In this document: piece by piece, positions 1 through 64,000 of the stretch
Layout: each line of letters starts with the position of its first letter
Position numbering within the stretch: position 1 is the stretch's first letter
Source of the DNA: Haloglomus litoreum
GTDB lineage: Archaea > Halobacteriota > Halobacteria > Halobacteriales > Haloarculaceae
NCBI RefSeq assembly: GCF_029338515.1
Contig: NZ_CP119988.1
Location: 806,001-870,000, forward strand
Direction of reading: 5' to 3'
DNA length: 64,000 nt
The notes under the pieces: model-generated
Told to the model about the DNA's origin: nothing
Database searches by the model: none
What the model saw: the letters and a program-made list of their open reading frames with translations, nothing else
Made by a program: the position numbers and the translations under genes

Positions 1-937
1 CGCTGAAGAACAGCGGTGGCCCGTTCAGGACCCAGACGCCACCGAGCAGGAAGGTGACGACGAAACCGACCCCCGCGAGCACCCGGAGGCCGGGGAAGAA
101 CTTGATCCGGGTGCCGATGGCGTCCCAGTTGGCGTCGAAGTAGTCGCCGGAGACGTCCTCGACGCGGTCGGACTCGTAGTCCTCGGTATTGGAGGTCTTG
201 ATGACGGAGATGCCGCCGAGGTTGTTCTCCAGCCGGGAGTTGACCTGCCCGACCGAGGAGCGGACCTCGGCGTACTTGGGCTGGATGGTCTTGACGAACT
301 TGTAGGTGAACAGGACGATGAGCGGCACGACGCCAAGCGTGACGACCGCCAGTTGCCAGTTCCAGTACAGCAGGATGGCGGCGATGCCGAGCACCATCAC
401 CGACAGGCGGAACGCGGCGTTCATCCCCTCGTTGAGGAACCGCTCCAGCCGGTTCACGTCGTTCGAGAGGACGGACATCATCTCGCCGGTCTGCTTGTCG
501 GCGAAGAAGTCCATGTTCAGCCGCTGCATCTTGTCGTACGTGTCCGTCCGGACGTCGTGCTGGATGTGCTGGGCGAAGGAGTTCCAGCCCCAGTTCCGGG
601 TCCAGTGGAACGCCGCCCCGCCGAAGAAGGCCACCGCGATGAGCCCGACGGTGAGGTAGAGCTGTCCCGTCTCCGTCGCCGGAATCCACGCGTCCGGGAC
701 GAACAGGAGGCTGTACTTCCGCTCGGCGGTCGTCGAGAAGATGGCGTCGATAGCCAGCGCCAGCAGCACCGGGGGCGCCAGGTCGAGCAGCCGCGCGGCG
801 ATGCTGGAGATGACCCCGACCACGAACGCCACCTTGTTCTCGGCGCCGTACTCGGCGAACAGCCGCCGCATCGGGTTCTCGGCCTGCTCCCGTTGTTCCT
901 CGAACGGGTCGTCGTCGTCGGCCGTCGCTACGTCCAT
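1..937 (-). CDS. ABC transporter ATP-binding/permease protein, N-terminal part
   Basis: The gene starts at ATG 937 and runs off the left edge, so only about 312 residues are visible. After an acidic N-terminus (MDVATADDDDPFEEQ) there are at least four to five hydrophobic segments with long cytoplasmic helices, including the typical exporter stretch around HDVRTDTYDKMQRL and FFADKQTGEMMSVLSNDV. This is the type-1 ABC exporter transmembrane domain. The nucleotide-binding domain lies outside the window. Such half-transporters dimerise in the cytoplasmic membrane and export lipids, drugs or peptides; the substrate cannot be told. Confidence 0.88.
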   Translation of the reverse strand, partial: MDVATADDDDPFEEQREQAENPMRRLFAEYGAENKVAFVVGVISSIAARLLDLAPPVLLALAIDAIFSTTAERKYSLLFVPDAWIPATETGQLYLTVGLIAVAFFGGAAFHWTRNWGWNSFAQHIQHDVRTDTYDKMQRLNMDFFADKQTGEMMSVLSNDVNRLERFLNEGMNAAFRLSVMVLGIAAILLYWNWQLAVVTLGVVPLIVLFTYKFVKTIQPKYAEVRSSVGQVNSRLENNLGGISVIKTSNTEDYESDRVEDVSGDYFDANWDAIGTRIKFFPGLRVLAGVGFVVTFLLGGVWVLNGPPLFFS

Positions 938-1034
938 CGACCACGTATTCGGGACTGAATCGGAAAAGGATTCGCTAAAACCGCTTTCAGTAACCCTCCT
1001 GATAGGGCGTCACGCTACCACGGTCCACGGGGGC

Positions 1035-1646
1035 TCAGCCGTCGCCGTACCCCTCGATGCGGACCTCGTCGCCGACCGTCACGTTGTGCCGGGTCGTCCA
1101 GTCGTAGTTCACCTCGAGGACGTACTGGCCGTAGCCGGGGTACTCGTAGTCGTTCCCGTCGGCCCCCTCGGGCGGCTCCTCGGCGTGGTGGATGCGCGTG
1201 ATGGTGCCGTTGGCGGCGACGTAGACGATGTCGATACCGAAGCTCATCTTCCGCATTACGTACGTGTGGTCGTCGTTCCCGTCGTAGGGGAACAGCATCC
1301 CGCGGTCCTTGGGCAGGAACTCGGTCTCGGAGAGGCCGGTGTACTTCTGGCGGTAGCTCTCGGCGACGGCCGCCCGGACCCGTCCGAGTTCGTCGCCCGT
1401 CTCCGCGTCCACGGCGACGACCGTCGCGTGCTGGTAGTCGGAGTTGACCGGCGTCGAGGTGTCCTGTGCGCCGCCGGACCCGCTCCCGGCCGTCCCGTTC
1501 CCCGACGCGGGCGCGGCGGTCGAGTTCGGCGGGTGGTAGCCGTCCGTCGTCAGCAGCGGCGCCAGCAGCCCCTGTGTGCCGACGGTCAGCACCGCTGCCA
1601 CCAGGCCGACGAGCACGACCGCCATCGCCACGCGACGGGTGTCCAT
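1035..1646 (-). CDS. DUF192 domain protein, membrane-anchored/secreted
   Basis: A 203-residue protein with one N-terminal hydrophobic segment (about residues 5-30) that is a signal anchor. A Thr/Gly/Ser-rich linker follows, then a DUF192 domain over roughly residues 85-200. Family hallmarks are visible: GMLFPYDG, then the MRKMSFGIDIVYVAANG strand-turn, and near the C-terminus YVLEVNYDWTTRHNVTVGDEV. DUF192 proteins are small extracytoplasmic beta proteins of unknown biochemical role. The start is the first ATG before the hydrophobic stretch. The upstream DNA (about 1725-1800) is AT-rich and probably holds its promoter. Confidence 0.85.
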   Translation of the reverse strand: MDTRRVAMAVVLVGLVAAVLTVGTQGLLAPLLTTDGYHPPNSTAAPASGNGTAGSGSGGAQDTSTPVNSDYQHATVVAVDAETGDELGRVRAAVAESYRQKYTGLSETEFLPKDRGMLFPYDGNDDHTYVMRKMSFGIDIVYVAANGTITRIHHAEEPPEGADGNDYEYPGYGQYVLEVNYDWTTRHNVTVGDEVRIEGYGDG

Positions 1647-1860
1647 CGCCGACAGCTACGGGCGAGAGCGGACTAAGCGTTGTGGGAGAGCACGGTCGAG
1701 CGCGAACGGGTCAGAACCACTATTATGGAATAATGGGTGCTTTTTAATTCCAAAAGCCGTCATAAATTCCGAAATTTTCGAATAAATCTGGAAGTGGTAG
1801 GTTAGTCGGCTCCCTATGGAAGGCAAGCGTTATTCCGGTCGCCCGTTGACTCGCGGATGC

Positions 1861-1933
1861 GGGGCCGTGGTCTAGTGGTTATGACGCTTCCCTTACAAGG
1901 AAGAGGTCGGTGGTTCAAATCCGCCCGGCCCCA
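1861..1933 (+). tRNA. tRNA-Val (anticodon TAC)
   Basis: A full cloverleaf folds. The acceptor arm GGGGCCG pairs with CGGCCCC, the anticodon stem CTTCC pairs with GGAAG around the loop CTTACAA (anticodon TAC), and the T arm GGTGG/CCGCC encloses TTCAAAT. The discriminator is A1933 and no CCA is encoded. Part of its 3' half is repeated about 110 bp downstream. Confidence 0.96.
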
Positions 1934-2090
1934 CTGAGAACCGCCGAGCACCGCGAGGCGTGTTCGATGCGTCCGGCGGTTTGAATCCCGTCACGAGCGA
2001 CCAGCGGGAGCGAAGTGACGACGGTTCAAAATCCGCCCGGCCCCACTGAGAGTCCGCGAGCGAATGCGGCCTGTCCGAGTCGTCCGGCGG
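1912..2090 (+). repeat. Imperfect tandem duplication of the tRNA-Val 3' end
   Basis: The tRNA-Val T-arm and acceptor 3' strand plus a few downstream bases (1912-1939) recur at 2023-2051 with one extra A. The following DNA is also related: each copy reaches a GTCCGGCGGT block (about 1971-1980 and 2080-2089). An inverted repeat, CGTCAC at 1989-1994 with GTGACG at 2015-2020, precedes the second copy. A further 7-bp inverted repeat is 1940-1946/1974-1980. This resembles a decayed tRNA-targeted duplication or attachment site; no integrase is near. Confidence 0.75.
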
Positions 2091-2179
2091 TCACCCGATG
2101 TCGCTCGCTGGCGTCTTCTCTGGTTCTGAAGCCTCTCGGGCCACGTTTATCCGTGGGTCCCCTCCGTTCGCGTGAACAG

Positions 2180-2680
2180 ATGGACCAGCGCGGCGTCTCG
2201 TCGGTCATCGGGGCGGTGCTGGCGGTAGCGATAGTGGTCATGCTGGGGTCCGTCATCGGGACGTTCGCGCTCTCGTTCGGGGACTCGGTCCAGCCACAGG
2301 CGCCACAGGTGCAGGTCTCGCACGCCGTCACCGACGACGCCGACCCGCTCATCGCAATCACCCACGAGTCGGGCGAGTCCCTCGCCATCGACCAGCTGTA
2401 CGTGACGGCCTCGACGCCGGTCGACATCGGGAGCGCGACCACCGCGAATGACGACCACGCGAGCGAACGGGAGGCGTTCGCGGAGTCCAGCGGCGGCAAT
2501 CCGCCGCAGGTCGACATCGGTGAGACGTGGGACGCCGGCGAGACGGTCTACCTCGACCCGGAGGGTGACATCGAGGGCCTCACGGTCCGGGTGCTCTGGA
2601 ACACCCAGCCCGTGGAGGGTGTCAACCCGGGGAGCGTGGAGGGTGCCGACAGCTACACCCTGGTCGAGTTCACGGTCTGA
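2180..2680 (+). CDS. Archaeal type IV pilin
   Basis: A 166-residue protein beginning MDQRGVSSVIGAVLAVAIVV. This is the archaeal class III (type IV) pilin N-terminus: a short basic leader, a prepilin-peptidase (PibD) site before the GV/S-S segment, then a 20-residue hydrophobic assembly helix. The rest is an acidic beta-rich head. The upstream in-frame extension has no pilin-like sequence, so ATG 2180 is chosen; this puts the cleavage site a few residues in. Such pilins form adhesive surface filaments. No pilus assembly ATPase or membrane protein is adjacent. Confidence 0.86.
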   Translation: MDQRGVSSVIGAVLAVAIVVMLGSVIGTFALSFGDSVQPQAPQVQVSHAVTDDADPLIAITHESGESLAIDQLYVTASTPVDIGSATTANDDHASEREAFAESSGGNPPQVDIGETWDAGETVYLDPEGDIEGLTVRVLWNTQPVEGVNPGSVEGADSYTLVEFTV

Positions 2681-2686
2681 ACGGCT

Positions 2687-2896
2687 TCAGTCCTTGTTCA
2701 CCATCACTTCGCTGGCCTTGATCACGGCGGCCACCTCGTCGGCCTCGGCGAGTTCGAGGCGGTCGGCGGACCCCTTCGTGATGGTGGATGTGACGGTCTG
2801 CCCGTCACCGAGTTCGATGGTGACCTCGGCCATCAGGCCGTCCGTTCGGAGGTCGACCACGGTACCCTGCAGGTGGTTGCGTGCACTGAGTGCCAT
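2687..2896 (-). CDS. Mop/TOBE-domain molybdenum-binding-like small protein
   Basis: A 69-residue protein, MALSARNHLQGTVVDLR..., ending in the strand EADEVAAVIKASEVMVNKD. It is one complete Mop/TOBE domain: the SARNxLxGTV start and the AVIKASEVM end are the typical oxyanion-binding-fold signatures. Family members bind molybdate or tungstate as homo-oligomers, or act as the regulatory end of ModE/ModC. The internal ATG at 2896 gives a normal start; the longer in-frame upstream stretch is Arg/Ser-rich and unlike coding sequence. It converges on the pilin gene. Confidence 0.85.
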   Translation of the reverse strand: MALSARNHLQGTVVDLRTDGLMAEVTIELGDGQTVTSTITKGSADRLELAEADEVAAVIKASEVMVNKD

Positions 2897-3015
2897 AGGT
2901 ACGGAACGCGCCGGAGCGAGATAATGCCGCCGTGACAGCCGCTCGCTCGGGACTCGGCTCCGGTGCGGCCCCACAGCGGCGCAAGGCGTTTGTCGGGGGG
3001 GCGTCTACGGCGGGT

Positions 3016-3141
3016 ATGTCAAGCCAAGCGGGCTCGGATTGCCCGGAGTGTGGCGGACAGCTCGTCTCGGACGACGGGATGGAGTACACCTGCCGGGACT
3101 GTGGACGGACGTTCGACTCCGCGGACGTGTTCCTGCTGTAG
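3016..3141 (+). CDS. Zinc-ribbon microprotein (two CxxC pairs)
   Basis: A 41-residue protein, MSSQAGSDCPECGGQ... with a second knuckle CRDCGR. The paired CPECGG and CRDCGR motifs form a zinc ribbon that fills almost the whole protein. Haloarchaea carry many such single-zinc-finger microproteins; a few have been linked to swarming, biofilm or stress, but this one's role is unknown. The ATG at 3016 is preferred because upstream codons give no conserved features. It lies 63 bp upstream of tRNA-Phe. Confidence 0.72.
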   Translation: MSSQAGSDCPECGGQLVSDDGMEYTCRDCGRTFDSADVFLL

Positions 3142-3204
3142 GGGTGTCGCCGTGGCGGGGTTTCGACACCCTTTTGTTCGGAATCGTCCTTCGGTCGAAT
3201 GCAC

Positions 3205-3278
3205 GCCGCCTTAGCTCAGCCTGGGAGAGCACTCGACTGAAGATCGGGCTGTCCCCCGTTCAAATCGGGGAGGCGGCA
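3205..3278 (+). tRNA. tRNA-Phe (anticodon GAA)
   Basis: The cloverleaf folds: acceptor GCCGCCT/AGGCGGC, anticodon stem CTCGA/TCGGG with loop CTGAAGA (anticodon GAA), and T arm CCCCG/CGGGG around TTCAAAT. The discriminator is A3278 and no CCA is encoded. Its 3' part is copied twice just downstream. Confidence 0.96.
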
Positions 3279-3285
3279 TGTTTCT

Positions 3286-3330
3286 GCGGCCGACCACGCG
3301 AGCGAGCGTAGCGAGTGAGCCGTCGGCCGC
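3286..3330. repeat. Hairpin with GAGCGNAGCGA motif (copy 1)
   Basis: A perfect 9-bp stem (3286-3294 with 3322-3330) encloses a 27-nt loop that contains GAGCGTAGCGA at 3304-3314. It starts 8 bp after the tRNA-Phe gene. Confidence 0.75.
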
Positions 3331-3416
3331 GGAACTGCCCCTGAGCCGATTTGAACACGCGAGTCGCAGCCCCGCGCAGGCGAACGGAGTGAGGCGAGCA
3401 GGAACGTCTCGCACCT

Positions 3417-3437
3417 GTTCAAATCGGGGAGGCGGCA
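3417..3437 (+). repeat. tRNA-Phe 3'-end copy 2
   Basis: An exact 21-nt copy of 3258-3278 (T-loop, T-stem 3' strand, acceptor 3' strand and discriminator). No tRNA 5' half precedes it, so it cannot make a tRNA. Confidence 0.9.
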
Positions 3438-3504
3438 TCCTGCTGCTACACGATTCTCGTTCGAAGAGCCTTCGTGCCCGACTGAAGATCGGGCTGTCCC
3501 CCGT

Positions 3505-3527
3505 CCCCGCGAGCGAAGCGAGCGGGG
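3505..3527. repeat. Hairpin with exact 11-nt GAGCGAAGCGA loop (copy 2)
   Basis: The stem is CCCCGC (3505-3510) with GCGGGG (3522-3527). The loop is exactly GAGCGAAGCGA (3511-3521). It forms the left half of the insert in the tRNA-Phe relic. Confidence 0.8.
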
Positions 3528-3530
3528 GCT

Positions 3531-3558
3531 CGGAAGACGAGCGTAGCGAAGTCTTCCG
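3531..3558. repeat. Hairpin with GAGCGTAGCGA loop (copy 3)
   Basis: The stem is CGGAAGAC (3531-3538) with GTCTTCCG (3551-3558). The 12-nt loop is GAGCGTAGCGA plus A. It forms the right half of the insert in the tRNA-Phe relic. Confidence 0.8.
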
Positions 3559-3702
3559 GCGTTCAAATCGGGGAGGCGGCACTCGTTCTACGAACACCGT
3601 GAGCAGACGAGTGGCAACGACGCGATTCGAACACCCCCACACGGCGGGGAAGCCGCGTTCCCTGCGACGCTACAGTTAGACCGCTTCCGACGATACTGGT
3701 CC

Positions 3703-3984
3703 ATGGACCTGGGCGCTGCAGACGTGTACGAGACCAGCGTGACCACCGCCCGGGAGAACCTCGAGCGGGCGGGTGACCTCGACGCGTTCCTCTTTGCCGT
3801 CTCCGAGGACGGCGACCTCAACGCCACCATCGGGACCAACGAGAGCGGCGCGGGCGCGGTGCCCCTGGAGGAACTGGTCGGTATCGCGCTGCTCCTCCTC
3901 GCACGGAGTCACGACATCCACCCAGCGGTGCTGGCCCACGGGGCCGCCGAGTTCGCCATCGAGAACTACGACGCCACCGAGTAG
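3703..3984 (+). CDS. Conserved haloarchaeal hypothetical protein
   Basis: A 93-residue acidic protein (MDLGAADVYETSVTTARENLE...). It has no signal peptide; the LVGIALLLLARSHDI stretch is amphipathic rather than a clear membrane segment. Predicted elements are helix, a short beta hairpin (FLFAVSEDGDLNATIG) and two helices. I do not recognise a functional domain. Codon use and acidity match the genome, so it is very likely real. Confidence 0.72.
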   Translation: MDLGAADVYETSVTTARENLERAGDLDAFLFAVSEDGDLNATIGTNESGAGAVPLEELVGIALLLLARSHDIHPAVLAHGAAEFAIENYDATE

Positions 3985-4055
3985 GCGCCACCGGGCGTAT
4001 CCGCGGCCGAGTGGTCGCCGCCGAACGTATCCGTCACGGGGTGTGACCCCCAGAT

Positions 4056-4181
4056 GTGAACGCCTCGACACTCGTCCTCGCGTTCGGCGCGGTGCTGTTC
4101 GTCCTCCCGATTCCCGGGACGTTCGTCTCCGGTGCACTGGTGGTGCTTGCGGGGCTCGTCGCCCGCCGGCTCGGATCGTAG
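4056..4181 (+). CDS. Small membrane protein (41 aa)
   Basis: GTG 4056 opens a 41-residue frame, MNASTLVLAFGAVLFVLPIPGTFVSGALVVLAGLVARRLGS. It has two short hydrophobic stretches joined by LPIPGTF and a basic C-terminal end. An ATG two bases upstream is followed at once by a stop, so GTG is the only start. Similar tiny Pro-Gly-hinged membrane peptides are frequent in haloarchaea and have no known function. Confidence 0.55.
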   Translation: MNASTLVLAFGAVLFVLPIPGTFVSGALVVLAGLVARRLGS

Positions 4182-4199
4182 CCGCCGGCCCGGTCCCGC

Positions 4200-4520
4200 T
4201 CAGCGCACGTCCGGCGCCTCGTCCCCGGCCTTGCCGGGAATCTCCACCTCGATCTCCAGTTCGGGTTCGCCGACGCCGTCGTAGTCGATCTCCAGTTCGA
4301 CGGGTTCGCCGAACGCGAACGGGAGTTCCCAGGCCTCATCGCCGCTCTCGTCGACGATGGTGAGTTCCTCGTCGTCGCGGAGCTGCTCGCCCAGTCGGAT
4401 CAGGAACTCCCCGGCATCGGCGGCATTCAGCCGGTACTCCTGCTCGAAATCCCGGCCCTGTCGGATGAGCGTCCGCTCCGGCTCGGCCTCCTCCTCGTCC
4501 GTGCCTGTCTCCGTTGGCAT
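4200..4520 (-). CDS. Amphi-Trp domain-containing protein
   Basis: A 106-residue, very acidic cytoplasmic protein starting MPTETGTDEEEAEPERTL. The body has the order of the haloarchaeal amphi-Trp family: an acidic head, an amphipathic helix (AADAGEFLIRLGEQLRDD), then paired beta strands (ELPFAFGEPVELEIDYD and PELEIEVEIPG). Function is unknown. Its start lies about 100 bp from the divergent HTH gene, so the two share an intergenic promoter region. Confidence 0.72.
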   Translation of the reverse strand: MPTETGTDEEEAEPERTLIRQGRDFEQEYRLNAADAGEFLIRLGEQLRDDEELTIVDESGDEAWELPFAFGEPVELEIDYDGVGEPELEIEVEIPGKAGDEAPDVR

Positions 4521-4623
4521 GACGTGTGACTTTTCGGCACGCCAAAAAATGAATCCGTCGGCTGGGGGCCGGTCCGCCGTGCGCGGCCGAAGGCCCTTGA
4601 CGACGGCCGCCGAGGCACGTCGT

Positions 4624-5514
4624 ATGACCGACAGTTCGCCGGCCGACGATGCCGAGCCCGCGGACGCGTTCGCGCTCGTGGGCAACGAGACACGTGCTGC
4701 CATCCTCCGGGTGCTGGGCGAGGACCCGTGGTCGGGGCTCTCGTTCTCGGAGCTGCGCTCGCGGGCCGCTCCGGACATGGACAGCGGCCAGTTCAACTAC
4801 CACCTCCAGCAGCTGGTCGGCCAGTTCGTCCGGCAGACGGAGGACGGCTACGAGATGCGTCCGTCGGGCGCCACCCTCTACCGGACCATCCAGGCGGGGA
4901 CGTTCAACCGCCGTGCGACCGTCGAGCCGTTCCCGGCGGGGTTCGACTGCTACTTCTGCGGTGCGACGGCCGAGGCCAGCTACGACGACGGCATGTTCGA
5001 CCTCTCCTGTTCGGGCTGTGGCCACGTCTACACCCGGACGATGGCGCCACCGAGTGCCGTCGAGGGGGTCGACCCGGACGATCTGCTCGCCCGCATCGAC
5101 CAGTACAACCGCCACACGATGCTGGCGTTCGCCCGCGGGGTGTGTCCCATCTGCGTCAACGGCGTCGACCGACGCTTCAGGCGCGGCGAGGCGGTCTGGA
5201 CCGAGGGCTCCGAGCGGTTCGACTGCTTCGTCAACCACGTCTGCGGCCACTGCGGGAACGAACACTACATGGCGGTCGGCCTGGCGCTGCTGTACCGCCC
5301 GGAGCTGGTCTGCTTCTTCCACGGGCGCGGTCTCGACGTGACCAGCGTCCCGCACTGGGAACTCCCCTTCCTGATGACCGACCAGGACGTGACCGTCCTG
5401 TCCGAGGACCCGTGGGAGGTGGCCCTGGAGACGACGTACGACGGCGACCGGCTGGAACTCCTCGTCGACGAGGACCTGACGCTGGTCGAGCACCGGGTCG
5501 TCGAGGACGTGTAG
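4624..5514 (+). CDS. ArsR-type winged-helix regulator with zinc-ribbon C-terminus
   Basis: A 296-residue protein. Residues about 15-80 form an ArsR-like winged helix (FALVGNETRAAILRVLGEDPWSGLSFSELRSR...NYHLQQLVG). The C-terminal two thirds carry three Cys pairs: CYFCGA with CSGCGH, CPIC, and CGHCGN. They probably bind zinc and may sense a ligand. This architecture is common in haloarchaea (DUF7351-like) and is taken to be a cytoplasmic one-component transcription regulator. The start is ATG 4624; the longer upstream frame runs antisense to the amphi-Trp gene. Confidence 0.86.
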   Translation: MTDSSPADDAEPADAFALVGNETRAAILRVLGEDPWSGLSFSELRSRAAPDMDSGQFNYHLQQLVGQFVRQTEDGYEMRPSGATLYRTIQAGTFNRRATVEPFPAGFDCYFCGATAEASYDDGMFDLSCSGCGHVYTRTMAPPSAVEGVDPDDLLARIDQYNRHTMLAFARGVCPICVNGVDRRFRRGEAVWTEGSERFDCFVNHVCGHCGNEHYMAVGLALLYRPELVCFFHGRGLDVTSVPHWELPFLMTDQDVTVLSEDPWEVALETTYDGDRLELLVDEDLTLVEHRVVEDV

Positions 5515-5585
5515 CCCGACCCGTCAGCGCGTCGGGGGGCTGCAGACGTCTCCGTCGCCGGAGATCGGCGCCCCCGGCTCCGAGG

Positions 5586-6314
5586 TCACCGCTGGTCCGT
5601 CGGCCGCACCATGAGTTCGTTGACGCTGACGTGTCGTGGCTGGCCGACCGCGTAGAGGACGGCGGCGGCGATGTCGTCCGGCTGGAGGGCGTCCATCGAC
5701 TCGACCCAGCCCTCGAGGCGCTCCCTGACCTCCTCGTCGGGGATGTGGTCCTGTAGCTCCGTGTCCACCGCGCCCGGTTCGACGATGGTCGTCCGGACGC
5801 CGTTCTCCGTCTCCTCCTTGCGGAGCGCGTCGGTGAACCCGTTGACGCCCCACTTGGTGGCGTTGTACCCGGCCGCGGTCTGGCTGGTGGTCCGGCCGGC
5901 GACCGAGGAGACCTGCACGAGGTCGCCACCGCCGCGCAGATGCGGGAGTGCGGCCTTGCTGGCGTGCATCAGGCCCAGCAGGTTCACCTCGACCATCGTC
6001 CGCCAGTCGTCCGGGTCGGCGTCCGCGACCCGCTGGAGCAGCATCACGCCCGCGTTGTTCACGAGGGTATCGAGGCCGCCGAACGCTTCGACCGTCTCCG
6101 CCACGAGGTCGTCGACGGCATCCCGGTCGGTCACGTCCGTCGGGACGACCAGCGCCTCGCCGGGGCCGTCGTCGATGTCGGCGGCGAGCGACTCCAGCCG
6201 GTCCGCGCGCCGTGCCGCCAGCGCGACCGCCATCCCCTCGTCGGCCAGTGCCCGGGCGGTCGCCGCGCCGATGCCGGAGGAGGCTCCGGTCACGATGGCC
6301 ACCTCGCCGTCCAT
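5586..6314 (-). CDS. SDR-family NAD(P)-dependent oxidoreductase
   Basis: A 242-residue classical short-chain dehydrogenase. TGASSGIG near residue 9-16 is the TGxxxGxG cofactor loop, NNAG about residue 85 is the second motif, and the catalytic set is Ser in VSSVAG with YNATK (YxxxK). A basic residue after strand 2 (AARRADRL) suggests NADP(H). Closest in style to the YdfG/serine dehydrogenase-like group, but the substrate is not predictable. ATG 6314 leaves the usual four residues before the Rossmann strand; in-frame ATGs at 6335 and 6362 are possible. Confidence 0.9.
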   Translation of the reverse strand: MDGEVAIVTGASSGIGAATARALADEGMAVALAARRADRLESLAADIDDGPGEALVVPTDVTDRDAVDDLVAETVEAFGGLDTLVNNAGVMLLQRVADADPDDWRTMVEVNLLGLMHASKAALPHLRGGGDLVQVSSVAGRTTSQTAAGYNATKWGVNGFTDALRKEETENGVRTTIVEPGAVDTELQDHIPDEEVRERLEGWVESMDALQPDDIAAAVLYAVGQPRHVSVNELMVRPTDQR

Positions 6315-6413
6315 GTCACGCGTGAGCGAGCGCATGGCCCCCACGAGTGGTGGCCGGCGCATGAAGGTACGTCCGCCGGCGACGTGTTCCTCGACTCCGA
6401 CCCCCAGGTCGTC

Positions 6414-6932
6414 TCAGTACCGGACCACGGCGTCGACGATGCCCGCCGTCTGGCCGACGCCGACGATGACGAGGCCGGCGACGAGCGCGCGCTGCCCGCC
6501 GGCGGCGAACAGCCCGCCGAAGTAGACGAGGGCACCGAGGAGACAGAGCCCCCCCGCCGCGAGGTAGACGTTTCGCGGGCCGTCCTCGGCCATCTCGCGC
6601 CCCGTCTCGAGCAGTCCCACACCCGGGAGCAGCATCCAGCCGCCGACGGCGAGCGGGAGGAAGACCTGGCCGAGAACGGGGGTGACCAGTCCGATCAGCC
6701 CGGCCGCCGTGACGGGGATGCCGGCGGCGACGACCAGCCACCAGACCGAGAGGATTCCCTCGCGCATCTCGCGGTAGGAGAGCGCCGCGAAGCCCACCAG
6801 CAGGACCGCCATCACGCCGTGAGCGATGAGCAGCGTACGGGTCGCTACGAGGTCGACGTGGGCGGCGATGACGACCGCCCACGCCGCCGGGACAAGAAGC
6901 GCCGGGCCGTTCGCGCGGAGCCTGCGGAGCAT
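6414..6932 (-). CDS. Integral membrane protein, unknown function
   Basis: A 172-residue protein with about six predicted membrane helices. They include ALLVPAAWAVVIAAH, LLIAHGVMAVLLVGFAAL, WWLVVAAGIPVTAAGLIG and a C-terminal GGQRALVAGLVIVGVGQTAGIVDA. There are few charged loops and no cofactor motif. It lies between the SDR gene and the DUF4397 gene, all on the minus strand, with a 99-bp gap to the SDR start. I do not recognise the family. Confidence 0.72.
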   Translation of the reverse strand: MLRRLRANGPALLVPAAWAVVIAAHVDLVATRTLLIAHGVMAVLLVGFAALSYREMREGILSVWWLVVAAGIPVTAAGLIGLVTPVLGQVFLPLAVGGWMLLPGVGLLETGREMAEDGPRNVYLAAGGLCLLGALVYFGGLFAAGGQRALVAGLVIVGVGQTAGIVDAVVRY

Positions 6933-7082
6933 GGCGGCGCTTCTCGGCGCCCCCCAATCAATCCGCCTGCCGGTCCCGGACCCGTCTGCGAACGAGCGCC
7001 TCCGTTGCTGGCGCTCGATGTCGGGACTCGTCGCGGGACCGGACCGTCCGTGGAGGGCCCGAACGGTCGGCCCGTCGTCGGG

Positions 7083-8225
7083 TCAGGCCGTCGTCGGGGT
7101 GCCGTCCTCGGCCATCCCGGTCTCCGTTCCGGGGGCCGCCGTCGCCTCGGTCGGCGTGGCTTCCGGTTCTGCGGTCGGCGTGCCCTCAGGTTCTGCGGTC
7201 GGCGTGCCCTCAGGTTCGGGCGTCGGCGTTCCTTCCGGTTCGGGCGTCGGCGTGGGTTCACCCATGCCGTCGTCGCCGGGGAGCCGGACGGTCGTCGTCC
7301 CGTTCTCGGTCACCGTCGTGGCGTCCTCGATGAGCCCCACCCGGAACGACTGCGAGCTGTTGTCCGGGACCACGTAGCCCAGCGCCAGTGCGGAGTAGGC
7401 AGAGCCGCCCTGGAGCGAGACGTTCGCCGTCGTGACGATGGGCCCGTCGTTGGACGCCGTCGCCAGGCGGATCTCCGCCGTGTAGTTCCCCGCCGGGACG
7501 GTCACGTAGTCCGAGGCGTTACGGAACGTGAGGTTCTCGGCTACCACGGCCCCGCCGGCCGTGGTCACGTCGACCGTGGGCGCGTCCGGCGAGAGGTGGA
7601 GGACCCGGAGCGCGGACTCGTTCTCGGCGGGCTGTGGCGCGTCGTCGCTGTAGCCAACCAGCGCGAACTCGGTCAGCGTGTTCGGTTCGGTCGCACCGGT
7701 GGCGGCGATGGTCACCGCGCCCGGCTCGAGAGCCACGGCCCCATCGAACACCACGGCCTCGCGGTCACCTGCCGCGGTGACGGTGAGGTTGTACGTTCCG
7801 GGGGCGAGCTCCGCGTAGTCGCTGACGTTCGCGAAGGAGAGGTTCGTCAGGAACGTCTGGTTCTCGACGTAGACGTCGACCGGCGGCGCGTCCGGCGATG
7901 CGTGCAGTGCCCGGACGTAACTCGGGCCCTCGGTCACGTTGTCGGTGGGCTCTTCAGTCGGTGTTTCCTCTGGCGCCTCCTCTGTCGGTGTTTCCTCTGG
8001 CGCCTCCTCTGTCGGTGTTTCCTCTGGCGCCTCCTCTGTCGGTGTTTCCTCTGGTGCCTCCTCGGCGGGGGTTCCTGTAGGTGTCTCGGCCATCGGTGTA
8101 CCCTCGGTGGGTGTCGGTTCCTCCTGAGTGGTACCCAGTGCGATGGTCGTCCCGGCGGCGGCGCTCCCGACGAGCGCCAGCGCAATCAGGACAGTGACCA
8201 CCGACCGGACAGTGGTTCGTGGCAT
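7083..8225 (-). CDS. Secreted DUF4397 protein with Pro/Glu/Thr-rich repeats
   Basis: A 380-residue surface protein. It has a signal peptide (MPRTTVRSVVTVLIALALVGSAAAG), then four EEAPEETPT repeats encoded by a 27-bp tandem repeat at 7957-8064. Two DUF4397 beta domains follow, opening with VRALHASPDAPPVDVYV and LRVLHLSPDAPTVDV. The C-terminal tail is EPEGTPT/AEPEGTPT repeats. DUF4397 domains occur in secreted proteins of unknown ligand. Many N-x-S/T sites in the domains suggest N-glycosylation. An in-frame codon at 8270 is possible, but ATG 8225 puts the signal peptide at the N-terminus. Confidence 0.85.
   Translation of the reverse strand: MPRTTVRSVVTVLIALALVGSAAAGTTIALGTTQEEPTPTEGTPMAETPTGTPAEEAPEETPTEEAPEETPTEEAPEETPTEEAPEETPTEEPTDNVTEGPSYVRALHASPDAPPVDVYVENQTFLTNLSFANVSDYAELAPGTYNLTVTAAGDREAVVFDGAVALEPGAVTIAATGATEPNTLTEFALVGYSDDAPQPAENESALRVLHLSPDAPTVDVTTAGGAVVAENLTFRNASDYVTVPAGNYTAEIRLATASNDGPIVTTANVSLQGGSAYSALALGYVVPDNSSQSFRVGLIEDATTVTENGTTTVRLPGDDGMGEPTPTPEPEGTPTPEPEGTPTAEPEGTPTAEPEATPTEATAAPGTETGMAEDGTPTTA
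7957..8064. repeat. 27-bp tandem repeat, four copies
   Basis: Four head-to-tail 27-bp units start at 7957, 7984, 8011 and 8038; the last has base changes. Each encodes nine residues (EEAPEETPT) in the linker of the DUF4397 protein. Copy number is likely to vary between strains. Confidence 0.9.
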
Positions 8226-8810
8226 GCAATCCACCGGTCGACGGACTCCCCCTTTGTTATCGCTCGCCATCGGCGGCCACCGAGTAACAACCTCGCGTTA
8301 CCGCCCGCCGGCCGATGCCTGGCCACCACTGGCCTCCAGTCGATGCAGCGTCCCGACCGCTTACGCGATGGTTTCGAACCGCTAACCTCGGATTTCCGCG
8401 GCCGTTACCGCCCCTACCGTCGTCCGCGGCCCTCCCTCGGGGAACCGACCACCGCCGCTGACGAGGTGGTCCCACCCGGACTCCGGACCGACTCCTCGCG
8501 GTAACGCCGACCTGTGACACGGCTGTCGACCCACCGGGGCGGGCGGCGACCCAACCGCTCGTCGGTTCACTCCTCGGGCGTCCCCCGGGAGCAGCCCGGC
8601 TCGAACTTGACGATCGGGGGTGTGGCCGTGTCCGAGGGAGCCCGGACGCGGTCGACGGGACCGTCAGGGCCGGCTGGAGCGGCCGACGGCCGGGCTCGGA
8701 TTACCCGCAGCAGCGCCGCCCCCGCGATTGCTGTTTCGCCGCGTGAGAACCCGTCTCGTGGGGGTTCTCGTCCCGGAAGGGTTATACGTCCCACTCTCCC
8801 CGGTGGTTGT
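8226..8810. other. Gene-free divergent region between DUF4397 and cspA
   Basis: In 585 bp I find no credible gene; the frames present are Arg/Pro-rich shadows. The left end should hold the DUF4397 promoter (GCGATAACAAAG near 8250-8260, read on the minus strand). The right end holds the cspA TATA box. GTTACCGCC occurs twice (about 8297 and 8405) and GGTAACGCC once inverted (about 8501), which may be protein-binding sites. Confidence 0.6.
8779..8790 (+). promoter_or_regulatory. TATA box of the cold-shock gene
   Basis: GGGTTATACGTC is centred about 27 nt upstream of ATG 8811. That spacing implies a leaderless or very short-leader transcript, the usual haloarchaeal pattern. Confidence 0.7.
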
Positions 8811-9005
8811 ATGGCAACTGGCAAAGTTGATTTCTTCAACGACACCGGCGGCTACGGTTTCATCGAGACGGAAGACGCAGACGACGACGTGTTCGTCCAC
8901 ATGGACGACGTCGAGGGTCCGGACCTGGAGGAGGGCGAGGAGCTCGAGTTCGACATCGTCGAGACGGACAAGGGCCCCCGCGCCCAGAACCCGCGCCGCG
9001 TCTGA
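8811..9005 (+). CDS. cspA: Cold-shock protein (CspA family)
   Basis: A 64-residue single cold-shock domain, MATGKVDFFNDTGGYGFIET...DVFVHMDDV. RNP1 (GGYGFIET) and RNP2 (DVFVHM) are both intact. It binds single-stranded RNA/DNA and acts as an RNA chaperone in translation or cold adaptation. It is a full-length, very acidic halophilic version. The nearby TATA box fixes ATG 8811 as start and rules out the long upstream in-frame extension. It stands alone. Confidence 0.95.
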   Translation: MATGKVDFFNDTGGYGFIETEDADDDVFVHMDDVEGPDLEEGEELEFDIVETDKGPRAQNPRRV

Positions 9006-9097
9006 AGCTGGACGACGCAGCCGCACCGTAGTTACACCTTCTTCGTATTTCCACCGCGCACAGCGGCGGCTCGGTCCCCCGGACCGTCCCGCGTCGC

Positions 9098-9925
9098 TCA
9101 GCGGCTCGCTTCCTCGGCCGCGGCCAGCCACGCCGGGTCCGCGACCGCGGTGCTGCCGACCCCGGTGATGCTGTACTCGGCCTGGAACGACACCGCCCGG
9201 CCGTCGTTCGTCGTCCCGCTCCAGCCCCAGGTCTCCTGTCGTGCCAGGCCGTCGCCGTCGACGAGGACGGTGTAGGTCCAGTCCAGTTCGCGTAGGGCCT
9301 CTGGGTCGGTCCCCCCAGCACCGCCCGCGGCGGCCGCCATCCACGCCAGCGAGGTGCCCTCCGTGAACTCGTAGCGCGTGACGGGCACGCCGTCGAACGT
9401 CTCCTGTCCGCGGGCGACGAGCCCGTCCGTGTCGGCCGCGTCGTAGAGGCCGCCGTACGCGAGACTGGTGGCCACGAAGTCGGTGTCGCCGGCCGTGCTC
9501 GTGTAGACGGTCTCCTCTCCGGAGCCGTACCGGCTGTAGGTGACGCCGTCGGCGTGGAACTGTTGCCAGCCTTCCGTCTCCGCCCCGTCGCTGGACTCCC
9601 AGCTCGTCAGCGACCGCTCACCGACGAGGTCGACCATGTGACGGACCGTCATCTCGCCACGCTCGCCCTCGTAATCCGTCCCGCTGTAGCGCCAGGTCGC
9701 CGTGAAGCTCCCCGCCTCCCGGAGCGCCTGCTCGCGGTCGGCGGCCGCGAAGCCGTCGGTACCGGTCCCGTCCCCGCCGTCGCTCCCACCCCCTCCGTCG
9801 CCGCCGTCGGCTCCACCGCCACCGCCGCTCCCGCCACCGGGGGCGGCGGGACCACTCCCGTCCGTGCAGCCGGCGAGCAACACGAGCACCGCGACGACCA
9901 GTACAGCCGCTCTCCTCGCAGTCAT
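9098..9925 (-). CDS. Haloarchaeal lipoprotein (DUF7537-like)
   Basis: A 275-residue secreted lipoprotein. The N-terminus MTARRAAVLVVAVLVLLAGCTDG is a signal peptide with lipobox LAGC (Cys about residue 20). A long Gly/Asp/Ser linker follows, to about residue 57. The rest is a beta-rich domain that opens ADREQALREAGSFTATWRYSG and resembles the haloarchaeal DUF7537 lipoproteins, themselves reminiscent of LolA/LppX-like folds. It would sit on the outer face of the membrane. Function is unknown. Confidence 0.8.
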   Translation of the reverse strand: MTARRAAVLVVAVLVLLAGCTDGSGPAAPGGGSGGGGGADGGDGGGGSDGGDGTGTDGFAAADREQALREAGSFTATWRYSGTDYEGERGEMTVRHMVDLVGERSLTSWESSDGAETEGWQQFHADGVTYSRYGSGEETVYTSTAGDTDFVATSLAYGGLYDAADTDGLVARGQETFDGVPVTRYEFTEGTSLAWMAAAAGGAGGTDPEALRELDWTYTVLVDGDGLARQETWGWSGTTNDGRAVSFQAEYSITGVGSTAVADPAWLAAAEEASR

Positions 9926-10051
9926 GACCGAGGTACGCCGTTCTCGGATATGAACCTATCTCGCGCTCGTTGAACGAACCTCGGGAGTGACGGAGAGAAC
10001 CACTGGACCCCGTGACGGCTCGGAAGCGACAAGGAGAACCGATAGACCCCG

Positions 10052-11251
10052 CTACTGCTCGGGACCGACCTTCTCCGTGACGCGGAACCCCTCCGGGGGC
10101 GCGAGGACGCCCGCGACGGTGCCCATCGAGTGGACGACCGTCACGAGCGGCGTCAGCGGCAGGACGACGAGCCACTTCAGCTCGCTCGTGCCGTAGTAGA
10201 CGCCCCCCCGGACGAACCAGAACGCGGTGGCGCCGGCCAGCCCCAGCGAGACGAGCAGGAACAGACCGCCGTAGGCGACCGACACGCCCAGCACCGCCAG
10301 CGGGACCGCGACGAGCGTCACGACCGGCGAGAGCGCCCACGCGTAGTTCCGGACGCGGGTCAGCGCCTCGTACCGGGCCGGGAGCATCGAGGCGGCCTGG
10401 AGGTTCCCCGCCGCCCAGCGTCGGCGCTGCTGCAGGATCTCGTACAGCGATGGGGGCGCCTCGTTCCGGCAGGTCGCCCGCGATAGCGCGAAGGTCGGGT
10501 CGGCCTCCCGGAACGCCGCCCAGACGAAGGCGGTGTCCTCGACGATGGTCTCGCGGTTCCAGGTCACCGCGTCCTCGAGCTCGGCGCGGACGGCGATGCC
10601 GCCGCCCCACGCGAACAGCGGGATGTCGAGCCGTGCGAACGCGCGCTGCTCGATCTGGACGCCCATCCGGTAGATGTCCGCGAGGTAGGGGAGGACGCCG
10701 CCGCTCCGGCGGGGCTGCTCGCGGAGCTGGACCACGTCGGCGTCCGGGAGCCCCTCGAACGACTCCACGACGCTGTCCTCGTCGAGGTAGGCGACGAACT
10801 CGCGGTCGTGCGTGAGGTTCCGGCGGGCCCACTCGATGGCACGCCCCTTCCGGACCGCCTCGCAGTCGAACCCGTCCGGGACGACGTGGACCGTCGCGCC
10901 CGTCACGTCGATGGGTGCCTCGGCGACGACGTGGACGTCGTCGAACCGGGCGGGGAGCGAGTCGACCGTGGCCTGGACCACGTCCTCGGCGTCGATGGTG
11001 AGGATGCGGACGTGGACCTCCTCGGGCCCGTACTCGGCCGCGGGCGGCTCGTAGCCCGCCCCGACGACGTACGTGAGGACGACCCAGACGAGCGCGGTCC
11101 CGCCGAAGAGGACCGTCGTGGCCCAGAGCGTCGCGTCGAGCAGCGTCCACCCGGGGGCCACGCGGGGGAGCGCCAGCGGCGTCAGTGCCGCGGCCGCCGC
11201 CAGCAGGAGCGCCCCGGCGACCGCGACCAGCGAGTAGCGTTCGGCGTTCAT
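10052..11251 (-). CDS. Membrane glycosyltransferase family 2
   Basis: A 399-residue protein. Two N-terminal membrane helices (about 8-30 and 40-62) precede a GT-A domain. Metal/nucleotide DxD is YLDED (157-159), the catalytic-base region is VEDT (238-240), and the processive-type motif QQRRRW is at 274-279. Three membrane helices follow (about 300-385). This is the layout of cellulose/hyaluronan-synthase-like transferases, so it may build or export a polysaccharide or glycolipid. The start ATG 11251 is just before the first helix. The next upstream minus-strand gene, DUF429, begins some 860 bp away and is not an obvious partner. Confidence 0.87.
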   Translation of the reverse strand: MNAERYSLVAVAGALLLAAAAALTPLALPRVAPGWTLLDATLWATTVLFGGTALVWVVLTYVVGAGYEPPAAEYGPEEVHVRILTIDAEDVVQATVDSLPARFDDVHVVAEAPIDVTGATVHVVPDGFDCEAVRKGRAIEWARRNLTHDREFVAYLDEDSVVESFEGLPDADVVQLREQPRRSGGVLPYLADIYRMGVQIEQRAFARLDIPLFAWGGGIAVRAELEDAVTWNRETIVEDTAFVWAAFREADPTFALSRATCRNEAPPSLYEILQQRRRWAAGNLQAASMLPARYEALTRVRNYAWALSPVVTLVAVPLAVLGVSVAYGGLFLLVSLGLAGATAFWFVRGGVYYGTSELKWLVVLPLTPLVTVVHSMGTVAGVLAPPEGFRVTEKVGPEQ

Positions 11252-11358
11252 GACAGCCGTGACGAGTGGCCGGACACACTTCAACCGGAAACGCCGTTCG
11301 GGCAGTTCGAGCCCGTTCACGGCCGATGAACGGTCTGAACGGTGCTCTGGAGCGGTCC

Positions 11359-12114
11359 CTAATCTCCGCCGATGAGCGGGGTCTCGGCCCGGTAGTGGAT
11401 GGCCATCGGCAGCCCCTCCGCGTCTGTCGGGGGATCTGGTGGGAGCGAGCGCAACTCGGCCGGGCCGGGGCGCGCGGTGTAGGCCAGCGCCAGCGCGTCC
11501 AGTACGTCGTGGACGGTGACGCGGGCGTCACCGGCCGCTTCGGCGGCCGACTGGACCGCGGGCGGGGCGTCACGGTCGAACTCGGCGAGTGCACGCATCC
11601 GCTCGGCGTAGCCGCCCGCGGTCGAGCGGGCGTGTGCGGGCGGTTCGCCGGCGAACGCGGTGAAGCAGACCTCCGGGTGGGACTCGGCCACCACGTCGCG
11701 GGCCTCGGGGACCTCCCGGAGGAGGTCGTCGAGTGCGGTCGCGGCGTCGGCCAGTTCGAACGCCCGTTCGGCCAGTTCGCGGCCGGTCACGCGCTCGTGG
11801 ACCCGGGCCGCGGCCGGGTAGCGGCGCTTGCGTGCGGCCTCGCGGACGGGGGGGTCAACGACGACGTGACCCCGGTCGCCGAGCACAGCCCGGGCCAGTT
11901 CGTCGCACTCCCGGGGACTCCCGTCGGCGCCGACCGAGCCGATGGGGGCGCCCACGAGGATGCGTGCGGCCGTCTCCTCGTAGTGGGTCCAGCAGGCGCC
12001 GATGCCCTCGTGGGCCCCAGCCTCGGCGAACCCGTCGGGGCCGAAGGCGGCCGCGAACCAGCCCTCGCCGTCGCTGGGGACCGCCCCGACGTACAGTGAC
12101 CCACCCGCTGACAT
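11359..12114 (-). CDS. DUF429 domain protein
   Basis: A 251-residue protein, MSAGGSLYVGAVPSDGEGWFAAAF... The N-terminus has the RNase-H-like first strands of DUF429 (GxD replaced here by GAVPSDGEGW), the mid-part ILVGAPIGS (family: VDxPIG), RYPAAARVHERV, and ESHPEVCF, all family signatures. DUF429 is a predicted RNase-H-fold nuclease family of unknown function. The Asp of the usual D-x-P motif is an Ala here, so activity is doubtful. The ATG at 12114 fits the first beta strand. Confidence 0.8.
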   Translation of the reverse strand: MSAGGSLYVGAVPSDGEGWFAAAFGPDGFAEAGAHEGIGACWTHYEETAARILVGAPIGSVGADGSPRECDELARAVLGDRGHVVVDPPVREAARKRRYPAAARVHERVTGRELAERAFELADAATALDDLLREVPEARDVVAESHPEVCFTAFAGEPPAHARSTAGGYAERMRALAEFDRDAPPAVQSAAEAAGDARVTVHDVLDALALAYTARPGPAELRSLPPDPPTDAEGLPMAIHYRAETPLIGGD

Positions 12115-12266
12115 ACCCGATGGTCGGGGACCACCCGACGAAAACCCTCCGATGCCGTCGGTCACACGTCGGACGGCGGCCGCATCGGGGCCCTTCCCTC
12201 TCGTGGGCGTTCGACACGCGTCTGACGCGGATTGATAAGGAGTGCCACACAAGCCTGCGTTCGCAA

Positions 12267-12707
12267 ATGTCGACCCGGAGGCGGCCCCCGGAGCCACTCG
12301 TCGGCGGCTACAGCGGTCCGCTCGGCCGACGACTCCTCCGGGTGCGACGCCGCTGCCGGCGCGCGCGCGAGTCCTGTCGTGCGGCCGTCCGCCACCGGAT
12401 CGGCTCGACCCGGACCTTCCCGTTCGACCCCTCGGATATGCGACTCGCCTACGGTTACCGCCAGGTGCTGCTCACCGTGCTGGTGCTGTCCGCGCTGGGC
12501 TGGCTCGGGATGCGCCTGTTCGCGACGGAGCTGTTCCGTGCGCTCGTCTCCCGCGACCTTCTGCTCGTGTGCGGGTTCAACGCCGGCATCAGCGCCAGCG
12601 GCCTCGTCGTCGGCCTCGCCTGCCGGCGCTACTGGCGCTGGTCGCGCCGCGCGTCGGTCCGGTTCACCGCGCTCGTCGACGCGCTGGCCGAGACGCGCCG
12701 CCTCTGA
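12267..12707 (+). CDS. Small membrane protein, basic N-terminus
   Basis: A frame of 146 residues. The C-terminal 89 contain two membrane helices (VLLTVLVLSALGWLGMRLFA and LLLVCGFNAGISASGLVVGLA) and a basic tail. ATG 12267 is chosen because TTGATAAG (about 12233-12240) lies about 30 nt upstream, as in leaderless genes. The first 57 residues are very Arg-rich, unlike this proteome, so the true start may be ATG 12438 (89 residues). I do not recognise the family. Confidence 0.5.
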   Translation: MSTRRRPPEPLVGGYSGPLGRRLLRVRRRCRRARESCRAAVRHRIGSTRTFPFDPSDMRLAYGYRQVLLTVLVLSALGWLGMRLFATELFRALVSRDLLLVCGFNAGISASGLVVGLACRRYWRWSRRASVRFTALVDALAETRRL

Positions 12708-12779
12708 ACGGCGGCCGCGCCGGTCCCGTGCGGACACTCTCCCCGGCCGACGACCTCGTCACCCGTCCCGCCGCCCGTC

Positions 12780-14117
12780 TCAGAGCTCCTCCATCGCCGC
12801 CAGGCGCTCGACGAGCTGCTCGATGTGGGTCGCGTAGGTGCTCATGAAGCGGTCGGCGCCGTCCTGGTCGAACTGCGTGCGGAGGTAGCGGCCGAAGATG
12901 CGCACCCGACCGTCCAGCGACGCCACACCCAGGCCGACCGGCGTGCCCTCCCACGAGGGCGGCGTGAAGAACGGCCGTTCCTCGGTGTCCGTCCCCACGG
13001 AGGGGTACGTCGGGATGTTGCCGAGGTTGGTGAGGATGATGGTGTCGGTCAGGCGCATGCCCGGTCCCCGGAGCAGTTCGGGGAGTTCCTGTCGCAGTCC
13101 GATGGGGATCTCGTCCGGGAGCATCGCGAGCGCCTTGTAGAGGGCGGCCGCGCGGTCGCGCTCCTTGATGCGGGTCGTCTGCCAGGCGACGTGTTCGAGG
13201 AGGTCCGCGGCGTCACGGCGGTCGCCCCGGCCGCTCCGGACCGACTCGAACATCGAGTACATCGCCATCACCTGGTGGAACCACTCCTGCGGCCGGAGGT
13301 TGACCGGCATCATCACGCTCAGCCGCCCGGTCACCTTGCCGTGCCGGTCGTTCCAGTCCGCCATCGCCAGGTGGAGCGCGGACAGCAACACGTCGTTGAC
13401 GGAGATGCCGTCCGGGCGGTCGCGGACGAGGCGCGTGGTCAGTTCCTGACTCAGGTCGAGGCGGGTGTACCCCCATCCGTCCACGTCCCGGCCGCCGTCC
13501 CTGGCGAGGCCCGTGGGCCGGGTGATCGACTCGCGTGCCCGGCGCGCGAGCGAGTCGATGCCTTCGACGGCGTCCGCGATGCGGTTCACGCCGATGTCCT
13601 GCAGGAACGACCGCGACTCCTGCAGCGTGACGGGGTCACGCATCGGATCGTTGCCCTTGTACGCCTCCCAGACCGCCTGCGAGTACCGGAGCGTCCCCAG
13701 GCCGTCGCCCGCGACGTGGCTGGTCGACTGGAGGACCCGGTCCCCGCCGTCGAGGCCGCCGCCCCGGTAGATGCAGATGCGGACCGGTGCCTCCTCGGTC
13801 AGGTCGAAGCGCTCCCCGTAGATGCGGTTCCGGACCTCCTCGAGGGGGACCTCGTCGCTGTCGACCTCGATGACATCGAGGGGCTCGGGGTCGTCCGGGA
13901 GGATCCACTCGTACCGGGTGTCCGTGAGAGTCGACGGGCGACGCCGGGCGCTCGCGAGCGGGTGGTACTCCATCGCCGTCGCGGTCGCCGCCTCCAGCCG
14001 CTCGATGTCGACGGTCCCCGTCGACTCGATCTCCCCCTGCATGTTCCAGGGCTGGAACGTCTCGTCGAGGTGGTGGGTCATCTCCTCGAGTGGCGTGAAC
14101 GGCATCGTCTCTGGCAT
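12780..14117 (-). CDS. Condensation-fold acyltransferase-like protein
   Basis: A 445-residue cytoplasmic protein with the two-lobed chloramphenicol-acetyltransferase/condensation fold. The N-terminal lobe begins PFTPLEEMTHHLDETFQP. The active-site HHxxxDG motif appears as SHVAGDGLGT, with His and Asp-Gly kept and the first His replaced by Ser. The second lobe contains DGISVNDVLLSALHLAMADW and NLRPQEW, both typical of condensation and wax-ester/alcohol acyltransferase relatives. There is no carrier protein or adenylation domain nearby, so it is not part of a peptide synthetase. It probably transfers an acyl group to an alcohol or lipid. Confidence 0.8.
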   Translation of the reverse strand: MPETMPFTPLEEMTHHLDETFQPWNMQGEIESTGTVDIERLEAATATAMEYHPLASARRRPSTLTDTRYEWILPDDPEPLDVIEVDSDEVPLEEVRNRIYGERFDLTEEAPVRICIYRGGGLDGGDRVLQSTSHVAGDGLGTLRYSQAVWEAYKGNDPMRDPVTLQESRSFLQDIGVNRIADAVEGIDSLARRARESITRPTGLARDGGRDVDGWGYTRLDLSQELTTRLVRDRPDGISVNDVLLSALHLAMADWNDRHGKVTGRLSVMMPVNLRPQEWFHQVMAMYSMFESVRSGRGDRRDAADLLEHVAWQTTRIKERDRAAALYKALAMLPDEIPIGLRQELPELLRGPGMRLTDTIILTNLGNIPTYPSVGTDTEERPFFTPPSWEGTPVGLGVASLDGRVRIFGRYLRTQFDQDGADRFMSTYATHIEQLVERLAAMEEL

Positions 14118-14167
14118 GGGGATGCGCGACCCTGCCGTCGCGGGAACGATAAGTGTGGCTCCGGATA

Positions 14168-15151
14168 TCAGCCGCCGGGACCGTCCCCGCCGAACCGCCA
14201 GTCGCCCGCGAGTGCGTCGAGCGCCTCGTGGTGGCTGACGCCGTGTGGGGCCGTCAGCGGCGTGACCGAGACGTCGCCCGCGAGGATGGCGTGGCGGTCG
14301 GACTCCTCGGGGTAGCCCTCGGGGTCGTGCGCCGGGAGGTGGGGCGGGTTCTCGAGTCCGAGGTCGGCCTCGATGTCGGCGGAGGCCCAGAACGTGTTGT
14401 TGAACCGGATGGTGTCGCCGTCCCGCTCGATGCGCGTGTCGTAGTCGGTCAGCGGCCGGGTGACGCGCATCTCGACGCCGGACTGCGGGGCGATGGCGGG
14501 CGCGTTCACGTTGAGGAAGCCCACGCGCTCGCCCGCCCGGTCGCTCGTCGCCTCGCGCCCGGCGGCCGCGCCGAACCCCTCGAACCCGTCGAAGACGGCC
14601 GTCTCCAGCGCCCCCTCGACGAGATGCCGGGTCGCGGCCGCGGGCAGGGCGTAGTCCTCGGGGTCGTCCGGGTCCGGGAGGAAACCGGTCGGGTCGTACG
14701 CGGAGACGGCGATGGCGGGCGTTCCGAGGAAGGCGGCCTCCACGGCCGCCGCCACCGTGCCGGAGTGGCCGAGGATGTAGGCGTCGAAGTTCGGCCCGAC
14801 GTTGCAGCCCGAGACCACGAGGTCCGGCCGGTCGTCGAGGCCGCGCAGGCCGAACGCGGTGCAGTCGGCGGGCGTGCCGTCGACGGCGTACGTGTCGTCG
14901 TCGCGCCGGGTCACCTCGACCGTGTCCGAGCGCGCGCGCCCGACGCCGCTGTGGTCCGTCGTCGGGGCGACGACCGTCACCCGTACCTGCTCGGCCAGCG
15001 CGTCCCGGAGCGCCACGAGGCCGGGACTGTCGATGCCGTCGTCGTTCGTCAGGAGGACGTGCGGGCGCGCGTCGGCGGGCGGGTCGGCGTGGTCGTCGGT
15101 ATCTCCGGCAGCGGGCGGGTCGGTCTCGTCGGTATCGGGCGGGGCGTCCAC
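14168..15151 (-). CDS. surE: 5'/3'-nucleotidase SurE
   Basis: A 327-residue protein (GTG start). The SurE signature HVLLTNDDGIDSPGL at about 31-45 carries the catalytic DD pair, followed by VVAPTTDHSGVGRA (metal-site Ser) and the SGCNVGPNFDAYILGHSGTVAAA loop (metal-site Asn). It dephosphorylates nucleoside monophosphates in the cytoplasm using Mg/Mn. An extra 30-residue Asp/Pro-rich N-terminal tail precedes the domain. It is 50 bp downstream of the condensation-fold gene start, same strand, so the two may be co-transcribed. Confidence 0.93.
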   Translation of the reverse strand: MDAPPDTDETDPPAAGDTDDHADPPADARPHVLLTNDDGIDSPGLVALRDALAEQVRVTVVAPTTDHSGVGRARSDTVEVTRRDDDTYAVDGTPADCTAFGLRGLDDRPDLVVSGCNVGPNFDAYILGHSGTVAAAVEAAFLGTPAIAVSAYDPTGFLPDPDDPEDYALPAAATRHLVEGALETAVFDGFEGFGAAAGREATSDRAGERVGFLNVNAPAIAPQSGVEMRVTRPLTDYDTRIERDGDTIRFNNTFWASADIEADLGLENPPHLPAHDPEGYPEESDRHAILAGDVSVTPLTAPHGVSHHEALDALAGDWRFGGDGPGG

Positions 15152-15287
15152 ATCGGACGGGCGGGCGGAGCGGTCTTGAAGCCGCCGACCACGGGCGGCG
15201 AATCGTCGGTGGGTGCCGACCCGTGGCTCGCTTCCCCGCCGAATCCTGGCTCACTCCCCCCGCGACTCCCCGCCCCCGACCCGCTGT

Positions 15288-15923
15288 TCACTCCCCGAGC
15301 CGGTTCCGGATGCGCTCGCGGTCCACCGCCGCCGGCGGGAGGTCCGCGACCGGGAACCACCTGGCGGCCTCGAGTTCCGGCCGGCCGTCGGGGAGCCGGT
15401 GGTCGGGCCGGTCGGCGAGCGCGCCGCCGGTCGCGCGGGCGGTGAACACCGCCATCGGGACCGTGAGCGGGTCGCCGGCGGCGTACCGGTGCTCGACCAG
15501 CCGGCTGTAGAACAGGCCCGTCAGCTCGATGTCCAGTCCCGTCTCCTCCTCGGTCTCGCGGATCGCCGTGGTCGGCAGCGACTCCCCGGGCTCTGCCGCG
15601 CCGCCCGGCGACACCCAGCCGTCGGCGTAGGTCCGCTTCACCAGCACCACGTGCGGGCTCGCCGGCGCGTCCGCGCGGTCGTCCACGACGACGGTCCCCC
15701 CGACACCGGCGAGCAGGGCGCGCTGCTCGGCGACGGTCCCGGGCGGCTCGTCCGGGTCGTGTCCGCGGGGCCCGAACGGCAGCGGCTCCAGTCGTGGCCC
15801 CGGCCCGTACGACTCCTCGACCCGCTCCAGCGTCGACAGCGCCTCCGCCCGCAGGCGCTCGCGGAGGTCCGGTCCGCCGCCCGTGGGCTCGTCAGCCCCG
15901 GTCGTCTCGTCGGAATCGCCCAT
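15288..15923 (-). CDS. Nudix hydrolase
   Basis: A 211-residue protein. The Nudix box GGAAEPGESLPTTAIRETEEETG fits GX5EX7REUXEEXGU with all glutamates present. The domain spans about residues 70-200. It is preceded by a helical segment (LRERLRAEALSTLERVEESYG) seen in haloarchaeal Nudix proteins. It should cleave a nucleoside diphosphate linked to another group; the substrate is unknown. ATG 15923 is the first start before the helix. It is divergent from the MgtE-type gene. Confidence 0.9.
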   Translation of the reverse strand: MGDSDETTGADEPTGGGPDLRERLRAEALSTLERVEESYGPGPRLEPLPFGPRGHDPDEPPGTVAEQRALLAGVGGTVVVDDRADAPASPHVVLVKRTYADGWVSPGGAAEPGESLPTTAIRETEEETGLDIELTGLFYSRLVEHRYAAGDPLTVPMAVFTARATGGALADRPDHRLPDGRPELEAARWFPVADLPPAAVDRERIRNRLGE

Positions 15924-16056
15924 ACACGCCCCTGGGCCGCGCGCCACGTGAGCGTTCCCGGAGCCGCGTTTGTGTATCGGAGGTGACAGGACTTCGCCGG
16001 ACGGATCGTGGCGCCCGGGTTGAAGTGGGGTGGCCCCGACGGCTCGAACCAGAACG

Positions 16057-16641
16057 ATGGGTGTGCGCGAGGTGGCCGGCGAGGCGTACCGCGAGGCGCT
16101 GCCGGCGCTCGCCGCATCGGCCGTCGGCGGCCTGCTCGCTGGCCTCGTCCTCGGCGGGATGCGTGGGGACCTGGCCCGTGTGAACGGCCTCCTGGTCCTC
16201 ATCCCCGCGCTGCTCGCCACGCGGGGCAATGTCTACGGCTCGCTGGGCGCCCGCATCGCCACCGGCCTCCACCAGGGGCTCGTCGAACCACGCGTGACCG
16301 CGGGCGACGAGCGGCTGCGCGCCGCCGTCGCCGCCGCCATCGGCAACGGCCTGCTCGCCAGCCTGTTCGCCGCGACGGTCGCCTTCATCATCCTGTCGCT
16401 GCTCGCACAGTCCCCCGAGCCGCTGCCCGTCCTCGTGGGCATCGCGCTCATCTCCGGGCTGCTCTCGGGCATCGCGCTCTCGACGGTCGTCGTCGTCGTC
16501 GTGTTCGCCGGCTACCGCCGCGGTCGGGACCCGGATACGCTCGTGGGGCCCGTCGTCACGACCGCCGGCGACGTGTTCGGGCTGACCTTCCTGCTGCTGG
16601 CGGTTCGGATCGTCGTCGGCGCGCCAGGGGGTGGTGTGTGA
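16057..16641 (+). CDS. MgtE-type (SLC41) magnesium transporter, membrane half 1
   Basis: A 194-residue integral membrane protein equal to one MgtE membrane domain. Conserved segments are PALLATRGNVYGSLGARIATGLHQG and, at the end, RGRDPDTLVGPVVTTAGDVFGL, where the acidic and polar residues line the cation pore. There is no cytoplasmic N or CBS domain, as in the archaeal stand-alone MgtE-domain proteins, which occur in pairs. It likely moves Mg2+ or another divalent cation together with the 17193-17753 product. In-frame ATG 16030 is an alternative start. Confidence 0.85.
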   Translation: MGVREVAGEAYREALPALAASAVGGLLAGLVLGGMRGDLARVNGLLVLIPALLATRGNVYGSLGARIATGLHQGLVEPRVTAGDERLRAAVAAAIGNGLLASLFAATVAFIILSLLAQSPEPLPVLVGIALISGLLSGIALSTVVVVVVFAGYRRGRDPDTLVGPVVTTAGDVFGLTFLLLAVRIVVGAPGGGV

Positions 16642-16716
16642 ATGCGGTTGCTCGGGGGGTCCCGACGGTGTTGCTCCCACGGTGTGTGCGTACGACGGCG
16701 GCCACCAGCAGTCCTG

Positions 16717-16837
16717 GGAAGGGCGAGCGCTCTCGGCGAAGGCGGGCGACACAAGCACCGCAGCCCCCGCGCGAGCGGAGCGAGCGCGGGGGCGAGGAGC
16801 GCAGCGAGCCCCCCGAGCCGAGAGCGCTCGCCCTTCC
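16717..16837. repeat. 121-bp element bounded by 21-bp inverted repeats
   Basis: Positions 16717-16737 are the exact reverse complement of 16817-16837. The 79 bp between them hold two hairpins with the GAGCGNAGCGA motif. It looks like a miniature palindromic element. No transposase is present and I could not assign a target-site duplication. Confidence 0.7.
16764..16792. repeat. Hairpin with exact 11-nt GAGCGGAGCGA loop (copy 4)
   Basis: A perfect 9-bp stem, CCCCCGCGC (16764-16772) with GCGCGGGGG (16784-16792), and loop GAGCGGAGCGA (16773-16783). A partly overlapping hairpin (16788-16793/16808-16813) has GAGCGCAGCGA in its loop, so the two are mutually exclusive. Confidence 0.85.
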
Positions 16838-16865
16838 ATTCCGCCAGGAGGTCGGCTCCCGAATG

Positions 16866-16901
16866 TCGCGTCCACACCGTGCCAGCTCGGTGTGGACGCG
16901 A
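16866..16901. repeat. Strong 13-bp-stem hairpin
   Basis: Positions 16866-16878 pair perfectly with 16889-16901 around a 10-nt loop (16879-16888). Part of it (16879-16894) can instead pair perfectly with 16923-16938, so two exclusive folds exist. Confidence 0.8.
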
Positions 16902-17041
16902 CCCTCGGAAGCCGAGGAGCGACACACCGAGCTGGCACAGTGCGTCGCTCCGCTCGACATCCGATCTTCGGGTGGGAATGGAAGGGGCAGCGGGCTCGAC
17001 CCGGCCCCGGCGACGCAAGGACCGCATCCGCATGCCCGGAA

Positions 17042-17069
17042 CGACGGGTGAGCGTCAGCGAACCCGTCG
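17042..17069. repeat. Hairpin with 12-nt GAGCGTCAGCGA loop
   Basis: A perfect 8-bp stem (CGACGGGT 17042-17049, ACCCGTCG 17062-17069) encloses GAGCGTCAGCGA, a one-base-longer form of the shared loop motif. Confidence 0.75.
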
Positions 17070-17192
17070 CAGCCCGGAACGGGAGGACCGCAGCGAGTCG
17101 CGGCCGGTCGAGCCCGCCGGGGCTTCCTACAGGTCGTCCTCCTCGCTCGGGTCTCCGTCTCCGTCACCACGGTCGGAGGTGACTGTCCCGTA

Positions 17193-17753
17193 ATGCCGAC
17201 CGAGTGGACCGTCCGCGCCATCACGCGCGCCACCCTGCCCGTCCTCCTCGGGCTCACCCTCGTCGAACTGGTCAGCGGGCTCGTCCTGGGCTCCTTCGAG
17301 TCGACGCTGCTGCAGTACCCCTCGTTGCTGGTCCTCGTGCCCGTCACCATCGGGACCGCCGGGAACCTCGGGAGCGTCCTCGCCTCGCGGCTCTCGACGG
17401 CGTTCCACCTGGGGACGCTGTCGTTCGCGCCCGACGACGACCGCCTCGCCGGCAACGCGGTCGCCACCGTGCTGCTGGCCCTGACCCTGTTCCCGTTCGT
17501 CGGCGGCGGCGCGTGGCTGCTCCAGTCGGTCGTCGGCGGCACCCGGCTGGCCCTCGCGCGGGTCGTGCTGGTGGCGCTGGTCAGCGGGGCTGCCCTCGCC
17601 GTGCTGGCCATCGTCGTCACGCTCGTCGCCACCTACATCGCCTACCGGCAGGGGCTCGACCCGGACGACGTGGTCATCCCCGTCGTCACCAACGTCTGCG
17701 ACGTGCTCGGGGTGGTGGTCCTGTTCCTCGTGGTCGTGCTGCTGGTGCCGTGA
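17193..17753 (+). CDS. MgtE-type (SLC41) magnesium transporter, membrane half 2
   Basis: A 186-residue integral membrane protein, the second MgtE membrane domain. It keeps VLVPVTIGTAGNLGSVLASRLSTAFHLG and QGLDPDDVVIPVVTNVCDVLGVVVLF, the two pore segments with conserved Asn, Asp and Gly. Five membrane helices are expected. It probably forms a hetero-oligomer with the first half, replacing the symmetric MgtE dimer. The long structured spacer upstream is unusual for a subunit pair and may make expression independent. Confidence 0.85.
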   Translation: MPTEWTVRAITRATLPVLLGLTLVELVSGLVLGSFESTLLQYPSLLVLVPVTIGTAGNLGSVLASRLSTAFHLGTLSFAPDDDRLAGNAVATVLLALTLFPFVGGGAWLLQSVVGGTRLALARVVLVALVSGAALAVLAIVVTLVATYIAYRQGLDPDDVVIPVVTNVCDVLGVVVLFLVVVLLVP

Positions 17754-17885
17754 CCGGGCGGTGTGCGCTCCATTATCGGATAATATGTGGTATTATGCGT
17801 GAAAACGTTCTACGAGTGTATAATTGGGGCAGTAGTGGACAAAAAGTCCGGTTTGGATATCCCTGCCGGCTGCCCGGCCGACCCA

Positions 17886-18050
17886 TCACCCGTCCGGCCC
17901 CTCGATGTCGCGGAGGAGTTCGAGAACGATGTCCGGCGTTCCGCGGTCGACGAGCGCCTCGAGCTCGGCGACCTGCTCGCCGGTCAGGAGTCCCTCCTCC
18001 CCGTAGGCCCTGACGAGGTGCTTCGTCGCCTCCGTCTCCCACCGGTTCAT
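17886..18050 (-). CDS. Small helical protein (54 aa)
   Basis: MNRWETEATKHLVRAYGEEGLLTGEQVAELEALVDRG..., 54 residues, acidic and almost all helix, with no Cys and no membrane segment. It begins 10 bp after the stop of the zinc microprotein 18061-18204 on the same strand, so the two form a likely operon. ATG 18050 is used because the longer upstream frame overlaps that gene. Function unknown. Confidence 0.6.
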   Translation of the reverse strand: MNRWETEATKHLVRAYGEEGLLTGEQVAELEALVDRGTPDIVLELLRDIEGPDG

Positions 18051-18060
18051 GGCTAGCACC

Positions 18061-18204
18061 TCACCTGCCTCCCGGTCCCCGGACCCGGGACCGGGACGCT
18101 CCGGTGAACGAGTGGTCGCACACGGGACAGTAGAAGTCCTCGAGGTCACCGGCGAGCGGGATTGGGTAGGCGGCCGACGAGCGGCAGTACGGGCAGTAGG
18201 TCAT
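18061..18204 (-). CDS. Zinc-finger microprotein (47 aa)
   Basis: Read on the minus strand from ATG 18204: MTYCPYCRSSAAYPIPLAG..., then DFYCPVCDHSFTGAS and a basic tail, stop at 18061. CPYC and CPVC, about 20 residues apart, are a classic four-Cys zinc ribbon. With 47 residues it is shorter than most gene finders report. It is followed after 10 bp by the 54-residue helical protein. A short inverted repeat (TCACC/GGTGA, about 18211-18224) just upstream could be an operator. Confidence 0.62.
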   Translation of the reverse strand: MTYCPYCRSSAAYPIPLAGDLEDFYCPVCDHSFTGASRSRVRGPGGR

Positions 18205-18364
18205 CGTTATTCACCAGATGGTGATAGGCTGGCTACCCGGATGGCTGTGTCTACGGTTCCCAAATATTGGGGTGCTGATAGTTCCTGTTCCCGACCGGTC
18301 CGGACTGTCCGATGGTCCGTGTGTGCGTGGGCGTCGCAGTACCGGGTCCGCCCAAAGCCGGATG

Positions 18365-18550
18365 TCAGTCGCTCGCCCACCGTGCCTCGACGCGTTCGAC
18401 GAGCGAGAGCGAGGCGACGAACAGTGCCAGCGGTGCGATGTAGAGGCCCGCCTCCGCGAGCGGGACGAGCGAGCCGGCGGGCCAGAGCGCGACGAGGAGC
18501 CCGACCACCAGCACGAGTGCGAGGTGGTTGCGGCCGAGGGTCCGGTGCAT
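18365..18550 (-). CDS. Small membrane protein (61 aa)
   Basis: MHRTLGRNHLALVLVVGLLVALWPAG..., 61 residues with two hydrophobic helices (about 10-28 and 33-50) and a charged end LVERVEARWASD. It matches the size and look of conserved haloarchaeal two-helix membrane proteins, but I do not know its role. It is divergent from the large transglutaminase operon. Confidence 0.6.
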   Translation of the reverse strand: MHRTLGRNHLALVLVVGLLVALWPAGSLVPLAEAGLYIAPLALFVASLSLVERVEARWASD

Positions 18551-18712
18551 ACCCACCGTTCGAAGCGGGCGACCCTATCCGCCCGGGCCACCGCGCCGGG
18601 CGGCCGACGCACCGGGCCAAGACGGGACTTTATGACGGGTTCGGGCGGTGACGGCGGCGGCGTCCGTCGGTCACCCAACACAGTTAGTACGCCGGAGACA
18701 CCAGCCCCGGCA

Positions 18713-21700
18713 GTGAACCGGCGGGGGCTGCTGTCGCTGGTGCTGGTGGGCGTCTGCGTGGTGAGTCTCGTCGCCGCGGCGCCGCTGCTCGACCAGTCCG
18801 GGAACCCCGCCGTGCGGACGCTGCTGGGGGTCGAGGGGACGCCGACGCCGGGGGCCGGCCCGCCGAAGCCGACCGTCGGCGCCGTGGAGCGCCCGTACTG
18901 GCGGTCGATGTCCTACGACCGCTACACGGGCAGCGGGTGGACCCGGACCGGGAACGCGACCGCGTACGACGGGCCGCTGCCGGGTCCCGCCGGCGATAGC
19001 GGCGAGGTGACGCTCCGGCTCCGGACGCGGAGCACGGTGCAGACGCTGCCGGCCCCCTGGAAGCCCGTCCGGGTCGGCGGCGGGGTCGCCGACGAGACGC
19101 GGGTCTACGACGCCGGGCTCCAGCCGGCCGAGGCGTTCCGGCCGGGCCGAGCGTTCACCGTCACGAGCCGCGTGCCGAACTGGACCGTGGCGGACCTCCG
19201 GGCCGCCGGCACCGACTACCCCGCGGCCATCGAGGAGCGCTACACCCAGTTGCCGGCCGAGACACCCGCGCGGGTCCGCCGGCTGGCCGGCAACGTCACC
19301 GCGGACGCCGGGACGCCGTACGCGACGGCCGTCGCCGTCGAGCGGTGGCTGGAGACGAACAAGCGCTACTCGCTCGACGCCCGCCGGCCGGCCGACGGGT
19401 TCGCGGACACCTTCCTCTTCGAGATGGAGGCGGGCTACTGCCAGTACTTCGCGACGGGGATGGTGGCGATGCTCCGCGCCGAGGGCGTGCCCGCGCGCTA
19501 CGTCTCGGGCTACTCACCGTCCGAGCGGACGGATTTCGGGACCTACACGGTCCGCGGGAAGTACGCCCACGCGTGGGTGGAGGTCTACTTCCCGGGCGAG
19601 GGCTGGGTGACGTTCGACCCGACGCCGGCCGCGGCGCGGGCCAGCGCCCGAGGGTCAGTCGAGGCCGACCTCGCCGGCGCGGCGGGGGCGACCGGGCAGG
19701 CTGCCGCCGCACGAACGCCGGGCGGCTCGTCGTCGGTGGGGAGCCGCTCGGCCGCCCGGGCGGCCGGCGCCCCCGCAGGTGCCATCGCTCAGTCCGACGA
19801 GGAGTACGTCCGTGCCGACGTCGACGTCGAACTGGACGGGGCGGTCGTCCCGGGGAACGTCGTGACGGCGACCGTCCGCGACCCGGAGACGGGCGAGCGG
19901 CTCCCGGACCACCAGGTCCGGTTCAACGACGACCCCATCGGCGTGACCGACCGGGACGGCGAGGTCACCGGGCGGGTGCCGTACGCGGAGTCGCTGCGCG
20001 TGACGGTCCACCGACCGGCCGCGGGGACCGCCACACCCGACGGCGACGGCGGCTTCGGCGGCGGCGACGGCGAACTCGCGACCGCGACGGCCACGCCGAC
20101 CGTGACGCCGGCCGGTGGCGGGGGTGGGGGTGGACAGGCGGGTCGAACCCGCGAGCCCAGCACCATCCAGGACCTCCGCTACAGCGGCCGGTCGGTGACG
20201 CTCGGCGGCCCCATCGACCGTCTCTCGAACGAGGTCCTGTTCACCGTCACCGTCGTCGACGGCGCCGAGCGGTTCGCGCCGGGGACCGGTGGAACCCGGA
20301 CGGCGACCGCCACAGCCGTTCCGGCGGCGACCACCACCGGTACCTCGGCGCTGGCCGTGGGGCCACGGCGGGTGCGGAGCGCCGGCGCGCTGGCGACCAC
20401 GACCCGCCGGGGAGCGCGCGCCCGGCAGGACGACGAGCCCATCCCGCTGAACACGACCATCGACGTGACGCTCTCGCCGGGATCCGTGCCGGCGCCCGGA
20501 CGTGAGGTGACCGTCAGCGCCGACATCGAGGGCGTTCCGGTCGCGGACGCGACCGTCTCCGTCGCCGGGGAGACCTACACCACCGACGACCGCGGCCGGG
20601 CGACGGTCCCGGCCCCGTTCCGGCCGCGTGCGAACGTGAGTGTCCGGCGCGACGCGGCGACGGGCGCGGCGGTCCTCGCGGTCCGGACCGACGACCGCCG
20701 ACTCGCGTTCGACGGCGAGCCACGCCCCGGGGGCAACGTCAGCGTCCGTGGCTCGGTGGCCAGCGTCCCGCTCGCGGAGGCGGCGGTGCGGGTGAACGGC
20801 CGGCGGGTCGCGACCACGGACGAGCGCGGCCGGGCGACGGTTCCGGTTCCCTACGCCGAGCGGCTGAACGTCACGCTGGCGCGCGACCGGGTGGCGGTGA
20901 ACGCCTCGCGCGAGCTGCCGACCCGGCTCCGGATACGCCCGCGCGGGCTGGTCTCCCCGGGCGGGAACGTCGAGACTCACGTCACGCTGGGCCGGGAGCC
21001 GGTGGCGAACGCGAGCGTCTTCGTCGGTGGCGAGCGGGTCGGGCGCACGGCCGCCGACGGCACCCTGGCCGTCGACCTGCCGGTGGCGCTCGGGACGAGC
21101 GTCGGCGCGCGGCGCGGCGCGGCGACCGGCGTCCACCGCGTGACGCTGTGGCCGTGGTGGTTCGCGGGGCTGGCGCTGCTCGGCGCGGGACTGACGCTCG
21201 TCGCCTCCCGCGGGCTCGCCGTCGCCGACAGCGAGTTCGAGGTCGACCCGGCGCTCCTGGGCCGCCCGTGGGAGTTGCTGCGCCTGCTCCGGCTGGGCGT
21301 GCTGCTGGCGGGCCTGTTCGTGCTCCGGGCCGTCGCGCGCCGCGTCGGGGGCCCCGACGTCGACGTCCCGGACTTCGACGAGGCCGACCGCGAGCCGCCG
21401 GAGGTGCCGGCACCGGACGCCGACGAGAACACCGTCTACCGGACCTGGGCGCGGTTCGCCGACGGCGTCGACATGGTCGACCGCTCGCCCGGCGAGGTGG
21501 CCAGCGAGGCGACCCGCCGGGGCCTCCCGGCCGGGCCCGTCGAGCGCCTCCGCGAGGCGTTCGAGGCGGTCCGGTACGGTGACCGCGACCCCGCGGCCAC
21601 CGAGGAGACCGCTCGCGAGGCCTTCCGCGAGGTCGAGTGCGCCAGCCGCGAGGCCGCGAGTCGCGACGACGGGCGCGATGGGCGCGCCGCCGCCGGGCAC

Positions 21701-21745
21701 GACGGCACCGTGAGCGATGACGACGACCGGGGTGATGGCCGGTGA
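18713..21745 (+). CDS. Transglutaminase-like membrane protein with C-terminal DUF4129
   Basis: About 1010 residues. One N-terminal membrane anchor (LLSLVLVGVCVVSLVAAAPLL) is followed by an extracellular transglutaminase-like domain with the Cys-His-Asp triad in GYCQYFATG, YAHAWVEV and FDPTPA. Several Ig-like repeats come next, each containing GR.TVPVPY/APF. Two membrane helices lie about 860-930, and a cytoplasmic DUF4129 tail ends the protein (YRTWARFADGVDMVDRSPGEVASEATRRGL). It may crosslink or cut surface proteins. GTG 18713 is chosen since TTAGTA lies about 27 nt upstream; ATG 18632 would add 27 residues. It heads a four-gene overlapping operon. Confidence 0.87.
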   Translation: MNRRGLLSLVLVGVCVVSLVAAAPLLDQSGNPAVRTLLGVEGTPTPGAGPPKPTVGAVERPYWRSMSYDRYTGSGWTRTGNATAYDGPLPGPAGDSGEVTLRLRTRSTVQTLPAPWKPVRVGGGVADETRVYDAGLQPAEAFRPGRAFTVTSRVPNWTVADLRAAGTDYPAAIEERYTQLPAETPARVRRLAGNVTADAGTPYATAVAVERWLETNKRYSLDARRPADGFADTFLFEMEAGYCQYFATGMVAMLRAEGVPARYVSGYSPSERTDFGTYTVRGKYAHAWVEVYFPGEGWVTFDPTPAAARASARGSVEADLAGAAGATGQAAAARTPGGSSSVGSRSAARAAGAPAGAIAQSDEEYVRADVDVELDGAVVPGNVVTATVRDPETGERLPDHQVRFNDDPIGVTDRDGEVTGRVPYAESLRVTVHRPAAGTATPDGDGGFGGGDGELATATATPTVTPAGGGGGGGQAGRTREPSTIQDLRYSGRSVTLGGPIDRLSNEVLFTVTVVDGAERFAPGTGGTRTATATAVPAATTTGTSALAVGPRRVRSAGALATTTRRGARARQDDEPIPLNTTIDVTLSPGSVPAPGREVTVSADIEGVPVADATVSVAGETYTTDDRGRATVPAPFRPRANVSVRRDAATGAAVLAVRTDDRRLAFDGEPRPGGNVSVRGSVASVPLAEAAVRVNGRRVATTDERGRATVPVPYAERLNVTLARDRVAVNASRELPTRLRIRPRGLVSPGGNVETHVTLGREPVANASVFVGGERVGRTAADGTLAVDLPVALGTSVGARRGAATGVHRVTLWPWWFAGLALLGAGLTLVASRGLAVADSEFEVDPALLGRPWELLRLLRLGVLLAGLFVLRAVARRVGGPDVDVPDFDEADREPPEVPAPDADENTVYRTWARFADGVDMVDRSPGEVASEATRRGLPAGPVERLREAFEAVRYGDRDPAATEETAREAFREVECASREAASRDDGRDGRAAAGHDGTVSDDDDRGDGR

Positions 21746-22419
21746 ACCGGCGCGACCTCCTCGGCGGGCTGGCGGTCGGACTGGCGGCGCTGGGGCTCCT
21801 GGCACGGTCCGGCTCGGCCCTGCCGCCGGGGCTCGGGACGCCGCTCGCGGCCGCCGGCCGCGCCGCCACGCCGGGCACCGCGGTCGCCCTCGCCCTCGCG
21901 ACGGCCGTCGGCGCGGCGGCCCTCGTCCGGGGGCAACTGGGGACCGACGCGCCGGACCCGACCGCGTCCTTCCGTGCGGCGCCGACACCCGCGGACGACC
22001 TGCCGCTGCTGGGGGCCGAGGTCGCGGCCGCGCTCGACCGGCTCGAGGACCAGGGTCCCGGTACCGACCCGGCCGACCGGGAGACCGTCCGGACCGCCGT
22101 CGAGCGGGCCGGCGTGACCGTCCTCTCGCGGGCCGAGGGCATCGACGACGAGACCGCCCGGGCGCAGTTCCGCCGCGGCGACTGGACCACCGACCCCGCG
22201 GTGGCGGCGTTCTGCGGCGCCGAGGTGTCGGTCCCGCTCCGCCGACGCCTGGCGGAGGCGCTCGCCCCCGAGCCACGGTTCGTCGGCCGGGCGCGACGGA
22301 CCGTCGACGCGCTGGCGGCCGTCGCGGATGGGACTCGGGGGGATGACGCCGGGTCCCCGGGGCGGACCGCCGCTGCCGGACGGACCGCCGCGGCCGGCGA
22401 CGGTGGTGGTCGCCGATGA
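21742..22419 (+). CDS. Membrane protein of the transglutaminase/DUF58 operon (DUF7269-like)
   Basis: A 225-residue protein starting with GTG in a 4-bp overlap (GTGA) with the previous stop. Residues about 5-25 and 40-65 are hydrophobic. The rest is a helical cytoplasmic region (LLGAEVAAALDRLEDQGPG...). It matches haloarchaeal DUF7269-type proteins always found between the transglutaminase and DUF58 genes. It likely helps a membrane complex assemble; no enzyme motif is seen. Confidence 0.78.
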   Translation: MNRRDLLGGLAVGLAALGLLARSGSALPPGLGTPLAAAGRAATPGTAVALALATAVGAAALVRGQLGTDAPDPTASFRAAPTPADDLPLLGAEVAAALDRLEDQGPGTDPADRETVRTAVERAGVTVLSRAEGIDDETARAQFRRGDWTTDPAVAAFCGAEVSVPLRRRLAEALAPEPRFVGRARRTVDALAAVADGTRGDDAGSPGRTAAAGRTAAAGDGGGRR

Positions 22420-23846
22420 GCGACCCGCCGTCTCCGGTCGCGGCCGACCGGTGGGCCGTCGCGGTGGGAATCGCGGTGCTGGCGCTCGGGTTCGGGCTGG
22501 TGACGCAGAACCGGGCGGTGCTGGTCGCGACCGTGGTCCCGCTCGCGTTCGTCGCGTACGGTCGGCTCTCGACGGCGCCGACGCCCGAGCTGAGCGCCCG
22601 CCGCTCGTTCGACCCTGCACGGCCCGCGGTCGGCGAGCGGGTCGCGGTGACGGTCACCGTCCGGAACCGGGGGGCGGCGCTGCGGGACTGCCGGCTCGCC
22701 GACACCGTTCCGGGGGCGCTGGGCGTCGTCGACGGGCCGGCCGCGGCCGCCACGACGCTCCGGGCCGGCGAGGAGACCGAGTTCACGTACACCGTCCGGG
22801 CGCGCCGTGGCGACCACGAGTTCGGGCCGGTCCGGGCGGCGGCCGTCGGCGGTGGCGACGCGGCGACCGTCGAGCTGTCGGCCGAATCCCGGCTCCGCTG
22901 CCGGGCCACCGGCGCGGCCGACGAGAGCGGCGCCCCCACCACGGCCAGCGGCGACGCCACGACCAACTCCCGCGGCGGCGGCGTCGAGTTCCACGCGGTC
23001 CGAGAGTACCAGCGGACCGACCCGCTCTCGCGGGTGGACTGGCGACGCTTCGCCCGGACGGGCGAACTCGCGACCGTCGAGTTCCGCGAGGACCGCTCGG
23101 CGACCGTCGCCATCGTCGTGGACGCGACGGCATCGACCTTCCGGCGGGCCGCGGCCGACGCCCCGACGGCCGTCGAGTACGCCCTGTTCGCGGCCGAGGG
23201 TGCGTTCGAGGCCCTCCTCGAGCGTGACGCGACGGTCGCGCTCGCGTTCTACCCGGACGCGCCGGCAGCCCTCGGCCCGGGAACCGGCGTCGACCACCGG
23301 ACGTTGGGCCGCCGCGCGTTCGACGCCTACGGTCCCGGGGGCACCCGCGACCCGGCCGGGGAGCCGTCCGAACTGCGCTCCGACGGCGGGGGCGACCCCT
23401 TCGGCGACGCGTTCGAGCCCGCTGGCGGTCCGGGTGGCGACGACGAGGGCGATGCCGGGGCCGACGCGGTCAGCAGCGAGTCGAGCGAACGCGACCCGGG
23501 CCGGTACGACCCGGGGACCGCGTTCGGCGGCGACGGCGGGGCGGGCCACGAGGAGCCGGACCCGGTGACGGCGCTGCGCGCGTCGCTCCCGTCCGGCGCG
23601 CGGGTGCTGTTCTGCTCCCCGCTGCTGGACGACGGGGCGGCCGACCTCGTGCGGACGCTCCGGGCCGACGAGCACGACGTCCGGGTGCTGTCGCCCGCGC
23701 TCGACGCACCGACGCCGGCGGCACGGCTGCCGGCGTTGGAACGGGCGGACCGGCTGGCGGCCCTCCGCGGTGAGGGGATCGGTGTCGTGGACTGGACCGA
23801 CGAACCGCTGCGCGAGGCGCTCGCCCGCGCGCTCCGGGAGTGGTGA
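22416..23846 (+). CDS. DUF58 domain protein
   Basis: A 476-residue protein with a 4-bp ATGA overlap upstream. Two membrane helices near the N-terminus precede a beta domain with VGERVAVTVTVRNRG. Then comes the DUF58 core EFHAVREYQRTDPLSRVDWRRFARTGELATVEFREDR, followed by a von Willebrand A-like fold (TVAIVVDATAS). An acidic Gly/Asp-rich insert occupies about 300-370. DUF58 proteins partner with MoxR AAA ATPases and transglutaminases; the MoxR here lies at 33772-34725 instead of in the operon. Confidence 0.9.
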   Translation: MSDPPSPVAADRWAVAVGIAVLALGFGLVTQNRAVLVATVVPLAFVAYGRLSTAPTPELSARRSFDPARPAVGERVAVTVTVRNRGAALRDCRLADTVPGALGVVDGPAAAATTLRAGEETEFTYTVRARRGDHEFGPVRAAAVGGGDAATVELSAESRLRCRATGAADESGAPTTASGDATTNSRGGGVEFHAVREYQRTDPLSRVDWRRFARTGELATVEFREDRSATVAIVVDATASTFRRAAADAPTAVEYALFAAEGAFEALLERDATVALAFYPDAPAALGPGTGVDHRTLGRRAFDAYGPGGTRDPAGEPSELRSDGGGDPFGDAFEPAGGPGGDDEGDAGADAVSSESSERDPGRYDPGTAFGGDGGAGHEEPDPVTALRASLPSGARVLFCSPLLDDGAADLVRTLRADEHDVRVLSPALDAPTPAARLPALERADRLAALRGEGIGVVDWTDEPLREALARALREW

Positions 23847-25333
23847 CCGTGTCGGGACCCAACGTCACCCGTCGCCGGCCGACACCGACCAGTGGTGCGC
23901 TCGCGGCGGTCGCGGCGGTGCTGGCGGTCGGAGTCGTCCTCACCGGGATCGCGACGGTCGGCACCGTCGCGGTGGTCGCAGAGGGCGCGGTCGTGCTGGG
24001 GGCCGCGACGCTCCTGCTGGGGCGCTCGCGGCCGCCGGCGCTCGCGGCCGGCGTCTTCCTCGCCGGGGCCGGCGCCCTGCTGCTGACGGGCGGCGTCGCG
24101 GTGACCGCGGCGGGCACGCCCCCTGTCGTGGGACTCTCGGCGGCGCTCGCGGCGGGCGGGGTGCTGGTGCTGGTGCCGGTGCTGGTGGGGGCACCGCCCT
24201 CGCGGCTCGCGGCCGGTATCGGGCTCGCCGGCAGCCTCGCGCTGGCCGGGTTCGGGCTGGCGGTCGCCGCGACCGTCCGCGGGAACCCCATCGCTGCCGG
24301 CTCGCTGGCGAGCACGCTCGCGGCGCTCGCGCCCGGACTCCTCCGCCCGGCCGCACCGCTCGCGGAGGCCGGGCTCGTGCTCGGGGTGGCGTGGCTGTGG
24401 GCGCGCCGGGCCCGGACCGACGGGTTCGTGGCACCCGAGGGACGGGTGGCTGCGGTCCGACCGTGGCTGCTCCGGGGCGCGATCGCCCTGTTCGGGGCGA
24501 CGCTCGTCGCACCGGTGCTGGGGCCCGGGCTGGCGGCCGCGGCCCGCGACGCCGGGACCCACGCCACGCTCGGGGGGTTGGTCGCGGTCGTGGTGGCGGG
24601 CTACGCGGGGACGGTCCTGCTGGGTGCGGCTGGGGTCCCCGCGCTCCGCCGCCGCGAGGGGTGGCTCGCGGCGCTGGGCGGTACGGGGATGGTCCTGCTC
24701 GTGGCGCTGGCCGTCCCGGCGGCGGTCGGGGCGGCGACGCGGGCGCTCGTGGCGGTCGTCCCGGGATTCGTCCGGGCAGCCGGCTTCCTCACGGACGCAG
24801 CGGGATCGACGGGCGCCGTCCGGGCCGTGGTGACGCCGCTGGTGCTGCTCGTCGCGATCACGCCGGCGTTCGTCCTCCTGGCGGCGCTGACGGCCGCCGA
24901 ACGCGGAGGACTGCTCCGCGGTGCACGGGGGATGAGCGCGGTCGCCGCGGGGCTGCTGGCGGCCGGGGCACTCGTGTCGGCGGTCCTCACGCGCGACCCC
25001 GCACGGACCGTCGCGGCGGTGGCGCTGGCGGTGCTGGTCTGGGACTTCGCCGAGTTCGGACTGTCACTGGACGCCCTCGTGGGAGCGGAGGATCGGGGAG
25101 AAGGGGACGGAGAGCACCGGGATGGCGGCCCGGACCTCGGCCGGACCTCGGCCGTCGAGCGCGGACACGCGACGACCAGCCTGACGGTCGCCGGCGTCGC
25201 TATCGCGGCCGGCGTCGGACTCGCTGCCGTCGCCGAACCGGGGAGGGCGCCCGGTGCGGGTGGGGGAGCAGCGGTCGCACTCCTGCTCGCGGCGGCGGTG
25301 GCGGCGCTCGCCGCACTCCGTGACCGGGACTGA
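23843..25333 (+). CDS. Polytopic membrane protein of the DUF58 operon (DUF7519-like)
   Basis: A 496-residue protein, nearly all membrane helix (about 12 segments), rich in Ala, Val, Leu and Gly. GTG 23843 overlaps the DUF58 stop by 4 bp, the same arrangement as in the rest of the operon; GTG 23840 is equally possible. It matches the DUF7519-type protein found last in this haloarchaeal cluster. No transport or catalytic motif is visible. It may be the membrane core on which DUF58 and the transglutaminase act. Confidence 0.8.
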   Translation: MTVSGPNVTRRRPTPTSGALAAVAAVLAVGVVLTGIATVGTVAVVAEGAVVLGAATLLLGRSRPPALAAGVFLAGAGALLLTGGVAVTAAGTPPVVGLSAALAAGGVLVLVPVLVGAPPSRLAAGIGLAGSLALAGFGLAVAATVRGNPIAAGSLASTLAALAPGLLRPAAPLAEAGLVLGVAWLWARRARTDGFVAPEGRVAAVRPWLLRGAIALFGATLVAPVLGPGLAAAARDAGTHATLGGLVAVVVAGYAGTVLLGAAGVPALRRREGWLAALGGTGMVLLVALAVPAAVGAATRALVAVVPGFVRAAGFLTDAAGSTGAVRAVVTPLVLLVAITPAFVLLAALTAAERGGLLRGARGMSAVAAGLLAAGALVSAVLTRDPARTVAAVALAVLVWDFAEFGLSLDALVGAEDRGEGDGEHRDGGPDLGRTSAVERGHATTSLTVAGVAIAAGVGLAAVAEPGRAPGAGGGAAVALLLAAAVAALAALRDRD

Positions 25334-25367
25334 GCCGCCCGTGGAAACCGGAGTCGGCCGTGGTCGC

Positions 25368-25970
25368 TCAGGCCCGGAGCCGTTCGAGGACGTCCTCGAG
25401 GCTGCGCTGGCTCACGCCGCCCTCGTGGTCCGTGGTCAGTCGGCGGACGCTGATGCCCGTGGCCAGGGAGTAGAGGGTCTCGGCCACGTACTCCGGGTCG
25501 ACATCGCGGAACCGGTCGCGGGCGACCCCCTCGCGGACGGCCGCCTCGAACTCCTCCTGGATGCGCTCGTCGAGCGCGCTGAAGCGCTGGGCGAACCGTT
25601 CGTCGCGGGGGGCACGCATCCGGAGATCGAGCAGCGACAGCCGGATGCCGTCGTCGTCATCGCCGGGGACGAGCATCCCGAACACCGTCCGGATGCGCTC
25701 CGCCGGGTCGCTGGTCGCGTCGGCTCCGACCGCCGCCGCGAACTCCTCGACCAGCCAGTCCAGAAAGTCGACGAGCAGGTCGTCCTTCGAGTCGTAGTGG
25801 TAGTACAGCAACGACTTGGACTTCGAGAACTCGTCGGCGATGGTCTGGATGGTCAGGTCGGCGTAGCCGTGCTTGCTCAACGCCTCGTAGGTCGCGTCCA
25901 TGATCTCCGCTCTGGTCCCCTGTTCGCTCGGTTGGGTCGTGTCCCCGCCGCTTGCAGTTTGTCCGGTCAT
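25368..25970 (-). CDS. TetR/AcrR-family transcriptional regulator
   Basis: A 200-residue protein. The TetR DNA-binding domain lies at about 20-65 (AEIMDATYEALSKHGYADLTIQTIADEFSKSKSLLYYHYDSKDDLL), including the diagnostic SLLYYHY helix. The C-terminal all-helical domain binds the inducer and dimerises; QRSLEDVLERLRA ends it. Its divergent neighbour is the membrane-anchored winged-helix protein, with 193 bp between them. An inverted repeat at 25980-25992 and two GTTCGTT direct repeats in that gap may be its operators. Confidence 0.92.
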   Translation of the reverse strand: MTGQTASGGDTTQPSEQGTRAEIMDATYEALSKHGYADLTIQTIADEFSKSKSLLYYHYDSKDDLLVDFLDWLVEEFAAAVGADATSDPAERIRTVFGMLVPGDDDDGIRLSLLDLRMRAPRDERFAQRFSALDERIQEEFEAAVREGVARDRFRDVDPEYVAETLYSLATGISVRRLTTDHEGGVSQRSLEDVLERLRA

Positions 25971-25979
25971 GGTTGGTCG

Positions 25980-25992
25980 TGGAACCGTTCCA
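25980..25992. promoter_or_regulatory. Candidate operator, TGGAACCGTTCCA
   Basis: A perfect 6-bp inverted repeat with one central base, 10 nt upstream of the TetR start. Two copies of GTTCGTTYGG (read on the minus strand, about 26000-26055) lie beyond it. TetR autoregulation at this place is an inference. Confidence 0.4.
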
Positions 25993-26163
25993 CTTGACCG
26001 AACGAACAGTCCGGGTACAAAAGGTGGTTGTGACGAAAGCGTCCAAACGAACGGTATAGGCTCTGTTAGACGTATTCTCGACAGTACGGTCCGGCCAGGA
26101 ATGGTCACTGCCGCCAGGGTCACCCGGCAATTTAAGTCCACAGAGTGCCCCCCTGAGAACGAT

Positions 26164-27888
26164 ATGACGCCCAGCGACCAGTCAGGCCGTGCCCGGCTGT
26201 TCGCTGTGGCGGTCGCCGCGTGGCTCCTCCTCGGTGCCGTCGCCGGCATCCCCGCCGCTGCCGCCACGACGGACGCTGGGACCGGACAGCTGGGAGACGA
26301 CGACGGGGGCCTCCTGAACGAGACGGTCGACTCCACCACGGACACGGTCGATTCGACCGTCGACTCGACCACCGATGCCGTGGACGACACCACGGACACG
26401 GTCGCTGAGACGACCGATTCCACCACCGAGACGGTCGATTCGACCGTCGAGGGGACGACCGACACCGTCGACACGGCGACCGGCGGTGCGACGGAGGACA
26501 CCACGGACGCCGTCACCGACGCCACCGACGGGGTGACCGACGCGGCCGACACGACGACCGACGGGGTGACCGACGCGGCCGACACGACGACCGACGAGGT
26601 GGACGCGGCGGTCGGCGACACGACATCGACGACGGACGCGGTGACCGACGACACGACCGACGCGGTCTCGGCTGCGACCGAGGGCGACCTCGAGGGGACG
26701 GCCGGGTCCCTCGACGACGCGACCGACGAGACCACGACCCTCACGACCGACCGGGTTACCTCGCTGGCCGAGACGACGGGCGAGGTGACGGCGGAACTCA
26801 CCGAGACGACCGGCGAGGCGACGACGGACCTGGCCGGCGGGACGACCGGGGCGCTCGCCGAGCTGGGCGGCGACTCCGGCGTGTCGGTGGTCGGGTCGAC
26901 GGCGGGGGCCGCCGTCGGGAACGTCGCCGGGAGTTCACCCGACGAGACGCTCTCGGGCGGGAGTGACGACACGGCGTCGAGCGGGCAGGCCGCCCGCCTC
27001 GAGAGCGGGTCGGACGACGGTAGTGACGGACCCGACGGCGCGACGGATGGAACCGGCGACGGGGCGGCCGGGGACGCGAGCGGCGAGCGGTCGGTCGCGG
27101 CCGAGCCGGACGGCCCGCTGCTGACACTCGGCGGCCCGGGCGGCGTGCCCGTCTCCGAGGACGCCGCGACCGGCCTCGGCCTCGGGGCGCTCCTGGTCGG
27201 CGCCGTCGGCGCCGCGGTCCGGCAGGCATCGGCGGCCGGGGGGACCGGCGCCGGGACGACCGCCGCCCGGGCGGCCTCCACCGCCGTCGCGAGCGGCGAG
27301 GGGCCGCTCTCGCGGCTCGCACGGATGCTGTCGGTCCTCCGGTACTCCCGGTACGACGACTCGGACCCCCTCGAACTCGACGCCCGCCGGGCGGTCTACG
27401 AGGCCATCAGCGACCAGCCCGGCGAGCCCATCACCGCGGTCAGCGACCGGGCCGACGTCAACCTCTCGACCGCACGCCACCACGTGAAGGTGCTCCAGCG
27501 TGAGGAACTCGTCGCGACCGCCCGGGTCCGCAACTGCGAGCGGTTCTACCCCGCCGGCACCGAGGACCTCGAACTGGCGGCGGCGATGGCCGACGAGTGC
27601 ACGGCGGACATCCTCGACGCGCTCGTCCGGCTGGAGCCCGCCTCGGTCAGCGGGCTCGCCGACGAGGTCGACCGCTCACCCTCCACCGTGACCCACCACC
27701 TCCAGAAGCTGGAGGACGACGAGATCGTGGTCCGGGAGCGGGCCGGACGCTCGGTCGAGAACAAGCTCTCGGAGCCGGCGCGCGCGGCGCTCGACCCGGA
27801 GACCGAGCGCCGCCAGCACGCCGCCGAGCGCCGACTCGAGGCCGAGGCCGAGCGGTCGGACGCGGCCTCCGGCGCGAGCGCCGACTGA
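26164..27888 (+). CDS. Membrane-anchored winged-helix regulator with Thr/Asp-rich exterior
   Basis: A 574-residue protein. It has a signal-peptide-like N-terminus (LFAVAVAAWLLLGAVAGIPAAAA), then about 240 residues of quasi-repeats such as TTDTVDSTVDSTTDAVDDTTD. A Gly-rich part and a membrane helix (GLGLGALLVGAVGAAV, about 335-355) follow. The C-terminal 190 residues hold two winged helices: ARRAVYEAISDQPGEPITAVSDRADVNLSTARHHVKVL and ADILDALVRLEPASVSGLADEVDRSPSTVTHHLQKL. ATG 26164 fits a TATA-like TTTAAG (about 26131). It probably links an outside signal to transcription. Divergent TetR. Confidence 0.85.
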   Translation: MTPSDQSGRARLFAVAVAAWLLLGAVAGIPAAAATTDAGTGQLGDDDGGLLNETVDSTTDTVDSTVDSTTDAVDDTTDTVAETTDSTTETVDSTVEGTTDTVDTATGGATEDTTDAVTDATDGVTDAADTTTDGVTDAADTTTDEVDAAVGDTTSTTDAVTDDTTDAVSAATEGDLEGTAGSLDDATDETTTLTTDRVTSLAETTGEVTAELTETTGEATTDLAGGTTGALAELGGDSGVSVVGSTAGAAVGNVAGSSPDETLSGGSDDTASSGQAARLESGSDDGSDGPDGATDGTGDGAAGDASGERSVAAEPDGPLLTLGGPGGVPVSEDAATGLGLGALLVGAVGAAVRQASAAGGTGAGTTAARAASTAVASGEGPLSRLARMLSVLRYSRYDDSDPLELDARRAVYEAISDQPGEPITAVSDRADVNLSTARHHVKVLQREELVATARVRNCERFYPAGTEDLELAAAMADECTADILDALVRLEPASVSGLADEVDRSPSTVTHHLQKLEDDEIVVRERAGRSVENKLSEPARAALDPETERRQHAAERRLEAEAERSDAASGASAD

Positions 27889-27924
27889 TTCTGCCGACCG
27901 CTGTCGTCGGGGCACCGAGCCGAC

Positions 27925-29007
27925 CTACTCACCCAATCCGCTGACGAAGATGGCGACCCACTCGCCGAGTTCGCGGCGGCGCGTGACCCGGACCGACTCG
28001 ACCCACTTCACCCACTGGAAGCCGCGGCGCTCCGGCGCGACCAGGCGCAGCGGGAAGCCGTGGCCGTGCGAGAGCGACTCGCCGTCGACGGCCGTCGCCA
28101 GCAGCGCCCCGCGGGCCTCCTCGACGGGGAGTGACCACCGGTACCCCGTCACGGAGCGGAACTGGACCCAGCGGGCGTCGTCGTCGACCCCGGCCCGGTC
28201 GAGCAGGTCGGCCACCCGGACACCCGACCAGTCGTGTTCGGAGTACCACCCCGAGGTGCAGTCGAGCAGGGCGGTCCGCTCGCCGTCGGTCGGGAGCGCG
28301 TCGGACTCGAGCGCGAACGGCTCCGAGACGGCGCCCTCGACCGAGAGCGACCACGCGCCCACGTCGACCGGGTCGGGATCGTCGGCGACCCACATCGTGA
28401 CCGGGAAGCGGTTGCCGTCGCCGGAGCCCCGCTCGCGCGAGCCGGTGAACCGGCGGTCCGCGCTGTCGGTCCCGAGCGCGCGGTTGACGGTCTTCTGCGT
28501 GCGCCACGCCACCGCCCCGGCGCCCACGAGGCCCGCGTAGCGGAGCGCGTCCCGGCGGTCGCTGCCCGCGAGTGCGTCGGTCGGCGCGTGCAGCCGGTCC
28601 CGGAGGTGGACCCACAGGACAGGGACGATGGCCAGCCCCAGCAGGACGTGGATGACGAGCAGCGCGAGCGGGCCGACGAAGAGGGGCCCGCCGAACACGA
28701 ACCACAGTCCCGTCCCGAGCGCCCCCAGGACGAGCGTCGCGAGCAGGAGCGATAGGGCGACCCTGCCCGAGCGGGCGCGGACGCCCGCCCGGACGCGGGC
28801 GCGGACGCGGTGCAGCTTCACCCCGACCAGAACGACCAGCGACAGGCCCGCGACGCCGTGGACGACGAACAGCCAGGCGTCACCGAGGCTCCCGGCGAAG
28901 GCCGTCGCCAGCCCCGTCGTCAGCAGGACGGCCACGGCGACGAACAGCGACCAGTCCACCAGCTCGGCGGACGGTGTCAGCCGCGAGAGGCGGTCGGGGA
29001 GCGACAC
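27925..29007 (-). CDS. Cytochrome b561-like/molybdopterin oxidoreductase fusion
   Basis: A 360-residue protein (GTG start). Residues 20-135 form four membrane helices with His50, His66, His120 and His134 as possible heme-b ligands. Residues 150-168 (SDRRDALRYAGLVGAGAVA) look like an internal twin-arginine segment. The C-terminal 170 residues are a sulfite-oxidase-type molybdopterin domain: candidate Mo ligand Cys250 in LLDCTSGW, and SHGHGFPLRLVAPERRGFQWVKW. It resembles MsrPQ (YedYZ) fused in one chain, with electrons passing through heme to Mo. The substrate (sulfoxide or another oxyanion) is unknown. Confidence 0.86.
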   Translation of the reverse strand: MSLPDRLSRLTPSAELVDWSLFVAVAVLLTTGLATAFAGSLGDAWLFVVHGVAGLSLVVLVGVKLHRVRARVRAGVRARSGRVALSLLLATLVLGALGTGLWFVFGGPLFVGPLALLVIHVLLGLAIVPVLWVHLRDRLHAPTDALAGSDRRDALRYAGLVGAGAVAWRTQKTVNRALGTDSADRRFTGSRERGSGDGNRFPVTMWVADDPDPVDVGAWSLSVEGAVSEPFALESDALPTDGERTALLDCTSGWYSEHDWSGVRVADLLDRAGVDDDARWVQFRSVTGYRWSLPVEEARGALLATAVDGESLSHGHGFPLRLVAPERRGFQWVKWVESVRVTRRRELGEWVAIFVSGLGE

Positions 29008-29589
29008 GGCCTCCCTTGGGCGTCGAGCGACTTAGCCGCCCGGTCGCGGCGGCGGCCTTCGGACGGGGATCCGTGATAGGGGCGTTGTGCGTCTGTAGCG
29101 ATTCGTTCGGTGAGGATGGCAGAGGCGACAGCGAGGGCAACGGATTATTGAAAGCGCCCGCGGGCTCGGGGACCCGCGACTCGCTGTCGTTCGAAAGGCG
29201 GCGGAGCCGCCTTTCGTGATGACGAGAGACGCCAGAGGCGTCTCTCGAACCACGGTCCTCGGTCGCTACGCTCCCTGTGGTCCTTGCTTCGTCGGGGCAC
29301 CGCCGTCAGAGCAAGCTCTGACGCGGTCTCGTTCGCTTCGCTCACGAGACCGCCGAGCCCACGGCCCCTTTCAGTCCCACCCGATTCGGTTTCTCAGGGT
29401 CGTTTCACACCGTACTGGCTTGGTGCGTCGCTCCGTGGACCGGGCCATCCCTTCCAACGGTCTCGACGTCCGAGCCAGGTGATACAGCGGTTCGGTACAC
29501 ATCCCGAACCGGCTCGTGACGCGGTCCATCGGAGCGAGGCAGCGCAGGAACTATGCGCCCGGCCGCGAAGCTCGACACGGGGTGATGAC
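29008..29589. other. Gene-free hairpin cluster
   Basis: 582 bp without a credible gene. Four perfect hairpins follow one another: 29192-29216 (10-bp stem), 29223-29247 (11-bp stem, loop AGA), 29305-29322 (8-bp stem, loop AA) and 29323-29353 (10-bp stem). A further one is at 29488-29511 (8-bp stem). The reverse-complement loop motif TCGCTACGCTC is at 29263-29273. The structures lie between divergently transcribed genes. Confidence 0.8.
29323..29353. repeat. Hairpin with exact 11-nt motif loop (copy 5, inverted)
   Basis: A perfect 10-bp stem (29323-29332 with 29344-29353). The loop TCGCTTCGCTC (29333-29343) is exactly the reverse complement of GAGCGAAGCGA. Confidence 0.85.
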
Positions 29590-29883
29590 ATGGGGGTCAG
29601 ACATCTAGTGGGGCTGTGTCTCGCGACCGCCGGGCTGGCGGTCGTCGTCTCGGCCTCTGCCAACTCGCCGATGGCCGGCTGCCCGCCGGCAACGATGGAC
29701 CCGGCGGCGATCACGCTCACCGGGTCGATGGCCGTCGACTACTGCGCCGGGCCGTCGCCCGTCGAGAACGCCTTCGAGTGGTACCTGCTGCTGAACGGGA
29801 CCGGCGTGGTGGCGTTCCTGGGTGGGCTCGGCCTCGTCTCGTTCGAGCGGCTCGCCGAACTCCAGCGGGTGCTGGGGGGCTGA
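29590..29883 (+). CDS. Small two-helix membrane protein
   Basis: A 97-residue protein from ATG 29590. Helix 1 (HLVGLCLATAGLAVVVSASA) may be a signal peptide or anchor. An exterior loop with two Cys (MAGCPPATMD and VDYCAGPSPVE) could form a disulfide. Helix 2 is NGTGVVAFLGGLGLVSF, and the end SFERLAELQRVLGG is cytoplasmic. Not recognised. The longer upstream frame lies in the hairpin cluster and is not coding-like. Confidence 0.6.
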   Translation: MGVRHLVGLCLATAGLAVVVSASANSPMAGCPPATMDPAAITLTGSMAVDYCAGPSPVENAFEWYLLLNGTGVVAFLGGLGLVSFERLAELQRVLGG

Positions 29884-29906
29884 GCGAACCGGGGAAGACG
29901 AACGGG

Positions 29907-30137
29907 TCAGTTCTCCTCGAGCTGGGCGGCGTTGCGCTCGTCACAGCAGTTGCGGAGTCGTCGGGTGCAGAAGGGGTCGAACGTCCGCGGTGCGCGTGCG
30001 GTCGCGAAGGCGTCGTCGGTCTCGGCCGCCGTCCAGGTGTCGGGCTCGGTCGCGGTACGCTGGCCGGGGCGGGGCTGGCTGGTCGTCGGCTCGGTCGGTG
30101 TCGCGTCGCGTGTCGTGGGTGAGGGTTCGGTGCTCAT
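29907..30137 (-). CDS. Hypothetical protein with C-terminal cysteines
   Basis: A 76-residue frame starting MSTEPSPTTRDATPTEP, Thr/Pro-rich and disordered at first, then RAPRTFDPFCTRRLRNCCDERNAAQLEEN. The CTRRLRNCC cluster could bind a metal. Composition (Thr, Pro, Glu) is plausible for a haloarchaeal protein but there is no recognisable domain and no clear TATA box. It converges on the two-helix membrane protein. Confidence 0.42.
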   Translation of the reverse strand: MSTEPSPTTRDATPTEPTTSQPRPGQRTATEPDTWTAAETDDAFATARAPRTFDPFCTRRLRNCCDERNAAQLEEN

Positions 30138-30400
30138 CTGGGATGTCGGGTGTGGGTCGCGTGGTCGTCGCCGGTACGGTCGAGTGGAGAAGGGTTCAGC
30201 GTACCCGTACGCGTACGACGTGGAGCATCTACCATCCCCGAATGCACGAACCATAATGAAAGTTCCTGTTACTGTCCCCGGGCGAGGGCATCCCGGCACG
30301 GACCATCCGCCCGGGACCGGGATGGCTCGGCGCGAACACGGGGAACGTTATCATCCAATCGGTAGATTAGTCCTCGAACGATGTCTTTATCCGCCAAAAC

Positions 30401-30420
30401 AGCGAAATATTTATGTAATT
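30401..30420 (+). promoter_or_regulatory. AT-rich promoter of the 30440 gene
   Basis: AGCGAAATATTTATGTAATT has a purine-rich BRE-like start and a TATA box (TATTTATG, 30408-30415) centred about 29 nt before ATG 30440. It predicts a leaderless mRNA and confirms the start. Confidence 0.7.
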
Positions 30421-30439
30421 ACTGGGTGTCATACCGAGT

Positions 30440-30745
30440 ATGGCGACATTCAGCGTCGAAGGCGAGTCCCTGGACGAGATTGGCACCGCACTGAAGGACG
30501 AGGGCGTCATCGGCCCGACCGACCCCCGGTTCGAGGAGATGACCGATGACTTCGCGAAGCTCATCGAGGCCGTCGAGGACGCCACCCAGCGCACCAACGG
30601 CCGTGGCAACCAGCAGTCGAAGATCGCCGAGTACGCCGGCCTCCACAACCGCTACTCCAGCGAGCAGGTCGGCGATATGCTCGACGTGCTCTCGTACTTC
30701 GGCCACGTCGAGAAGGTCGACCGCCGGTACCGCAGCCCCCAGTAG
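30440..30745 (+). CDS. Conserved haloarchaeal hypothetical protein
   Basis: A 101-residue acidic protein, MATFSVEGESLDEIGTALKDEGVIG... It has a helical middle and a C-terminal stretch (SKIAEYAGLHNRYSSEQVGDMLDVLSYFGHVEKVDRRYRSPQ) that resembles a small winged-helix or helix-turn-helix unit. That suggests DNA binding, but no family is certain. Strong promoter signals and composition make it a real gene. Convergent with the gate-domain gene. Confidence 0.72.
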   Translation: MATFSVEGESLDEIGTALKDEGVIGPTDPRFEEMTDDFAKLIEAVEDATQRTNGRGNQQSKIAEYAGLHNRYSSEQVGDMLDVLSYFGHVEKVDRRYRSPQ

Positions 30746-30858
30746 GAGCTTCCTCCTCCCCGTTCAGTGTTCCCGGCAGCGCCGGCTGGGCCGGGACAAC
30801 CGCCGGCAACTGCCTCGGCGTGCATAAACTAAATGAGTGTTCAGCCCCAAGGACGTGG

Positions 30859-30961
30859 TGCGAGCGGATTCCCACCACCCACCACCACCACCACGAATCG
30901 GCTCGCAATGCTGGTCTGTCAGCTGTCCTGACTTCGCGGGGGCATCCCACCATGCCCCCGC
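30859..30961. terminator. Paired hairpins between convergent genes
   Basis: 30859-30871 pairs with 30895-30907 (12 of 13 bp) around a loop made of CCACC/CACC repeats. 30936-30945 pairs perfectly with 30952-30961 (10 bp, loop CCCACC). Both lie between the stops of two convergent genes, as bidirectional terminators often do; no T-run follows the second. Confidence 0.5.
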
Positions 30962-31024
30962 ACCGATACCGACCACGGAGCGACGGCTCCCGGCGACGCA
31001 GCGCGGTGACGGTCCTCTCGGTTC

Positions 31025-32092
31025 TCACAGCGGGAGCGGCGCGTACAGCACGACGGCGACCGCCATCGCTATCCAGACCACCTTCAGCGCCGTGTTCACG
31101 GCGACCACCTTCGAGCCGAACTCCGCGCCCCAGATGCCGTACTGGAACGGGATGGAGCGCTTGAACGTGGAGACTGCGAAGGAGACGATGCCCCCGATGA
31201 GCATCGTCGCGACCGCCGCCCGGACGCCGAAGGTCCCGTCCCGGACGAGCGGGGCCAGCACCAGCGCGCCGTTGGTCGTGTCCAGCGCGAAGACCGCGAT
31301 GACCGGGACGGCCGCGCCGGGCAGGCCAGTGGTCCCGGAGAGCGGTCCGGCCAGCGCCGTCAGGTTCGACGGGTCGTAGAACCGCGTCAGGAGGACGACG
31401 AGGGCGTAGACCACCGCCAGCCTGGGCAGGATGTCGCGGACCTTCCCGGCGCCGGAGCGCGCCGCGCCGACCAGTTTGCCCCGCGTCGAGTCGGGAACGT
31501 CGTCCATGCGGCCGTCGACGGCCCCGTCCGACGGCCCCCGCCCGGTGGACTCGCCGCCGTCGGCCTCGACCGGGTCGCCCGACGCGTCGGCGCCCTCGTC
31601 GGCCGTCGCCGGCCGCTCCGGCGGGTCGAGGAGGAGCCGACCCGCCAGGACGCCCGTGCACGTGATGGCGAGCGCGACCAGCGCCCTGCTCGCGACGTAC
31701 GCGAGGCCGACCCGGAGGCCCAGGATGGGTATCAGGACGGGAGCGTAGAACGTGGGGATGTGCTGGACGAAGCCGAAGAACGTGTTGATGGTGACGGCGA
31801 CGAGCGTCGCGCGGTCGTCCATGCGGCCCTCGTCGCGGTACTCGGCGAGCATCCCGTAGCCCGCCGTCGTGGAGGCGGCGGTGGTGACGATGGCGGTCCC
31901 GGCCTCGTCGGGGAGGTTGGCGGGGCCGGTGAGTCGACGCGAGAGCCCCGTCACCCGCTGGAGCAGGCCGGCCGAGACCAGCAGGTCCGCCAGCGCGACG
32001 CCGACGCCGATGAACAGCGCGATCTTCGCGACCCGTGGCAGGACCGTGGCGAGGACCTCACCGGCGAGGGCGACGGGTTCGGCGACCATCAT
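31025..32092 (-). CDS. Nucleoside-recognition (gate) domain membrane protein
   Basis: A 355-residue membrane protein with two gate domains. The first (LPRVAKIALFIGVGVALADLLVSAG...VTTAASTTAGYGMLAEYRDEG) and the second (ILPRLAVVYALVVLLTRFYDPSN...VFALDTTNGALVLAPLVRDG) are separated by an acidic cytoplasmic linker (about 165-215). These domains occur in concentrative nucleoside transporters and in SpmA/SpmB-like proteins; here both halves are fused. The ligand is not known. Two start codons lie in tandem (32092 and 32089). Confidence 0.85.
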   Translation of the reverse strand: MMVAEPVALAGEVLATVLPRVAKIALFIGVGVALADLLVSAGLLQRVTGLSRRLTGPANLPDEAGTAIVTTAASTTAGYGMLAEYRDEGRMDDRATLVAVTINTFFGFVQHIPTFYAPVLIPILGLRVGLAYVASRALVALAITCTGVLAGRLLLDPPERPATADEGADASGDPVEADGGESTGRGPSDGAVDGRMDDVPDSTRGKLVGAARSGAGKVRDILPRLAVVYALVVLLTRFYDPSNLTALAGPLSGTTGLPGAAVPVIAVFALDTTNGALVLAPLVRDGTFGVRAAVATMLIGGIVSFAVSTFKRSIPFQYGIWGAEFGSKVVAVNTALKVVWIAMAVAVVLYAPLPL

Positions 32093-32320
32093 CCGACCGG
32101 AGGGGCGCGAGGGACAAGTCGGTGACTCATCGTGCCCGTGGCCGGGTCGCGGCTCCCACCGTCCGCCCCGCGCCCTCGGCCCCGATACACCCCGCCCCTC
32201 GACCACCCACTCGGCGTTCCGGAATCAGGCCATCGGCGGGGTGAACCGCCCGGTGTCAGCCGCCCGTCCGACGGAGGTGGTGCCATGCTTGAAGATGGTG
32301 GGGTTGGTAGGGAGTAGCAC

Positions 32321-32701
32321 ATGGTCGGACGCCAGTTGCTCGCTGCCGGCGGGGGGGTACGCCGGGGTATCGTGTGGGCGCTCCCGTCGTGGCGCACCGT
32401 TCTGGGACTGACGTGGCGGCTGTTCGCACTCGGCCTGTTGCTCGCCGGCTTCGGGCTGCAGAGCATCGCCGGACTCGCCGCTACGGGGTCCGCCGCTGCG
32501 GGCTCGCTGTATCCCGGGTACGCCGCCATCGGCTTCGCCTGCCTCCTGCTCTCCGTCGCCCTCCCGACCGTCTACCTCGGGGTCGCGGTCGCCACGGCCA
32601 CGGGGTCGCTGCTGGGGCGGCGTGCCGTCGCGATGGGGCGGGCGGTGGCCGCAGTCGGCCGCCAGCGGGCCGGCCCGCGGCGCCGGGGACGACCCCGGTA
32701 G
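32321..32701 (+). CDS. Small membrane protein
   Basis: A 126-residue protein with two hydrophobic helices (LFALGLLLAGFGLQSIAGLAATG and YAAIGFACLLLSVALPTVYLGVAVATATG) and a strongly basic C-terminus (RQRAGPRRRGRPR). The basic end is unusual for this acidic proteome. It may contact nucleic acid or acidic lipid heads. I do not recognise it. Confidence 0.6.
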   Translation: MVGRQLLAAGGGVRRGIVWALPSWRTVLGLTWRLFALGLLLAGFGLQSIAGLAATGSAAAGSLYPGYAAIGFACLLLSVALPTVYLGVAVATATGSLLGRRAVAMGRAVAAVGRQRAGPRRRGRPR

Positions 32702-32808
32702 ACGAGCGGACCTGAACCGGTGGGGCTACCCGTCGCCCCCGAGGACCGGGTGACGTGTTCGGGATTGCGTCGTTCGTGGTTCCATCGTCGGCCATCCCCT
32801 CGCACGCG

Positions 32809-33693
32809 ATGCTCCCACCCGGCGTCGCGCTGGCGGTCGCGGCGGCGCTCGCGTTCGGCGGCTACCTCGTCGCCTACAAGCGGGCGTTCGCGGACCTCCC
32901 CGCGACCGTCTACGTCGCCGCCAACGAGGCCGCCGCCCTGGGCTGGTACGCCGTCATCGCCGCGGTCACGTGGCCGACCGGCGAGCCGCTGGTTCCGCCG
33001 GGCACCGGGCTCCGGGACGGCCTGCTCGTCGCCGGCGTGGGCCTCGCGGCGGGGGCCGCCACGCTGGTCTCCATCCGGGCGTTCAAGCTCGGCGAGGTCT
33101 CCTACGTCGCCCCGCTGAACAAGCTCGTTCCGGTGTTCGTCCTGCCGCTGGAGCTCCTGGTGCTGGCCGAGCGGCTCGGTCCGCTCCAGGTGGTGGGCGT
33201 CCTGGTCGCGACCGCGGCCATCTACGTCGCCAACTACGAGGGTGGCGGCGCGCTCGCGCCCTTCCGGCGCGCGGCCGGGTACACGCCCGCCAGGCTCGCA
33301 CTCGGGGGCGCGGTCCTGTTCGCGGTCGCGGACGTGGGCACTCGCGCGGCGCTCTCGACGACGGCGCTCGTCCCGCAGGCGGTCGCCCTCGCCACGCTCG
33401 TCGGCGTCACGCTCGTCTCGCTCCCGTTCGCAGCCTCCAGGCTCCCGGAGAGCGGCCTCCGCGAGTCGCTGCCCGGCCTCGTGGCGCTCGCGGCCGTGTT
33501 CGCCGTCGCCATCCACCTGGCCGTGCTGGCGTTCGACGCCGCGCCCGCCAGCGTCGTCTCCCCGGTCGTCAACACGCAGGCCGTCGTCGCGGTGGTGCTG
33601 GGCGGCCTGCTGCTCGGCGAGCGCGGTCTCGGCCGGCGGCTGCTGGCCGCGCTGCTCGCCGTCGCTGGCGTGGCGCTCATCGCCGCCGGGTAG
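32809..33693 (+). CDS. EamA-family (DMT) transporter
   Basis: A 294-residue membrane protein with ten helices in two EamA repeats. The first contains VSIRAFKLGEVSYVAPLNKLVPVFVLPLELLVLAERLG, the second SVVSPVVNTQAVVAVVLGGLLLGERGLGRRLLAALLAVAGV. Both end with the GER-type motif of drug/metabolite exporters. It probably exports a metabolite or amino acid. ATG 32809 puts the first helix at the N-terminus; in-frame 32755 would add 18 residues. Confidence 0.87.
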   Translation: MLPPGVALAVAAALAFGGYLVAYKRAFADLPATVYVAANEAAALGWYAVIAAVTWPTGEPLVPPGTGLRDGLLVAGVGLAAGAATLVSIRAFKLGEVSYVAPLNKLVPVFVLPLELLVLAERLGPLQVVGVLVATAAIYVANYEGGGALAPFRRAAGYTPARLALGGAVLFAVADVGTRAALSTTALVPQAVALATLVGVTLVSLPFAASRLPESGLRESLPGLVALAAVFAVAIHLAVLAFDAAPASVVSPVVNTQAVVAVVLGGLLLGERGLGRRLLAALLAVAGVALIAAG

Positions 33694-33771
33694 TGGGACG
33701 GCTCGGGCAGAACGGTTGCCACGGTCCGCTTCAGGTCGACGCTGGCGACGGCCGCGATACGGCGGCCGCAC

Positions 33772-34725
<954 letters not shown>

Positions 34726-34813
34726 ATGCCATGCCCCTCGGAGTGCCGGGGTTTATGCGTGCCGCTGAACGGATGGTCGCCACCCGACCGCCCGAGCGGG
34801 TGGGACGGCGGCC

Positions 34814-35866
34814 TCAGTCCGCGGCGGCCTCGTCGTCACCGCCTCCCTCCCCGGCCTCGTCGGCCGTCCGCCGCGAGTAGTACGACAGCGGGTGCGCGAT
34901 CTCCGCACAGAGGTCGTCCTGGTCGACGCAGTCACCGTAGGCCTGCATCGTCGCACAGGAGGGGGGCGCGAAGGCGACGCCGCGGTCGTCGCGCAGGCGC
35001 TGGAGCTGGTAGCGCACCCGTTCGGGGTCGTCGAGGCCCGCGATGGCGGCGATGTCGTGGGCGTCGAGGGTCTCGAACGCCGCCAGGAAGCCCACCAGCG
35101 CGAACCGGGAGTTGTCGGGCAGGTCCTCGCCGTCGCGGGCGCGGTCGATGAGCGCGTCCACGCAGGGCGGGAGTGCCTCCACCGCGAAGTCGGCGAACGA
35201 GCGCGGTGGATCGGCGTCCGCGACGGCCGTGCGGAGCCGCCCGACCTCCTCGCTCAGCGCCTCCTCGATAGGGTCGGGGACGGAAAGCGGGAGGCCGTCG
35301 GCGACCCGCTCGCGGACGGCCTCGCGCAGGAGCGTCTCCAGTTCGTCGCTGGAGACGGGCACGGTGCCGTCGCGCAGCGTCCGACGGACGAGCCGCCACC
35401 CCTCGCCGTCGAGGCCGCTGGAGAGGCGGAGGTAGGCCGCCACGGCCACGTCGAACCGGCCGTCGCCCGTCGGCCGCACGTCGCCCGAGAGGTCGAAATC
35501 CGCGAGCAGCTGCTGGAGCGAGAGGGTCTCGCCGCCGCTCTGGAGCGAGCGCTCCTCCTGGAAGTCGGCGGTGAAGCGGCGCTGGGCGAGCGCGGCCTCG
35601 GCGCGGGCGTACTTCTCGGTCGCGCCGGGCGCGTCGATGAGCGAGACGAGCACGCGCGCGACCGGGTACGAGAGCAGTTCCGCGCGCGCACCGAGGCGCT
35701 CCTCGCTCTCGGCGGTCCCCTCCAGCAGCGCGCGCCGCACCCGCTCGACGCCGCGCTCGACCGCCGGGCCGCCCTCCTGCACGAGGGCGACGAGGTCCAC
35801 GTCCGCAGCCTCGACAGCCTCGCGAGCGGCGTTCAGGAACGGGTAGCGCGCGTGGAGCCGTTGCAC
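34814..35866 (-). CDS. priL: DNA primase large subunit PriL
   Basis: A 350-residue protein (GTG start). The N-terminal helical domain is followed by a C-terminal Fe-S domain with PPCVDALI, PPSCATMQAYGDC, DDLC and HPLSYY. These give the four Cys that hold the 4Fe-4S cluster of archaeal and eukaryotic PriL. It pairs with PriS (not in the window) to make RNA primers for replication. A TATA-like TTCAATAGG (about 28 nt upstream) supports the GTG. Acidic C-terminal tail typical of halophiles. Confidence 0.95.
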   Translation of the reverse strand: MQRLHARYPFLNAAREAVEAADVDLVALVQEGGPAVERGVERVRRALLEGTAESEERLGARAELLSYPVARVLVSLIDAPGATEKYARAEAALAQRRFTADFQEERSLQSGGETLSLQQLLADFDLSGDVRPTGDGRFDVAVAAYLRLSSGLDGEGWRLVRRTLRDGTVPVSSDELETLLREAVRERVADGLPLSVPDPIEEALSEEVGRLRTAVADADPPRSFADFAVEALPPCVDALIDRARDGEDLPDNSRFALVGFLAAFETLDAHDIAAIAGLDDPERVRYQLQRLRDDRGVAFAPPSCATMQAYGDCVDQDDLCAEIAHPLSYYSRRTADEAGEGGGDDEAAAD

Positions 35867-35912
35867 GGACGCCCGGTGTGGAGCCGTCCTATTGAACGCG
35901 GCGGTCCGGGGG

Positions 35913-36668
35913 TCACGACCCGGTCGGGGTCCCCGTGGCCGCGTCGACCCGGTACGCGATGCCCCGGGCGTCCGGCGACACCTCGCTTGTGACCGTCACG
36001 TCCCCGGGTGGCTGGTCGACGAGCGCGACCGTCCCCGTCCGCTCGCCCGTGACCGGAACGCACAGTTCGAACGGCTCGCCGCCGTCGGCGACGCTCCACG
36101 GAACGACGACCGCCCGCCAGACCCCCTCACGGTCGCCCTCGTTGGCGACGGTCACCTCGATGGCCGAACCGTCGCCCCGGGCGGTGACGGTCACGTCCCG
36201 GAGTCGGAACCGGGGCCGGTTCGCGAGGGCCGCTGCCGTCCCGAGCGGGATCGGAATCCGCTCACCACGGACCGCGACCGACGCCCGCTCGACCGGCTGG
36301 ACCGGCACGCGCGCGACGAACCGCTCGTCACCCCCGACGGGACGGACCAGCCGCCGGACCCGATCGTCGGGGACGGGTCGTCCGTCCACGTAGATCGTCG
36401 GCGACAGCGTTCGCGCCTCCCCTCGCGCGAGCTGGACCACGAGGTACTGACTTCCGGGCTCCCGGAGCAGCCCCGGAGTTCCGGTATCGAAGGTGAACAC
36501 GGCCTCCTGTACCCTGGCACTCCGGAGCGCGAGCCGTGGCCTGGTGGCGTCGGCTGCTCCGGGCGTGGCGCCGGTCGGTGAGTCCGTGTCACTCTCTCCG
36601 TGGACGCTGCAACCGGCGAGTCCCGCCAGTCCGCCCGCGAGACACGCGAGCGCGTGGCGACGGCGCAT
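35913..36668 (-). CDS. Secreted lipoprotein, unknown function
   Basis: A 251-residue protein. MRRRHALACLAGGLAGLAGCSVHG is a signal peptide with lipobox LAGC (Cys about 20) and twin Arg, so Tat export is likely. A Thr/Asp linker follows, then two beta-rich regions (GSQYLVVQLARGEA... and FRLRDVTVTARGDGSAIEVTVANEGDREG). The second looks like an Ig/CARDB-type fold. Not recognised further. ATG 36668 places the RR at the N-terminus. Confidence 0.75.
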   Translation of the reverse strand: MRRRHALACLAGGLAGLAGCSVHGESDTDSPTGATPGAADATRPRLALRSARVQEAVFTFDTGTPGLLREPGSQYLVVQLARGEARTLSPTIYVDGRPVPDDRVRRLVRPVGGDERFVARVPVQPVERASVAVRGERIPIPLGTAAALANRPRFRLRDVTVTARGDGSAIEVTVANEGDREGVWRAVVVPWSVADGGEPFELCVPVTGERTGTVALVDQPPGDVTVTSEVSPDARGIAYRVDAATGTPTGS

Positions 36669-36710
36669 ACTGTCGTCCCCGCGACCCGCCGGCAACTGTC
36701 TGGTGCCGGC

Positions 36711-37337
36711 TCACTCCCACGGATGTCGTCCCGACTGGGGCCACAGCGGGTACCAGTACTCCTTCTCGGCTTCCACCTCGAGTTCCCCGTCCAGCACCGT
36801 CTCCAGTTTCCGCTCGACCCGCCCCAGCCGCTCCTTCTTGCCGTCGGGGTCCGGGACGAACGGGTAGTACGCGCCCCGGCGGAAGGAGTAGAGCCAGTAG
36901 GCGGTGTGGTCGCTGTCGCCGAGGCTGTCCAGCGGTTCGAACGCGAAGACGGCGGCCAGGAGTCGCGAGCCGAAGCCCCGCTCGGAGAGTTCGTCCGCGG
37001 CGAAGTGGATGCTCGTCACGAGGTCTTCGGGGTCGTCGTCGTGGAGGACGACCCACTCGTACCCCTTCCCGTCGGTGCGCACGTCGAACGCCGTGCCGGT
37101 CTCCTCCTCGCCCGCGGCGAGGATGTCCTCGATGGCCCGGACGGCGGCGGTGAAGTCCGTCGAGTCGACGCCGGAGAAACAGAGCGCCGCGTCGCCCGTC
37201 GAGCGGTAGTCGAGGTCGGCCTCCATCGTCACGTACGCGGTGGACATCCCGAACAGGTCGTCCGGGTTCGCGCGGCGGGTGGCGTCGGCCTCGGCGCGCA
37301 TCCCCAGTGCCTCGCGGAGCGTATCGAGGAGTCCCAT
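36711..37337 (-). CDS. pspAB: PspA-associated protein PspAB
   Basis: A 208-residue acidic cytoplasmic protein. MGLLDTLREALGMRAEADATRRANPDDLFGMSTAYVTMEADLDY at the N-terminus and EVEAEKEYWYPLWPQSGRHPWE at the end match the archaeal PspAB family that co-occurs with PspA and HtpX in envelope-stress loci. It lies 66 bp downstream of htpX on the same strand. PspA itself is not in the window. ATG 37337 is preferred over 37346 because the helix begins GLLDTL. Confidence 0.8.
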   Translation of the reverse strand: MGLLDTLREALGMRAEADATRRANPDDLFGMSTAYVTMEADLDYRSTGDAALCFSGVDSTDFTAAVRAIEDILAAGEEETGTAFDVRTDGKGYEWVVLHDDDPEDLVTSIHFAADELSERGFGSRLLAAVFAFEPLDSLGDSDHTAYWLYSFRRGAYYPFVPDPDGKKERLGRVERKLETVLDGELEVEAEKEYWYPLWPQSGRHPWE

Positions 37338-37403
37338 CTTGCTCACCCGATAGCCGCGCCTGGCGCTTCAACCGTCCGGTGCGGGCCGGTCGGCAGCGCC
37401 GAC

Positions 37404-38270
37404 CTACGTCTCCATCTCCCGTTCCAGCTCCCGGAGCGCCTCGACACGCTTCTCGGTCGATGGGTGCGTGCTGAACAGCCGCCCGACCACGCCCGAGCGG
37501 ATGGGGATGATGAAGAACGCGTTCATCTCCGACTGGTCGCGGAGGTCCTCTTTGGGCACCTGGTCCATCGAGCCGTCGATGGTCAGCAGCGCCGAGGCGA
37601 GCGCTGCGGGCTTGCCGGTGATGGCCGCGCCGCCGCGGTCGGCGGCGAACTCGCGGTAGCGCGAGAGCGCCCGGATGAGGAGGAAGGAAACGATCCAGAC
37701 GATCAGCGACGCGAAGATGGCGACGAAGACGCCGCCGTTGCGGTTCCGGCCGCCGCCGAACCACCAGCCGAAGCGGACCACGAGGAACGCGATGGTCGAG
37801 AGGAACGAGGCGATGGTCATCACCATCACGTCGCGGTTCTTGATGTGCGCGAGTTCGTGGGCCATCACGCCCTCCAGTTCCTCCTCGTCGAGGCGGCGCA
37901 TGAGGCCGGTCGTGACGGCGACGGCGCTGGATTTCTGCGAGCGTCCCGTCGCGAAGGCGTTGGGCACTCGAGAGTCGGCCACCGCGACCTTCGGCTTCGG
38001 GAGGTCGGCCTGCTGTGAGAGCCGGGTCACCATCGCGTGCAGTTCGGGGTACTCCTCCTCGCTCACCTCCTTCGCGCCCATCGAGTACAGCGCCAGTTTG
38101 TCGCTGAAGAAGAACTGCCCGAGCGAGAACAGTGCCATGAACCCGACGATGGCGAACAGGCCGACGTCGAGGGCCGCGAGAACGCCGATGAAGACGATGT
38201 AGAGGGCGAACAGCAGGAACATCGTCAGGAACATGCGCCCCCGCAGTCCCCAGTCGGTCTTCCAGTCCAT
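37404..38270 (-). CDS. htpX: Protease HtpX
   Basis: A 288-residue membrane zinc metalloprotease. Two N-terminal helices (14-33, 37-57) are followed by the M48 catalytic part: HELAH at 138-142 and the third ligand Glu207 in YREFAADRGGA. Two more helices (150-170, 181-200) and the FSTHPSTEKRVEALREL end follow. It degrades misfolded membrane proteins with its active site in the cytoplasm. Together with PspAB it suggests a membrane-stress unit. Confidence 0.95.
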   Translation of the reverse strand: MDWKTDWGLRGRMFLTMFLLFALYIVFIGVLAALDVGLFAIVGFMALFSLGQFFFSDKLALYSMGAKEVSEEEYPELHAMVTRLSQQADLPKPKVAVADSRVPNAFATGRSQKSSAVAVTTGLMRRLDEEELEGVMAHELAHIKNRDVMVMTIASFLSTIAFLVVRFGWWFGGGRNRNGGVFVAIFASLIVWIVSFLLIRALSRYREFAADRGGAAITGKPAALASALLTIDGSMDQVPKEDLRDQSEMNAFFIIPIRSGVVGRLFSTHPSTEKRVEALRELEREMET

Positions 38271-38355
38271 ACCTTCGGGTACGTCGCGCGTGACTATAAC
38301 CCTCTTCGTCGGGCGGCCGGCCGCGAGGCGGCGGTGGAGGACCCCACCGCGGGGC

Positions 38356-38796
38356 TCAGTCCCGCAGGAGCCGACCGAACAGGTACGGCGCGACCAGCAG
38401 CGTCAGCGGCACGGCGATCCACACCTGCCCGGCGAGCAGGTCGTACTGGTCCAGCGTGACGCTGACGGGCGTCCCCTCGGCGTAGCCGACGAGGAACTCG
38501 AAGCCAACCGTCATGAGGGTCCAGCCGACGCCGACGACGGCCAGCTCGGCCGGCGTGTAGTCGGTCCGGCTCCGGGTGAAGTACAGCGCCGAGACGGCGA
38601 GGATGGCGCCGACGAGCAGCCCGGTGCTGAGGAGGTGGCCGGGATACTCGCCGATGCGGGGGATGAGGACGAGTTCGCGGAAGATGCCGTTGGCGACGGC
38701 GAGGCCCGCCATGACGCCCCAGAGCCCGAAGGGCATGCGGAGCGCGGGAAGCCGGATGGAGCGCTCGGTCGGGGTGGTTGCTGCGGTGGTGGTCAT
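38356..38796 (-). CDS. Integral membrane protein, unknown function
   Basis: A 146-residue protein with four helices: FGLWGVMAGLAVANGIFRELV, LLSTGLLVGAILAVSALYF, LAVVGVGWTLMTVGFEFLVGY and VWIAVPLTLLVAPYLFGR. Conserved-looking polar spots are N-G-I-F-R-E and F-E-F-L-V-G-Y. Similar four-helix proteins are widespread and unnamed. The ATG at 38796 is preceded by a GTG in frame. It is divergent from the 38945 gene. Confidence 0.68.
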   Translation of the reverse strand: MTTTAATTPTERSIRLPALRMPFGLWGVMAGLAVANGIFRELVLIPRIGEYPGHLLSTGLLVGAILAVSALYFTRSRTDYTPAELAVVGVGWTLMTVGFEFLVGYAEGTPVSVTLDQYDLLAGQVWIAVPLTLLVAPYLFGRLLRD

Positions 38797-38944
38797 CACG
38801 GCTAGATCGACGCGCCGGACGGCGATATATCGGGTAGCAGATTCTCAGAAACGGGGATTCGGGCCACCCTGCTGCCGACCTGGAACCTGGGCACCGACTG
38901 CGACGACCGACCAGCATAAACGGCCGGCCGTCGAACGGCCGCCC

Positions 38945-39562
38945 ATGACACCGGAGGACTTCGTGCCGGCCGTTCGCGAGGCGAACAAGACCGAGCTCTC
39001 CCGGCTGGGCTCCTCGAAGGCGCTGTACGCGCTTACGGCGGGCGAGATGGAGCCCGACGCCGTGCTGACGGCGATGGCCGACGACCACGCCGCCGCCGCC
39101 GAGACGTACGAGGGCTGGGCGGCGGCCGACGACGCGGCCGACCTCTTCGGGGCGGCGGCCGAGGCCGAGCAGGACGCCTACGATACGGTCGCGGGCGAAC
39201 TCGACGCCCACGAACCGGGCGAGGCGCCGGACCTGTACGCCGCGATGGGGAGCGCCGAGACGGGCATCGAGCGGCTGGGCGCGTTCGTCGGCCGGACCCT
39301 CGTCGCGAAGGCGCACCGCTCGCAGGCGACCGGCTTCTTCACGGGCCAGGCCGACCCGGGGACCGCGAGCACGTTCCGGGGCCTCGGGAGCGACCTCGAG
39401 GACCACCTCGCCGACGCCGTGGACGCGCTGGACGCCCTCGCCGACGATGACGACGACTGGGAGCTGGCCGAGGCCGCCGCGAACGAGGTCATCGGTGCGG
39501 CCTACGAAGACTACTTCTCGACGCTGGAGGGGATGGGCGTCAACCCGAAGCCCGTCTGCTGA
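38945..39562 (+). CDS. All-helical ferritin-like hypothetical protein
   Basis: A 205-residue acidic protein starting MTPEDFVPAVREANKTELSRLGSSKALYALTAGEMEPD. It is predicted to be helical throughout, with repeats of A/E-rich helices (DDHAAAAETYEGWAAADD...AEAEQDAYDTVAGEL). The arrangement resembles a rubrerythrin-like four-helix bundle, but the metal ExxH pairs are not intact. Homologues in haloarchaea have an old and unsupported label as transcription antitermination proteins. The function is unknown. Confidence 0.7.
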   Translation: MTPEDFVPAVREANKTELSRLGSSKALYALTAGEMEPDAVLTAMADDHAAAAETYEGWAAADDAADLFGAAAEAEQDAYDTVAGELDAHEPGEAPDLYAAMGSAETGIERLGAFVGRTLVAKAHRSQATGFFTGQADPGTASTFRGLGSDLEDHLADAVDALDALADDDDDWELAEAAANEVIGAAYEDYFSTLEGMGVNPKPVC

Positions 39563-39576
39563 CCGGCTCGCCCGAA

Positions 39577-40323
39577 TCAGGGGAGCCAGCCGAGCAGGAA
39601 CGCCAGCACGACCAGCATGAACAGCCCCGAGAGCCCCGAGTAGAGCGCGCGCCGCACCGCGCGCCGGGCGGCGGCGCCGGGCGTGGCGTCCTCGACGACG
39701 ATACCGCCACCTGTGATGCGGACGCCGAGTCGACTGGCGGCCAGCGAGTCGTCGGTCGTCACGCGCCCGCGGACGGTCACCGTCTCCCCCTCGTCCAGCC
39801 GTGACTCGTAGTACCGGCGGGCGCGGGCCTCGCCGCCCAGCGAGCCGAGCCCGGCGAGCACGTCCGCGCGGTCGACCGGGTCGCCCTCGGGGTCGGCCAC
39901 CCACTCCTCCGCGAGCCGGAACTCCGCTCCCTCGGGGTCGACGCGGACGCTACCGGTCTCGTCCTCGACGACGAACGGTACGGAGTCGCGACCCCGGCCC
40001 ACCTCGCTGGTGCGCGTCTCGATGGAGCCGTCGAACCCCCGAACCGTGCGGAGGTCCGTCACCCGCCAGCCGTACGCGAGACAGTCCCGGCGCGTGATGG
40101 GCGCCGTCACGAGGTCGTCGGCCCGGCGGGCGATGCCGGTGACCGAGATCGTCCCCGAGGCCTCGGAGAGGTCACCGACGGGCGTCGGCCGGCGCGAGCG
40201 GTAGCGGACGGCCAGCCAGACCTCGCGGAGCGCGAGGCCGACGAGAACGAGACCGATGCCCCCGAAGATGGCAGCGACCGGGAGCGGGACGGCCTGGAGC
40301 GGGAGCGGCGCGAGCGGTGCCAT
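39577..40323 (-). CDS. GIDE-domain membrane protein
   Basis: A 248-residue protein with one N-terminal helix (PVAAIFGGIGLVLVGLALREVWLAV), a soluble beta domain and one C-terminal helix (GLSGLFMLVVLAFLLGW). The middle has the GIDE pattern: SGTISVTGIARRADDLVTAPITRRDCLAYGWRV, then SVPFVVEDETGSVRVDPEGAEF. GIDE is the inter-membrane domain of the mitochondrial ligase MUL1; archaeal versions lack the RING and have no known function. Confidence 0.78.
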   Translation of the reverse strand: MAPLAPLPLQAVPLPVAAIFGGIGLVLVGLALREVWLAVRYRSRRPTPVGDLSEASGTISVTGIARRADDLVTAPITRRDCLAYGWRVTDLRTVRGFDGSIETRTSEVGRGRDSVPFVVEDETGSVRVDPEGAEFRLAEEWVADPEGDPVDRADVLAGLGSLGGEARARRYYESRLDEGETVTVRGRVTTDDSLAASRLGVRITGGGIVVEDATPGAAARRAVRRALYSGLSGLFMLVVLAFLLGWLP

Positions 40324-40376
40324 CCTCTGGGCCTGCCACCCGGGACGGTATCAACGCACCGGCGCTCCGGGGTGAC

Positions 40377-40994
40377 TCACTCCACGCCGCCGACGCCGCT
40401 CTCGGCCTCCGGCAGGTCGTACTGTTTCACGTCGAGCCCCAGTTCCTCGATGGCCGCCGCGAGATGCTCGTCCTTCGCGTAGTCGGCGCCGTCCGCGACG
40501 CGGAGCCGCTGTGCCGTCGCCAGCACCTCGCCGCGGCGGTCGTCGGGGATGTCGTACTTGTCCGCCGACAGCTCGATGACGAGCCCGTTGTTGTCGGTGG
40601 TGTACAGCGAGTGGAAGATGCCGCGGTCGAACACGTTGTACCGCTTGCCGGCGTCGTCGAGCGCGGCCATGACCTCCTCGTAGCGGGCCGGGTCCAGCGA
40701 GAAGCAGAGGTGGTGGACCCCGCCGGTCCCCGTCCGCTGCCCGCCCTGGTTCGACGCTCGGTCGCCGACGAAGACGGTGAGGATGCGGCCGTCGCCGGTG
40801 TCGAAGAACAGGTGTGTCTGCGAGGGGTCGTCGAGGTTCGGCTGCCGGAGGACCAGCGGCATGCCGAGCAGGTCCCGGTAGAACGCCAGGGTGTCCGCCT
40901 CGTTCGAACCCCAGATGGTGATGTGGTCGGTGCCGGTCGTGTGGAACGGGGCGTCCGGCAGCTCGGCCGTGACCTCCGGGTCGCTGTCGCTCAT
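40377..40994 (-). CDS. VOC-family (glyoxalase/dioxygenase fold) protein
   Basis: A 205-residue protein with two beta-alpha-beta-beta-beta modules. Possible metal ligands are His in TDHITIWG, His in GVHHLCFSL and Glu in GLVIELSADKY, the usual His/His/Glu set. These proteins can be lyases, dioxygenases or resistance proteins. The 60-residue helical tail (DDRRGEVLATAQRLR...) is an add-on. It is the last gene before the acetone carboxylase operon and points away from it. Confidence 0.87.
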   Translation of the reverse strand: MSDSDPEVTAELPDAPFHTTGTDHITIWGSNEADTLAFYRDLLGMPLVLRQPNLDDPSQTHLFFDTGDGRILTVFVGDRASNQGGQRTGTGGVHHLCFSLDPARYEEVMAALDDAGKRYNVFDRGIFHSLYTTDNNGLVIELSADKYDIPDDRRGEVLATAQRLRVADGADYAKDEHLAAAIEELGLDVKQYDLPEAESGVGGVE

Positions 40995-41304
40995 GCACGA
41001 CCGGTGGCGCGGGCGCCGGATAAGCGCTCGCGGCCACTCGTGTCACCCGGTGGCGTCCGCGACGACATCTCCGTTCTCCACCTAGCTTTCAGGATTAGTC
41101 CAGAAATTATCTGATTATTCTTGAATTTATAGATTTAATGGAGTGGTACTGAAGGAACGATCGAATCGATGGACGGGGCGTGGATGTCGCGAGGTCCCAC
41201 GTGGTACGTAAACGTGAGCCGTGTCACCGAGGGCCTAGTTATATATTGCCACCCCCGCACCGGGGACCCACCGTGCCACACCAACGCACACGGCGGAGGG
41301 ACGG
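40995..41304 (+). promoter_or_regulatory. Upstream region of the acetone carboxylase operon
   Basis: 310 bp without a gene. It has an AT-rich block (about 41090-41140) with a TATA-like TTTATAGATTTAA and a second, closer TATA box TTATATAT (41239-41246), predicting a 5' UTR of about 38 nt. A Shine-Dalgarno GGAGGG (41295-41300) precedes ATG 41305 by 4 nt. Most genes here look leaderless, so a true SD at the operon head is notable. Confidence 0.62.
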
Positions 41305-43464
41305 ATGAGTACCGACTCCGGGGACGAGCACGACCCGCGTCTCCTGGCGATGGACACCGGTGGGACGATGACGGACACCTTCGTCGTCGACGACGAGGCC
41401 AACTACACCGTCGGGAAGGCCCAGACGACACCCGACGACGAGTCCGTCTGCACGCGGAACTCCTTCGGCGACGCGCTCGGCAACTGGGGTGTCGACCCCG
41501 GCGCCGGGGCGAGCGCGCTGGAGGGCATCGTCTACTCCGGCACCGCGATGCTGAACCGCCTGCTCGAACGCGAGGGCGAGGGCAACATCGGCCTCGTGAC
41601 GAACGGCGGGATGGAGGACCAGCTCCGGTTCGGCCGGGGCATCCAGTCGTGGGCCGACCGCTCCTACGCGGGCCGGCTCCACGCCCGCGAGCACGAGCAC
41701 CCCGACCCGCTCGTGCCCCGCGAGAACATCCGGGGGGTCCGGGGCCGGATGAACATGTCCGGCATCCCGACCATCCCGCTGTACGAGGACGAGGCCCGCG
41801 AGGCCATCCACGACCTGCTCGACCGCGGCGTCCGCGTCATCTGTGTCTGTCTCGTCTACGCCTACCTCAACGACGCCCACGAGCAGCAGGTCAAGGACAT
41901 CGCCGAGGAGGTGATGGCCGAGCGCGGCGAGGCGGTGCCGGTCTGGCTCTCCAGCGAACAGAAACCCGTCCGCGGCGAGGTGCCGCGGATGAACTCGCTG
42001 GTCATCGAGGCCTACGCCGCCGAACCGTCGCGCGAGCAGCTCTACAACGTCCGCGACGGGTTCCAGGACCTCGGTGCGGAGGCACCGACCCGGGTTCTCA
42101 CCTCCTCGGGTGGCACCATCGCACCCGACCACGACTGGCTCGTCGACACGATGCTGTCGGGCCCCATCGGCGGCATCTTCGGCGGCGAGTTCATGGCCGA
42201 CCACCTCGACATCGACAACCTCGTCTGCTCGGACGTGGGCGGCACGAGCTTCGACGTCGGCCTCATCACCGAGGGTCACTACCCCACCCGCTGGGACCAG
42301 AGCCTCGCGCAGTTCATGGTGAACATCCCGATGACGGCGATGGACACCATCGGGAGCGGCACCGGCTCGTACGTCCGGGTCGACCGGACCTCGGACCGCA
42401 TCGAGGTCGGCCCGGACTCGGCCGGGTACCTCGTCGGCGTCTCCAACCAGGATGCCGACGTGACCACGCCGACGGTGACGGACTGTACGCTCCTGCTGGG
42501 CTACCTGAACCCGGACTCGTTCCTCGGCGGCGACATCCCGCTGTCGCTGGACGCCGCCGAGGCGGCGCTGGAGGAGCAGGTCGCCGGGCCGCTGGACGAG
42601 GACGTCCACGAGACGGCCCGCGGCGTGCTCGACATCGTCGAGCGCGACATGTCCAACGAGCTGCGGGGCCTCATCCTCGGGCTGGGCTACTCGCCCGAGA
42701 ACTACACCCTCATCTCCTACGGCGGCGGCGGGCCGCTCCACGCCGCGGGGTACACGCGCAACCTGGACTTCCAGGACGTCATCATCCCGCAGTGGGCCGC
42801 GGCGTTCTCGGCGTTCGGCTGTGCCTGTGCGGACGCCGCCTACCGGTACGACCAGCAGATAGACGCCATCCTGCAGCCGGACTTCTCGAACGACGCGATG
42901 GTCGCCGCCGAGATACAGCAGACGCTGGACGCGCTGGAGGAGGAGGCCGTCACGGCGTTCGAGCGCGACGGCGTCGACGCCGAGGACGTGGCGTTCCAGC
43001 CCGCGCTCCGCATCCAGTACCTCGGGATGCTCGACGACCTGGAGGTCGCCATCGGCGACGAACAGCTGGCGGGCGGCTTCGGCGGCGAGGACCTCCGGGC
43101 CGTCATCGAGGACTACGAGGCGAAGTTCGACCAGGTGTTCCAGCGCGCGGCGAAGTCGCCGGAGAACGGCTACCAGATCACGATGGCCATCGGCGTCGGC
43201 GTCGGCCCCTCGGCCAAACCCGACGTGCCCGAGGAGCCGCTGCAGGGCGAGACGCCCGACGAGGGCGCCCACAAGGGCCAACGGGACATCTACTGGGACG
43301 GCGACTGGCACACCGCGGACCTCTGGCAGATGCGCCAGCTGGCCCCCGGCAACGTCGTCCGGGGCGGCGCCGTCGTCGAGGCACCGGCCACGACCATCCT
43401 CGTCCCGCCCGGCTTCGAGGCCGAACTGGACGAGAACCGCATCTACCACCTCACAGAGACATGA
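41305..43464 (+). CDS. acxA: Acetone carboxylase beta subunit (HyuA family)
   Basis: A 719-residue HyuA-type protein. The ATPase core carries AMDTGGTMTDTFVVDD (about 14-30) and CSDVGGTSFDVGLITEG, the phosphate loops of the ASKHA fold. In acetone carboxylase this subunit activates the substrate and bicarbonate with ATP. The gamma subunit two genes on is specific to acetone carboxylase, so this is AcxA and not a hydantoinase. ATG 41305 has a clear SD. The reaction is acetone + HCO3- + ATP to acetoacetate in the cytoplasm. Confidence 0.9.
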   Translation: MSTDSGDEHDPRLLAMDTGGTMTDTFVVDDEANYTVGKAQTTPDDESVCTRNSFGDALGNWGVDPGAGASALEGIVYSGTAMLNRLLEREGEGNIGLVTNGGMEDQLRFGRGIQSWADRSYAGRLHAREHEHPDPLVPRENIRGVRGRMNMSGIPTIPLYEDEAREAIHDLLDRGVRVICVCLVYAYLNDAHEQQVKDIAEEVMAERGEAVPVWLSSEQKPVRGEVPRMNSLVIEAYAAEPSREQLYNVRDGFQDLGAEAPTRVLTSSGGTIAPDHDWLVDTMLSGPIGGIFGGEFMADHLDIDNLVCSDVGGTSFDVGLITEGHYPTRWDQSLAQFMVNIPMTAMDTIGSGTGSYVRVDRTSDRIEVGPDSAGYLVGVSNQDADVTTPTVTDCTLLLGYLNPDSFLGGDIPLSLDAAEAALEEQVAGPLDEDVHETARGVLDIVERDMSNELRGLILGLGYSPENYTLISYGGGGPLHAAGYTRNLDFQDVIIPQWAAAFSAFGCACADAAYRYDQQIDAILQPDFSNDAMVAAEIQQTLDALEEEAVTAFERDGVDAEDVAFQPALRIQYLGMLDDLEVAIGDEQLAGGFGGEDLRAVIEDYEAKFDQVFQRAAKSPENGYQITMAIGVGVGPSAKPDVPEEPLQGETPDEGAHKGQRDIYWDGDWHTADLWQMRQLAPGNVVRGGAVVEAPATTILVPPGFEAELDENRIYHLTET

Positions 43465-43522
43465 CCACGAGCGACCACCACGTACCGACACGGACCCGGG
43501 GGATACCCCCACGGAGGCGACG

Positions 43523-45787
43523 ATGAGCATCGAGAACGAGCGCGTCGCGGGCGAGAAACGACGCGTCAGGGAGGACGGCGACGAGATCGGCTGGGACGGC
43601 AGGTCCCTGCAGGAGATGCTCCGCGAGACAGAGGCGCTGACCGAGGAGACTGGCCGTTACCGCGGGCTCGAGCGCCTGGAGATGAAAGAGGAGTCCCGCT
43701 TCGAGTACGAGCGGCTCTACTCCCGGCTCCGGGGCGCACTCGTCAGCGCCCGCGAGACCGCCCTGCACGTCTCGGCGTCACCCATCGTCCGCGAGATCGG
43801 GGAGCTGTGCTTCCAGATCTACACGCCCGAGGGTGATTCCATCGCCGTCTCCACGGGCATCATCGTCCACGTCCACACCGGCTCGCTCGCCATCAAGTGG
43901 ATGATCGAGCAGGACTACGAGCACGACCGCGGCATCGAGCCCGGCGACATCTTCTGCAACAACGACAACGACCTCGGCAACGTCCACACCACGGACGTCC
44001 ACACCATCGTCCCCATCTTCCACGACGGCGAGCTGGTGGCGTGGGCCGACGGCGTCACCCACGAGATCGACATCGGCGGGATGTCGGCGGGCCACACCAG
44101 TCCGGTCCACACCCGCCGGTTCGAGGACGGCATCTACGCCACCTGCGAGAAGGTCGGCAAGGACGACGAGCGCTTCCAGGACTGGAAGGTGCGGGGCGAG
44201 CGCTCCACCCGAACCCCGCAGTACTGGGACCTCGACGAGAAGTGCCGCATCGCGGGCTGTCACATGATCCGCGAGGCTGTCCACGACATCATCGACGACG
44301 TGGGGGCCGAGACGTTCAAGCAGTTCACCCGCGAGGCCGTCGAGGAGGGGCGCCAGACGATGGAGTCCCGCGTGCAGGAGCGCCTGTTCCCCGGGACCTA
44401 CCAGAGCACGTCGTTCGCGGCGATGCCGTTCGAGGAGGAGGGCTGGAAGCCCGAACAGCAGCGCGACCACCTCATCCACCTGCCCGTCGAGATGGAGGTG
44501 GAGACGGACGGGACCATGTCCGTCGACATGGAGGGCGCCAGCCCGCAGGGCGACCACTCGTTCAACGCGGCCGAGGGGTCGATGACCGGCGGGCTGTGGG
44601 TGTCGATGACCCAGTGCCTGCTCCACGACGGGAAGGTCAACGACGGGAGCCACATCGCCCTCGATACCAACTTCCCCGAGGGCTCGATCACGAACCCGGA
44701 CGACCCGCAGCTGTCGTTCCACGCGCCGTGGGGGACCATCATGCCGACGTTCCAGTCGGTCTGGCAGAACGTCTCGCAGGGCTTCTTCTCGCGGGGCTTC
44801 CGCGAGGAGGTCGTCACCGGCTACTCCGAGACCTCGGACACCCTGCAGGGCGGCGGGACGCTGATGGAGTCGATGGCCCAGCTCATCCCGGACGAGGTGG
44901 GCGACTACTACCCCATCGGCCCGTTCGACCTCTCCTGCCAGGGGCTCGGCGCCTCGGCGGTCCGGGACGGTCTCGACTGGGGGTACGCGATGTGGAATCC
45001 AGAGTCCGACATGGGCGACATCGAGGAGTGGGAGCTCACCCAGTGGGGCACGCAGTACCTCTCCCGGCAGGTCAAGACCGATTCGGCCGGCCACGGCAAG
45101 TACCGCGGCGGCTCCGGCTGGGAGGGCGTCATGACGTTCATGGGCAACGACGAGGCGTCGCTGCTGAAGACGGCCCAGCCGGACGTGACGTTCTCCGTCG
45201 CCGGCATGAGCGGCGGCTATCCGGGGTCGACGAAGTACGCCGTCCGCGCACACGATACGGACCTGCAGGCGCGGGCGCGGCAGGAGGAGCCGTACCCGGT
45301 CGGCGATACGCCGCCCGGGACCTTCGAGGAGGACATCGACGGCGACATCGTCCGCACGGAGCGGGGCACCTACTTCCCCAAGCAGTTCGACAACTACGAC
45401 CTCGTCCACTTCCAGATGGGTGGCGGTCCCGGCTGGGGTGACCCGCTGGACCGCCCCGTCGAGAAGGTCGTCGAGGACGTCGAGGACCAGATCTTCTCGC
45501 CCGGGACCGTCGAGGACGTCTACGGCGTCGTCGGCGAGTTCGACGAGGACACGCTCGACTTCGAGATCGACGAGGACGCGACCGACGAGGCACGCGAGCG
45601 CATCCGCGAGCGTCGTGACGCCGAATCGATGACCTACGACGAGTTCTTCGACCAGGAGCGACAGCGCGTGGCCGAGGCCGACGTGAGCGATCAGGTCGCC
45701 ACGATGTACGAGGAGGTGTTCGACATCTCGGAGGCGTTCGCCGAGGAGTTCGAAGCGTTCTGGGGTACCAAAGGAGGGCTCGGATAA
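43523..45787 (+). CDS. acxB: Acetone carboxylase alpha subunit (HyuB family)
   Basis: A 754-residue HyuB-type protein. Landmarks are EIGELCFQIYTPEGDSIAVSTGIIVH, EPGDIFCNNDNDLGNVHTTDVHTI (metal-binding loop), SFNAAEGSMTGGLWVSM, and FQMGGGPGWGDPLDRP near the end. It forms the (alpha-beta-gamma)2 acetone carboxylase with AcxA and AcxC and binds the activated substrate. SD GGAGG (43513-43517) is 5 nt before ATG 43523. The gap to acxA is 58 bp. Its stop overlaps the gamma start by one base (TAATG). Confidence 0.9.
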   Translation: MSIENERVAGEKRRVREDGDEIGWDGRSLQEMLRETEALTEETGRYRGLERLEMKEESRFEYERLYSRLRGALVSARETALHVSASPIVREIGELCFQIYTPEGDSIAVSTGIIVHVHTGSLAIKWMIEQDYEHDRGIEPGDIFCNNDNDLGNVHTTDVHTIVPIFHDGELVAWADGVTHEIDIGGMSAGHTSPVHTRRFEDGIYATCEKVGKDDERFQDWKVRGERSTRTPQYWDLDEKCRIAGCHMIREAVHDIIDDVGAETFKQFTREAVEEGRQTMESRVQERLFPGTYQSTSFAAMPFEEEGWKPEQQRDHLIHLPVEMEVETDGTMSVDMEGASPQGDHSFNAAEGSMTGGLWVSMTQCLLHDGKVNDGSHIALDTNFPEGSITNPDDPQLSFHAPWGTIMPTFQSVWQNVSQGFFSRGFREEVVTGYSETSDTLQGGGTLMESMAQLIPDEVGDYYPIGPFDLSCQGLGASAVRDGLDWGYAMWNPESDMGDIEEWELTQWGTQYLSRQVKTDSAGHGKYRGGSGWEGVMTFMGNDEASLLKTAQPDVTFSVAGMSGGYPGSTKYAVRAHDTDLQARARQEEPYPVGDTPPGTFEEDIDGDIVRTERGTYFPKQFDNYDLVHFQMGGGPGWGDPLDRPVEKVVEDVEDQIFSPGTVEDVYGVVGEFDEDTLDFEIDEDATDEARERIRERRDAESMTYDEFFDQERQRVAEADVSDQVATMYEEVFDISEAFAEEFEAFWGTKGGLG

Positions 45788-46323
45788 TGACGGAACACGG
45801 CAGCCAGGAGGAGACGGACCGCCAGCAGATCGCGAAGCTCATCGAGGGTGAACTCCCCTGGGATGAACTCCGCAACGACGTGCTCCCGGATCCGAAGGAC
45901 GGGCAGCGCTTCGAGACTACTCGGGAGATCATCCAGTCGAAGGTCGGCTGGGACGACCCCGTTCTCGTCCCGCTGAACGACAAGCTGTACGCCGTCGGCA
46001 CCGACGACGGCCGACGGGTGCGGTGTGAGTGCGGCCACGACTTCTGCGACCTCGACGAGCACTGGAAGGAGCACGCCCGCGTCCGGGTCCGCGAGGACGT
46101 CGAGGAGATGGAGGAGATCTACCCGCAGCACCAGACCCCGCACCCGGAGTGGACGTTCCAGCTCCGCGAGTGGTTCTGTCCCGGCTGCTTCGCGCAGGTC
46201 GACGTCGACGCGGTGCCCGCGACCTACCCGGTCAAGCGGGCGTTCGACCCCGATATCGACGCCTTCTACGAGGAGTGGCTCGGGAAACCCGCGCCCGACC
46301 GGCGCGACGGGGCGGCGGACTGA
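45787..46323 (+). CDS. acxC: Acetone carboxylase gamma subunit
   Basis: A 178-residue protein. It matches bacterial AcxC closely in order and motifs: a helical N-terminus, the Cys-rich part RVRCECGHDFCDLDEHWKEHARVRV (Cys80, 82, 87), MEEIYPQHQTPHPEW, REWFCPGCFAQVDVDA (Cys131, 134), and the end DAFYEEWLGKPAPDRR. It is the small subunit of acetone carboxylase and probably binds a metal through these Cys. Its presence is what identifies the operon. Confidence 0.92.
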   Translation: MTEHGSQEETDRQQIAKLIEGELPWDELRNDVLPDPKDGQRFETTREIIQSKVGWDDPVLVPLNDKLYAVGTDDGRRVRCECGHDFCDLDEHWKEHARVRVREDVEEMEEIYPQHQTPHPEWTFQLREWFCPGCFAQVDVDAVPATYPVKRAFDPDIDAFYEEWLGKPAPDRRDGAAD

Positions 46324-46329
46324 GCCGCC

Positions 46330-46986
46330 TCATCCGGCCCACTCGGTCACGTTCTCGTCGACCACCGCGACGGCCTCGGCCGTGTCCGCGACCGATGCCT
46401 CGGGCGGGTGCTCCAGCACGGTGATGCCACAGTTGGCCATCGAGTGCTCGAGGAAGGCCTCGCGCACGTCGAGGGCCTTGACGTGGCCCAGCAGGAGGTG
46501 GATGGGGCCACCGTGCGTGACGACCAGCACCGTCTCGTCGCCGTCGGCCGCGTCGAGCAGGTCGGCCCACCCCGTCAGCACGCGCTCGCGCAGGGCCAGC
46601 AGCGACTCGCCGCCCTCGGGTGTCTCCGAGGCGGCCCGCACCGCGGCCTCGCCCAGCCCGAACTCCGGGAACCGCTCGTATATGTCGGCGTAGGTGAGTC
46701 CCTGGTAGACCCCGAGGTCGCGCTCGCGCCAGGCCCGCGTGTACTCGACGCGCTCGCCGGCCGGGTCGAGGCCGAGCGGGTCACAGAGGCGCGCGGCGGT
46801 CTCTCGCGTCCGCAGGAGGTCCGAACAGACCGCCCGGTCGACGTCGTACTCCCCGGCGAGGTACTCGCCCGCGGCGACGGCCTGCTCGCGGCCCCGCTCG
46901 TTCAGCGGCACCGGCGCCCAGCCCTGCATCCGACCCTCGCTGTTCCAGTCGGTCTGTCCGTGCCGGACGACGACGGCCGTGGTCAT
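46330..46986 (-). CDS. Histidine phosphatase (phosphoglycerate-mutase-like), copy 1
   Basis: A 218-residue protein with the branch-1 histidine phosphatase signature VVVRHGQTDWNSEGRMQGWAPVPLNERG (phospho-acceptor His in RHG) and the second His in VVTHGGPIHLL. Candidate substrates are phosphoglycerates or alpha-ribazole phosphate. It is 23 bp downstream of a clearly related gene on the same strand, forming a tandem pair. Confidence 0.9.
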   Translation of the reverse strand: MTTAVVVRHGQTDWNSEGRMQGWAPVPLNERGREQAVAAGEYLAGEYDVDRAVCSDLLRTRETAARLCDPLGLDPAGERVEYTRAWRERDLGVYQGLTYADIYERFPEFGLGEAAVRAASETPEGGESLLALRERVLTGWADLLDAADGDETVLVVTHGGPIHLLLGHVKALDVREAFLEHSMANCGITVLEHPPEASVADTAEAVAVVDENVTEWAG

Positions 46987-47009
46987 ACCATGCCCTGGGG
47001 CGGGTTCCC

Positions 47010-47813
47010 CTATTCCCCTTCCGTCTCGCTCGCTCGGCCGTCGTCGGCCGGCGCGTCCTCGCTGGCGGCCACCCGCTCCTCGACCGCGGCGGTCGTCTCC
47101 AGGGCCGCGTCGTCGGCGTCGGTGGCCGCCCCGCCGTCGCCCTCTCCGTCACGTCCGGCCGGGTGTCGGTCGTCGTGCTGTGGGAGGGGCTCGTGCAGCG
47201 GCGCGGCGTCCCGGACCACCTCGACCGTCGTCCCGGCACCGCTGCGGTGGACGCGGAGTTCGGCGAGGGCGGTGTTCTCCGGCCAGCCCTCGCCCATCGC
47301 GGTCTCGAAGTTCTGTCCGCGGACGTGCGCGAGCAGGATGAACAGCGGTCCGCCGTGGCTCACGACCAGCACCGTCTCGTCGGGCCCGGCGTCGGCGAGG
47401 AGCGCCTCCCAGCCGTCGATGACGCGCTCGCGGGCGTCGACAAGCGACTCCCCGCCCGGTGGGGTCGCCTCCATGGCCGCCGTCCCGGACGCGAGCAGCG
47501 AGTACTCGGGATGTCCCTCGAACACCTCCTCCACGGTGAGGCCCTGGAGGTCGCCGAAGGAGCGCTCGCGCCACCGGCCGTCGAACGAGGGCTCGACGTC
47601 GAGGCTCGCCAGCAGTTCGGCGGTCGTCTCCCGCGTCCGGCGGAGGTCCGAGGCGACGATGCGGTCGACCGCGTACGCCTCGGCGATGGCGGCGCCGGCC
47701 CGGCGGGCCTGCTCGCGACCGCGCTCGGTCAGGGGTGTCGGCGCCCACCCCTGCATGCGTCCCTCGCGGTTCCATGTCGTCTCCCCGTGCCGGAGCAACA
47801 GGACGGTCGTCAC
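47010..47813 (-). CDS. Histidine phosphatase (phosphoglycerate-mutase-like), copy 2
   Basis: A 267-residue protein (GTG start), paralogous to 46330-46986: LLLRHGETTWNREGRMQGWAPTPLTERG and VVSHGGPLFILLAHV. It has an extra acidic, Ala-rich tail of about 60 residues (about 205-267) that the other lacks. It is the first gene of the tandem pair. Same reaction class; the substrate is unknown. Confidence 0.9.
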   Translation of the reverse strand: MTTVLLLRHGETTWNREGRMQGWAPTPLTERGREQARRAGAAIAEAYAVDRIVASDLRRTRETTAELLASLDVEPSFDGRWRERSFGDLQGLTVEEVFEGHPEYSLLASGTAAMEATPPGGESLVDARERVIDGWEALLADAGPDETVLVVSHGGPLFILLAHVRGQNFETAMGEGWPENTALAELRVHRSGAGTTVEVVRDAAPLHEPLPQHDDRHPAGRDGEGDGGAATDADDAALETTAAVEERVAASEDAPADDGRASETEGE

Positions 47814-47925
47814 TACCGGCCGTAGGGGCGGTCACGGCATGAGAGTGGCGGGTTCCCTGGGCTCACTTGAGGACACTAGTGCATTCGCGTCAAGGACCTC
47901 GGGGGTCCGGACTGACCCCTCCACC

Positions 47926-49614
47926 ATGCAGCGAGAGTCGGGGGGAGCCCTCCAGTCCACCACGACCGAACCGTCCCGGGAACCGGCCACAGCCGCCGAC
48001 CACGGCCCGGCGGCCGTCGCCGCCGAGGCGCTGGGCGAGCAGGCCGTCGGGCGCGAGATGCACCGCAACTGCGAGGCGTTCGTCGTCCGGGCCGACGCGG
48101 TCGCCGACGCCCTCGCGCGGCTGCAGGACGCCGGCTTCGACCACTGCGCCTGCGTCACCGCCCAGGAGTACGACGACCGCTTCGAGACCATCTACCACCT
48201 CCGGAGCTACGAGGACCCGACGTTCGAGACGGCGCTGGTGGTGCCGACGCGCCACGATGGGCCGGTCAGCCAGTCCGGCGCGGCCGTCTTCGACACCGCC
48301 GACTGGCACGAGCGCGAGGCGTACGACCTGTTCGGCATCGAGTACGACGACCACCCGGACCTCCGGCGCATCCTCCTGCCCGAGACCTGGCAGGGCCACC
48401 CACTCCGCGAGGACTACGACCGTGAGCAACCCCAGGTCGTCACGCTCCGCGAGCACGCGAACCCCCTGCAGGACGACCAGCGCGCGGGCGACACGATGTT
48501 CCTCAACATCGGCCCGCACCACCCCTCCACACACGGCGTCCTCCACCTCGGCGTGACGCTGGACGGCGAGACGGTCGCCGACGTCGAGCCGGACATCGGC
48601 TACATCCACCGCTGCGAGGAGCAGATGTGCCAGCAGGGAACGTACCGGCACCAGATCATGCCGTACCCGGACCGGTGGGACTGGCTCTCCTCCGGGCTGC
48701 TGAACGAGTGGGCGTACGCCCGGACCGCGGAGGACCTCGCGGGCATCGAGGTGCCCGACTACGCGCAGGTCGTCCGGACGATGGGGGCCGAACTCTCCCG
48801 GCTGGCCAACCACTTCATCGCCATCGGGACGTACGCGCTGGACATCTTCGGCGAGTTCACCGCCATCTTCATGTACGCGATGCAGGACCGCGAGACGGTG
48901 CTCAACCGGCTGGAGGACCTCACGGGCCAGCGGATGATGTTCAACTACCTCCGGCTGGGCGGCGTCGCCTGGGACATCCCGGAGCCCCGCGAGGAGTTCT
49001 TCGACGACGTCCTGGAGTTCCTCGGGAAGCTCCCGGCGAAGCTCGAGGAGTACCACGACCTGATGACCAGCAACGAGATCTTCCAGATGCGGTGTGTCGA
49101 CACCGGCTACCTCGACCCCGAGACCGCGAAGTCGTACGGCTGCACCGGCCCGGTCGCCCGCGGGTCGGGCATCGACTACGACCTCCGGCGCGACGACCCC
49201 TACGGCTACTACCCCGAGCTGGACTGGGACGTCGTCACCGAGCCGGACGGGGACAACTACGCGCGCGTCCTCGTCCGGCTCCGCGAGCTGGAGGAGTCGG
49301 CGAAGATCATCGAGCAGTGCATCGACCTGCTGCGCGACTGGCCGGAGGACGACCGCGAGATCCAGGCTAACGTCCCCCGGACCATCAAGCCGGAGCCGGA
49401 TACGGAGGTGTACCGGGCCGTCGAGGCCGCGAAGGGTGAACTCGGCATCTACATCCGCAGCGACGGGACCGATACCCCGGCCCGGTTCAAGATCCGGTCG
49501 CCGTGCTTCTCCAACCTGCAGGCCCTCCCGGAGATGAGCGAGGGCGAGTTCGTCCCGGACCTCGTGGCGACGCTCGGCTCGCTGGACACCATCATGGGCG
49601 AGGTGGACCGGTAG
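47926..49614 (+). CDS. nuoCD: NADH dehydrogenase-like complex subunit CD (fused NuoC-NuoD)
   Basis: A 562-residue protein. Residues about 35-180 are NuoC (30-kDa subunit: DWHEREAYDLFGIEYDDHPDLRRILLPETWQGHPLREDY). The rest is NuoD (49-kDa), with NIGPHHPSTHGVLHL at the quinone site and DIGYIHRCEEQM. It would be part of the complex-I-like arm that reduces quinone. Usually it sits in an operon with nuoA-N; here no other complex I gene is near. ATG 47926 is the first start after the divergent phosphatase gene. Confidence 0.93.
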   Translation: MQRESGGALQSTTTEPSREPATAADHGPAAVAAEALGEQAVGREMHRNCEAFVVRADAVADALARLQDAGFDHCACVTAQEYDDRFETIYHLRSYEDPTFETALVVPTRHDGPVSQSGAAVFDTADWHEREAYDLFGIEYDDHPDLRRILLPETWQGHPLREDYDREQPQVVTLREHANPLQDDQRAGDTMFLNIGPHHPSTHGVLHLGVTLDGETVADVEPDIGYIHRCEEQMCQQGTYRHQIMPYPDRWDWLSSGLLNEWAYARTAEDLAGIEVPDYAQVVRTMGAELSRLANHFIAIGTYALDIFGEFTAIFMYAMQDRETVLNRLEDLTGQRMMFNYLRLGGVAWDIPEPREEFFDDVLEFLGKLPAKLEEYHDLMTSNEIFQMRCVDTGYLDPETAKSYGCTGPVARGSGIDYDLRRDDPYGYYPELDWDVVTEPDGDNYARVLVRLRELEESAKIIEQCIDLLRDWPEDDREIQANVPRTIKPEPDTEVYRAVEAAKGELGIYIRSDGTDTPARFKIRSPCFSNLQALPEMSEGEFVPDLVATLGSLDTIMGEVDR

Positions 49615-49745
49615 GGGCCGGGTCCGGTCTTCGACCCGCCCTTGCGCCCCCCGGGACCACCCCTGGGGTGCCGTGGGGCCCCGTCGTCGCGTCCCTGTCC
49701 GGAAGCGAAGCCTTTTGCGCCACAGTCCACTACCCACCGACAACA

Positions 49746-50162
49746 ATGAGCGGCCGTGATATGTATCGCCAGCAGATCCTCGACCACTACAAGAACCCGC
49801 GCAACTACGGGGAACTCGAGGACGCGGACTTCGAACACGTCGGGGAGAACCCGATGTGTGGCGATACCATCAAGATGTTCGTGAAGCTCGACGACGACGG
49901 GGAGACGGTCGAGCGGGTCTCGTTCGTGGGCGACGGCTGTGCCATCTCGCAGGCCTCGGCCAGCATGCTCTCGCAGGACCTCCACGGGAGGACCCTCGAC
50001 GAGATCCGGGAGATGGACCGCGACGACATCTTCGAGCTGCTGGGTATCGACGTGAACCCGATGCGGGTCAAGTGTGCGGTGCTGGCCGAGAAGGTGGCCC
50101 AGGACGGCGCCGCCATCCACCTCGGCGAGAAGGACATCGATCAGACGACGACCGAGGAGTAG
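49746..50162 (+). CDS. Iron-sulfur cluster assembly scaffold SufU/IscU
   Basis: A 138-residue protein with the three cluster-binding Cys: ENPMCGD (Cys38), GDGCAIS (Cys65) and RVKCAVL (Cys110), and the essential Asp in CGD. It builds Fe-S clusters or hands sulfur on in the cytoplasm. It is closest to SufU in size and lacks the LPPVK site of IscU. A TATA-like CCTTTTGC lies about 33 nt upstream of ATG 49746, so it is probably transcribed apart from nuoCD. Confidence 0.9.
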   Translation: MSGRDMYRQQILDHYKNPRNYGELEDADFEHVGENPMCGDTIKMFVKLDDDGETVERVSFVGDGCAISQASASMLSQDLHGRTLDEIREMDRDDIFELLGIDVNPMRVKCAVLAEKVAQDGAAIHLGEKDIDQTTTEE

Positions 50163-50228
50163 CCCCGTTCCGGGGGCGCTTGCGTCCGTTCTCCGTTATC
50201 CAGCGCCACAGCGACAGCTGCGGGTGGA

Positions 50229-50263
50229 TTTATGCCCGGTCACGGTGTACGATATCGTGTACC
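50229..50263 (+). promoter_or_regulatory. Promoter and palindromic site of the rubredoxin-like gene
   Basis: A TATA-like TTTATG (about 50229-50234) lies 30 nt before ATG 50264. Between them is a perfect 10-bp palindrome, ACGATATCGT (50249-50258), flanked by GT on both sides. A dimeric regulator here would block the transcription start. Confidence 0.55.
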
Positions 50264-50560
50264 ATGTCAAGCCAGTCCGACACGGAGCGGCAGGTGCCCT
50301 TCGGGGAGACGGTGTACGACGAGGACGGGAACGAACTCGGCCGCGTCCGGGGTCTCGACGAGCACGGCTTCTACGTCGCCACCTCCGAGGGGGTGACGGC
50401 GATGTCCGTCGACCACGAGGCCGACGCCCGCTCGGGCCACAAGGAGCTCCACTGGCGGTGCTGGGAGTGTGGTGAGATCGGCAAACTCGACGAGATGCCC
50501 GACGAGTGCCCCTCCTGTGGCGCCCCGGAGGAGGAGCTCTACTACTGGGCACAGGACTGA
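50264..50560 (+). CDS. Rubredoxin-like zinc/iron protein (DUF7130-like)
   Basis: A 98-residue protein. The C-terminal 35 residues, CWECGEIGKLDEMPDECPSCGAPEEELYYWAQD, form a four-Cys rubredoxin-like knuckle (CxxC...CxxC). The N-terminal 60 residues are a small beta domain (PFGETVYDEDGNELGRVRGLDEHGFYVAT). It may carry electrons or bind zinc. It is next to the Fe-S scaffold gene but has its own promoter and a palindrome, so it is likely regulated. Confidence 0.8.
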   Translation: MSSQSDTERQVPFGETVYDEDGNELGRVRGLDEHGFYVATSEGVTAMSVDHEADARSGHKELHWRCWECGEIGKLDEMPDECPSCGAPEEELYYWAQD

Positions 50561-50681
50561 GCCGCCCGCCGGGTCGGGCGCCCTCGGCCCCGCCCATCGG
50601 CCGGTCCCCCCATCCCGTTCCCCGGGCGCTCCCCGCCACCGCTGACGACACGCCTTTACTCGTCCTCACCGACCCGCCGGT

Positions 50682-51590
50682 ATGGAGTTCCTCGTCGTCG
50701 GCGCGGGCTCGCTGGGCAGCCTGCTCGGCGGGTTGCTCGCCCGTGAACACGAGGTGACGCTCGTCGGCCGCGACCCCCATGTCGCCGCCGTCCGGGAGTC
50801 CGGCCTGACCGTCGAGGGGGCCGTCGAGACGCTGGTCCACCCGGACGCCCGAACCGAGCCTCCCGCCGGCCGGTTCGACTGCGCGCTCGTGACGACCAAA
50901 GCGTTCGACACGGCGGCGGCCGCCCGCGACCTCGCCGACACCGGGACCACCCTGGACGCGGCCCTGTCGCTGTCGAACGGGCTCGGCAACGAGGCGACGC
51001 TGGCCGACGCGCTGGGCGACTGTGCGGTGCTGGCCGGCACCTGCACCTACGGCGCGACGACGCCCGCGCCGGGTGTCGTCCGGTGTACGGGCGTCGGCGA
51101 GGTGGTGCTGGGTGCGCGAGCGGGCGGGCCCTCGACGACGGCCGACCGTGTGGGAACCGCCTTCACCGAGGCCGGTATCGAGACGACCGTCGCCGCGGAT
51201 ATGCCCCGGCGGCTGTGGGAGAAACTGGCCGTCAACGCCGGCATCAACGCGCCGACCGCGCTTGCCCGGGTCGAGAACGGCGCGCTGCTCGACGGGCCGG
51301 GGAACGCCGTCGGTCGGCGGGCCGCCCGGGAGGTGGCCCGAATCGCCCGCGCGGAGGGAGTCGACCTGTCCGAGGCGGCGGCGACCGACGCCGTCGAGCG
51401 CGTGGCGGCGGCGACGGCGGCCAACACCTCCTCGATGCAGCAGGACGTCCTCGCCGAGCGGCGCACGGAGGTCGACGCCATCCTCGGGACGGCGCTGGAG
51501 CGGGCCGACACGCACGGCCTGACGGGCCCGACACTCCGGACGCTGGCGGAGCTGTTGCGGGCGTGGGAGCGGGCGCGTGGCCTGCGCTGA
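50682..51590 (+). CDS. panE: 2-dehydropantoate 2-reductase
   Basis: A 302-residue NADP-dependent reductase. The nucleotide fold starts FLVVGAGSLGSLLGGLLA (GxGxxG-type). ALVTTKAFDT carries a conserved Lys, the catalytic Lys lies in LWEKLAVNAGINAPTALA, and NTSSMQQDVLAERRTEVDAI is the C-terminal helical motif. It reduces 2-dehydropantoate to pantoate in CoA synthesis. TATA-like CCTTTACT is about 30 nt upstream. Confidence 0.9.
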   Translation: MEFLVVGAGSLGSLLGGLLAREHEVTLVGRDPHVAAVRESGLTVEGAVETLVHPDARTEPPAGRFDCALVTTKAFDTAAAARDLADTGTTLDAALSLSNGLGNEATLADALGDCAVLAGTCTYGATTPAPGVVRCTGVGEVVLGARAGGPSTTADRVGTAFTEAGIETTVAADMPRRLWEKLAVNAGINAPTALARVENGALLDGPGNAVGRRAAREVARIARAEGVDLSEAAATDAVERVAAATAANTSSMQQDVLAERRTEVDAILGTALERADTHGLTGPTLRTLAELLRAWERARGLR

Positions 51591-51645
51591 GCCGGCGGTG
51601 GCCCCGGGGCGATTGGTGGCGCCCGGACGCGGGCGGCGCTGGCGG

Positions 51646-51780
51646 CTAGTCGCGGCGCTGCCCCTCGCGGAGCCCGTCGGTGAACCCCTTCACCGTGCGC
51701 CGGAACAGGAGGAAGAGGGCGAACACGATGAACAGCAGCACGGCGACGATGCCGACCAGCACCGGGTCCACCTGTACCAT
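51646..51780 (-). CDS. Small single-helix membrane protein (44 aa)
   Basis: MVQVDPVLVGIVAVLLFIVFALFLLFRR..., 44 residues: one membrane helix (about 7-26) then a charged amphipathic end (TVKGFTDGLREGQRRD). The form is like haloarchaeal DUF7859-type microproteins. It lies between panE and the membrane HTH gene, pointing at panE. Function unknown. Confidence 0.62.
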   Translation of the reverse strand: MVQVDPVLVGIVAVLLFIVFALFLLFRRTVKGFTDGLREGQRRD

Positions 51781-51923
51781 ACCTGCCGGTGGTGCGGGCG
51801 CGCGCAAAGGCGTTTCGACCCTGCACGGGTGGCTCGGCCGGCAGCCCGCCGGCCCCGGTCGCGCGGTACCGCGCGGCGGGCGCACACAAGATTGATGCGC
51901 GCCGACCCGGTTCTCTCGACACG

Positions 51924-52943
51924 ATGAGCCTCCTGCCCTCCAGTCCGGAGGTGTCCGTCGAGGAGAACCCACGGGTCGTGGGCCTCGACAGCGACGAGGC
52001 GGACGCGCTGATGCGTGCGCTCTCCTCCGACACCGCGCGCGAGATGCTGTCGGCGCTCCACGAGGAGCCCCTGCCGCCCTCGCAGCTCGCCGACGAGGTC
52101 GACACGACGCTCCAGAACGCGCAGTACCACCTCGAGCGACTCTCCGACGCCGGCGCCATCGACGTGGTCGGCACGGCCTACTCCGAGAAGGGCCGGGAGA
52201 TGGACGTCTACGCGCCGGCGGACAAGCCGCTGGTCATCTTCGCCGGGCGCGACGACCAGGCCTCGGGTATCCGGGCGGCCCTCCGGCGGCTGGTCGGCGG
52301 GCTGGCCGCGCTCCTGTTCGGCGCCGTCGCCGTCCAAGAGGTGTTCGGCGGAGGGTTCGGTCAGCTGGCTCCCTCCCTGTTCGGTACGGGCGCCGGCGGC
52401 GGTGACGGCGGCGGTGCTGCCGGCGACGGGGGAGACGCCGGTGGTGCCCCCGCGACGGTCACGGACACGCCGACGGCGACGCCCGAGGCGACCCCCTCCC
52501 GGACGCCGCCGCCGGAGACGACCAGCGGTGGCGGCGATGTCGGCATCTTCGATACGGGCGGCACCGACACCGCGACCGAGACGGCGGCCACCACCGGTGG
52601 CGACGGTGGCGGCGTGGGGGGTGCGGGGGGCGGCACGGCGGAGCCGACAACCACGTCGACGCCCGCCGGAACCCCGAGCGAGACGGCAGAGCCGGTGCTG
52701 GAGACGGTGACCGAGCCCCCCGAGACGGCCGCGACCGCGACGCAGACGGTGGCCGACGGCGCCGCCGGACCGACCGCGACCCCCACGCCGACGGCCGTCA
52801 ACGAGACGGTCACGGAGACCGCCAGGACGGCCGCCGAGGCCGCCGCGGGCGGCGATGCGGCACTGGGACTCCCGCCGGGGCTGATCTTCTTCCTCGGTGG
52901 CGCGGTCGTCCTCGGCGTCGCGGTCGCACTCACCTACCGCTGA
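51924..52943 (+). CDS. ArsR-type HTH protein with two membrane helices and Thr/Gly-rich linker
   Basis: A 339-residue protein. Residues about 25-95 form an ArsR-like winged helix (ALSSDTAREMLSALHEEPLPPSQLADEVDTTLQNAQYHLERLSDAG). Helix 1 is about 112-135 (LVGGLAALLFGAVAVQEVF). A 170-residue Thr/Pro/Gly/Glu low-complexity region is probably outside the cell, and the C-terminal helix is about 312-337 (GLIFFLGGAVVLGVAVAL). A surface-sensing transcription regulator is likely. GC-rich simple sequence encodes the linker. Confidence 0.83.
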   Translation: MSLLPSSPEVSVEENPRVVGLDSDEADALMRALSSDTAREMLSALHEEPLPPSQLADEVDTTLQNAQYHLERLSDAGAIDVVGTAYSEKGREMDVYAPADKPLVIFAGRDDQASGIRAALRRLVGGLAALLFGAVAVQEVFGGGFGQLAPSLFGTGAGGGDGGGAAGDGGDAGGAPATVTDTPTATPEATPSRTPPPETTSGGGDVGIFDTGGTDTATETAATTGGDGGGVGGAGGGTAEPTTTSTPAGTPSETAEPVLETVTEPPETAATATQTVADGAAGPTATPTPTAVNETVTETARTAAEAAAGGDAALGLPPGLIFFLGGAVVLGVAVALTYR

Positions 52944-53121
52944 GTCCCCGCGAGCGGCTCTCTGGTAGGTGAAACATCTCTTTGAGCTTTCGGCGGCTAC
53001 TTTTCACATCCCCCCATAGTGGATACTGCGCCGAACGCTTCGGCCCTCCCGGTCGGTCCCCCCCTCGGCCCTCTCCCCTACCCGTCCCCTGGTTCGGTGC
53101 ATCGGCACGGGTCGCGGGGCC

Positions 53122-53655
53122 TCACCTGGTCCCCGCCTGTCCCGCGCCCCGGTCGATTCTGAACGTCTCGAGCACCGTCCCGTCCGGCTGGACGAACCGG
53201 CCGGCCAGTCCCCCGTCGTCGGGCTCCAGCTCGACGTGGGCCGGCCGGTACTGCCGCGGGTCGGCGTGGCTCCCCGGATTGAGCAGCGTCACCTCCCCCA
53301 GCGGCCGGAGCGTCGGTCGGTGGGAGTGACCGACGACGATGCAGTCGGCACCGGCCTCGCGGGCCGCCAGCGAGAGCGCCTGTTCGCTGTGCTCGTGGCC
53401 GTGGACGGCGACGAACCGGACGCCGCCGTACTCGAGGGCCCGACGGGCCGGCAGTCGGTCGGTCACCGCGGGCGCATCACGGTTGCCGTGGACCGCGTGG
53501 AGGGTCCCGGCGGCGTCGTGGAAGGCGTCGAGGACCGTCTCCGTGGTGAAGTCCCCGGCGTGGACGACGACCTCGGCCTCGGCGATGGCCTCGGCCGTGC
53601 GGCCGTCGAGGCGCGGGTCGTCGGTTCCGTGCGTGTCGGAGACGAGGGTGAGCAT
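53122..53655 (-). CDS. YfcE/MJ0936-type metallophosphoesterase
   Basis: A 177-residue calcineurin-like phosphoesterase: LTLVSDTHG (metal Asp and His), VVHAGDFT (bridging Asp), VHGNRDA (Asn-Arg-Asp), VGHSHRP and LLNPGSHADPRQ. All metal-binding motifs are present. The archaeal homologues act on phosphodiesters or phosphomonoesters with Mn or Ni. Start ATG 53655; the upstream in-frame part is Arg-rich noise. It is divergent from the CDF gene. Confidence 0.92.
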   Translation of the reverse strand: MLTLVSDTHGTDDPRLDGRTAEAIAEAEVVVHAGDFTTETVLDAFHDAAGTLHAVHGNRDAPAVTDRLPARRALEYGGVRFVAVHGHEHSEQALSLAAREAGADCIVVGHSHRPTLRPLGEVTLLNPGSHADPRQYRPAHVELEPDDGGLAGRFVQPDGTVLETFRIDRGAGQAGTR

Positions 53656-53775
53656 TGGCGAGGGTTCGACGGGAGGGCCTAAACGCCCCGCGGTCCTCGG
53701 CCCGTGCGACCGACGACGGGACGGTACGCGGACGGCAAGGCCTTTGCCACCGTCGCGTGAGGCCTCGCACAACCG

Positions 53776-54723
53776 ATGGCCAGCAGCAAATCAGTCGTCC
53801 TCGCCGCGCTCGTCGCCAACGGCCTCATCGCGATCCTGAAGTTCGTCGGCTTCCTGCTGACCGGGAGCGCGGCGATGCTCTCGGAGACGTACCACTCCAT
53901 CTCCGACACGGGCAACCAGGTGTTCCTCCTCATCGGCATCCGTTACAGCGGGAAGGACCGCAACCGCGAGCACCCGTTCGGCTACGGGAAGGCACAGTTC
54001 TTCTACTCCTTCCTGGTCAGCGTCTTCCTGTTCGGCATCGCGGGCTGGGAGAGCCTGAAACACGGCTACAGCGCCATCCTCGACCCGCACCCGCCGGGGA
54101 CGGGGAACGCGACGCTCCCGGTCGTGAACATCACCTTCCCGGCCGTCTACGTCAACTACAGCGTCCTCGTCGGCGCCATCGTCTTCGAGGCGTGGGCGTT
54201 CAAGAAGGCGTACGCCAACATGAGCCGACAGATCGAGGAGAACGAGTGGAGCGGGCTCCGCGAGGCGTTCAAGAAGACCTCCGACGTGACGGTACTGACG
54301 GCGCTCACCGAGGACTTCATCGCGATGGCCGGCGCCGGCATCGCCCTGTTCGGCGTCTACCTCTCGCGGGTGACCGGGAACGGCATCTACGACGCCGTCG
54401 CGGCGGCCATCATCGGGCTGATGCTCATGGGCTTTGCCGTCGCGCTGGCGTGGGAGAACAAGCGCCTCCTGCTCGGCGAGTCGATGCCGAAGGAGGACGA
54501 GGTCGAACTCCGTGGCGTCGTCGAGGGCTGGGACGGGATCGACCGCATCGTCGACTTCCGGACCGTCTACTTCGGGCCGGACAAGGTCGTCGTGATGGCC
54601 GACGTCGAGTTCGACGAGGTACTCGACACCGAGGAGATCGACGAACGCATCACCGCCATCGAGGCCGCGCTGAAGGAGTCCAACGGCGGGATCAGGAAGG
54701 TCTACATCGAACCGGAAGCGTAG
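53776..54723 (+). CDS. Cation diffusion facilitator (CDF) transporter
   Basis: A 315-residue membrane protein with six helices and a cytoplasmic C-terminal domain. The pore site is in SETYHSISDTGNQ (HxxxD, His40 and Asp44) and in helix 5 (LTALTEDFIAM). The C-terminal part (TVYFGPDKVVVMADVEFDEVL) has the metallochaperone-like ferredoxin fold. It exports Zn, Mn, Fe or Co in exchange for protons. An extra exterior loop of about 35 residues lies between helices 3 and 4. Confidence 0.93.
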   Translation: MASSKSVVLAALVANGLIAILKFVGFLLTGSAAMLSETYHSISDTGNQVFLLIGIRYSGKDRNREHPFGYGKAQFFYSFLVSVFLFGIAGWESLKHGYSAILDPHPPGTGNATLPVVNITFPAVYVNYSVLVGAIVFEAWAFKKAYANMSRQIEENEWSGLREAFKKTSDVTVLTALTEDFIAMAGAGIALFGVYLSRVTGNGIYDAVAAAIIGLMLMGFAVALAWENKRLLLGESMPKEDEVELRGVVEGWDGIDRIVDFRTVYFGPDKVVVMADVEFDEVLDTEEIDERITAIEAALKESNGGIRKVYIEPEA

Positions 54724-54972
54724 GAATATATGATGTATACTCGGTAGAAATTCCTGGATTGCCATATTATCCGCGAATTCTCGAAATATCTTGGATACGC
54801 TTGGTTGGGAATGGAAGGGGGCAGCGGCCTCCTCCCCGTTCCGGACAGCCCCCCATCCGGCAGACCAGCTGGGACAGCCAGGGGATGGCTGTGCCAGTCA
54901 GCGATGTCCGGCTCCCGGATACCGGACCGGCCGGTCCAACGACTGATATGCCCGGCGACCGGAGCGGCACCC
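54724..54972 (+). promoter_or_regulatory. AT-rich leader with hairpin upstream of the RimK-type gene
   Basis: The left part (54724-54800) is AT-rich, unlike its surroundings. 54807-54827 nearly repeats 16974-16993. A hairpin with 7-bp stem (54874-54880/54886-54892, loop GGGGA) follows. The likely TATA is GATATG about 28 nt before ATG 54973. Confidence 0.45.
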
Positions 54973-55854
54973 ATGCTCAGACTCGGGGTCGCGACGGACG
55001 CCGAGACCCTCGCCCGGGTCCGCGACCCGCTCGCCGAGCGCGGCATCGAGACCGTCCACCTGTCGACCGCCGAGCGGGCGGTCGACCTCACCGCACCCGG
55101 CGAGGCGTACCCGGACGTGGACGTGGGGTTCGTCTTCCCCCCGCGGCTGGCGGAGGGTGGCGTCGCCGACGCCCTGCTCGACGTGCCGTGGGTGAACGGT
55201 CGCGAGGCCGTGCTCCGGTCGCGCCACAAGGGCGAGGCGCTCGCGCGCCTCGGGCGGGCCGGCGTCCCGACGCCCGACACCGTGGTCGTCTCGAACCCGT
55301 CCGGCGAGGACGCGCTGCTCGACGCGCTCGACCGGGTGGGCACGCCCGCCGTCGTCAAGCCCAACTCGGCAACCCGTGGCATCGGGGTCGCGCGGGTGGG
55401 TGACGCGGACTCGCTGCTCGGCGTGACCGACTACCTGGACCTGCTCCACGAGTTCCCCGCGACCGGCGACCGCTCCTTCCTCGTCCAGTCGCTCGTCCCC
55501 GACGCGCGCGACTTCCGGGTGATGTGCGTCGAGGGCGAGTACGTCGGCGCGGTCGAACGACGACTTCCCGACGCGGCCCGGGAGGCGGGCCGCTGGAAGC
55601 ACAACGTCCACCGCGGCGCGGCGGCCAGCGGTGTCGACCTCGAGGCCGACCTGCGCGACCTCGCCGAGCGGGCCGCCGAGGCGCTGGGCGTGCCGTGGCT
55701 CGGCGTCGATCTGCTGGTCGCCGACGGCGGGGCGGGCCGCGCCGTGGTCAACGAGACGAACGCTCGACCGACGGTCGACGCAGCGACGAAGTACGAGCCC
55801 CCGTTCTACGACCGGCTGGCGGCACTCGTCCGGCGGACCGCGGAGGGGGAGTGA
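54973..55854 (+). CDS. RimK-family ATP-grasp ligase
   Basis: A 293-residue protein. N-terminal Rossmann-like part (LRLGVATDAETLARVRDPLAERGIE), then an ATP-grasp core: VVKPNSATRGIGVARV (ATP Lys and Gly loop), FLVQSLVPDARDFRVMCV, RWKHNVHRGAAASGVD, and NETNARP with the metal-binding Glu/Asn. Family enzymes join an amino acid to a carboxylate (e.g. LysX, RimK, CofF-type). Without neighbours its substrate is not predictable. Confidence 0.88.
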   Translation: MLRLGVATDAETLARVRDPLAERGIETVHLSTAERAVDLTAPGEAYPDVDVGFVFPPRLAEGGVADALLDVPWVNGREAVLRSRHKGEALARLGRAGVPTPDTVVVSNPSGEDALLDALDRVGTPAVVKPNSATRGIGVARVGDADSLLGVTDYLDLLHEFPATGDRSFLVQSLVPDARDFRVMCVEGEYVGAVERRLPDAAREAGRWKHNVHRGAAASGVDLEADLRDLAERAAEALGVPWLGVDLLVADGGAGRAVVNETNARPTVDAATKYEPPFYDRLAALVRRTAEGE

Positions 55855-55861
55855 GCGGTCG

Positions 55862-58534
55862 TCAGTCGGTGTCGTCCCCGCGACCGGCGTCATCGACCCC
55901 GGAACTCGTGCCGTCGCCGTCGGCCGCCTCGAGCCCGCCGACGACGAACCGGGCGCCGCCGAGGTCGCTTCCGGTCACCTCCAGCGACCAGCCGTGGGCC
56001 TCGGCGATGTTGCGCGCGATGGCGAGCCCGAACCCGTGGCCGTCCTCGGATGTCGAGTAGCCGGGCTCGAAGACCCGCTCGCGGTCGTCCGGCGGCACCC
56101 CGGGGCCGTCGTCCGCGACGGTGATGGCGTGCCCGTCGGCCTCGACGCCGATCCGGACCTCCTGCTCGGCGTGTTCGACGGCGTTGACGAGGAGGTTCTC
56201 CAGCAGCTGTACCAGCCGCTCGGGGTCCGCCGCGACGGTCCGGTCGGTCCCGTCGAACCGCAGGGCCAGGTCGCCGGCCTCGACGGCCGAGAGTGCCCGG
56301 TGGATGGCCGGGCCGAGGTCGACCTGTTCGGGGTCGTCGACGATGCGGCCCTTCTCCGCGAGCTCGAGCAGGTCCTCGACCAGGCGCTCCATCCGGTCGA
56401 GGGCCGACTCGGCCTCGTCGACGAGTTCGAGGCTCTCGCTCCCGCCCGTCCGGAACAGTTCGAGGTTCGCCTTCGCGACTCCGAGCGGGTTCTTCAGGTC
56501 GTGGCTGACGACGCTGGCGAACGCCTCCAGCCGCTCGTTCTTGCGCTCCAGCTCCCGCTCGCGCTCCTTGAGGTCGGTGATGTCCCGCCCCTCGGGTACG
56601 ATGAGGACGACCTCGCCGTCCTCGTCGGTGACGGGCTTGAGCGAGAAGTCGATGATGGCGGTCCCCTCGGCCCCCTGGACCTCCAGTTCGTACCGGACGA
56701 ACTCGTCCTCGCGGGCGCGCTGGACGCCCTGCCGGACCCGTTCCGGCGTCGCCTCGTCGACCTGGAACCAGTGGGTGTTCCAGACCTTCTTCCCGATGAC
56801 GTCCTCGGGCTCGACGCCGCCGAACGCCAGCGCGGTGTCGTTGGCCTTCACCAGCGTCCCGTCGGGCTCCATCAGGCCCGTGAACTGGAACGTGTTGTTG
56901 AACACCGCCTCGAACTCGCGTTCGCGCTCGCGGCGCTCGGTCACGTCCCGGCCGATGCCCACGAGCCCGAGTTCGGTGCCGTCCTGGTCGACCAGCGGCG
57001 CGCCCGTGAACTCGTAGGGGATGCGCTCGCCACCCTTGGTCTCGAAGAAGCTCTCGACGGTGACGGTCTCGCCCGACTGGACCACCGCCGCGATGTTCTC
57101 GGCGACCTTCGTCTGCTCGTCCTCCGGGATGAAATCGAGCGGGTGCATCTCCGCGACCTCGGCGTCGTCGTACCCCGTGACCTCGACGAGCCGGTCGTTC
57201 CAGCGGAGGAACGTCCCCTCGTGGTCGAAGGCGTACAGCGCGTCCGGGAGCCCGGCGAAGATGCTCTCGGCGAAGGCCCGCTCCTCGCGGAGCTCTCGCT
57301 CGCGTTCCTTCAGGTCGGTGATGTCGCGCCCCTCGGGGATGAGCAGCGTCACCTCGCCGCGGTCGTCGGTGACTGGCTTGAGCGAGAAGTCGATGATCGC
57401 CGGCCCCTCGGCCCCGTTGATCTCCATCTCGAACCGGACGAACTCCCCGTCGGCGGCCCGCTCGGCAGCGTCGTAGATGCGGTCGCGGTTCCCCTCGGTG
57501 ATCCAGGCCGTCTCCGCCAGGTGCCGGCCGAGCACGTCCTCGGAGTCGACCCCGGCGAACTCGACGGCGGTCTCGTTGGCCTCGACGAGCGTGCCGTCGG
57601 GCTTCATCAGGCCCGTGAACTGGAACGTGTTGTTGAAGATGGCGTTGAACCGGCGTTCGCGCTCCTTGCGCTCGGTCACGTCGCGGAAGTAGACCGAGAG
57701 CCCGTCGCGGGCGGGGAACACGCGGATCTCGAACCACGCGTCGAGCGGGTCGAAGTAGTCCTCGGCGGTGACCGGCTCCTGCTCGCGCATCGCCCGCTCG
57801 AACGCATCCAGGAACGGCGTCCCCTCGACCTCGGGGAACGCATCCAGCATCGCGGTCCCCAGGAGCTCCTCGCGATCGGTGTCCAGCAGCTCGATGGCCC
57901 GGTCGTTGGCGTACGTGTAGCGCAGGTCACGGTCCGTGGCGACGAACGCGTCGGTGATGCGGTCGAAGACCTGTCGGACCCGCTCGGCCGAGCGCTCGGC
58001 CTGCCGCTCGGCCCGGCGCTGGTTCACGGCGTTCTCGATCCGGTTGGCCAGCACCGTGAACCGGTCGCCGCCGGTCCCCTTCTGGAGGTAGTCGGTGACG
58101 CCGGCGGAGATGGCCTCGCTGGCGATCTCCTCGCTTCCCTTCCCCGTGAACAGCACGAACGGGAGGTCCGGGTAGTGCTCGCGGACCTGTTCGAGGAACT
58201 CCAGCCCGTCGGTCCCCGGCATGTCGTAGTCGCTCACCACGCAGTCGACGGGCGGGTCGGTCACCGTGGGGTCGTGCCCGGCGCCGGTGTCCGTGTCCGC
58301 GACCGTGCGGGTCGCCGCCGTGACCTCGGCGCCGCCATCGGTCGCCGGCTCTTCCCGGAGCAGCGACATCGCCTCCCCCGGGTCCGTCGTCGAGATCACC
58401 TCGATGGCCTCGTGCTCGGTCTGGAGCCAGCGCTCGGTCAGCGTGAGGAACGGCTCGTCGTCGTCGAGGTGGAGGACATCGATGCCGTCACCGTCGGGAC
58501 ACGGCGTCACCCCCTTCGGTCCCCTCTCGCTCAT
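55862..58534 (-). CDS. Multi-PAS histidine kinase with N-terminal receiver domain
   Basis: An 890-residue cytoplasmic sensor kinase. The receiver (about 18-165; phospho-Asp102 in SDYDMPG) has a 35-residue Thr/Asp-rich insert at about 63-95. Four PAS domains follow (about 180-285, 292-405, 415-530, 540-655). HisKA has FASVVSHDLKNPL (His about 681), and the ATPase domain has N-box ENLLVNAVEHA, VADDGPGVP and GHGFGLAIARNI. PAS2 and PAS4 are close copies. No membrane helix is present. Such kinases sense redox, light or small molecules; the output partner is unknown. Confidence 0.93.
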   Translation of the reverse strand: MSERGPKGVTPCPDGDGIDVLHLDDDEPFLTLTERWLQTEHEAIEVISTTDPGEAMSLLREEPATDGGAEVTAATRTVADTDTGAGHDPTVTDPPVDCVVSDYDMPGTDGLEFLEQVREHYPDLPFVLFTGKGSEEIASEAISAGVTDYLQKGTGGDRFTVLANRIENAVNQRRAERQAERSAERVRQVFDRITDAFVATDRDLRYTYANDRAIELLDTDREELLGTAMLDAFPEVEGTPFLDAFERAMREQEPVTAEDYFDPLDAWFEIRVFPARDGLSVYFRDVTERKERERRFNAIFNNTFQFTGLMKPDGTLVEANETAVEFAGVDSEDVLGRHLAETAWITEGNRDRIYDAAERAADGEFVRFEMEINGAEGPAIIDFSLKPVTDDRGEVTLLIPEGRDITDLKERERELREERAFAESIFAGLPDALYAFDHEGTFLRWNDRLVEVTGYDDAEVAEMHPLDFIPEDEQTKVAENIAAVVQSGETVTVESFFETKGGERIPYEFTGAPLVDQDGTELGLVGIGRDVTERREREREFEAVFNNTFQFTGLMEPDGTLVKANDTALAFGGVEPEDVIGKKVWNTHWFQVDEATPERVRQGVQRAREDEFVRYELEVQGAEGTAIIDFSLKPVTDEDGEVVLIVPEGRDITDLKERERELERKNERLEAFASVVSHDLKNPLGVAKANLELFRTGGSESLELVDEAESALDRMERLVEDLLELAEKGRIVDDPEQVDLGPAIHRALSAVEAGDLALRFDGTDRTVAADPERLVQLLENLLVNAVEHAEQEVRIGVEADGHAITVADDGPGVPPDDRERVFEPGYSTSEDGHGFGLAIARNIAEAHGWSLEVTGSDLGGARFVVGGLEAADGDGTSSGVDDAGRGDDTD

Positions 58535-58629
58535 CCTGTACGAGAGAGTGTGCCGTGGCTATTCAACGTTTGTACTGGTGCCGAAACGAAAGAACGGAAA
58601 TTAAGTCGGCTGCGGCTCGCTTCCGGCCG

Positions 58630-58995
58630 TCACTCGAGGTCGATACCGGTGCCGCTCTCGGCGCGCTCCAGCGTGATCTCGAGCACGCCGTTGTTGAAGG
58701 TGGCCGCCGCGGAGTGTTCGTCGACCCGGACCGGGAGGTCGATCCGCTCGCGGTACTCGTGGCGGTCGGTGTCGGCTCCGACGATGAGATCGTGGCCGTC
58801 ACACTGGACGTCGATGGCCTCCTTGTCGACGCCGGGGAGGTCGCCCACCACCCGCACCAGGTCGTCCTCGCGGTCGACCCGGAAGTGGACGTCGTCGCCG
58901 AAGCCCGAGTCCGGGCCACCCATCATCCGCTCGATCTCGCGGAAGAAGTCGGAGACATCCGAGAACGGGTCGTCGTCGCGGTCGTCGCGGCGCAT
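58630..58995 (-). CDS. Hsp20/alpha-crystallin small heat-shock protein
   Basis: A 121-residue protein. The alpha-crystallin domain covers about 35-115 (DDVHFRVDREDDLVRVVGDLPGVDKEAIDVQCDGHDLIV...). The NGVLEITLE motif ends the domain (usual GVLxxxx). It binds unfolding proteins as an ATP-independent holdase. The N-terminal part (RDDDPFSDVSDFFREIERMMG) is the usual oligomer arm. ATG 58995 begins it. It is just downstream of GAPDH on the same strand. Confidence 0.93.
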   Translation of the reverse strand: MRRDDRDDDPFSDVSDFFREIERMMGGPDSGFGDDVHFRVDREDDLVRVVGDLPGVDKEAIDVQCDGHDLIVGADTDRHEYRERIDLPVRVDEHSAAATFNNGVLEITLERAESGTGIDLE

Positions 58996-59082
58996 TACGG
59001 CCCGTGCTACGGCGGCACGCGGCAAAAGGCTTCGCACCCCGACACCGCCCGGGTCGCCGGGCCACTCCCGAGTAGGCCGGAC

Positions 59083-60108
59083 CTACAGCCCGAGCCCCAT
59101 CGTCTCGTTCGTCCGGTCGCGCGACTCGGCGGCGTCGGCCGCGCCCAGGACCGCGCGGATGGCGTCGACGTTCTCGGGCACCACGTCGGACTCCTGGTGG
59201 ATGGCCTGGAACAGGTAGCAGTCGTCGTCCTCGACGCTGATGGACTCGCTCCAGATGCAGTTCTCCCAGAGGTCGCCGCGCGGCCGGCCGCGGTCCAGCG
59301 CGTACTCCTTGAGCTTGCCCGCGCCGTCGATGTCGTGCTTCGGCTGGACCATGAACGTCCGCTCCTCGCCCGCCAGCAGCTCGCGCACCTCGTCGGCGCT
59401 CGGCATGTCCGCGGGGTCGGGTTCGAGCTGGACGTTCACGGAGTGGGTGTGCATCAGCGTCGCCGGCACCTTCAGCCCGAGCGTGTCGATGGACAGGTCC
59501 GGGAAGATGGTGTTCACGTCCGGGCCGTGGTGGCTCGGGAGCGTCACCGGGTTCGGGAGGATGTCGTTGATGGGGCCGCGGCCGGTCTGGCCCGGGTCGC
59601 CACCGCGCCGGACGAGCGTCACGCGGGCCTTCTCGACGCCGTAGGTCTCGTCGAGCGGGGCGAGCAGCCGGGAGAGGCCGGTCGTGTTGCACGAGACGAC
59701 GCGGACGTGGTCGGCACCCTCGGCGTCGCCGTAGTTCGCGCGGGCGTTGAACGACGTGTCCACGAGGTCGGCGGACTCGCCACCCTGGTAGAGCGCGGGC
59801 GTGTCCAGCTCCTCGTACATCGACTTGTTGTCGGCGCCGATGCCCGACGGGCAGGCGTCGACGACGATATCCGCGGCCTCGACGAGTTCGTTGACCGTCC
59901 CCGCGAGGTCGATGCCGGCCTCGTCGAACAGCTCGATGCGGTCCTCGACCGCCGCGTACAGCGGGTAGCCGTTCTCGACGGCGAGTTCCGCCTCGTGGTT
60001 GGGGCTGGTCTTCGCCACGCCGACCAGCTCCATGTCGGGCTGGAGCGTGACGGCGTCCGCGACGCGCTTGCCGATGGTCCCGTAGCCGTTGACCGCGACC
60101 TGAATCAT
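59083..60108 (-). CDS. gapB: Type II glyceraldehyde-3-phosphate dehydrogenase
   Basis: A 341-residue archaeal GAPDH. It begins [19 protein letters not shown] (cofactor loop) and has catalytic Cys140 in [28 protein letters not shown] and HTHSVNVQ are family hallmarks. It uses NAD(P) and serves gluconeogenesis and lower glycolysis. TATA-like GATTAACC (read on the minus strand, about 28 nt upstream of ATG 60108) supports the start. The longer upstream frame is not conserved in style. Confidence 0.95.
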
Positions 60109-60378
60109 ACCTCGTGGTGGTGTGTGCCGGCGGTTAATCGTTTCGAGAGGGTGTCGTGGGAAGGTGGGTCCCGGTAGCAATCCCGTGGGCGGTACCGGAC
60201 GCCGTGGGCTGGGCCCGAGCCACGCCGAGCGTCCGACCACGACTCACGCCGATGGGGGTGTCACGAGCGCGATCCGTGACGGGTTGGCGGAACAAGTTGC
60301 AGACTAATGGCGCAATAGATATATGATGCAGCTGGCTGGGGAATCGAGGGCGTCACAGGTATCAAATGGGGGCCGAGA

Positions 60379-60567
60379 CTAGCGATACGCGAACGCGGTC
60401 CCGATGAGCGCCATCACCACGACGAAGGCGGCGATGGCGCCGACCAGCAGGAGGCCGTCGATGTTCCGGCCGGAGGACATCCCGACGGCGACGATTCCGG
60501 CAGCGAACAGCACGACGGCGGCGATGGCGACGGCAATCTCGACCATCGTCTCCCTGTCGGGGGCCAT
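60379..60567 (-). CDS. Small two-helix membrane protein (62 aa)
   Basis: MAPDRETMVEIAVAIAAVVLFAAGIVAVGM..., 62 residues with two helices (about 8-28 and 36-57). TTTTTAAC (minus-strand reading) sits about 27 nt upstream of ATG 60567, a clear leaderless promoter. It is a typical unnamed haloarchaeal membrane microprotein. Confidence 0.68.
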   Translation of the reverse strand: MAPDRETMVEIAVAIAAVVLFAAGIVAVGMSSGRNIDGLLLVGAIAAFVVVMALIGTAFAYR

Positions 60568-60755
60568 AGCGCGGGATTCCGGCGGTCAGTTAAAAAGGGC
60601 TTCGAAGCCGAGTCCTGCCGGGGCCCCCGACCGCGCTGACCGCTCCGACCGGGCGGTGGGGCCGTCCCCGCCGGTGGTTCCACTTCCACCACGCTAGCGC
60701 GGCCCTTATTGCCATACGGACCCTTGTTTCGGATGGAAGCAAAGTGATTACACAT

Positions 60756-61550
60756 ATGACGCACACAGAACACACAGCCGCGTCATCGGATGAATCGCAG
60801 TGGAAACGAAGGGGGGTCTCTCCCCCGCGGGAGCGCCCGGTGGTCGAGCACATCACCGACACCACGGCGGACGCGCGGTCGGCGCGACGGGCCGGCGCGG
60901 GCGGCGACGGCGGGGACTCCGAGAACGGCCGCGGTCCCCAGCCACTCGCGCCCGACACGAGTCGCCTCGACGGTCGCTCGGCCCGCGCCTGGACCGAACC
61001 CATGGCGGTGACGGCTCTGGGCGAGGGCCGCTACGAGGTGGAGAACCGCGAGGGCCGGGCGTACGTCGTCGACCTCCCCGACGGGGACTGCACCTGCCCG
61101 GACCACCGCATCCGCGGGGAGTCGTGCAAGCACCTCCGCCGCGTCGCCATCGAGGTGACGCGGGGCCAGGTTCCCGCCCCGGGGAAGGTCCGTGGCACCT
61201 GCCGGGCCTGCGGCCGGGAGGCGTTCGTCCCCGAGGACGGCCCCTCGTTCTGCCGGGGCTGTCGGCTGGGACCGGGCGACCTCGCGACCGACCGCGAGAC
61301 CGGCGACGCCGTCCTCGTGGTCCGCGTGACCGACGACCCCGCCGACGCGGTCGAGGTCGACGGGACTGGCCGCTCGGTCGCGGACTACGAGACGAACGCG
61401 GGCTACCCCCGCGACGACCCGGTCGTCGAGGTGGTCTACCCGTTCGGCGGCGGGAAGCCGCTGGACGAGCGCCGCCGCTACTCCTTCCCGCACTCGCGGC
61501 TCCTCCCCCGCGACGCCGCGCTGGTGGACGCCGGCGTCGGCGACGCCTGA
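60756..61550 (+). CDS. SWIM zinc-finger protein
   Basis: A 264-residue protein. The SWIM zinc finger is CTCPDHRIRGESCKH (Cys112, Cys114, Cys124, His126), which binds DNA or protein. A second zinc ribbon (CRACGREAFVPEDGPSFCRGC) follows at about 152-172, then a beta domain (VLVVRVTDDPADAVEVDGTGRSVADYETNAGYP). The first 75 residues are disordered and basic. GTG 60744 is four codons further up in frame. Possible role in nucleic-acid or chromatin functions. Confidence 0.85.
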   Translation: MTHTEHTAASSDESQWKRRGVSPPRERPVVEHITDTTADARSARRAGAGGDGGDSENGRGPQPLAPDTSRLDGRSARAWTEPMAVTALGEGRYEVENREGRAYVVDLPDGDCTCPDHRIRGESCKHLRRVAIEVTRGQVPAPGKVRGTCRACGREAFVPEDGPSFCRGCRLGPGDLATDRETGDAVLVVRVTDDPADAVEVDGTGRSVADYETNAGYPRDDPVVEVVYPFGGGKPLDERRRYSFPHSRLLPRDAALVDAGVGDA

Positions 61551-61595
61551 CGGGACCGGCGGCGGGCCGGCGCGCCCTCGCTGCTCCCGCCGGGG

Positions 61596-61775
61596 CTACG
61601 CGCCGTCCTCCAGCCCGACGAACACCGTCTTCAGCCGCTGCCCGCAGTCCGGACAGCAGAGGCTCTGCCACTTCGTGGGGTCGAGGTCGGCGAACGTCTC
61701 CGTCCGGGTGGCGGCCTCGCGATCGATCTCCCGGTCGCAGGTCCCACAGTGGAACGAGTCGGGCACGCCCGGCAT
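61596..61775 (-). CDS. Zinc-finger microprotein (59 aa)
   Basis: MPGVPDSFHCGTCDREIDREAATRT... with a second knuckle in SLCCPDCGQRLKTVFVGL. CGTC and CPDC form a four-Cys zinc ribbon. The 59-residue size fits the haloarchaeal microprotein class. ATG 61775 is preferred since upstream residues (from 61835) have no conserved features. Role unknown. Confidence 0.7.
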   Translation of the reverse strand: MPGVPDSFHCGTCDREIDREAATRTETFADLDPTKWQSLCCPDCGQRLKTVFVGLEDGA

Positions 61776-61860
61776 GGGTGGTCGTCGGAGCCCGGCGGCC
61801 GAGAACGTTTCGTGGCCGGGCCGCGCGTCATCCATCCAGTCAGGGCTCGGGCCGCTCCGC

Positions 61861-63009
61861 TCAGGGGTCGGGTCGCTCGCCCAGCGTGAGCGACACCGTC
61901 CGGCGGCTGCCGTCGCGGATGAGTCGCACGGCGATCTCGTCGCCGGGACTGGTCTCCAGCGCCAGGTAGATCGAGAGATCGTTCAGCGCCTCGATGGGCG
62001 TCTCGTCCAGCCCGACGACCACGTCGCCGCCGGTCGGGACCTCGACGCCGTTGACGGTCGTCGAGCCGGTCGACCCCTGGAGCACCCCCTCGGAGGGGGC
62101 GTCCTCGCGGACGGAGGCGACGTAGGCTCCGCTGACCGCGGGGAGGTCGTTGGCCTCCGCGAGCAGCGGCGTGACCCCGCGGAGCCCGACGCCCATGAAC
62201 GAGTGGGTGTACTCGCCGGTCTCGACGAGCGCCGGCACCACCCGCGTCGAGAGCGCCGCGCTGACCGCGAACGCGATGTTGTCGCCGCCGCCGGAGTTGA
62301 CCACGCCCACCACGTTCGCGTCCAGGTCGACCAGCGGCCCCCCGGAGTTGCCGGGGTTGGCGGCCGCGTCCGTCTGGACCGCGTCGGGGATGACGAAGTT
62401 GTTCGCGGCCGGGAGCGACCGGTCGACGCCGCTGACGATGCCAGCCGAGGCCGACTGCCCCAGCCCGAACGGCGCGCCAACGGCCAGTACCTCGGTCCCG
62501 ACGGGCGCCTCGCGCTCGACGAACGAGAGCGGTCGCGCGTAGTCGGGCAGCGACCCGACCTCGATGACCGCGAGGTCGGAGTAGACGTCCGCCCCGACCA
62601 CGGACCCCTCGCGCCAGTCCTGCCGCGCGAAGCCGACCTCGAACGTGTCCGCCCCCTCGACGACGTGCTGGTTGGTGACGACGTGGCCGTCGTAGACGAA
62701 GCCCGAGCCCTGGCCGGCGCGCCCGTCCGGCCCGTACGCCCGGACGACCGCGACGCTCGGGGTCGTCGCCCGGTACGCCTCGGTGTAGCGGTTCTCCCGG
62801 GTCGCGGTCGGGTCCGGGTTCGTCGACCCGTCGCCATCGGCCGGTCCCTCGGCCGGGTCCTCGGGCTGGTCGGCGGTGCTGCCGACGAACCCGCTGGCGC
62901 AGCCGGCCAGCGCCGCCGTCGTCCCCGCAGCACCCAGCAGGAACGCGCGCCGGGACTGCCGACCGCCTGCACCGGGCCGCTCTTCGTGCCCGTCGTTGCC
63001 GTCGTTCAC
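61861..63009 (-). CDS. HtrA/DegP-like serine protease lipoprotein
   Basis: A 382-residue protein (GTG start). A Tat signal (QSRRAFLLGAAGTTAALAG) ends in a lipobox Cys37. An Asp/Pro linker follows, then a trypsin-fold domain with His115 (TNQHVV), Asp145 (SDLAVIEV) and Ser222 (NPGNSGGPL). A C-terminal PDZ domain (about 280-382) has MGVGLRGVTPLL and VVVGLDETPIEAL. It should cut misfolded proteins outside the membrane and is tethered by lipid. All catalytic residues are present. Confidence 0.94.
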   Translation of the reverse strand: MNDGNDGHEERPGAGGRQSRRAFLLGAAGTTAALAGCASGFVGSTADQPEDPAEGPADGDGSTNPDPTATRENRYTEAYRATTPSVAVVRAYGPDGRAGQGSGFVYDGHVVTNQHVVEGADTFEVGFARQDWREGSVVGADVYSDLAVIEVGSLPDYARPLSFVEREAPVGTEVLAVGAPFGLGQSASAGIVSGVDRSLPAANNFVIPDAVQTDAAANPGNSGGPLVDLDANVVGVVNSGGGDNIAFAVSAALSTRVVPALVETGEYTHSFMGVGLRGVTPLLAEANDLPAVSGAYVASVREDAPSEGVLQGSTGSTTVNGVEVPTGGDVVVGLDETPIEALNDLSIYLALETSPGDEIAVRLIRDGSRRTVSLTLGERPDP

Positions 63010-63076
63010 ACGCTGGATTCGTGGGCCCCGGGCAAAGACCCTCCGCCCTCTGGTGTGCGTGCCGACGACCCGCCCG

Positions 63077-63733
63077 CTACTCCCCGACCGGCTGTGTCCG
63101 CAGGTCGTCGAGGGTGTCCTCCAGTTCGCCCAGCCGGGTCTCGAGGTCGTCCCGGCGGTCGAGCAGGTTACTCAGCTCCTCGGTGTTGACGGTGTCCTCG
63201 TGTTCGACGGCGTTCTCCAGCGTCTCGGCGGTGGCGCCGACGAGGAAGGCCGCGACCTGCAGGAGTTCGTCGGGGGACTCGCGCGATTCGAGGAGTTCGA
63301 CGCCGCCCGAGTAGAGCTGGTACCGGATGAGCGGCACCTGCTCGCGCTCCCGGTAGGCCCCCGAGAAGTTCACGCCGGTCACGGGGTTCTCCCGGCCCAT
63401 GTCGACCTCGTCGCGGACGATGCGGAAGGGGCGGGCGAGCTGGCCGTGGGCCTCGCCCAGCCGCCGGAGTCGGTCCGCCGTGTCGTCGTCGAACTGCTCG
63501 GCCACGTCCGCGAAGAACTGGTCGTTGCCGTTGCAGCAGAGACACAGCGTGAGGAAGGTGTCGTGGTCGGTCCGGGCCATCTCGCGCAGGCGCTCCCGGA
63601 CGTGCTCGGCCTCGCCCACCAGCAGGTCCGCCTCCAGTTCGTCCAGCACGTCGCGGGCGGCCCGCTCGCGGTCGAGGAACGGCTCCACGAACGTCCGCGG
63701 CGGCTCCGCCTCGGCATCGTCGTCCCCCGTCAT
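63077..63733 (-). CDS. Helical hypothetical protein with C-terminal coiled coil
   Basis: A 218-residue acidic cytoplasmic protein. It starts MTGDDDAEAEPPRTFVEPF, has a helical body with CLCCNGNDQFF (Cys-x-Cys-Cys) at about 62-72, and ends in a coiled coil (NTEELSNLLDRRDDLETRLGELEDTLDDLRTQ). The Cys cluster might bind a metal. No family is recognised. It is divergent from the helicase gene. Confidence 0.7.
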   Translation of the reverse strand: MTGDDDAEAEPPRTFVEPFLDRERAARDVLDELEADLLVGEAEHVRERLREMARTDHDTFLTLCLCCNGNDQFFADVAEQFDDDTADRLRRLGEAHGQLARPFRIVRDEVDMGRENPVTGVNFSGAYREREQVPLIRYQLYSGGVELLESRESPDELLQVAAFLVGATAETLENAVEHEDTVNTEELSNLLDRRDDLETRLGELEDTLDDLRTQPVGE

Positions 63734-63881
63734 GGCTCCCGTTTGCGGGTGGGGTGGTAACGCTCTTGTGGTGGTTCGGGTCGCGGTGGCGTGGGTCGGG
63801 GCCACGTGGTCGGGGGGTACCACGGACCACTTCCACCCCGCCGCACGAACCCTTTTGCCCGAGAGCGAACAACCGGGGGGC

Positions 63882-64000
63882 GTGGCGACGAGTGACGGGC
63901 CCGGGTACCTGCGCTTCTTCCCCTACGACCAGCCGTACGACCACCAGCACGACGCGATGGAGGCCATCCGCGAGGCGCTGGTCACGGAGCGGGACGTGCT
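63882..64000 (+). CDS. XPD/Rad3-type ATP-dependent DNA helicase, 5' end
   Basis: GTG 63882 starts a frame that runs off the right edge: ATSDGPGYLRFFPYDQPYDHQHDAMEAIREALVTERDVL. The FFPYxQPYxxQxxAM pattern just before the expected Walker A is the start of haloarchaeal XPD/DinG-like superfamily 2 helicases that repair DNA. Only about 39 residues are visible, so the Fe-S and ATPase motifs cannot be checked. A TATA-like CCTTTTGCCC is about 28 nt upstream. Confidence 0.72.
   Translation, partial: MATSDGPGYLRFFPYDQPYDHQHDAMEAIREALVTERDV

Follow-up and report, generated by a model that had tools for sequence, protein, structure and literature searches.

The described systems closest to the repeat reported here are the bacterial REP/BIME and REPIN sequences with TnpA-REP (RAYT), which are intergenic, high-copy hairpins, have no coding capacity of their own, and commonly stand as inverted pairs with spacers (available parts of PMC3733652, PMC2817692, PMC3116915, and PMC8266576). 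REP units measure 20–40 bp (PMC3733652, in its available part), and a RAYT gene is linked to them. REPs have also been reported in archaea, in a paper whose accessible portion contains no halophile terms (PMC12306157). For the haloarchaeon Haloquadratum walsbyi, the accessible text of one study (PMC3119063) describes PATEs, which are non-coding and have near-terminal palindromes resembling IS605-type ends, with variable outer 20–50 bp, as well as SMR-A, elements of ~110 bp that have prominent inverted repeats and no known mover, leave no regular target duplication, and insert into PATEs and IS605-type elements. MITEs of archaea and bacteria are small, non-autonomous, and multi-copy elements with empty sites (PMC10969869, in its available part). 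A search of the open literature at the level of titles and abstracts, a weak one with most subscription journals outside its scope, found no description of the hairpin family set out below.

The DNA analyzed (the window) is a 64,000-nt stretch of the Haloglomus litoreum genome. An inverted-repeat search finds two arms of 21 nt at 16717–16737 and 16817–16837 (+ strand), 100% complementary with 79 nt between them. No longer perfect inverted repeat with comparable spacing occurs anywhere in the window (scripted search), and the longest perfect inverted repeat in 30 first-order Markov resamples of the window is 17 nt; the perfect 21-bp inverted ends named in the original prediction are thus real. 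The surrounding 161 nt (16700–16860) fold at −109.7 kcal/mol (z −7.56; 0 of 200 shuffles as low), and the predicted fold contains the nested hairpins said to lie within the ends, with pairing that extends beyond the arms past a bulge. The idea that these 121 bp form a complete element is rejected: they are one hairpin module only, the family model R1 matching 16713–16840 (core reading on the + strand; 64.5 bits, against 22.6 bits on the − strand for 16714–16841), and a second module lies in the same direction at 16976–17130 (+ strand; 82.8 bits), within an insert of ~546 nt.

The insert (16646–17191) separates two MgtE-domain genes, upstream mgtE1 (16057–16641, + strand; PF01769, E 2.1e-21) and downstream mgtE2 (17193–17753, + strand; PF01769, E 1.1e-21), so that its predicted placement inside a transporter locus is borne out. 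The gap between the genes is 551 nt. Besides the two modules, the insert contains a central inverted repeat (16852–16915; two 31-nt arms, 87% complementary) and the 5′ box of the second module, GGGTGGGAATGGAAGGGGC (16970–16988, + strand; 0 mismatches, none expected in shuffles). Congeners G001 and G002 both lack the insert, and their mgtE pair abuts. With window positions 15288–18600 as query, query positions 720–1358 and 1906–2464 are contiguous in the congeners with a 4-nt overlap, and the alignment ends place the missing DNA at 16646–17192. In G002 the sequence of the junction reads as the stop of the first gene followed by the start of the second, and in G001 the empty site follows from where the alignments end and from the projected gap, which is 0. 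The projected gap of the mgtE pair is within 60 nt in 79 of 84 loci (80 from a collection of named species and some metagenome-assembled genomes, and four relatives including G001 and G002, with L136 excluded), 92–181 nt in three, and negative in two outliers (L076 and L105). Given the abutting genes of the two congeners and these 79 short gaps, this lineage has gained the insert.

AATGC occurs on both sides of the insert (+ strand), overlapping the mgtE1 stop at 16641–16645 and the mgtE2 start at 17192–17196; these letters may represent a 5-bp target duplication, which the insert end at 17191 assumes, or could be a chance match at a single site. A Shine-Dalgarno-like GGAGGTGA (17175–17182, + strand), which we take to match the end of the 16S rRNA, lies inside the insert 10 nt before the mgtE2 ATG, and may be a ribosome-binding site brought by the insert itself. 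In G002, GGAGGTG stands at the end of the first mgtE gene, ahead of the second.

The model R1, built from 27 copies of the own genome, gives at least 119 module matches in that genome (E up to 0.01) and at least 101, 113, and 28 in three congeners, which supplies the multiple copies that the original prediction proposed as a check. The same prediction named a single copy, syntenic at constant spacing to the mgtE genes, as the observation that would count against it, and neither the copy number nor the empty site in two congeners agrees with this. A fixed mgtE-linked regulatory element is likewise rejected, given those empty sites and the other copies beside other genes. Across the order, R1 (E up to 1e-6) matches at least 198 of 243 genomes and at least 65 of 74 genera, and at least 34 of 196 genomes drawn from the phylum have a match, all from the order or family of the window; the presence of the modules is lineage-specific. 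All these counts are minima, with 150 candidates scored per genome for the own genome, the congeners, and the named genomes, 14 for the order, and 18 for the phylum. For nine genomes from which individual loci were taken, R1 matches number at least 33 in the metagenome-assembled genome of L105, 30 in Haloarchaeobius iranensis, 27 in Halorarius litoreus, seven in Haloarcula vallismortis, five in Haloferax prahovense, three in Haladaptatus pallidirubidus, two in Halobaculum litoreum, and one in Halostella pelagica; only Halobacterium salinarum has no module among the matches listed. In haloarchaea, the hairpin modules make up a large family of intergenic repeats, scattered and strongly structured. 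A 561-nt stretch has no blastn match in plasmid and phage collections, the 17-nt 5′ box has no exact match in viral contigs, and Rfam assigns no family at the gathering cut-off within window positions 15900–18000, where four matches up to E 1 are all to microRNA families far below it.

The window holds a second, worn member of the family at 29093–29490 (R1 27.5 bits at 29147–29324 and an exact 5′ box at 29364–29382, both on the − strand), with other hairpins nested inside, as well as a third 5′-box match with two mismatches at 54803–54821, where none is expected in shuffles. A 681-kb stretch of the own genome (G000 C1, 1.926–2.608 Mb) has no module among the matches listed.

R1 matches are mostly 105–125 nt long and follow one plan: the outer stem includes a conserved unmatched loop, more stems follow, the core has internal loops that are conserved (AAGSACCGCA / GAGGASCGCAGCGAG), and the tip varies freely. 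The outer stem of typical modules keeps an unmatched stretch, which in type 1 is GGCGA against GAGGG. To judge by their letters, the conserved loops may hold sheared G·A pairs. Across the 27 modules of the own genome, the paired fraction of cells is 97.2% and two-sided change affects 18 of 30 pairs, where shuffles average 80.6% paired and 12.2 two-sided pairs; slid controls reach at most 46.2% paired. In alignment A2, which comprises 56 modules from 44 sources, all from elsewhere except L182 (own genome) and L047 (same genus), the figures rise to 97.6% and 26 of 30 (shuffles, 73.4% and 18.3), this alignment being fitted to the model and the covariation counts taking related copies as independent. 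None of 500 shuffles reaches the observed count of two-sided pairs in either set. A particular pair of the core reads C-G or G-C in all 60 hits (57 distinct modules) to search patterns that prefer G or C at both positions but leave them uncoupled; A2 shows this pair as C-G or G-C in 53 of 54 cases. On this comparative evidence, the predicted fold is conserved across copies. Cells with G·U outnumber those with A·C by 49 to 12 (30 to 12 without one pair), which favors the + strand as the one that folds, with relatedness of the copies weakening the count.

In the usual element, two divergent modules flank a spacer, and short tails extend beyond them. Among the matches listed for the own genome, 42 of 45 neighboring modules within 3 kb are divergent, two point the same way (one being the window copy), and one is convergent; 29 modules are solitary. 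Spacer lengths recur. Within the own genus, modules are spaced at 81–82 nt in a short form (five pairs in one listing, three in another) and at 275–281 nt in a long form that has a conserved center (eight pairs), with other spacings between and beyond. Close pairs in Halorarius litoreus are 37–38 nt apart, edge to edge, in six of seven cases and 146 nt in the seventh; 11 pairs outside the own genus are spaced at 37–38 (five), 33–35 (two), 61–62 (two), and 183–191 nt (two), and pairs of Haloarchaeobius iranensis at 281 and 312 nt. By a crude home-made rule for gene calls, which missed the first mgtE gene and so misread the window copy as divergent, 33 module sites lie in 14 tandem, 10 divergent, 7 convergent, and 2 unresolved gaps (background 54, 35, and 21 for the three arrangements), without clear preference for any. 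At L023 (1890–2690), both module tails form tandem repeats, each unit of which includes the 3′ arm, and modules at L036 and L024 are interrupted by small hairpins or fused to other repeats, with 169 nt at 92% identity between these two loci.

Against this background the window copy is odd in two respects: its modules point the same way, unlike the usual divergent pair, and the 3′ arm of its first module complements the 5′ arm, with loss of the conserved unmatched loop and the usual 3′ end. The right arm (16817–16837) occupies the place of the partly unmatched 3′ arm of typical modules. The two 21-bp arms form the stem of a single hairpin and are not terminal inverted repeats of the element; perfect complementarity between them is a peculiarity of this copy. 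Template switching within a quasi-palindrome could have made the arms fully complementary. With the 3′ arm rewritten as the complement of the 5′ arm and the loop lost, the perfect ends are probably a derived defect, and the copy as a whole, its modules no longer divergent, is probably defective.

Comparison of 20 loci of the own genome with both congeners gives collinear flanks with a module in neither congener at seven (L010, L011, L019, L020, L025, L027, and L034), an intact or collapsed module at four (L015, L023, L038, and L042), and no clear picture at nine; absence is over-represented here, because these 20 of 32 anchored loci were chosen for having no module listed near the anchor or for being unclear. 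Judged by coordinates, one or both congeners carry a module close to the anchor at 11 of the other 12 anchored loci. These shared sites (4 of 20 and 11 of 12) count against proof of current movement. Copies of 457 bp at L020 (1690–2145) and L021 (1689–2145) are 98.9% identical at different sites; their ends match imperfectly in inverted orientation, with no clear target duplication. Congeners also contain 33-nt remnants that consist of arms only, and one pair lacks its center. Junctions at loci other than mgtE are blurred by tens of unrelated bases each, and gain, loss, and replacement are thus not separable there.

In their many intergenic palindromes and predominantly divergent pairs, the modules share the layout of REP/BIME. 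They differ in being three to four times longer than the 20–40 bp given for REP units (PMC3733652, available part) and in having conserved internal loops, in being common to an order of archaea, and in that no RAYT-type gene was seen beside copies: the genome has one PF01797 (Y1 transposase) match, and its 3,348-nt locus contains no module (E up to 0.1). SMR-A is alike in being haloarchaeal and in size, roughly, for the single module, yet what was inserted at mgtE measures ~546 nt and comprises two modules. The description of SMR, in its available part (PMC3119063), sets it apart from modules that lie between ordinary genes, form divergent pairs, and vary considerably in sequence. Insertion into PATE or IS605-type elements is not seen, the window copy lying between mgtE genes and one of ten TnpB loci being near a module. 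Since SMR, PATE, and REP each have at least one defining feature that the modules lack, we file the family under none of them, noting that it is built like a REP dimer.

The original prediction offered a MITE or a REP-type element, and a dispersed multi-copy element is indeed what we find, for which REP-type is the better description. A classical MITE would carry terminal inverted repeats, be moved in trans by a DDE transposase, and leave a target duplication of ~5 bp, here AATGC. This reading fits a small, non-coding, multi-copy sequence, the clean-looking insertion at mgtE with AATGC at both sides, and a weak terminal similarity (5′-CGGTAG-CTG-) at the ends of some short-form copies. We nevertheless regard it as unlikely: the CGGTAG-CTG motif is missing at the right end of the window copy and in many copies, the possible 5-bp duplication at mgtE is the only one recognized among the junctions inspected, no reliable terminal repeat was found, nor a matching insertion sequence at the Y1 and TnpB loci searched, and among the matches listed no cargo is enclosed by any module pair whose starts lie over 723 nt apart. 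The palindromes could alternatively be relics of IS200/IS605-type transposons, moved by TnpA via terminal palindromes; near-terminal palindromes, variable outer ends, and no regular target duplication are features of PATEs as well (PMC3119063, accessible text). Such a link is very unlikely, as the modules are inverted to each other, the single Y1 match lies in a module-free locus, and only one of the ten TnpB loci (L260) has a module, ~1 kb off, which is the L028 copy. Modules as the ends of TnpA/TnpB transposons are thus unsupported, and the Y1 and TnpB loci searched yield no mobilizing enzyme.

There are two further readings. Retention of the modules as a structured RNA, either a small RNA or an untranslated-region element kept for a cellular role and spread by duplication, would account for the order-wide fold with conserved loops and for the excess of G·U on one strand. 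It sits poorly with copies distributed over tandem, divergent, and convergent gaps beside unrelated genes, with copy numbers from 0 to at least 119 among genomes, and with the lack of an Rfam family at cut-off in the region searched, and we consider it quite improbable. Still harder to credit is a duplex DNA site, for an architectural or partition protein, with the hairpins as a by-product: the paired 5′ boxes in inverted order, the repeated spacings, and the lack of matches in plasmid, phage, or viral collections agree with it, but pair-preserving change in variable stems and conserved unpaired loops would be left unexplained, and one of nine named genomes has no module among the matches listed.

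The reading we favor, and hold to be reasonably probable, is that the 121 bp are one module of a non-autonomous, dispersed hairpin-dyad element that inserted between the mgtE genes and is probably recognized as a folded single strand. That strand could be DNA at the replication fork, or RNA. An enzyme supplied in trans would move or copy the module pair into intergenic DNA, with transposition as the route; the high copy number, the empty site, and the lack of coding capacity are most simply explained by dispersal in trans. We further suggest, tentatively, that the modules might be the substrate of an unrecognized haloarchaeal system acting on folded single strands and retained order-wide because it serves the host; this could be an archaeal counterpart of REP/RAYT that has an enzyme of its own, or a SINE-like route with an RNA template. 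Such a system would be recognizable by hairpin dyads in which internal loops are conserved and spacer lengths recur. The dispersed hairpin-dyad reading, if right, would make a good part of haloarchaeal intergenic DNA one structured repeat family, and it poses a testable question: what preserves a hairpin with internal loops throughout an archaeal order, and which enzyme is responsible for its dispersal. At the mgtE site, sister species offer a natural before-and-after comparison for the effect of such an insert on an operon.
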